From Christensenella sp. UBA5394 (GTDB taxonomy: Bacteria; Bacillota; Clostridia; Christensenellales; CAG-138), in contig DHOI01000110.1 of the NCBI GenBank assembly GCA_002409725.1, positions 18,818 through 42,428 on the forward strand: a stretch of DNA of 23,611 nt, in the 5' to 3' direction. The notes below the pieces were generated by a model, which searched no databases, was not told the DNA's origin, and was given only the letters and a program-made list of their open reading frames with translations. Both the position numbers and the translations under genes were made by a program. Shown in pieces: positions 1 through 23,611 of this stretch (position 1 is its first letter; the number at the start of each line of letters is the position of its first letter).

Positions 1-1475
1 GCCTTGGCGTTATAGCCCTCCATATAGAGGTTGAAAACCGAGCGTTCCGCAGGCGAAAGGGTTTGTATGCTCCGTACGAAGCCTTCAAAGAGGGCGGAAG
101 CCTCCTGCCGCCCTTCCATTTGGCACGAAACGGGCGCGGCGGTCTTGTCCTGATCGGCCAGGAAGGCGAGCAGGTCGTCGATCTCCTGGATGTTGGTTTT
201 TTCATACGCCGCCGTATCGCGGCTTTGGATGCTGCGCAGGGCCTCCGCCACCGGCGCGATGTATTTACGGCTCAAAACCGAGGCCGCTGCCGCGCTGAGC
301 AGGAATAGGGTAAAGAGCAAGAGCAGGATGCGCCGGTTTTGCGCCATCATATAAGCGGATAGATCCTGCCGGGGCAGAAGCACACCCAGTATCCAGGCCT
401 GGCCCTCATGGGCCGCGCCCGTGGGATAGAGGCGGATTGGCCGGTACAAGCCGGCATAGGCCGCGCCATCCGGGCCGGTAAAGCCCACGAGGCCGTGCTT
501 TTCCTCCCGGATGGACAGGACCCCGTCGATGGCGGTGGAGGTAACGGTGTAGCTACCGGCCAGCATCGCACGGGATGCATCCGTCCCATCGCCTTCCAAG
601 GGGGAGAGCATGGCGAAGATGCGGCTGAACTTGGCGTTATCTGGGGTATACTGCATTTTAAAAAGCATGCCGCTGATCTCAAAGCCGCACACGCCCAGCG
701 CCGTGCCATCCGAGGCGATCAGCGGTACGGTCAGGAGCATGGCCTCGATATAATCCCCGGGGAGCACGGCCTTGGGGCTCCAGTAATAAAGGCCGGATAT
801 ATCCCTCCCGCAGCCTTGTGACGCAGACATGGCCGTGCGGAAGAAATCGCCTTCTTTAATGGTGAATTCCATTTCCCATTGGGGCATGAGGCTCATGCCC
901 CGCGCCCGGGCGATGGAGGCCGGGCCGCGCATATAGCGGATGGCCGAGGGAGACTGATAGACTGCGTTGGGCGCCATGTTTTTGAGGAACATGCCCGCGC
1001 GAGAAGAGGCGGAGCCAGCCAGGGCCGGGTTCACCGTGGCGTCCAGCACGATGAAAGCCGCGCTGGCCTTGTTCTTTTCGAGGGCAGCGCTCAGCACATC
1101 GAAACAGCCCTCCAGAAGCGGCTCCAGGCGCCCGGAGGAAGCACGTAGATCGGCAGGCTTAAGGCCCTCTCTAGAAAGGCCCCTTTCGAGCTGCTCCGCA
1201 AGCCGCTCCGAAAGGGCTGTGCCCTGCACCGCCAGTATGCCCAAATCCTTTTCAACACCGCCCGCGATGTGGTTCAGCTCGTTTTGCAGGAACATTCGGC
1301 TTTCCTCCCGCCCGGCCGCGAAGATGCCGGCTGCGAAGAGGATCAGCAGCAGCTCGGACATCACCGTAACCAGGAACAGCAGAAAAAACGCGAACAGGCG
1401 GCGCTGCAGCGTCAGCCTGTCGCGCCCGTAAGCGCGTATATCCCGAAGCAGTTTAAAAAAGTTAACCTGCCGCAT
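1..1475 (-). CDS. Membrane-anchored Cache-type sensor with LuxR-type HTH (partial, C-terminus outside window)
   Basis: About 491 residues are visible; the gene runs off the left edge. I read it from an ATG at 1475 preceded by AGGGAG at good spacing. Residues about 27-54 form a hydrophobic segment, about 55-380 are a probable extracellular sensor with a Cache-like stretch (GVCGFEISGML), and about 383-402 form a second membrane segment. A cytoplasmic linker follows, and the last visible residues (LSPAERSVFNLYMEGYNAK) match the start of a LuxR/GerE helix-turn-helix (LTxREREVLxLxAxGxxNKEI). Seen: topology and the HTH beginning. Inferred: a one-component transmembrane transcription factor that reads an extracellular ligand. 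It starts 30 bp after the solute-binding protein gene, so the two are probably co-transcribed. No histidine-kinase motif is visible, but the missing C-terminus could hold more. Confidence 0.8.
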   Translation of the reverse strand, partial: MRQVNFFKLLRDIRAYGRDRLTLQRRLFAFFLLFLVTVMSELLLILFAAGIFAAGREESRMFLQNELNHIAGGVEKDLGILAVQGTALSERLAEQLERGLSREGLKPADLRASSGRLEPLLEGCFDVLSAALEKNKASAAFIVLDATVNPALAGSASSRAGMFLKNMAPNAVYQSPSAIRYMRGPASIARARGMSLMPQWEMEFTIKEGDFFRTAMSASQGCGRDISGLYYWSPKAVLPGDYIEAMLLTVPLIASDGTALGVCGFEISGMLFKMQYTPDNAKFSRIFAMLSPLEGDGTDASRAMLAGSYTVTSTAIDGVLSIREEKHGLVGFTGPDGAAYAGLYRPIRLYPTGAAHEGQAWILGVLLPRQDLSAYMMAQNRRILLLLFTLFLLSAAAASVLSRKYIAPVAEALRSIQSRDTAAYEKTNIQEIDDLLAFLADQDKTAAPVSCQMEGRQEASALFEGFVRSIQTLSPAERSVFNLYMEGYNAK

Positions 1476-1505
1476 TTCACGCTCCCTACGGTTCTCTTCT
1501 GGGCG

Positions 1506-2864
1506 CTAACCTATAAAGCCTTCGCGAAGCGCCCGGCTAACCTCTGCCGGGTCTTCCCCGCTTTGCACCCTCTGCCTGCCGCTTTGCATGGCCTTCTTGA
1601 GGCTCTTTTCGTATTCCTTGCTGATCTCTGTGAAGCTTTCGTAATTCGGCGCTGTGATAAAGCTATACTCGCTGTGCATGCCAATGGCCGTTTGTAGCAA
1701 TTTCTCGATGTTGGGGTTCTCTGCCGATCCGCCCCGCTCCATAATCTCGGCATAGGCCCGGTTCGTTACCGGCAGATAGCCCGTGGAGGATACGAAGCGG
1801 ATGTTCTGCGCCGGATCCGTGAACCACTTCAAGAAGAGGGTGGCGGCATATTCCTTTTCGGGCGTGGAGGCGGCCACCGCCATGCCTGCGCCGCGCTGGA
1901 TAGCCACCTTCTCCCCACCCGCGAAAACCGGGTACGGCAGGATGCTGTAGTCGATCTGTTCCACTGTATTATCGGGGTAGGTGATGCGATCGCCATAAAA
2001 GAGGATGCCCGCCGTGGAGCCGGTGGAGCACACGATATCCCCGGTTTTGGAAAGATCGGAAGAATAGCCGTCAATCACCGCATAGCCGCCTGAAAGGGCG
2101 GGCGGCAGGCAAAAATCCCAGATCCTTTGGTATTCGGGCGCGTCTAGACGCAGCCTTTCGGGCTCTACGAATTCACCCCCCAGCTGCGCCAGGCCCACTT
2201 GGGCGATGTTGAACCAGGAATCCGCCGTATAGAAGGCCTTGCCATCCCCCGCTACATCCGGGGTTTGTGAATCCGTCCACTCGTAGTATTTTACGGCGGC
2301 TTCGGCGATGCCCTCGAAGGTGGCGAGGCTGCCCACCGTAACGCCGGTGGCCGCGGAGAAGCGGTCGAACAGCGTTTGGTTGAGGTATAAGACCTCGCTG
2401 GATTTGGCGATGGGGAACACATACAGCCGGCCATCCGATAGCCGGCCCTCTTCGATAAATTGGGGCACGTAGGCTGATAGTTCATCCTGGGTGAAGTACG
2501 CGTCCAGAGCGGCCAGCAGGCCGCGCGCAGATAAAAGCAGGGCTGTGCCGGGGTAGGCTGTAACGATATCCGGCATATCCTCCGCCCCGGGCGCACCGGC
2601 GGCGATCAGAGCCAGCTTTTCTTCCTGTTCTTTCATGGCGGAAATGGAGGTGACGCTCACCACGATGCCCTGCTCCCGCCCCGGGCCCATGTTGAATTCA
2701 TCAACCAGCTCATCCATGGTTTTTTGCATCTGCCCGCCGTAGTTATGCCAAAGGGTAATGGTGAGCGGATTTTTTGGATCCAGCTTCGCGCCCCCCGTGC
2801 AGCCGCACAAAATGCAAACGGATATCAGAGCGCAAAGGAGCGCCGCCAGGCTTTTTTTATGCAT
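1506..2864 (-). CDS. Extracellular solute-binding lipoprotein (sugar ABC-transporter type)
   Basis: This 452-residue protein starts at ATG 2864, eight bases after GGAGG; a frame start further upstream at 2936 has no such site and would spoil the signal peptide. Residues 1-22 are a lipoprotein signal (MHKKSLAALLCALISVCILC then GC), with the lipidated Cys at 22. The mature part begins with an ITLWHNYGG strand typical of bacterial solute-binding protein family 1, and has the family's usual length; W/Y-rich stretches and a C-terminal helical part (ATLFLKWFTDP, STGYLPVTN) fit sugar or oligosaccharide binders. No permease or ATPase gene is visible in the window. The neighbour 30 bp downstream is a membrane sensor-regulator, so the protein may serve as a ligand-presenting partner as well as, or instead of, a transport receptor. 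Substrate cannot be told from sequence. Confidence 0.9.
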   Translation of the reverse strand: MHKKSLAALLCALISVCILCGCTGGAKLDPKNPLTITLWHNYGGQMQKTMDELVDEFNMGPGREQGIVVSVTSISAMKEQEEKLALIAAGAPGAEDMPDIVTAYPGTALLLSARGLLAALDAYFTQDELSAYVPQFIEEGRLSDGRLYVFPIAKSSEVLYLNQTLFDRFSAATGVTVGSLATFEGIAEAAVKYYEWTDSQTPDVAGDGKAFYTADSWFNIAQVGLAQLGGEFVEPERLRLDAPEYQRIWDFCLPPALSGGYAVIDGYSSDLSKTGDIVCSTGSTAGILFYGDRITYPDNTVEQIDYSILPYPVFAGGEKVAIQRGAGMAVAASTPEKEYAATLFLKWFTDPAQNIRFVSSTGYLPVTNRAYAEIMERGGSAENPNIEKLLQTAIGMHSEYSFITAPNYESFTEISKEYEKSLKKAMQSGRQRVQSGEDPAEVSRALREGFIG

Positions 2865-2899
2865 GATGGATAACCTCCGTCTTGATCCCGGCGGGGCAA

Positions 2900-2953
2900 A
2901 ATCACCCCAAAATTCACCCCTGTTTGCTGGCCGCAATCACCCCTGGGGTGATT
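2900..2953. promoter_or_regulatory. Putative operator: 19-bp perfect palindrome plus two direct half-site copies
   Basis: Positions 2935-2953 read AATCACCCCTGGGGTGATT, a perfect 9-1-9 dyad. The same half-site occurs as AATCACCCC at 2900-2908 and, with one change, ATTCACCCC at 2912-2920. All lie in the leader region just upstream of the solute-binding protein gene. A one-base centre fits a DNA-binding dimer better than an RNA hairpin. The regulator is unknown; the LuxR-type protein of the same operon is a reasonable candidate (inference). Confidence 0.55.
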
Positions 2954-2988
2954 ACGGCGGCAGGATATTCGCGTATAGTATTTGGTAA

Positions 2989-3002
2989 AGGAAACGCTTG
3001 AA
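2989..3002. promoter_or_regulatory. cre/LacI-family-like site
   Basis: AGGAAACGCTTGAA matches the catabolite-responsive element consensus TGNAANCGNTTNCA except at the first and thirteenth positions, with the AA-N-CG-N-TT core intact. It sits between the divergent solute-binding protein gene (minus) and the zinc-ribbon gene (plus) and overlaps possible -35 hexamers of both. Two mismatches make this tentative. Confidence 0.3.
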
Positions 3003-3026
3003 GGGGAGCCGGGGGCTTCATATTGT
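2998..3026 (+). promoter_or_regulatory. Possible promoter for the zinc-ribbon gene cluster
   Basis: TTGAAG (2998-3003) and TATTGT (3021-3026) are separated by 17 bp, about 70 bp before the start codon of the first zinc-ribbon gene. The -10 is imperfect; this is the best candidate in the divergent intergenic region. The rest of 3027-3097 shows no obvious element. Confidence 0.35.
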
Positions 3027-3097
3027 ACCCATTCTACCGCATCGGTCCCGTCAATTCAATCATCAATCCATCGCAAACAAAAACTTAGGACAGCCGC

Positions 3098-3496
3098 ATG
3101 CAATTAGAGGGGGGGATTCCTGTGGAGGAAAGGCTGGCTAAGGCACAGGATCGCTGTAAGAGCGCGGACCTTCCCAGCAAAAGCATGATGGTGGCCCAGG
3201 GCGGCGCGTTCCAATTCACCTTCTATTGCGAGCTATGTGATAGCGGTTGCACCACCCCGTCCATCGCGGCGGAAGGCGTGCAGGAAGCCTTCAACCAGGC
3301 CCAGCAGGAGGCGCGGCGCTATTTCAACCGGTGCCACCACTGCCACCGGTGGGTGTGCGACGGGCATTACAACGAGGATCTCATGATGTGCACCGCCTGT
3401 GCGCCCCGCACAGCACTTTGCGCCTGCCAAAGATGCGGGGCAAAAAACGCCCCAGGCGCCCGCTTTTGCGTCATCTGCGGGGCAAGGCTTGGGTAG
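3098..3496 (+). CDS. Small Cys-rich zinc-ribbon protein of unknown function
   Basis: A 132-residue soluble protein without signal peptide or membrane segment. Cys clusters are visible in order: CELCDSGC near residue 45, a CHHC...C...CTAC group in the middle, and a C-terminal zinc ribbon (CQRCGAKN...FCVICGARL) of the zinc_ribbon_2 type. The middle group with interspersed His looks like a second metal site. The start is uncertain: ATG at 3098 has TTAGGA seven bases upstream, while an in-frame GTG at 3122 follows a G-rich stretch (3106-3115) and would give a protein eight residues shorter. It lies 78 bp before a protease gene that also ends in zinc ribbons, and the next gene starts with one, which suggests a common system. 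I do not recognise a specific function. Confidence 0.85.
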   Translation: MQLEGGIPVEERLAKAQDRCKSADLPSKSMMVAQGGAFQFTFYCELCDSGCTTPSIAAEGVQEAFNQAQQEARRYFNRCHHCHRWVCDGHYNEDLMMCTACAPRTALCACQRCGAKNAPGARFCVICGARLG

Positions 3497-3574
3497 GCCG
3501 GTTAAGAAGGACACCACAGCGGCGCGGATGCGCGCGAACCATCATCTGCCATAATTTTTTTGGAGGGCCATTCT

Positions 3575-5305
3575 ATGATGAAAAAACGAATCGCCGCGAC
3601 CCTGCTCATTTTTGCGATGTTGCTGGCCGCCCTGTTGCCGGGCTCGGCACTGGCCGCCGTTATGGATACCAGAACCCTGGCCACCGTAAACAAGCCGGGG
3701 GTGGTGCTGGTACAGACCGTCTGGACGGCGGATGTGACCTGGTATGAATTCGCCTTTGACAGCAGCATGGAAGACGACCTGATCGACGAGGTGGCGCGCA
3801 TGATCGAGGATGAGGAGATCGGCTCGAGCGACCAGGAGATCTACCAGGCCATGATCGCGCTGATGATCCAGAACATGTACTATTACGCCTTTTCTACCGG
3901 CAATGCACAAACCGAGCAGATGAGCACCGCCGCCGTGGGCACTGGCTTTATCGTGACGCCGGACGGATACCTGGTCACCAACGCCCACGTGGTGAAAACG
4001 GATGAGGAGGAACTGAATTTGCAGTTCGCCATGTCCTCTCTGGAGCAATACGCCGAGGAGGCGGCAGACCTTTTCGAGGAGGAGATGCGACGCTCGGGCT
4101 ACCAGATGTCTCAGACCGAGTGGGACGGTATTGCCACCGAATATTATTACCTGTTGGCGCAGAGCATGGAGGTGGAAAACCTACAAACGAGCTACCAATG
4201 CTTCATCGGCAATGTGGCCCCGGGCAGCGACGTATCCGCCAAGGGCAAGGGGCTGGATCTCAGAAAGATCGGCGAGCCGATCCCCGGTAAGGATATTGCC
4301 ATTTTGAAGATGGATGGCGACAACTTCCCCACCGTAACGCTGGGGGACGACGCCAAGCTGAAAACCGGCGACCGCGTTTACGCTATGGGTTACCCGGCCG
4401 TGGCCACCCTTTCCGATACGCTCAACGTGGCCCAGGCCATCCAGGAGCCCACGCTGACCCAGGGTATCATCAGTGCCCGCAAGGAGATGGCCGGCGGCTG
4501 GAGCATTTTGCAAACGGATGCGGCCATCCACGGCGGCAACTCGGGCGGCCCGCTCTTCAACGAGGCGGGCGAGGTTATCGGCATCAATACCTTCGGCATG
4601 CTGGATGAATCTAGCGGCGCGCAGGTGGCGGGCATGAACTTTGCGGTGCCCATCAGCATCGCCAAGCAATTCCTCCATGAAATGAACGTAACGCCGGCCG
4701 AAAGCGGATTTACAGCCAAATTCAGAGAGGCGCTCGCCGCCTATAACGGCGGGGATTACCACGCCGCCCTAGAGCTGCTTCGCGGTATCAACGAAACCAA
4801 CCCCGGCTTCCCTGTGGTGCAGGAGCTGCTGGCAGAGGCGCGGGAAGCTGCGGATGCGAACCCGCAGCCGGTAACGGTGGGCCCCGCCGCGGAAGCAGCC
4901 GCCCCCGAGGCCCCTGCCAAGAAGGAAAACGGCTTCCTGGGCCTGCCGCTAATCGCGGTGATTTTGATCGGGGTGCTGCTGCTCGCGTTAGCGGCCGCCA
5001 TCCTGCTGCTGATGAGCAAAGGCAAAAAGAAGGCCAAAGCGCCGCAGACTGAGCCCCTGCCCTATCAGTACCCCTTCCCGACCCAGCCCTTCGGCCAGCC
5101 CCTCGGCGCGGCGTCTAGCCCCCCGGCCATACCCCAGGGGAACGCCCCCTGCGCGAACTGCGGAGCCAGCCTGCAGGCAAACGCTAAATTCTGCAACGAA
5201 TGCGGCGCGCAGGTTATGCAGTGCGAGAGCGGCCAATGCCCTGCCTGCGGCAGGAAAAATGAAGACGGCACTAAATTCTGCATCGAATGCGGTGCAAAGC
5301 TATAA
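3575..5305 (+). CDS. HtrA/trypsin-like serine protease with membrane anchor and two C-terminal zinc ribbons
   Basis: 576 residues from ATG 3575, chosen because GGAGGG lies just upstream and it gives a clean signal sequence (residues 1-28, ending SALA-A). The catalytic triad of an S1C protease is visible: His138 in TNAHVV, Asp240 in GKDIAIL, Ser323 in GNSGGP. Between His and Asp an unusually long acidic helical insertion (about 143-235) is present. Residues 380-427 look like a single TPR-like helical hairpin. A membrane segment (about 454-480) is followed by basic residues, a Pro/Gln linker and two zinc ribbons (CANCG...FCNECG and CPACG...FCIECG). No PDZ domain is seen. Inferred topology: protease outside, zinc ribbons inside, so the protein could carry a signal across the membrane or be part of envelope quality control. 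It heads a tight gene run with another zinc-ribbon membrane protein and lipoproteins. Confidence 0.92.
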   Translation: MMKKRIAATLLIFAMLLAALLPGSALAAVMDTRTLATVNKPGVVLVQTVWTADVTWYEFAFDSSMEDDLIDEVARMIEDEEIGSSDQEIYQAMIALMIQNMYYYAFSTGNAQTEQMSTAAVGTGFIVTPDGYLVTNAHVVKTDEEELNLQFAMSSLEQYAEEAADLFEEEMRRSGYQMSQTEWDGIATEYYYLLAQSMEVENLQTSYQCFIGNVAPGSDVSAKGKGLDLRKIGEPIPGKDIAILKMDGDNFPTVTLGDDAKLKTGDRVYAMGYPAVATLSDTLNVAQAIQEPTLTQGIISARKEMAGGWSILQTDAAIHGGNSGGPLFNEAGEVIGINTFGMLDESSGAQVAGMNFAVPISIAKQFLHEMNVTPAESGFTAKFREALAAYNGGDYHAALELLRGINETNPGFPVVQELLAEAREAADANPQPVTVGPAAEAAAPEAPAKKENGFLGLPLIAVILIGVLLLALAAAILLLMSKGKKKAKAPQTEPLPYQYPFPTQPFGQPLGAASSPPAIPQGNAPCANCGASLQANAKFCNECGAQVMQCESGQCPACGRKNEDGTKFCIECGAKL

Positions 5306-5336
5306 AAGTAAATAAAAGAAGGCGAGGTAATATACA

Positions 5337-5882
5337 ATGGCACATTGCACAAATTGCGGCACACAGATCGAAGCGGGCTCCCGCTTCTGCCCCTCCTGCG
5401 GCGCGGCTGCGCCCCAAAGCGCGCCGAATCCTTATCAGAGCAGCCAGAGCGCCTATCAGAGCGCTTCCAGCGGTTACCAGGGCGCGCCCAACACCTACCA
5501 GCCTCCGGTCATGCGGGATTCCTCGGATTCCACAGACGCGCAGAACAACAAAGTCATGGGTGTTTTGGCCTACCTGGGCATCCTGGTGCTGGTGCCCATC
5601 TTCGCGGCCAAAGAATCACGCTTCGCGCGCTTCCACGCCAACCAGGGCTTGGTGCTGCTGATCGCGGAGCTGGGCTTTGGCATCATTTACTCCATTGTGA
5701 CGAGCATCCTGGCCAATCTGCTGTTCAGCACGGGCTCCTTTGGCGTATGGGGCGTCCTTAGCACGCTACTGAGCCTGCTGAGCCTGGTCTTCCTCGTGCT
5801 GGCCATCATCGGCATCATCAACGCCCTCAACGGCAAGAAGAAGGAACTGCCCATCACCGGCAAGATCACCATCCTTAAATAA
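5337..5882 (+). CDS. Zinc-ribbon membrane protein (DUF4870/Tic20-like)
   Basis: 181 residues starting at ATG 5337 after an AGGCGAGGT ribosome binding site. The first 24 residues form a zinc ribbon (CTNCGTQ...FCPSCGAA); a low-complexity Ser/Gln/Tyr/Pro linker (about 25-60) follows, then a membrane domain with about three hydrophobic segments. The stretch KVMGVLAYLGILVLVPIF with a following FHANQG motif is typical of the DUF4870/Tic20-like family of small membrane proteins, whose function is not established. It starts 31 bp after the protease gene and lies 17 bp before a lipoprotein gene, so it is almost certainly co-transcribed. The N-terminal zinc ribbon is probably cytoplasmic and of the same type as those at the end of the protease. 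Confidence 0.88.
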   Translation: MAHCTNCGTQIEAGSRFCPSCGAAAPQSAPNPYQSSQSAYQSASSGYQGAPNTYQPPVMRDSSDSTDAQNNKVMGVLAYLGILVLVPIFAAKESRFARFHANQGLVLLIAELGFGIIYSIVTSILANLLFSTGSFGVWGVLSTLLSLLSLVFLVLAIIGIINALNGKKKELPITGKITILK

Positions 5883-5899
5883 GCAAGGAGTCAAAAGCT

Positions 5900-6721
5900 A
5901 TGAAAAAAGCGATTTCCATCTTGCTGGCGCTTTGTTTGCTGCTGTTGGCGGGCTGCTTTGGCCCCAAGCAGGCCCTCAGGGCTGTGCAGCAGGCAGCGGC
6001 CGGGGAAAAGGAATCCCTACCGATCCCGGAGGCAGCCAACGCGGCAGAGGTGCTGGAGGAAGCGGCAGAGAGCGTAGCCCCGGCTATGGCCGCCGCATCC
6101 GCCATCCCGGCGGAAGCATACGCCAAATATGCTGAGACCAAAAGCGCGGCCTTTGACCGACTCTCCGCCAAGCTCGATGAAAACGAAGAGCTATACCTAT
6201 CCGTAGGCATGGCCATCCTGCCCATCAGCATGATCGACCTCTCCCTCATCCCCCTTTCCGTGATCGGCCTGGACGAGAGCGGCGTGGCCCTTGCCATGCT
6301 GGGAATGGAGGGCGTGGATGTAAAGCAGGCGGGCAACACCTACTCCCTCTCCTATAAGAACGACGAGGGGCAAACCGTGGAGTTCACCTGCGAATACGAC
6401 CCGGCCACCGATTCCATGCGCTCCAGCACCACGCAGGGCGGGCAGGAGATCCTCGCCTTTGAATACGTCAAAGCAGGTGATAGCTACGCCTCCCAATATT
6501 ACTCATGGGATGAGACTGCGCAGAATTATTCCTGGGTCACGGGCTTTTTCGACGCCGAGAAGATTGCCGCCTTCGGCATGGCCACCGTAGACCAAAAGCA
6601 GGGCTCCATCTTTAAGGGCAGTGGCTATTCCAGCGATTTCGTAGTTAATCAGGAGGCTTACTTCATCCTGGATGGGGATACACTGACAGTTCTAGAGAAC
6701 GGCGCAGTTAAAACCTACTGA
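5900..6721 (+). CDS. Lipoprotein of unknown function
   Basis: 273 residues with AGGAG nine bases upstream of the ATG. Residues 1-19 are a lipoprotein signal (LLLLAGC, lipidated Cys19). The mature N-terminal part (20-105) is Ala/Glu-rich and probably helical; the C-terminal part has alternating beta-type segments with acidic and aromatic residues (for example SYASQYYSWDETAQNYSWV). I recognise no family. Position as last gene before a hairpin terminator and close spacing to the zinc-ribbon membrane protein suggest a role in the same envelope-associated process. Confidence 0.85.
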   Translation: MKKAISILLALCLLLLAGCFGPKQALRAVQQAAAGEKESLPIPEAANAAEVLEEAAESVAPAMAAASAIPAEAYAKYAETKSAAFDRLSAKLDENEELYLSVGMAILPISMIDLSLIPLSVIGLDESGVALAMLGMEGVDVKQAGNTYSLSYKNDEGQTVEFTCEYDPATDSMRSSTTQGGQEILAFEYVKAGDSYASQYYSWDETAQNYSWVTGFFDAEKIAAFGMATVDQKQGSIFKGSGYSSDFVVNQEAYFILDGDTLTVLENGAVKTY

Positions 6722-6729
6722 GGCCGCGC

Positions 6730-6763
6730 GGGCGGCTCCCGTATGCGTGGGGCCGCCCATTTT
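6730..6763 (+). terminator. Probable rho-independent terminator or attenuator
   Basis: GGGCGGCTCCC (6730-6740) pairs with GGGGCCGCCC (6749-6758) with one bulge, followed by ATTTTC. It lies just after the lipoprotein stop codon. The T tract is short and no promoter is evident before the next gene, so some readthrough into the next lipoprotein gene is likely. Confidence 0.6.
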
Positions 6764-6786
6764 CAAAAAGCGTTCGGAGGATCGAT

Positions 6787-7233
6787 ATGAAACGAGCATT
6801 TTGCATCCTGCTGGCTGCCCTTCTGCTTGGCGGCTGCGCGGCCCTGCTTACGGGCTGCGGAGCCTTGAAGAAGGCAGCGCAGCTGCAATCCTATGATTTC
6901 GGCCCCGACAGCATCCCCTCCGTCAATTCCGTCGTGGGTGAGCGCAAGGTAACGGGCGTGGAATCCGGCACGGGCAGCGGTGGAATCTATAAGGAATTCG
7001 CCTATGAAAGCGAAACCGTATCCGATGACCTGATTGCGTACGTGATCGACGGCTTGCTGGCTAAGGGTTGGTACGCCCTGGTGGATTTCGACCTTCTGGA
7101 GGTACCAGGCACGGCCCAGCTGGCCACGGAATCTGCGGATAGCGGCCAGATCATCATCATGGACGTTAGCTATGAGCAAGAGGGCTATACCATCCGTCTG
7201 ACCAAGGGCGAGGGCACACTCTCGCTCAACTGA
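6787..7233 (+). CDS. Small lipoprotein of unknown function
   Basis: 148 residues from an ATG with GGAGG upstream. The signal peptide ends with LLLGGC (Cys17); a second lipobox-like LLTGC puts another Cys at 24, so the exact lipidation site could be either, with 17 more likely given usual signal length. The mature part is about 125 residues, with mixed charge and alternating strands; YVIDGLLAKGWYALVDFD may be an amphipathic helix-strand unit. No family recognised. It follows the zinc-ribbon/lipoprotein run after a hairpin and ends at a strong bidirectional terminator. Confidence 0.83.
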   Translation: MKRAFCILLAALLLGGCAALLTGCGALKKAAQLQSYDFGPDSIPSVNSVVGERKVTGVESGTGSGGIYKEFAYESETVSDDLIAYVIDGLLAKGWYALVDFDLLEVPGTAQLATESADSGQIIIMDVSYEQEGYTIRLTKGEGTLSLN

Positions 7234-7245
7234 TAACGCAGTATA

Positions 7246-7280
7246 AAAAAGCCCTTGGGGCCTTCGCTCCAAGGGTTTTT
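7246..7280. terminator. Bidirectional rho-independent terminator
   Basis: CCCTTGG (7252-7258) and CCAAGGG (7269-7275) form a stem with an A run before (7245-7250) and TTTTT after (7276-7280), so it can act on both strands. It separates convergent lipoprotein genes. Confidence 0.9.
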
Positions 7281-7298
7281 CTTTGCTTATCCATACGC

Positions 7299-8159
7299 TT
7301 AGTTCTTCGCCGCCAGCTCTAGCAGGATGTAGGATTCCGCGAGGGCGCCCAGCGCCTTGGAAAGGTCGTAGCTGGCCACGGGCTCCAGCGGCAGGGTTTT
7401 CTTTTGCTTGCCATTGTATTGCTTTAGTTCCAAAAACGCCGCCTGCTTGAACGCATCCCCTTCCAGGGTGTAGACGTAGCTCTCGCCAGGGCCGGGCAGG
7501 TCGAAAAGCAGCTTGTGGGAAAGGTGCAATTGCGTGCTCTCGGGCAAATAGGAAAGCGTGTGGCCCAGCGTTTTCGCCGCATAGGCCCGGCCCTCGCCCA
7601 GGCCGCCGAGATAGAGGGCGAAATCATCGCTCTGCCAAAGCTGGTCGAGCTGAGAGGCTTCGAATTCGTCGTGGCTCTTCCAGCCCTTGATCTTTTGGTT
7701 ATCAAAATCCGCGCCGGCCCCCCGCTCCCACATCACCAGGCTAAAGGCTTCGTGATCGAAATTCTCCAGGTCGTAATGCAGGGAAATAGAGGCTTGGCCT
7801 CTGTAAAGGCCATTTGGATTCGCCGTGAGGCCTTTTTTCGAAAGGTTAAAGGAAACTTCCCACGTGCGCTTTACGGGTATGCCCGCGATCTCGACCTCCT
7901 CCGCCTGCTCGCCGCCGAGGCGGAACTGCCAGCCAGTGGAAGCATCCTGCCGGTCCAGCGTGCCCGCAATGGGCAGGCCGTTGATAGAGAGCGTGGCCGC
8001 ATAGGCCGTGCCGTTCAGATTCAGCGCGGCAGAGGCGCTCTTCGCCTCGCCCGCGGCCGTTAGGCTGCGCCCCGCCGCAGGCTGAGCCACCACGGGAAAG
8101 CAACCCGCAAGCGCCAGCATACAAGCGGCCAGCGCCAGCATGGCGATCCGTTTCAACAA
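7299..8159 (-). CDS. Lipoprotein of unknown function
   Basis: 286 residues if translation starts at TTG 8159, which lies eight bases after GGAGG; the in-frame GTG at 8180 is upstream of that site and unlikely. The signal peptide ends LALAGC (Cys20). The mature part looks like a beta-rich domain: many short strands with Gly/Asn turns (LNLNGTAYAATLSINGLPIAG; VSFNLSKKG; ASISLHYDLENFDHEAFSL). No family recognised. It is transcribed alone from an extended -10 promoter and converges with the plus-strand lipoprotein gene. Confidence 0.85.
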   Translation of the reverse strand: MLKRIAMLALAACMLALAGCFPVVAQPAAGRSLTAAGEAKSASAALNLNGTAYAATLSINGLPIAGTLDRQDASTGWQFRLGGEQAEEVEIAGIPVKRTWEVSFNLSKKGLTANPNGLYRGQASISLHYDLENFDHEAFSLVMWERGAGADFDNQKIKGWKSHDEFEASQLDQLWQSDDFALYLGGLGEGRAYAAKTLGHTLSYLPESTQLHLSHKLLFDLPGPGESYVYTLEGDAFKQAAFLELKQYNGKQKKTLPLEPVASYDLSKALGALAESYILLELAAKN

Positions 8160-8194
8160 GGCACATCCCTCCTTTGCCACAGGTTTGCATCTAT

Positions 8195-8203
8195 ATTATA
8201 CCA
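8195..8203 (-). promoter_or_regulatory. Extended -10 promoter of the 7299-8159 lipoprotein gene
   Basis: The minus strand reads TGGTATAAT, with TATAAT at 8200-8195, about 36 bp before the TTG start. No good -35 is seen; the region where it should be is occupied by an inverted repeat at 8206-8231. Confidence 0.7.
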
Positions 8204-8205
8204 GA

Positions 8206-8231
8206 GGATCGGCTGAAGAGACAGCCGATCC
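8206..8231. repeat. 10-bp perfect inverted repeat, terminator or operator
   Basis: GGATCGGCTG and CAGCCGATCC are separated by AAGAGA. On the minus strand it lies 39 bp downstream of the PLP-enzyme stop codon and directly before the extended -10 of the next gene. There is no T tract, so it may terminate the pheST operon weakly, or be an operator covering the -35 region. Confidence 0.6.
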
Positions 8232-8270
8232 CCGTGTCGGGTTTGTAAACTTTTATGCGTTGCTGGGCGA

Positions 8271-9437
8271 TTATCCTTTAAGATTGGCCACGATGGCCGC
8301 CACGGCCTTCTCCACGTTCTCCCGGCTGGTGGCCAGGTTGAAGCGGGCATGTGTAAGCGCATTCCCTTCGAACCAGGCGCCGTAATCTACGGCAAGGCGG
8401 CATTTCTTCTGGAAGAACTCGGCCATCTCCTCCTGCTCTAGATACTGCCCAAAATCCGCCCACATCAGGTAGGTGCCCTCTAGGGGTGAGATGCAAACGC
8501 CAGGTAGGGCCGCAGCAAAGGCGTCTTTCACAAAGCAATAATTGCCCCAGATGATATCGCGCACCTCCTCAAGCCAAGACAGGCCATGGCGGTAGGCGGC
8601 CTCCACGGCGATGTAGCCGAAGGGATTGCCGCCCTCGATGTGCATGCGGGCCGTGAAGCCCTCGTAAACAGCCCGAAGGCCCGCGTCAGGAATCACGGCG
8701 AAGGCGTTTTGACAGCCCGCCAGGTTAAAGGTTTTGCTGGCCGCGGTAAGCGTGATGAGCATGTCGTCATAATCGCCGGCCAGCGCGCTAGGGATGTGCT
8801 TATGCCCGTCGAATGTCAAATCCTGATGGATCTCATCTGAGATCACCAACACGCCGTGGGCTTTACACACATCGAGCATGGCTTTGAGTTCCGCCTTGCT
8901 CCACACGCGGCCCACGGGGTTGTGGGGAGAGCTGAGGATGAAGCACTTGACGGCGTTTTGCACGATGGCCATCTCGAAGGCCTCCATATCTACGCCGTAG
9001 CGGCCCGCCTCGTTTTTCAGCTCGCAGCAAGCGAGCTTGCGGCCATTATCCCGCACGGCATGGAGGAAGGGATAATAAACCGGCGTGAGCGCCATCACGG
9101 CGTCCTGCGGCTTGGTGAACATTTGTACCAGCCAGTTGATGGCGGGCACTACGCCGGGGGCGAAGCGAATCCACTCCCGCTGCACCTCGTAGCCGTGCTG
9201 CTCCTTCTCCCAGGCCTGGAAGGCCCTATAATAGCCGATTCCGGGCCGGTAATAGCCAAACACGCCGGTTTCTAGGTATTCCTTTTCCGCATCCAGCACG
9301 CTTTGGGGCACGCGGAAATCCATATCCGCCACCCAGAGGGGCAGGAGGCCTTCCTCGCCGAACACGCCCTTTTGCCCATCCCACTTTAGGCTGTCCGTGC
9401 CCAGCCTATCCACATAATAGATCGTTTCTTTCGTCAT
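8271..9437 (-). CDS. PLP-dependent aminotransferase / C-S lyase, MalY/PatB family
   Basis: 388 residues, usual length for this fold-type I family. Visible: WVADMDF near the N-terminus, typical of MalY/PatB, the SSPHNPVGRVW motif with Asn173, DEIHQDLTF with Asp201 for the pyridine nitrogen, and the Schiff-base Lys235 in TAASKTFNLAG. Members cleave cystathionine or cysteine, or act as transaminases; sequence alone does not decide. The ribosome binding site is weak (GGAACG). The gene begins 16 bp after pheT, so it should belong to the transcript controlled by the phenylalanine T-box. That context makes an aromatic amino-acid transaminase role attractive, but this is inference. Confidence 0.9.
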   Translation of the reverse strand: MTKETIYYVDRLGTDSLKWDGQKGVFGEEGLLPLWVADMDFRVPQSVLDAEKEYLETGVFGYYRPGIGYYRAFQAWEKEQHGYEVQREWIRFAPGVVPAINWLVQMFTKPQDAVMALTPVYYPFLHAVRDNGRKLACCELKNEAGRYGVDMEAFEMAIVQNAVKCFILSSPHNPVGRVWSKAELKAMLDVCKAHGVLVISDEIHQDLTFDGHKHIPSALAGDYDDMLITLTAASKTFNLAGCQNAFAVIPDAGLRAVYEGFTARMHIEGGNPFGYIAVEAAYRHGLSWLEEVRDIIWGNYCFVKDAFAAALPGVCISPLEGTYLMWADFGQYLEQEEMAEFFQKKCRLAVDYGAWFEGNALTHARFNLATSRENVEKAVAAIVANLKG

Positions 9438-9453
9438 AGCTTACGTTCCGCTA

Positions 9454-11856
9454 TCAGGCCCTAAGCTCCGCGCCCAGCTGTTCTTTGAGGGAGGCGACCA
9501 GCGCGGCCATGGCGCTGGAGATATCCTCATCCGTCAGCGTGCGATCTTCCGCTCGCAAGGTGAAGGAATAGGCCATACTCTTTTTACCCGGCAAGATCCC
9601 CTTGCCCCTGTATACATCGAAAAGCTCCACATTTTCGAGGAGGACCCGCATCGGGGCCGCGGCAATGGCCTTAGCCATCCTGGCCGCGCTCACGCCCTCC
9701 TCCACAACCACGGCGATATCGCGGGGAACCACCGGGTACCTGGGCAGAGCCTTGTAGGTGACGGTGCCCGCCGCGTGGCTAAAGAGCGCGGCGAAATCGA
9801 TCTCTGCAGCATAGCACGTTTGCGGTACGCCGTAAGCCTTCCGGGTATCGGGGTGGATCGTCCCCATCTCGCCCACCTTCTGGCCGTCGAGCAAAAGCAG
9901 GGCCTTTTGGCCGGGCTGGAAATATTCACCGCCGCCGGCCTCCACCGTGAGCTTATCCAAAAGGCCCAGTCGATCCAATATAGCCTCCACGCAGCCTTTG
10001 AGAGTATAGAAATCTTCATCCTCGCCGCAGAAGGCGATACCCAGCATCCGCCGTTCCTCCGGCAGATCTGCGTTGTTGTCGAAATGGACGTTGCCCACCT
10101 CGAAGAAGCGGCCGTGGCCGGTTTTGCGGTTACCATTGAGGGCGATCGAGCGCAGCATGCCCGGCAAAAGCGTAGTGCGCATGAGGCTTTGATCCTCCCC
10201 GAAGGGGTTCAGCAAGCGCACGGCCAGCCGCCGCTCGTCGTCTTCCGGCAGGCGCAGGCTGCTCATGTCGCCCGGGCCGATGAAGTTATAGTTGTACATC
10301 TCATAGCAGCCCAACGCTGCGCACAGGTCTTTGAGCCTATCGTCATTGGCGCAAGTTTTGCTGAGCCTGCCACGGAACGTATCTCCCCGCATGAGGGTGG
10401 GCGGGATGTTATTGTAGCCGTAAATGCGGCCCACTTCCTCCGCGATGTTCCAATCCGTTTCCAGGCCGCTCTCGATATCCACCCGGTAGTACGGCACGGT
10501 CACTTCCAGGCCTTGGGGCAAAGCCCGCGCGCCGATGTTGATCGTACCCAGCATATCCGCCATTTGCTCTGCGGTGAAAGCCGTATCGAGGATATGATTG
10601 ACGTGCTCCGTATCCACCATCACCACGCGCTCGGTCAGATCCGCCGCGCAAACGTCGATTGCCTGGCCGGTCACAGTGCCCGCGCCCAGCTCATCCACCA
10701 GCTCGATAGCCCGCTTGGCTGCAAGCATGGCGTTCACCGGCTCTACGCCCTTCATGAAGCGGGCGGCCGCGTCCGTAACATGGTGCAGCTCGCGGGTCGT
10801 CCTGCGGATGCTGCTGCTCTTGAAAACCGCGGCCTCAAAAAGGACGACTTTGGTATCCGCCGTAATCTCGCTATTCTCGCCGCCCATTACTCCGGCGATG
10901 CCCACGCCCTTGGTGGGATCCGCGATCAGCAGCATATCCGGGGTGGTATCGCGCACCTTGCCATCCAGCGTAGTCACCTTTTCGCCGGGGTGGGCCTTGC
11001 GCACCACGATATGCCCATCGGCCACGCAGCTCAGATCGAAGGCGTGCATGGGGTGGCCGTATTCCACCATCACGTAGTTGGTGATATCCACGATGTTGTT
11101 GATGGGCCTTAGACCCACGGCCCGCAGCTTTTTCTGCATCCAAAGGGGACTTTCGGCGATCTTGATATCCGTTACCACCCGGGCCACATAACGGGGGCAA
11201 AGATCCGGCGCGAGCACATCCACGGCCGCGTAATCCGAAGCCTTACCCGTGCCCTCGACCTCCCGGATGGGGGGCTCGCGGAATTTCTGCCCCAGGGCCG
11301 CGGCTGCCTCGCGGCAGATGCCGATGATGCTGGCGCAATCCGCCCGGTTGGGCGTGAGCTCGATATCAAAGATTACATCGTCCAGGCCCAAAGCCTCCTG
11401 AATGGGCTGGCCCAGGGGGTGATCCTCCTGCAAGATGAGGATGCCGTGAACCTCAGCGCCTGGGTAATCCGCCTCGGTGAGGCCCAGCTCCTTGCCGGAG
11501 CAGAGCATGCCCGCGCTGTTTACGCCCCGCATGTTGGTGGGCTCGATGACGATGCCGTCCATCAGGTGCGCTCCGGCCAGGGCCACGGGCACCAGCGCGC
11601 CCTCGAACACATTGGCCGCGCCCGTGACGATGGTAAGCGGCTGCCCCTGCCCCACATCCAGCGAGCAAATTTGCAGCTTGTCTGCGTTGGGGTGCTTGGA
11701 AAGGGCCGTGATCTTGCCCACGACCGTATTGGTTACGGGTATTTCCGGCTCTACGGCGGCGGTCTCAAAGCCGCGCCACATCATCAGCTCCACAAATCTG
11801 TCTACGCTCACATTGAAGTCCACATATTCTTTGAGCCATTTCAGCGGTAGTTTCAT
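9454..11856 (-). CDS. pheT: Phenylalanyl-tRNA synthetase beta subunit
   Basis: 800 residues, the usual bacterial length. The N-terminal EMAP/OB-fold tRNA-binding domain (about 39-150, VGKITALSKHPNADKL) is followed by the B3/B4 editing region, B5 domain, catalytic-like core and the C-terminal FDX-ACB anticodon-binding domain (about 705-800, PRYPVVPRDIAVVV). It forms an alpha2-beta2 enzyme with PheS, charging tRNA-Phe and editing mischarged Tyr. The ribosome binding site AAAGGAGG overlaps the pheS stop codon, 15 bp between the genes, so translation is probably coupled. No disruptions seen. Confidence 0.98.
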   Translation of the reverse strand: MKLPLKWLKEYVDFNVSVDRFVELMMWRGFETAAVEPEIPVTNTVVGKITALSKHPNADKLQICSLDVGQGQPLTIVTGAANVFEGALVPVALAGAHLMDGIVIEPTNMRGVNSAGMLCSGKELGLTEADYPGAEVHGILILQEDHPLGQPIQEALGLDDVIFDIELTPNRADCASIIGICREAAAALGQKFREPPIREVEGTGKASDYAAVDVLAPDLCPRYVARVVTDIKIAESPLWMQKKLRAVGLRPINNIVDITNYVMVEYGHPMHAFDLSCVADGHIVVRKAHPGEKVTTLDGKVRDTTPDMLLIADPTKGVGIAGVMGGENSEITADTKVVLFEAAVFKSSSIRRTTRELHHVTDAAARFMKGVEPVNAMLAAKRAIELVDELGAGTVTGQAIDVCAADLTERVVMVDTEHVNHILDTAFTAEQMADMLGTINIGARALPQGLEVTVPYYRVDIESGLETDWNIAEEVGRIYGYNNIPPTLMRGDTFRGRLSKTCANDDRLKDLCAALGCYEMYNYNFIGPGDMSSLRLPEDDERRLAVRLLNPFGEDQSLMRTTLLPGMLRSIALNGNRKTGHGRFFEVGNVHFDNNADLPEERRMLGIAFCGEDEDFYTLKGCVEAILDRLGLLDKLTVEAGGGEYFQPGQKALLLLDGQKVGEMGTIHPDTRKAYGVPQTCYAAEIDFAALFSHAAGTVTYKALPRYPVVPRDIAVVVEEGVSAARMAKAIAAAPMRVLLENVELFDVYRGKGILPGKKSMAYSFTLRAEDRTLTDEDISSAMAALVASLKEQLGAELRA

Positions 11857-11871
11857 AAGTTGTGTCCTCCT

Positions 11872-12894
11872 TTAGAACTGGGAAAGGAACCTGGCGTCAT
11901 TCTCGTATTCCAGGCGGATATCCGTAATGCCGTACTTCAGGCTGGTGATGCGGTCCACCCCCAGGCCGAAGGCCAGGCCCTTCCACACCTTGGGATCCAG
12001 GCCGCAGTTCTCGATGATGTGCGGGTTGCAAACGCCGCAGCCCAGTATCTCGAGCCAGCCCGTTCCCTTGCAGGCCCGGCAGCCCTTGCCGCCGCAGATG
12101 GTGCAGCTCACATCCACCTCAGCCGAAGGTTCCGTGAAAGGGAAGTAGCTGGGGCGGAAGCGCATCTTCACATCCTCGCCAAACACCGTGTGGATGAAGG
12201 TAAGCAGGGTACCCTTCAAATCAGCCAGCGTCAGATCCTTATCCACGATGAAGCCCTCCATCTGCATAAACACGGGGCTGTGGCTGGCGTCCACCTCGTC
12301 CACCCGGAATACCCGGCCGGGAATCACCAGCCTGTAGGGCGGTTCGAGGTTGAGCAGCGCGCGCACCTGGCATGGGCTGGTGTGCGTGCGCAGCACCACC
12401 CGTTCGCTGATGTAAAAGGTATCCTGCATGTCGCGGGCAGGGTGATCCTTGGGCAAGTTGAGCTTGGTGAAGTTATAGTCGTCATACTCCACCTCGGGCC
12501 CTTCGAAGGTGGAAAAGCCCATGCCGATCAAGGCGTCGCGAATTTCGCGGTAGGTCTGCGTCATGGGGTGCAGCCTGCCGAGGGGGCGGCCCCGTTTGCC
12601 GGGCTCGGTTACATCCAGAGCCTCCTTTTCAAAGCGCAACGCCTGCATGCGCTGGCCGATCTCCTCCTTGCGCCGCTCCATTTCGCCTTCCAGCTCTTTC
12701 TTCACGGCATTGGCAGCCTGGCCCAAAATGGCCCGTTCCTCCTTGCCCAGCTTGCCCATGCCCCTAAGGATTTCCGTAAGCGCGCCGCTGCGGCCCAGGA
12801 TGGATACATTGATCTCCTCCAGCGCCGCCTCATCCCGGGCTTCCTGTAACCGGCCCAGGGCCTCCTGGCGGATCTTTTCGAGTGCCTCGTTCAT
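11872..12894 (-). CDS. pheS: Phenylalanyl-tRNA synthetase alpha subunit
   Basis: 340 residues, normal length. N-terminal coiled-coil region (1-90) contacts tRNA in this family; the class II synthetase core shows motif 2 (FRVDEVDASHSPVFMQMEGF) and motif 3 (GLAFGLGVDRITSLKYG). A Cys-rich stretch (CTICGGKGCRACKGTGWLEILGCG) sits before motif 3, common in bacterial PheS. The ATG at 12894 follows GGAGGAAGG. The gene is the first of the pheS-pheT-PLP enzyme operon and is preceded by a T-box leader. Confidence 0.98.
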   Translation of the reverse strand: MNEALEKIRQEALGRLQEARDEAALEEINVSILGRSGALTEILRGMGKLGKEERAILGQAANAVKKELEGEMERRKEEIGQRMQALRFEKEALDVTEPGKRGRPLGRLHPMTQTYREIRDALIGMGFSTFEGPEVEYDDYNFTKLNLPKDHPARDMQDTFYISERVVLRTHTSPCQVRALLNLEPPYRLVIPGRVFRVDEVDASHSPVFMQMEGFIVDKDLTLADLKGTLLTFIHTVFGEDVKMRFRPSYFPFTEPSAEVDVSCTICGGKGCRACKGTGWLEILGCGVCNPHIIENCGLDPKVWKGLAFGLGVDRITSLKYGITDIRLEYENDARFLSQF

Positions 12895-12922
12895 GTTCCT
12901 TCCTCCGATGTTGCCAAATTTT

Positions 12923-12963
12923 GAATAAAGCGCGCCTTCATCCGCAAGGGACGAAGGCGCGCT
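12923..12963 (-). terminator. T-box leader terminator
   Basis: A 15-bp stem, 12963-12949 with 12943-12929 around the loop CTTGC, includes GCGCGCCTTC pairing with GAAGGCGCGC and is followed by TTTATTC. It is the regulated terminator alternative to the T-box antiterminator. Confidence 0.9.
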
Positions 12964-13195
12964 CGTGGTACCACCCTATTTCACCCTGCCATCACAGGGT
13001 CTTAGGAGCAACTTCCTCAGCCGCTCTTTCGCTATATCGGGCTTACCCGGCGCTGACTACCCACCCCGAAGGGCTTCACCAACGCGGCTCAGGGGCGAAC
13101 TTGTGCTTCGTTTGCGTGGAGGCCATCTCAGCCGCCGGCCCTCTCTTGGCCACGCATGGCGCCGCTTTTCCCCGTCATCGCTATATTATTGCAGT
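12923..13195 (-). promoter_or_regulatory. T-box riboswitch specific for tRNA-Phe
   Basis: This leader fills the gap between the RNase gene and pheS. It contains the antiterminator T-box AGGGTGGTACCACG (12977-12964), whose UGGU can pair with the ACCA end of uncharged tRNA; a Stem I region with the AGAGAG-type apical motif (near 13144) and a UUC codon at 13099-13097 in the expected specifier position followed by CCCCTGAG; and a terminator just after the T-box. The UUC specifier and the downstream pheS agree. Uncharged tRNA-Phe should favour the antiterminator and allow expression of pheS, pheT and the PLP enzyme. Confidence 0.95.
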
Positions 13196-13224
13196 ATTTT
13201 AGCACATCCCAAAATGGAAAGCAA
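13196..13224 (-). promoter_or_regulatory. Promoter of the pheST operon
   Basis: TTGCTT (13224-13219) and TAAAAT (13201-13196) are 17 bp apart, immediately after the stop codon of the upstream RNase gene and just before the T-box leader. Placement fits the leader start. Confidence 0.65.
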
Positions 13225-13227
13225 GTC

Positions 13228-14814
13228 TTAGTCCCACTTTTGCAGCAGCGCGTCCAGGTCTTCGGCCAGGCGCTCCGCGCCCTCGCCATGGGCGGATGCG
13301 GCCACCTGCATGAGCCTGGCCAGGCGGCCCAGCAGGCTCTCCACGGAGACCACGGCCTTTTCGGCCTGCCGATGCAGCTCCACAACGGGCTCGCGGCGGA
13401 TCACGCCGGTTGCCAGGTCGAATTCTTCGAACAGCTCGGGCACCACCACATCCGAATAGCCCAGGCTGCGCAACGAGGCGGCAAAGCCATGGATCACATT
13501 CTTTTCGCCGTGCACCAGGAAAATGCGGCTGGGCTTTTGGGGGATTTTCCCCACCCACTCGAGCAGTTCATCCTTGCCCGCGTGGCCCGAGAAGCCTTCG
13601 ATCTTGACGATGTTAGCGTTGACGATGATCTGCTCGCCAAAGAGCTTCACCTTCTTCACCCCATCCACCAGCAGGCGGCCCAGGGTACCCACGGCCTGAT
13701 AGCCGGCAAAAACGATTGTGCTATCCGCCCGATAGAGGTTGTGCTTGAGGTGGTGGCGGATGCGGCCCGCGTCGCACATGCCGGAGGAAGAGATGATGAT
13801 ATTGCAGCCCTTAAGGGTGTTGATCTGCTTGCTCTCCTCCGCCGTTTGCGAATAATTCAGCGTGGGGAATTCGAACAGCTCCCCTTCTTTAAACATTTCC
13901 CGGGCTTCCGCGTCGTAATAGTCAGCGGTGCAGCTCTCGTATATTTTCGTAGCCTTGATGCCCAGGGGGGAATCGAGGAAGACCGGCACCCTTTCAAGGC
14001 CCGGCACCGTTTTTTCGATCAAAGCGCGCTTGATGTAATAAAGCAGCTCCTGGGTGCGGCCCACCGCGAAGGAGGGGATGACGATATTTCCGCCACGGGC
14101 GATGCCTGCCCGCAAAACGGCGGCAAATTCGGTCTCTTTTTCTTCATCGGTGGAGGCGGAATGGTTGCGGTCTCCATAGGTGCTCTCCATGATGAGGTAA
14201 TCCGCATCCTCCACGCTATCCGGGTCGTTGATGATGGGCCGGTCGTCCCGCCCGATATCGCCGGAAAAGGCCAAGCGGGCCGTGTTTTCATCTTCGGTGA
14301 CCCACACCTCGATGGCAGCGCTGCCCAAGAGGTGCCCCACGTCTGTGAAGCGCGCCTTCACGCCGGGGCAAACTTCGAACTTCTTGTCATAGGGGATGGG
14401 TTTGAATTGCTTTTGCGCCGCTTCCGCATCCGCAATGCCGTAAAGTGGCTCCACGGGCGGTTTGCCTGCACGCAGGTTCTTGCGGCTCTGCTCCTCGGCA
14501 TCCTGCTCCTGGATATGGGCGCTGTCCGCCAGCATGATCTCGCAAAGCTTGGCCGTGGCGGAGGTGCTGAAGATCGGCCCTTTGAAGCCCCGCTTCGCAA
14601 GCAGGGGCACCAGGCCCGTGTGGTCGATATGGGCGTGGGTTATCAAAAGAGCGGTGATCTCCTTTGGGTCGAAGGGAAAATCCTCATTGGCCAGGGCCTT
14701 CGCATCCGCACCCTGGCGCATGCCGCAGTCTATGAGGATATTGCCGCCGTTAAACTGAACCAGATGGCAGGAACCCGTTACCGATTGGGCCGCGCCGCAG
14801 AACTTGATCTTCAT
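13228..14814 (-). CDS. Beta-CASP metallo-beta-lactamase RNase (CPSF/YSH1-like)
   Basis: 528 residues. The metallo-beta-lactamase metal site is visible: HAHIDH at 60-65, His161 in GHLLGSA, Asp186 in FSGDIG. Beta-CASP motifs follow: A in ESTYGDR (210-216), B in PSFAVGRTQE, and C-region GFSGHAGKDE and LVHGEKN. This is the architecture of RNA-cleaving enzymes related to CPSF-73 and bacterial relatives such as TTHA0252, so processing or decay of RNA is the expected role; it lacks an obvious KH domain. A C-terminal extension of about 50 residues (from LHRQAEKAVVSVESLL) is helical and may mediate dimerisation. ATG 14814 follows AAGGAG. It is transcribed from its own promoter and stands alone. Confidence 0.93.
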   Translation of the reverse strand: MKIKFCGAAQSVTGSCHLVQFNGGNILIDCGMRQGADAKALANEDFPFDPKEITALLITHAHIDHTGLVPLLAKRGFKGPIFSTSATAKLCEIMLADSAHIQEQDAEEQSRKNLRAGKPPVEPLYGIADAEAAQKQFKPIPYDKKFEVCPGVKARFTDVGHLLGSAAIEVWVTEDENTARLAFSGDIGRDDRPIINDPDSVEDADYLIMESTYGDRNHSASTDEEKETEFAAVLRAGIARGGNIVIPSFAVGRTQELLYYIKRALIEKTVPGLERVPVFLDSPLGIKATKIYESCTADYYDAEAREMFKEGELFEFPTLNYSQTAEESKQINTLKGCNIIISSSGMCDAGRIRHHLKHNLYRADSTIVFAGYQAVGTLGRLLVDGVKKVKLFGEQIIVNANIVKIEGFSGHAGKDELLEWVGKIPQKPSRIFLVHGEKNVIHGFAASLRSLGYSDVVVPELFEEFDLATGVIRREPVVELHRQAEKAVVSVESLLGRLARLMQVAASAHGEGAERLAEDLDALLQKWD

Positions 14815-14857
14815 CCGATGCGCTCCTTTTATAATGTCTTTAATGATACTAAATATT

Positions 14858-14886
14858 ATTATACCATTTATTTCTCACGTCCCCAA
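14858..14886 (-). promoter_or_regulatory. Promoter of the beta-CASP RNase gene
   Basis: TTGGGG (14886-14881), 17 bp spacer and TATAAT (14863-14858) with an upstream TGG making an extended -10. About 43 bp before the start codon. Confidence 0.8.
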
Positions 14887-14921
14887 AGAAAAAAGGTGAA
14901 TCTTTTGTGGAATTTGGGGAT

Positions 14922-14955
14922 GCAAAAAAAGGTGGCGCCCACCACCTTTTTTTGC
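14922..14955. terminator. Strong terminator downstream of the XRE regulator gene
   Basis: GCAAAAAAAGGTGG (14922-14935) and CCACCTTTTTTTGC (14942-14955) are perfect inverted copies with a 6-base loop. On the minus strand it lies 29 bp after the regulator stop codon, with seven U residues closing the stem. It can also act on the plus strand. Confidence 0.9.
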
Positions 14956-14984
14956 GTTTGCAGGGGCAGTTGAGCTTATTGAAT

Positions 14985-15335
14985 CTATTTCTTAGTTCCG
15001 AGCCTGAGCCGCAGGGTCTTTTTGATGTGCTTTACAATATCGGCAATGAAGCGGGTCTCCTGTTCGGTACAATCCATCAATTCCTGCATTATCTCATTGT
15101 CGTAAACGGCTTTTGCGATTTTGATATTGTCGCACAGCAATTCATCAACCGAGCTATCCAGCACATTGGCAATTTTCACCAAGGTCTGCAAGGATAACTT
15201 CGTTGATGCAGTTTCGATATTGCTTATATGCTGGACACTAAGCTCTGTTAATTCCGCGAGCTTTTCTTGGGTAAAACCTTGCTTTAACCTGGCTGATCGG
15301 ATTCGTTGGCCGATCATACGATAATTAAGTATCAT
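14985..15335 (-). CDS. XRE-family HTH transcriptional regulator
   Basis: 116 residues from ATG 15335, six bases after GGAGG; an in-frame TTG five codons upstream overlaps that site. Residues about 7-62 form a Cro/C1-type helix-turn-helix (IGQRIRSARLKQGFTQEKLAEL...VQHISNIETAST). The C-terminal half (65-116) is helical (TEQETRFIADIVKHIKKTLRL) and probably dimerises. Gene order is divergent with a diguanylate cyclase gene, and the shared spacer has overlapping palindromes that are good operator candidates. Base composition is lower in GC than flanking genes, as for the cyclase. Confidence 0.93.
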   Translation of the reverse strand: MILNYRMIGQRIRSARLKQGFTQEKLAELTELSVQHISNIETASTKLSLQTLVKIANVLDSSVDELLCDNIKIAKAVYDNEIMQELMDCTEQETRFIADIVKHIKKTLRLRLGTKK

Positions 15336-15364
15336 AAGGGGCCTCCACAACTGCCTTGGGATTA

Positions 15365-15393
15365 TTGTATTATTTGCGGCATGCCTGTATAAT
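15365..15393 (+). promoter_or_regulatory. Promoter of the diguanylate cyclase gene
   Basis: TTGTAT (15365-15370), 17 bp spacer, TATAAT (15388-15393). The transcript would have a leader of about 115 bases. Palindromes start two bases after the -10. Confidence 0.75.
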
Positions 15394-15394
15394 A

Positions 15395-15415
15395 TACTTA
15401 TTAAGTAATATTACT
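15395..15415. promoter_or_regulatory. Overlapping palindromes, probable operator of the XRE regulator
   Basis: TACTTATTAAGTA (15395-15407) is a perfect 6-1-6 dyad and AGTAATATTACT (15404-15415) a perfect 12-bp palindrome; they share a half-site. The position at the start point of the cyclase transcript would block it when occupied. Binding by the neighbouring XRE protein is inferred from location. Confidence 0.55.
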
Positions 15416-15515
15416 CACCCAGTGTATTGAGCTGTGTAAATATATTGCGGATGCTAACCATTCTGATTTTACAAACCCGCCAAAAGAAAACTGCAGTAAG
15501 AAGGAGTATTATTCG

Positions 15516-16400
15516 ATGAAAGCGGAGTTCCCCTCGAATCATCCTGATTGGCAAATGTTGGATATTTACTTTTTGGCTTATAATGAAATAATGAACGGTA
15601 TTTTGATATACGATCTCAACTCTCGCCTTATTTTTGCCAACGATTATATTTTGATGCGCCTGAGCGAGGCGCAATTGAATGATCTGTGGGACACGGATAT
15701 AAAAGACATTCTGGATCAGATCCTTGCAGGGAGTATGCCCTACGAGGGAATTGAAATAAAACCAAAAAATGGTTATACCGCTAAATCCTTTCTGGTTAGC
15801 GGAAAACCATTTTGCCTTGGCGGCGGCTCTTATATTATCCTTACGCTTACCGACATCACGAATTATGCAATGCAGAAAGAGAGCTTACTTTGCAAGTTGG
15901 AGCAGGATTATTTTACGGAAGCGTTGAATAAGTTTGGCCTAAACAAGCAGATAAACAAGCTGATCGCCGCCCCGGATCAAAACCCATTTACGATCTGTAT
16001 GCTGGATTTTGACGGTTTTAAGCAGATCAACGATAATTTCGGGCATTTGACAGGGGATGAAGTATTAAGAACCTTTGCCCATATATCCCGTAAAAGCATA
16101 CGGGGAAGCGATATATTCGGCAGGTACGGCGGCGAGGAATTCGTGTTTGTATTCACCAATACGGGAATTGAGAAGAGCAGCCGGATACTCACTCGAATAC
16201 AAAGCGAATTGAGAAGATGCTTTTCCAGCCTGGATCCTTATACCGTCACGATCAGCGCCGGCATGCTCCACGTAGACCCCCGGGCGGAGCCGCGGTTGGA
16301 TTATCAGGCGCTTATCCATAAAATAGATACGCTCCTTTATACCGCGAAAGCAAACGGAAAAAGCCGCATTGTAACGCCCTTAAAAGAATACCGTTTTTAG
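15516..16400 (+). CDS. PAS-GGDEF diguanylate cyclase
   Basis: 294 residues, AAGGAG nine bases before the ATG. Residues about 15-118 form a PAS-like sensory domain (GILIYDLNSRLIFAND...), without membrane segment, so it is cytoplasmic. A GGDEF domain occupies about 130-290: metal-binding Asp164 in LDFDGFKQIND, active-site RYGGEEF (203-209), and the inhibitory site RGSD (196-199) five residues before it. The active site appears intact, so synthesis of cyclic di-GMP from GTP with product inhibition is expected. No EAL domain. Codons are more AT-rich than in the flanking genes, which hints at a different origin. It is divergent from an XRE regulator. Confidence 0.95.
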   Translation: MKAEFPSNHPDWQMLDIYFLAYNEIMNGILIYDLNSRLIFANDYILMRLSEAQLNDLWDTDIKDILDQILAGSMPYEGIEIKPKNGYTAKSFLVSGKPFCLGGGSYIILTLTDITNYAMQKESLLCKLEQDYFTEALNKFGLNKQINKLIAAPDQNPFTICMLDFDGFKQINDNFGHLTGDEVLRTFAHISRKSIRGSDIFGRYGGEEFVFVFTNTGIEKSSRILTRIQSELRRCFSSLDPYTVTISAGMLHVDPRAEPRLDYQALIHKIDTLLYTAKANGKSRIVTPLKEYRF

Positions 16401-16427
16401 GCAGGTGCAAGCGATCTCTATAAACGC

Positions 16428-16452
16428 AAAAGAGTGGCTGCGCCTCTTTTTT
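16428..16452. terminator. Terminator between convergent genes
   Basis: AAAAGA..GGC (16428-16438) pairs with GCC TCTTTT (16442-16450) around TGC, followed by more T. Ends with A and T runs on both sides fit bidirectional action. Confidence 0.7.
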
Positions 16453-16456
16453 AGCC

Positions 16457-16963
<507 letters not shown>

Positions 16964-16983
16964 GTTTGATCTCCTGTGTGTGA

Positions 16984-17011
16984 AAATATTAGGGCGGGCC
17001 GGAGCCCGCCC
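16984..17011 (-). terminator. Probable terminator of the cell-wall/icd operon
   Basis: GGGCGGGC (16992-16999), CGGA, GCCCGCCC (17004-17011) form a perfect 8-bp GC stem 30 bp after the icd stop codon. On the minus strand it is followed by TAATATTTTC, a weak T tract. Confidence 0.7.
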
Positions 17012-17041
17012 CCTTGGACACCTTTATAGGTATACCAAATT

Positions 17042-18253
17042 TTAGGCAGCCGCGTCAAGGAATTCTTTGACTTTGCGGATGAAATCCTCAGTGGAGAGCA
17101 CAGTGATGTGTTCCATATCGGCCAGGCTCGCCAGGTCTTTGGTCATAAAGCCGGCCGAAATGGCGTCGAGCGCCGCCTTCTCAAGCTTATCCGCAAAGGC
17201 TCGCAGCTCGGGCAGTCCGTCCAGCTCGCCGCGCTTGCGCAAAGCGCCCGTCCAGGCAAAGAGGGTGGCCATGGAATTGGTGGAGGTCTCCTCCCCTGCC
17301 AAATGCTTATAGTAATGCTTGGTCACGGTGCCGTGGGCTGCCTCGTATTCATAATTGCCCTGCGGAGAGACCAAAACGCTGGTCATCATCGCCAAAGAGC
17401 CAAAGGCCGTGGCCACCATGTCGCTCATCACATCGCCGTCATAGTTCTTGCAGGCCCAGATAAAGCCGCCGCTCGAGCGGATCACGCGAGCCACCGCGTC
17501 GTCGATCAGGGTGTAGAAATAGGTAATGCCCGCCTGCTCGAATTTCTCCTTGTATTCGTCCTCGAAGATATCTTCGAAGATATCCTTGAAGGTGTGATCG
17601 TATTTTTTGGAAATGGTATCCTTGGCGGAAAACCATAGATCCTGTTCGGTGGAAAGGGCGTAGTTAAAGCAGGCCCGGGCAAAGCTTTGGATGGAATCGT
17701 CTTTATTATACATGCCCATGAGCACGCCGGGGGTTTTGAAATCGAAGACCGTTTCGTGGAAAAGTTCGTTGCCGGCTTCGTCCGTGAAGGTGATCTCCGC
17801 CTTGCCCGGGCCAGGCACGCGGAATTCGGTGCACTTGTAGATATCGCCATAGGCGTGGCGGGCAATGGTGATGGGCTTCGTCCAGCTGCGCACGGAGGGC
17901 TGTAGGCAAGGCAGGGTTATGGGCGCGCGGAACACCGTGCCGTCGAGAATGGCCCGGATGGTACCGTTGGGGCTTTTATACATGCGCTTGAGCTTGTATT
18001 CCTCGACCCGCTGCGCGTTGGGGGTGATGGTGGCGCATTTAACGCCCACGCCGTATTTCTTTACAGCCTCGGCCGCGTCGATGGTAATCTGGTCGTCCGT
18101 CGCGTCCCGCGAGAGCAGGCCCAGGTCGTAATATTCGGTTTTTAGCTCGATATAAGGCTCCAGAAGATGCGCTTTGATCATCTTCCAGATGATGCGGGTC
18201 ATTTCGTCCCCATCCATTTCCACAAGGGGGGTCTTCATTTGAATCTTGCTCAT
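17042..18253 (-). CDS. icd: NADP-type isocitrate dehydrogenase, eukaryote-like homodimeric subfamily
   Basis: 403 residues from ATG 18253 after GGAGG. It catalyses oxidative decarboxylation of isocitrate to 2-oxoglutarate. The sequence belongs to the subfamily of human IDH1/IDH2, and residues fall at the same numbers as in IDH1: Thr77, Ser94, Asn96, Arg100, Arg109, Arg132 (ARHAYGD) and Tyr139. The metal-binding region KNYDGDVMSDMVA and the cofactor loop AAHGTVTKHY are present; the latter fits NADP. No citrate synthase or aconitase gene is near. It starts 15 bp after the ddl-like gene and is the last gene of the operon, so 2-oxoglutarate/NADPH supply may be co-expressed with cell-wall genes. 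No odd residues noted; the repeated FEDIFED peptide fits the family. Confidence 0.96.
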   Translation of the reverse strand: MSKIQMKTPLVEMDGDEMTRIIWKMIKAHLLEPYIELKTEYYDLGLLSRDATDDQITIDAAEAVKKYGVGVKCATITPNAQRVEEYKLKRMYKSPNGTIRAILDGTVFRAPITLPCLQPSVRSWTKPITIARHAYGDIYKCTEFRVPGPGKAEITFTDEAGNELFHETVFDFKTPGVLMGMYNKDDSIQSFARACFNYALSTEQDLWFSAKDTISKKYDHTFKDIFEDIFEDEYKEKFEQAGITYFYTLIDDAVARVIRSSGGFIWACKNYDGDVMSDMVATAFGSLAMMTSVLVSPQGNYEYEAAHGTVTKHYYKHLAGEETSTNSMATLFAWTGALRKRGELDGLPELRAFADKLEKAALDAISAGFMTKDLASLADMEHITVLSTEDFIRKVKEFLDAAA

Positions 18254-18268
18254 AGCTGACCTCCTACT

Positions 18269-19432
18269 TTACTTTTTTATTATTTTGGCACCGGAAATCG
18301 CTTTGTTTAAAATTTCCGAGCTGTAGGCGAAACTGGATTCCCGCTTCTGTTCAAGGCCCCGCCGGGCATACTGCACCAGCTTGTCGATCAGGGCGGAGAA
18401 GGGCAGGCCCATGGGCTCGTAGAGGTAAAAGGCGAAAGAGCCGGGGATGGTGTTGATCTCGTTCACATAAACCGTGTCGCCTTCTAAAATATAATCCACC
18501 CGCACCACGCCCTTGCATTCGAGCATGCCGAAAATATCCGCGGTATAGCCCCGGATACGGCTGGTCATCTCTTCGCTGATGGGCGCGGGCACCTGGCGGG
18601 CTAGGCTCTTCATGCCCTTGCCGCCGCCCCGGGTGTATTTATCCTCAAAGGAAAGGAATTCATCCCAGCCTGCGGGCTGCTCGCAGAGGGAAGGGATGAT
18701 CTCGCCCTCAAAGCCCAGGCAGGCACAGTTGATCTCTATGGGTTTTTCCACGGCCCGCTCGATGAGGATGCGGCGGTCGAAGCTGGCCGCCACCTCAATG
18801 GCCTGGCGGAGCTTTTCACGATCCGTGGCCTTACCGATGCCGATAGAGCTGCCGAGGTTGGCCGGCTTGACAAACAGGGGGTAGCCCAGCTCTTTTTCCG
18901 CGCGCTCAATCACGGTCTCCGGCTCTTTTTGCCACTCGGCCCTGTAGCAATAGATGCTGGGCAAAGTGGGCAGACCCATGCTTTTGAACACGGCCTTCAT
19001 CACAATCTTATCCATACCCACGGCGCTGCCCACCAGGCCGCAGCTCGAATAGGGGATATCCGCCAATTCGAACAGCCCCTGCAGGGTTCCATCCTCCCCG
19101 TGCATGCCATGCATGGCCAGGATGGCGCAATCGAGGGCCGCGGCCTTTTGCATTTTGCCAAAGAGGCCGGAGCCAAAGGTATAAAGGCCGTTGTGCCCCG
19201 GCTCCGCCGGGAGGAACACCCGCGTAAGGCCCTTTTGATCGGGGTTGAAATTGCGGTAAGTCTTGATATCCCTTAAGGGCTCGCCAATGAACCACTCGCC
19301 CGTGCGGGAAATATAGATGGGAAAGGAATGATACTTGCTCTTATCCGCGTTTTCGAGAATTTGGAGCCCGCTGATGACCGATACATCGTGCTCGGCCGCC
19401 CGGCTGCCAAAGATTACGCCCAGTTCCAGCAT
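18269..19432 (-). CDS. ddl: D-alanine--D-alanine ligase family protein
   Basis: 387 residues, ATG 19432 after AAGGGG. An ATP-grasp ligase: N-terminal GSRAAEHDVSVISG (equivalent to GGxSAEHEVS), AMHGMHGEDGTLQG, GSSIGIG and the C-terminal metal-binding NEINTIPGS. It should join two D-alanines for peptidoglycan. The loop before the second ATP-binding part is longer than in E. coli Ddl (about 15 residues between EDKY and the following PAP) and lacks the equivalent Tyr of classical D-Ala-D-Ala ligases; the usual NTMPGF is NTIPGS. This resembles a distinct clostridial clade, so acceptor specificity is not certain. Its neighbour is a MurF-like ligase, which would attach the dipeptide; it is 29 bp after murF and 15 bp before icd. 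Confidence 0.9.
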   Translation of the reverse strand: MLELGVIFGSRAAEHDVSVISGLQILENADKSKYHSFPIYISRTGEWFIGEPLRDIKTYRNFNPDQKGLTRVFLPAEPGHNGLYTFGSGLFGKMQKAAALDCAILAMHGMHGEDGTLQGLFELADIPYSSCGLVGSAVGMDKIVMKAVFKSMGLPTLPSIYCYRAEWQKEPETVIERAEKELGYPLFVKPANLGSSIGIGKATDREKLRQAIEVAASFDRRILIERAVEKPIEINCACLGFEGEIIPSLCEQPAGWDEFLSFEDKYTRGGGKGMKSLARQVPAPISEEMTSRIRGYTADIFGMLECKGVVRVDYILEGDTVYVNEINTIPGSFAFYLYEPMGLPFSALIDKLVQYARRGLEQKRESSFAYSSEILNKAISGAKIIKK

Positions 19433-19461
19433 ATCGATGCGCCCCTTCCTTTTAGCTGAAT

Positions 19462-21135
19462 TTAATTATAATTATCCGTCAGGTCGTTTTCAAAGAGCAC
19501 GGTGCAGCCCGGCTCCTGATAGAGTGGCAGCTTTTCCGTGGCCTGAGCCAGCGTATCCACCCGGATAAGGCAGCTTTCGGGGAAATCCTCGCTAAGCAGC
19601 CCCGCCTCCATGGCGGGCCCGTTGGGGCCGACCAGTATGGCAATATCCGTACAGGCGGCCATGTGCGCGCCGAATTCTTGATTGAGCGCCCCCTGCTCCT
19701 CGCCCAGCTCCACCAAGCCCGGGGTCACGATGATGCGGCGGCCGGGGAAGCGTTTGAGTACTTCCAAGGCTTCGCCCGCGCCCACGGGGTTGGCATTGAA
19801 GGCGTCGTCGATCACGGTAATCGGGCCCTTGATGAGCTGGAGCCTGTGCTCCACCGGCGCCAGGTTGGCGATGCCGGCGGCGATTTCCTCGCCCGTGAGG
19901 CCCAGGTAATAAGCGAGAGCCGCCGCACCGGTCACATTGAGAATGTTATGCCTGCCCAGGAGGGCTGTGGCGCAGGGGATGCGGCCGCCATCCGCGGCGG
20001 CCAGCTCAAAGCGGCTGCCTTCTGGGCCCACGCTGATATGCTCGGCCCGCATATACAGGCCCTCACCCTCCGTGCCGAAGAGATATTTCTTGCCTGGAAT
20101 ATCGTAGCCCTCGTAGATTTCCCGGCAGATAGGGTCGTCCCCGTTAAGAAAGCAAACCCCATCCTCGGTAAGGCCCGCCATCAGCTCCGCCTTGGTGCGG
20201 ATCACGTTCTCCAAAGAGCCGAAAGTCTCCAAATGCTGCTTGCCTACGGCGGTGATGATGCCGTATCGTGGCCTCACCAGGCGGCAAAGCTCGGCGATAT
20301 CACCCTTGTAGCGCGCGCCCATCTCCGCGATAAAAACCTGATGATCTTCCGTGAGCTGCTCGCGGATCACACGGGTCACGCCCATGGGCGTGTTGAAGCT
20401 GCCGGGAGTGAAGAGGGTGTTGTATTTTTCCGCCAGCAGGGTGCCCAGGGCGTATTTGGTGGAGGTTTTGCCAAAGCTGCCGGTAATGCCGATGCGGATC
20501 AGATTCGGGTTTTTAAGCAGACGCTTTTTCGCGTCGTTCAGGTACCAGCCCTGCACCAGCTTTTCCAGGGGCCAGGTGATAAGATAGGCCACAAAGACCG
20601 TGAGCGGCAGCAGCATGCCGGGCAAAAAGCGGATGAGTTCCGGCCAAAGGCCGTAATCCATCCAACCGCCCCAGGGCTGAATGCCATTCAACAGCTGGCC
20701 CATGTAGATGCTTTGAAGCCATAGCCGCAGGATGGGACCAAGAAAAGCCAAAATAAACAGCGGCACCAGCAGCCGCTTCACCCGGGCGGTATAGGCCAAG
20801 GGCTTTTTGGCTTCCTTTTGCCCTTTAAGGGCGGCAAAGCCGTAAAAAGCCAGCATAGCCGTGTAGAGCAAATCGCCCCCGCGCCAGATCCAGGCGCCCG
20901 CGCCCGTGCCGAGGATCATCCCGGCCACACGCAGGAGCAGCCCCGCGGCACCGGCCAGCAGCGGCCCCGTCCATTGGCCGCTGTGCTTAGCGACCCATTT
21001 TAGATACATGCGGCCCTGGTAGCTCTCCAGTTGCAGCATGTGCACAAAGGGGATGGCCGCCACGGCCACCGCCAGCGCATCCGCAAGCAGGTAGGCCCAA
21101 AAGGTCAGCTGGATCAAGATCTCCGTGGTTTCCAT
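19462..21135 (-). CDS. murF: Membrane-anchored MurF-like Mur ligase
   Basis: 557 residues. The first about 195 residues are a membrane domain with four or five hydrophobic segments (starting LTFWAYLLADALAVAVAAIPF); the family's normal soluble UDP-substrate domain is missing. The Mur ligase part then begins with the P-loop GITGSFGKTSTK (about 216-227). Further motifs: FNTPMGVTRVI, AEMGARYKGDI, AVGKQHLETFGS, KAELM, LNGDDP, GRHNILNVTGAAALA, VEHRLQLI, DDAFNANPVGAGEAL and GLVELGEEQ. These match MurF, which adds D-Ala-D-Ala to the UDP-MurNAc-tripeptide. The anchor could place it at the membrane or change the acceptor, for example to a lipid-linked form; this is inference. The ATG at 21135 has GAGG upstream. 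It lies between a hydrolase gene and the ddl-like gene in one operon. Confidence 0.88.
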   Translation of the reverse strand: METTEILIQLTFWAYLLADALAVAVAAIPFVHMLQLESYQGRMYLKWVAKHSGQWTGPLLAGAAGLLLRVAGMILGTGAGAWIWRGGDLLYTAMLAFYGFAALKGQKEAKKPLAYTARVKRLLVPLFILAFLGPILRLWLQSIYMGQLLNGIQPWGGWMDYGLWPELIRFLPGMLLPLTVFVAYLITWPLEKLVQGWYLNDAKKRLLKNPNLIRIGITGSFGKTSTKYALGTLLAEKYNTLFTPGSFNTPMGVTRVIREQLTEDHQVFIAEMGARYKGDIAELCRLVRPRYGIITAVGKQHLETFGSLENVIRTKAELMAGLTEDGVCFLNGDDPICREIYEGYDIPGKKYLFGTEGEGLYMRAEHISVGPEGSRFELAAADGGRIPCATALLGRHNILNVTGAAALAYYLGLTGEEIAAGIANLAPVEHRLQLIKGPITVIDDAFNANPVGAGEALEVLKRFPGRRIIVTPGLVELGEEQGALNQEFGAHMAACTDIAILVGPNGPAMEAGLLSEDFPESCLIRVDTLAQATEKLPLYQEPGCTVLFENDLTDNYN

Positions 21136-21177
21136 ATTCTATGCCTCGCAGGAAAATAAAATTTTCATAATTCAGCC

Positions 21178-21939
21178 CTACTTGCCGCTAAACAAGACCC
21201 GCAGGATTGAGCAAAAGCGGGGATAATCCTCGGCGTAGGAAAAATGCCCAGCGCCGGGGATAATCGCTAAACCGGCGTTTTGCATCTCCCGCTCCATCTT
21301 TTGGCCCATCCACAGGGGGGTATCCATATCCTTTTCGCCCCAGATGAGCAGGGTCTCGTTAGGGATTTGGGAAAGCCTGGGGGAAAGGTCTAAATTGACG
21401 ATTTTTACGTAGGCGGCGCGCATATTGCCGCTCAGCTGCCTGTATTCCTCGGAGCCGGCCCGTTTTTGCTTTTCGCTAATGCGAAGGAGCCGGTCGAGCC
21501 AGGCGATCTTCATCAGCTTTTTGCCCAGCTTATAGGCGTAGACGCGTACGTAATACCGTGGCTTGCGCCTGGGCTTGACGCCGGCCGCATCCACCAGCAC
21601 CAGCCGGCCAAAGAGCGCGGGCTCTTCGCTGGCCAGGTAAATGGCCACCCTTCCGCCAAAGGAATGGGCGATCACATCACAGCCGATGATGCCCAGCGCC
21701 TCCATAAAGGCGCGGGTGCAGGCGGCATATTCCGGCACGCCCCAAGGGCCGGACGGATCACCGCTCTGGCCAAAGCCGGGGAAATCCAGCGAAACGGCCT
21801 CATAGCCCAGGGAAGCGACACATTGGGCGATGGAGCGCACGGCCTCCACGCTGGCCCCCCAGCCATGGAGTAGCAGCACGGGCCTGCCCGTACCCAGCCG
21901 CTCGTAACGGAGGGAAGCGCCGCTGATGGTGATGGTCAA
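21178..21939 (-). CDS. Alpha/beta hydrolase
   Basis: 253 residues from a TTG start at 21939, eight bases after GAGGG, which overlaps the stop of the GlmU-like gene 12 bp away. No ATG in a sensible place was found. Features of an alpha/beta-hydrolase fold: oxyanion stretch LLHGWGAS (23-30), nucleophile Ser93 in AHSFGGR, Asp in WGEKDMDTP (204 or 206), and His232 in GAGHFSY. A basic helical cap (about 123-165) precedes the third part. No signal peptide, so it should be cytoplasmic. Substrate unknown. Its place within the ddl/murF operon suggests a link with cell-wall precursor or undecaprenyl metabolism; function cannot be stated. Confidence 0.9.
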   Translation of the reverse strand: MTITISGASLRYERLGTGRPVLLLHGWGASVEAVRSIAQCVASLGYEAVSLDFPGFGQSGDPSGPWGVPEYAACTRAFMEALGIIGCDVIAHSFGGRVAIYLASEEPALFGRLVLVDAAGVKPRRKPRYYVRVYAYKLGKKLMKIAWLDRLLRISEKQKRAGSEEYRQLSGNMRAAYVKIVNLDLSPRLSQIPNETLLIWGEKDMDTPLWMGQKMEREMQNAGLAIIPGAGHFSYAEDYPRFCSILRVLFSGK

Positions 21940-21951
21940 ATCTATGCCCTC

Positions 21952-23211
21952 TTACTTCTCTTTTTTCCGTTTGGGGGAAACCCACCCCTCGAGGTTGGCC
22001 TGCCTGGCCCTGCCGATGCCCAAAGCATCCGCGGGCACATCCTTGGTGATGGTGGAGCCGGCCGCCGTGTAGGCGCGGTCCCCCAGCTTCACGGGGGCCA
22101 CCAGGGAGGTGTTGCAGCCCAGGAACACATCGTCGCCAATGGCGGTGCGGTGCTTGCGCGCGCCGTCGTAATTGGCAAAGGCCGTGCCGCAGCCGATGTT
22201 GATGCGCTTGCCGATATCCGCATCCCCCACATAGGTCAGGTGGGCCACCTTGCCCCCATCCCCCAATGTGGCGTTCTTAACCTCTACAAAATTGCCGATC
22301 TTGCAGCCCTTGCCAAGGTGTGCGTTGGGCCGCAGGCGCACGAAGGGGCCTACGCTGGTTCCATCCTCGATGGCAGCCTCCTGGGCCACCACCGAAGCCA
22401 GCTCGCAGCCATCCCCCACGATGGTATCCTGCAGGCGGCAGCCGTCGTAGATGGTGCAGCCGCAGCCGATGCGGGTATCCCCTTGCAAAAATACGCCGGG
22501 GTAGACCACCGTATCCTCGCCGATTGTGACGTCCGCGTCGATATAGGCGCGGCCCGGGTCAATAAAGGTAACGCCGTTATACATATGGCGCGCGTTAATG
22601 GCGGATTGGCGCAGGCAGGTGCACTGCCAAAGGTCCTCCCGATCGCGCACGCCGAGGCATTCCGCAGCCGGCGCGTAAACATCCACCACCCGCTCCCCTT
22701 CCATGCGCAGGGCACGGATGCAATGCTCCGCCATGGCGTCGTGCGTGGCCTCTTGCTGCAGGAAACTGCGCAGGCGGCCGATTTCAAAACAATAGCAGGG
22801 GCAGGTGCGGGTCTCTTCATCTTCTTCGCAATAGACCAGGCGGGAGGCCGCCTCGCCCTCTGCCGCATCTACCAGCATACCCACGGTACCGGCGTCCAGC
22901 AGGGGTAGGTTGCCATGGATCAGCAGCACATAGCCCTCCTCCTGCTCGATGCCGGATAGGGCGCTGAGGATGGCCTGGGCCAGGGTGCCGGTTTGCAGCG
23001 CGATGTGCGCCCGTTCGCCCACGTGCGTCTCCACGGCGCGGGCGTCGAACCCGGCCACCACGATGGGCCTATGCTCGATATTGCCTTCACAGGCATGAAA
23101 GACCCATTCGAGCATACTCTTGCCGCAGATCTCATGCAGGGCCTTCTGACGCCGCGAGCGCATGCTGGGGCTCTCTGCAGCGACGGGAATGATGGCTGTA
23201 ATCGCTTTCAT
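21952..23211 (-). CDS. glmU: GlmU-like protein with degenerate uridylyltransferase half and intact acetyltransferase half
   Basis: 419 residues from ATG 23211, nine bases after GAGG; a TTG two codons upstream is too close. The N-terminal half aligns with the GlmU pyrophosphorylase but the nucleotide loop AAGxGTRM is replaced by VAAESPSMRSR, the metal Asp of GDVPL is Asn101 (GNLPL), and the GYGR and EINTG/NxxxEYYLTD motifs are absent. The C-terminal half from about 216 is a left-handed beta helix, with RLRP, GNFVEVK, His324 in AHLTYVGD, GCGTAFANYDG and the FLG...LVAPV repeats, which are the acetyl-CoA and GlcN-1-P site motifs of GlmU. So acetyltransferase activity is plausible and UTP transfer is not (inference). 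First gene of the operon with the hydrolase, MurF-like, Ddl-like and icd genes. Confidence 0.88.
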   Translation of the reverse strand: MKAITAIIPVAAESPSMRSRRQKALHEICGKSMLEWVFHACEGNIEHRPIVVAGFDARAVETHVGERAHIALQTGTLAQAILSALSGIEQEEGYVLLIHGNLPLLDAGTVGMLVDAAEGEAASRLVYCEEDEETRTCPCYCFEIGRLRSFLQQEATHDAMAEHCIRALRMEGERVVDVYAPAAECLGVRDREDLWQCTCLRQSAINARHMYNGVTFIDPGRAYIDADVTIGEDTVVYPGVFLQGDTRIGCGCTIYDGCRLQDTIVGDGCELASVVAQEAAIEDGTSVGPFVRLRPNAHLGKGCKIGNFVEVKNATLGDGGKVAHLTYVGDADIGKRINIGCGTAFANYDGARKHRTAIGDDVFLGCNTSLVAPVKLGDRAYTAAGSTITKDVPADALGIGRARQANLEGWVSPKRKKEK

Positions 23212-23256
23212 TTTCAAATACCTCTATCATACCTCTGTGCATAGTACCTGTGTACC

Positions 23257-23286
23257 ATTTTAGGGGGGCTACGGGCGCCCTGTCAA
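23257..23286 (-). promoter_or_regulatory. Promoter of the glmU-like/murF/ddl/icd operon
   Basis: Consensus TTGACA (23286-23281), 18 bp spacer and TAAAAT (23262-23257), about 45 bp before the start codon. The short direct repeat GGTAC lies just downstream. Confidence 0.8.
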
Positions 23287-23341
23287 GGAAAGCCGCACCC
23301 GTATGCAGGTATATTTGTGCAAAGCCCACTCCTGCGGCCGC

Positions 23342-23611
23342 CTAGCGCACCCCGCAATAGTCCACATCCACGTCGATGACGCAGGCATACGAAGGATCGA
23401 CCTGCTTCATGGCCTCCCGGATGGCGGATTTATAGCGGCTAGCCGCAGCCGCGTCCGTGCCGGGTGGAACCACGATGTCGAAGATGAGATTGGTCTGCTT
23501 TTCCCCGCTGACCATGCGGAAATCATGGAATCTGAGGCGTGGGTCTACCGCGGCAATCGCCTCGGCAAGGTTTTCGCGCACCATGCTCGTGAGGTCATCG
23601 TCCGTTTCCAC
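23342..23611 (-). CDS. Cation diffusion facilitator (CDF) transporter, C-terminal fragment
   Basis: Only the last 89 or so residues are in the window; the gene continues beyond the right edge. The part seen (DPRLRFHDFRMVSGEKQTNLIFDIVVPP then IREAMKQVDPSYACVIDVDVDY) matches the cytoplasmic dimerisation domain (ZT_dimer) of CDF family metal/proton antiporters, usually for Zn, Fe or Mn. Transmembrane helices are not visible here. No start can be assigned. It is followed, 55 bp downstream, by the operon promoter at 23286, so it is transcribed separately. Confidence 0.85.
   Translation of the reverse strand: METDDDLTSMVRENLAEAIAAVDPRLRFHDFRMVSGEKQTNLIFDIVVPPGTDAAAASRYKSAIREAMKQVDPSYACVIDVDVDYCGVR

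Follow-up and report, generated by a model that had tools for sequence, protein, structure and literature searches.

A candidate membrane-embedded MurF, encoded with a hydrolase and a Ddl, appears to replace soluble MurF in many Clostridia

The action of MurF on the UDP-linked tripeptide is usually regarded as a soluble reaction of general occurrence and as a target for drugs. The window analysed here, a stretch of 23,611 nucleotides from Christensenella sp. UBA5394, carries a MurF-like ligase with a membrane domain (termed mMurF), and this raises the question of whether such an enzyme takes the place of soluble MurF and, if so, on which acceptor it would work. The genes of the preliminary description are present: five lie tightly spaced on the minus strand, with promoter-like and terminator-like sites at the ends and intergenic gaps of 12, 42, 29 and 15 nt in the order glmU-like, abh, mMurF, ddl, icd:

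23257..23286, minus strand, promoter-like TTGACA-18-TAAAAT upstream of the operon (consensus scan only)
21952..23217, minus strand, gene for the GlmU-like protein, 421 aa with TTG as start codon; an ATG lies at 23211
21178..21939, minus strand, abh, alpha/beta hydrolase, core gene 1
19462..21135, minus strand, mMurF, candidate membrane MurF of 557 aa, core gene 2
20518..21135, minus strand, membrane domain at the N terminus of mMurF (residues 1-206), comprising about five helices
20995..21042, minus strand, mMurF motif H32-x-LQLESYQ-x2-MY-x2-W47, probably cytosolic (Q35 and Y39 invariant)
20773..20805, minus strand, mMurF basic motif KPLxxTxRxxR (K111-R121), probably cytosolic
20464..20484, minus strand, Walker A TGSFGKT of the mMurF catalytic core, residues 218-224
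18269..19432, minus strand, ddl, variant D-Ala-D-Ala-type ligase, core gene 3
18584..18640, minus strand, Ddl loop from K265-Y266 to A283, longer than that of canonical Ddl
18422..18460, minus strand, Ddl acceptor-site segment E325-x-N327-xx-PGS-xxx-Y336-L337
17042..18253, minus strand, icd, NADP isocitrate dehydrogenase
16991..17012, minus strand, terminator-like hairpin 3' of icd with a 9-bp G+C-rich stem (consensus scan only)

The promoter and terminator calls are consensus matches only; promoter-like sites numbered 8 against 3.5 (sd 1.8) in shuffled sequences, and terminator-like sites 7 against 9.1 (sd 3.4), so that the terminator scan overall is not above chance.

mMurF joins a MurF catalytic core to about five membrane helices that stand in place of the UDP-binding domain of MurF. 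It shares with MurF the middle and C-terminal Mur domains, the ATP site, the DDxFNAN motif, the linked Ddl gene and the best fold match, and differs in its membrane domain and in having no recognisable N-terminal UDP-MurNAc-binding domain. PF08245 (Mur_ligase_M) and PF02875 (Mur_ligase_C) are present and PF01225 is absent, which agrees with the earlier proposal of a membrane-bound MurF-like ligase without the usual substrate domain. The absence of PF01225 alone is weak evidence for domain loss, since this model finds MurE of the window's genome but misses the murE-type protein of another locus, L123 (1e-6). The curated MurF model TIGR01143 aligns only with positions 69-403 and gives 227.9 bits, below its cut-off of 288.6; its match begins between positions 54 and 76 in 26 of 27 related genomes with mMurF, and comes in pieces from 57 in the remaining one (G036). 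The predicted structure (pLDDT 93.1) has MurF as its best solved fold match (PDB 4cvm and 4qf5; Foldseek), with alignments 356-419 columns long, roughly as much as the Mur core alone would give; the search used the whole protein, and the rows of VIA cover mainly residues 106-557, so the membrane domain may itself have a known fold. Among 107 members, which like the two sets of 98 sequences described below were picked by profile score and length, the membrane-domain motif residues Q35, Y39, T116, R118, R121 and E191 are at least 99% conserved, and a TxRxxR-type motif is found in every member. The predicted topology places these motifs probably on the cytosolic side. In a MurF tree of 46 sampled sequences, including 13 canonical MurF and 2 MurE, the mMurF group has a support of 0.469, which does not fix the root.

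The distribution of mMurF points to a substitute. In a set of 41 related genomes, canonical MurF occurs in 14 and mMurF in 27, and the two are never found together. Across the class, 64 of 393 genomes have mMurF, and 62 of these lack a canonical MurF above the cut-off, which marks the gene set as a replacement rather than an add-on; on the sequence data this is well supported for MurF, and usually extends to Ddl. The extra modification pathway suggested in the preliminary description therefore does not hold for most genomes. In the class table, 322 genomes have canonical MurF over the cut-off (2 of them also with mMurF), 62 have mMurF only and 9 have neither in full; canonical-like fragments occur in four of the nine (G205, G348, G356 and G415), and none was recognised in G102, G188, G267, G312 and G397. 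The class genomes were requested at a completeness of at least 90%, with the window's own genome included, and were sorted by hand on the best E-value. For MurF, scoring covered four first-look candidates in each genome, and for A2 as many as eight, so that weaker second copies could escape. A2 matched 67 of the 393 genomes; G301, G340 and G370 (E 6e-4 to 9e-4) were dropped, and G065, where the membrane domain is seen only in a 213-aa open frame, was counted as mMurF. Among the named genomes, Pseudalkalibacillus decolorationis DSM 14890 (L120) yielded mMurF and no other MurF.

A check for other murF and ddl copies had been proposed, and in the window's genome (G000), as far as assembled, mMurF and the linked Ddl are the only ones. 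This genome is 85.6% complete and its three Mur_ligase_M matches lack MurC, so the absence there is weak by itself; the sister species G001 (95% complete) and G002 (97% complete) agree in having no canonical MurF. The candidate explanation of mMurF as an extra copy beside a normal MurF was rejected for this lineage, as G000 and its two sister species showed no canonical MurF. The second MurF-like gene of a canonical genome, G007, encodes a soluble, canonical-like protein (231 bits with the canonical profile versus 111 with the membrane profile), in which no membrane segment reached the threshold applied. A search for plasmid-borne mMurF returned no place covering 80% of the query among the 10 of 99 records listed.

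The replacement involves neighbouring genes. The order abh-mMurF-ddl is found in 26 of 27 related loci and in 71 of 80 named loci, the latter mostly in metagenome-assembled genomes (MAGs) from Clostridia whose titles in many cases point to animal guts. The order recurs more than expected by chance, and the conserved Mur ligase/hydrolase/Ddl neighbourhood that had been mentioned for clostridia is confirmed with these three genes as its core. The glmU and icd genes, previously placed in the same unit, adjoin the trio in only 5 and 10 of the 27 related loci, counts that are lower bounds as some loci end near the trio; they are lineage-specific neighbours outside the core, and a five-gene pathway that includes them is ruled out by these counts. 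The abh gene lies directly 5' of mMurF, and the reading frames overlap in some loci. In L123, from a MAG, the three genes sit between murE and mraY within the dcw cluster, the usual place of murF. mMurF lacks abh or ddl in three loci with both flanks (L106, L145 and L157), which indicates that the partners are not obligatory neighbours. Judged from sequence, abh-mMurF-ddl is an exchangeable cassette, recurrently swapped together with fixed partners.

A precedent for the acceptor comes from MurT/GatD, the lipid II isoglutaminyl synthase, in which a Mur ligase core also stands without a UDP-binding domain. According to two reports (PMC6085368, PMC6113224), MurT acts on lipid I/II, and from this precedent we infer a lipid-linked acceptor for mMurF. 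The precedent is not clean, since one of them (PMC6113224) also refers to a study in which MurT could take the place of MurE in vitro. mMurF itself falls outside the MurT family (NF045635), where it scores 17.4 of 800 bits; it differs from MurT in its integral membrane domain, and no GatD-type gene is present among the five genes of the operon.

We consider it somewhat probable that the cassette, standing in for soluble MurF together with its Ddl partner, finishes the stem peptide on an undecaprenyl-linked acceptor. Ddl would make a D-Ala-D-X dipeptide, X being probably D-Ala, and MraY would first move the tripeptide precursor onto the lipid. mMurF would then add the dipeptide to C55-PP-MurNAc-tripeptide at the lipid I stage, or possibly lipid II, keeping the ATP-dependent MurF core while its membrane domain substitutes for the domain that grips UDP. 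The putatively cytosolic motifs QLxSYQ...Y and KPLxxTxRxxR would hold the diphosphate of this acceptor, although the basic motifs could bind the diphosphate of UDP as well as that of the lipid. For the hydrolase, a partner whose catalytic residues are intact, our guess is an editing or trimming esterase or amidase that may act on mis-made dipeptide or precursor. The complete scheme would be a widespread and so far unrecognised order of peptidoglycan synthesis, in which MraY loads MurNAc-tripeptide onto undecaprenyl phosphate and an integral-membrane MurF later attaches the terminal dipeptide to the lipid-bound precursor, working with a Ddl of altered acceptor site and an editing hydrolase; it is tentative and falls a little short of probable. 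The preliminary description read the locus as a variant way, associated with the membrane, of making the D-Ala-D-X end of peptidoglycan, and that part gains support from the membrane MurF and the conserved loci; the inclusion of glmU and icd, and the extra modification pathway, do not stand.

mMurF might instead use soluble UDP-MurNAc-tripeptide, with the membrane domain as a tether beside MraY, the basic loops gripping the UDP diphosphate, and the pentapeptide channelled to MraY. We regard this as rather unlikely, even though the replacement data fit it equally and the L123 cassette adjoins mraY, because mMurF retains no recognisable uridine-binding domain and MurT, a well-studied Mur ligase without such a domain, did not amidate soluble UDP precursors (PMC6085368). 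The MraY sequences give the lipid-linked reading no support and fit the soluble substrate, in that no column separates the mMurF from the canonical set better than random splits among 25 sequences (best MI 0.60; the random maximum averages 0.62). For this set 39 of 41 genomes were matched, giving 30 loci, of which 25 passed a motif filter (16 mMurF and 9 canonical; 5 dropped). We also note that an adaptation of MraY might be expected if it takes tripeptide precursors.

The product rather than the acceptor may have changed, the variant Ddl joining D-Ala to a partner other than free D-Ala, the hydrolase removing wrong or blocked products, and the stem ending in D-Ala-D-X; this we hold to be unlikely. 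The linked Ddl has both Dala_Dala_lig domains and belongs to the D-Ala--D-Ala ligase family (NF002528, 292.8 bits against a cut-off of 262), and it shares with canonical Ddl and Van ligases the KY motif, retained in 97 of 98 members, and the conserved Glu and Arg. It departs from them in a four-residue deletion, in the loop after the KY motif, which is longer than in canonical Ddl as had been remarked earlier, and in the acceptor site. Ser-281 of canonical Ddl holds the carboxylate of the acceptor D-Ala, as stated in one study (PMC5717164); at the position of E. coli DdlB Ser-281 the window's Ddl has Tyr. Across the 98 linked Ddl this position is Tyr in 92 and Arg in 1, with the motif not matched in 5 (conservation at Tyr336 is 0.99 in the alignment), whereas the neighbouring canonical Ddl retain Ser throughout (13 of 13). 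This alteration keeps an X other than D-Ala possible, and the hydrolase adds to the case with a triad, S93, D204 and H232, that is invariant in 98 members. The retained KY motif argues against a changed product, as do the Van-type models, none of which is passed among the best 25 of 42 families (VanG, for example, 222.2 of 495), and two sites do not settle the specificity of a Ddl. The hydrolase matches the alpha/beta fold (PF00561, 83.2 bits, cut-off 25.8), and its AlphaFold model (pLDDT 94.7) resembles generic hydrolases and esterases at 18-25% identity, the best 50 structural neighbours pointing to no particular substrate.

It is quite improbable that this is an ordinary MurF/Ddl pair with the same substrate and product, its odd architecture a neutral quirk of the lineage and its membrane anchor random: the core motifs are those of MurF and naming sources call the protein MurF or Mur ligase, but the polar residues of the membrane domain are as invariant as the catalytic ones, the swaps recur and the Ddl site is altered. 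A role in another polymer or a sporulation-specific wall instead of the main peptidoglycan, which could account for the two kinds of MurF in 4 of the 14 named genomes examined (Tissierellia bacterium, [Clostridium] ultunense, Sporosalibacterium and Sedimentibacter), is very improbable given that mMurF is the sole MurF above cut-offs in 62 class genomes and that the L123 cassette lies within the dcw cluster.

Returning to the cassette as a replacement for MurF, the exchange of MurF as a three-gene unit in a large set of anaerobes (64 of 393 class genomes) suggests that many gut and anaerobic bacteria finish the cell-wall peptide with a membrane-embedded ligase, on the membrane. If so, many Clostridia and some other bacteria would carry out the last "cytoplasmic" step at the membrane. 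With a lipid-linked substrate the order of the pathway would change, these bacteria might escape MurF inhibitors designed after UDP substrates, and the embedded ligase would offer a target of a new type. Because the swaps recur, either module is run within one group of organisms, which opens the question to testing. A literature search on titles and abstract openings, covering mostly open-access papers, returned no account of a membrane MurF or of the cassette.

Among the flanking genes, the GlmU-like protein had been described as lacking uridylyltransferase motifs. A UDPGP-type (PF01704) UDP-GlcNAc pyrophosphorylase, a candidate partner for a degenerate GlmU, was found in 3 of 41 genomes and not in G000. 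The window protein is below the model cut-offs (350.5 of 366.85 bits for TIGR01173, which covers both halves of GlmU, and 389.9 of 450), and its N-terminal half matches apart from the rest, with a weak 57 bits. The signature loop in this half, AAESPSMRSRRQK, departs from GxGTRM...PK, the N-terminal signature motif of GlmU. The half is degenerate, as described, but the orthologue of the sister species G002 passes TIGR01173 with 398.9 bits when its pieces are added. The acetyltransferase half of the GlmU-like protein is well matched.

The five genes that include mMurF, a membrane MurF-like protein, lie on the minus strand of the window between a promoter-like site and a terminator-like hairpin. 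The source assembly comprises 1.90 Mb in 144 contigs and is 85.6% complete.

Features of the operon and its downstream flank, in window coordinates
23286-23257, minus strand: promoter-like site before the five genes, a good match in a consensus scan
23217-17042, minus strand: five closely packed genes, glmU-like, abh (alpha/beta hydrolase), mMurF, Ddl and icd, from gene calls with domain and family models
21952-23217, minus strand: GlmU-like protein with degenerate uridylyltransferase half
17042-18253, minus strand: icd, matched by TIGR00127 and PRK08299
17012-16991, minus strand: terminator-like hairpin, G+C-rich, after the five genes, from a consensus scan
16457-16963: SEC-C motif protein (PF02810 match), downstream of the operon

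The abh-mMurF-Ddl cassette replaces MurF. The curated murF model was run over 41 genomes, the window's own and 40 relatives, and a near-full-model MurF over cut-off was found in 14. In 26 of the other 27, a gene matches the model from position 54-76 to ~400 with 169-255 bits; the match ends earlier in G017 and G026 (376) and in G039 (367). The G036 gene is hit in two separate segments, scoring 136 and 85 bits. The two kinds occur together in none of the 41 genomes. The sole extra MurF-like gene among them, in the canonical genome G007 (482 aa; locus L214, 3164-4612), lies apart from the ddl-murF pair and encodes a soluble, canonical-like protein.

A class sample of 393 genomes, requested at ≥90% completeness with the window's own excepted, was searched with a profile of the mMurF membrane domain. 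It gave 67 matches, or 64 once three marginal ones were set aside; canonical MurF over cut-off is absent from 62 of these, and the other two (G235, G341) carry both kinds, each with a complete cassette. The 393 thus divide into 322 canonical, 62 mMurF only and 9 with neither in full, four of which retain canonical-like fragments. The 64 genomes are spread across 22 families, in eight of which canonical-only and mMurF-only members stand side by side; the window's own family is also mixed in this way. Phylum-wide, 19 of 299 genomes match, one of them marginally. A MraY tree of 25 sequences, which stands in for a species tree, requires no fewer than 4 changes of MurF kind; shuffling the labels gives 7.6 on average and 4 as the lowest value. 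A strict swap is weakened by 14 named genomes picked from the best 80 of 568 confirmed relatives: ten have mMurF only, and four have both canonical MurF and the cassette, namely the genomes of L103, L104, L136 and L159 (a Tissierellia MAG, [Clostridium] ultunense, Sporosalibacterium and Sedimentibacter). In L123, a MAG labelled Poribacteria, the trio is situated within a division cluster in the order PBP, murE-type Mur ligase, abh, mMurF, ddl, mraY, murD, ftsW, murG, with names assigned from Pfam domain and order; in the window's genome mraY directly follows murE.

MurF regions were fetched from 26 other related membrane-type genomes and from 13 of the 14 canonical ones (G010 left out). Counting the window, abh adjoins mMurF in 27/27 related loci, although in the MAG loci L051 and L068 its reading frame is in two pieces, reflecting either assembly error or decay. 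Next after mMurF in 26/27 comes a Ddl like that of the window, the exception being L054, where ~1.5 kb is left before the contig end. Among the outer neighbours, glmU adjoins abh in 5/27, and icd and the SEC-C homologue lie downstream in 10/27 and 11/27 (window included), all lower bounds since some loci end near the trio.

A scan of named genome contigs covered 80 loci, the best 80 of 568 confirmed relatives. The order abh-mMurF-Ddl is found in 71 of these; Ddl is lacking in four (L098, L116, L134, L154; the sequence of L134 and L154 stops shortly past mMurF), abh in one (L138, where mMurF borders the sequence end); mMurF is solitary in four (L106, L141, L145, L157; L141 begins at mMurF). With mechanically chosen starts, the median gap between abh and mMurF is 12 nt over 75 loci, 16 of which overlap; between mMurF and Ddl it is 18 nt over 72 loci, with overlap in 9. 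These best 80 include [Clostridium] ultunense, Sedimentibacter, Sporosalibacterium and Pseudalkalibacillus decolorationis, and the remainder are mostly Clostridia MAGs. L106, L145 and L157 are MAGs labelled Thiomargarita, Balneola and Nitrospirae. Their genomes contain no canonical MurF over cut-off and have neither abh nor Ddl beside mMurF, so these are not obligatory neighbours; either the labels are wrong or mMurF works outside Bacillota without them adjoining.

Ddl swaps along with MurF. In each of the 13 canonical loci read, MurF is directly preceded by the locus's own Ddl, of another subtype, and abh is absent. In 25 of 27 mMurF genomes only one Ddl match exceeds 100 bits; G021 and G038 have two each. 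PMC5717164 locates the acceptor D-Ala carboxylate of E. coli DdlB at the Ser-281 hydroxyl. At this place canonical Ddl has Ser in 13/13, and the cassette Ddl has Tyr in 92/98 (99% in the alignment), Arg in 1/98 and an unmatched motif in 5/98; it also lacks the four residues that follow. The KY motif is retained in 97/98.

mMurF appears to carry MurF chemistry in a different architecture. The N-terminal domain of Mur ligases grips the UDP of the substrate; mMurF has about five membrane helices in its place. By the logic of MurT, a Mur ligase without this domain acting on a lipid-linked acceptor, the mMurF acceptor would be undecaprenyl-PP-MurNAc-tripeptide, with the basic loops on its diphosphate; lipid I appears a more likely stage than lipid II. 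In its account of the S. aureus structure, PMC6113224 argues that the N-terminal domain would be needless and would probably collide with the membrane. The same account cites a report of MurT replacing MurE in vitro, so the precedent is not absolute. The predicted MraY difference failed to appear: among 25 sequences, no MraY column separates the groups beyond chance, so mMurF may instead be a tethered MurF still using soluble UDP-MurNAc-tripeptide. The mMurF step probably differs from the canonical one.

In abh, the Ser-Asp-His triad is invariant and a GSxDY motif is conserved among 98 members, and the protein resembles generic esterases. The placement of abh immediately ahead of mMurF points to direct involvement; editing or trimming as its role is no more than a guess.

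It is the N-terminal half that keeps the GlmU-like protein under the GlmU cut-offs; the orthologue of the sister species G002 passes. Only 8/41 genomes have a GlmU match over cut-off, so GlmU is often split or reduced across this order, and this extends to genomes with canonical MurF. A UDPGP-type enzyme is found in 3/41. The sister species G001 encodes a 799-aa NTP_transferase-hexapeptide-phosphomutase protein, with a partly masked homologue in the window's genome, which might supply the missing GlmU step and UDP-GlcNAc. Entries for the GlmU-like or 799-aa protein are at L171 (1093-3492) and L170 (509-1711).

No description of a membrane MurF or of the cassette was found in the open-licence literature searched. 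Among 120 matches listed of 7449, the sources that give the protein a name label it MurF or Mur ligase; the 7449 were matched from 8000 scored candidates at E up to 0.001, and some may not be of the membrane kind.

The icd product scores 544 bits (cut-off 397) against TIGR00127, an NADP-IDH model whose name refers to eukaryotes, and also passes PRK08299. Near the operon, a helix-turn-helix protein (14985-15350, minus strand) is divergent from a GGDEF diguanylate cyclase (15516-16400, plus strand).
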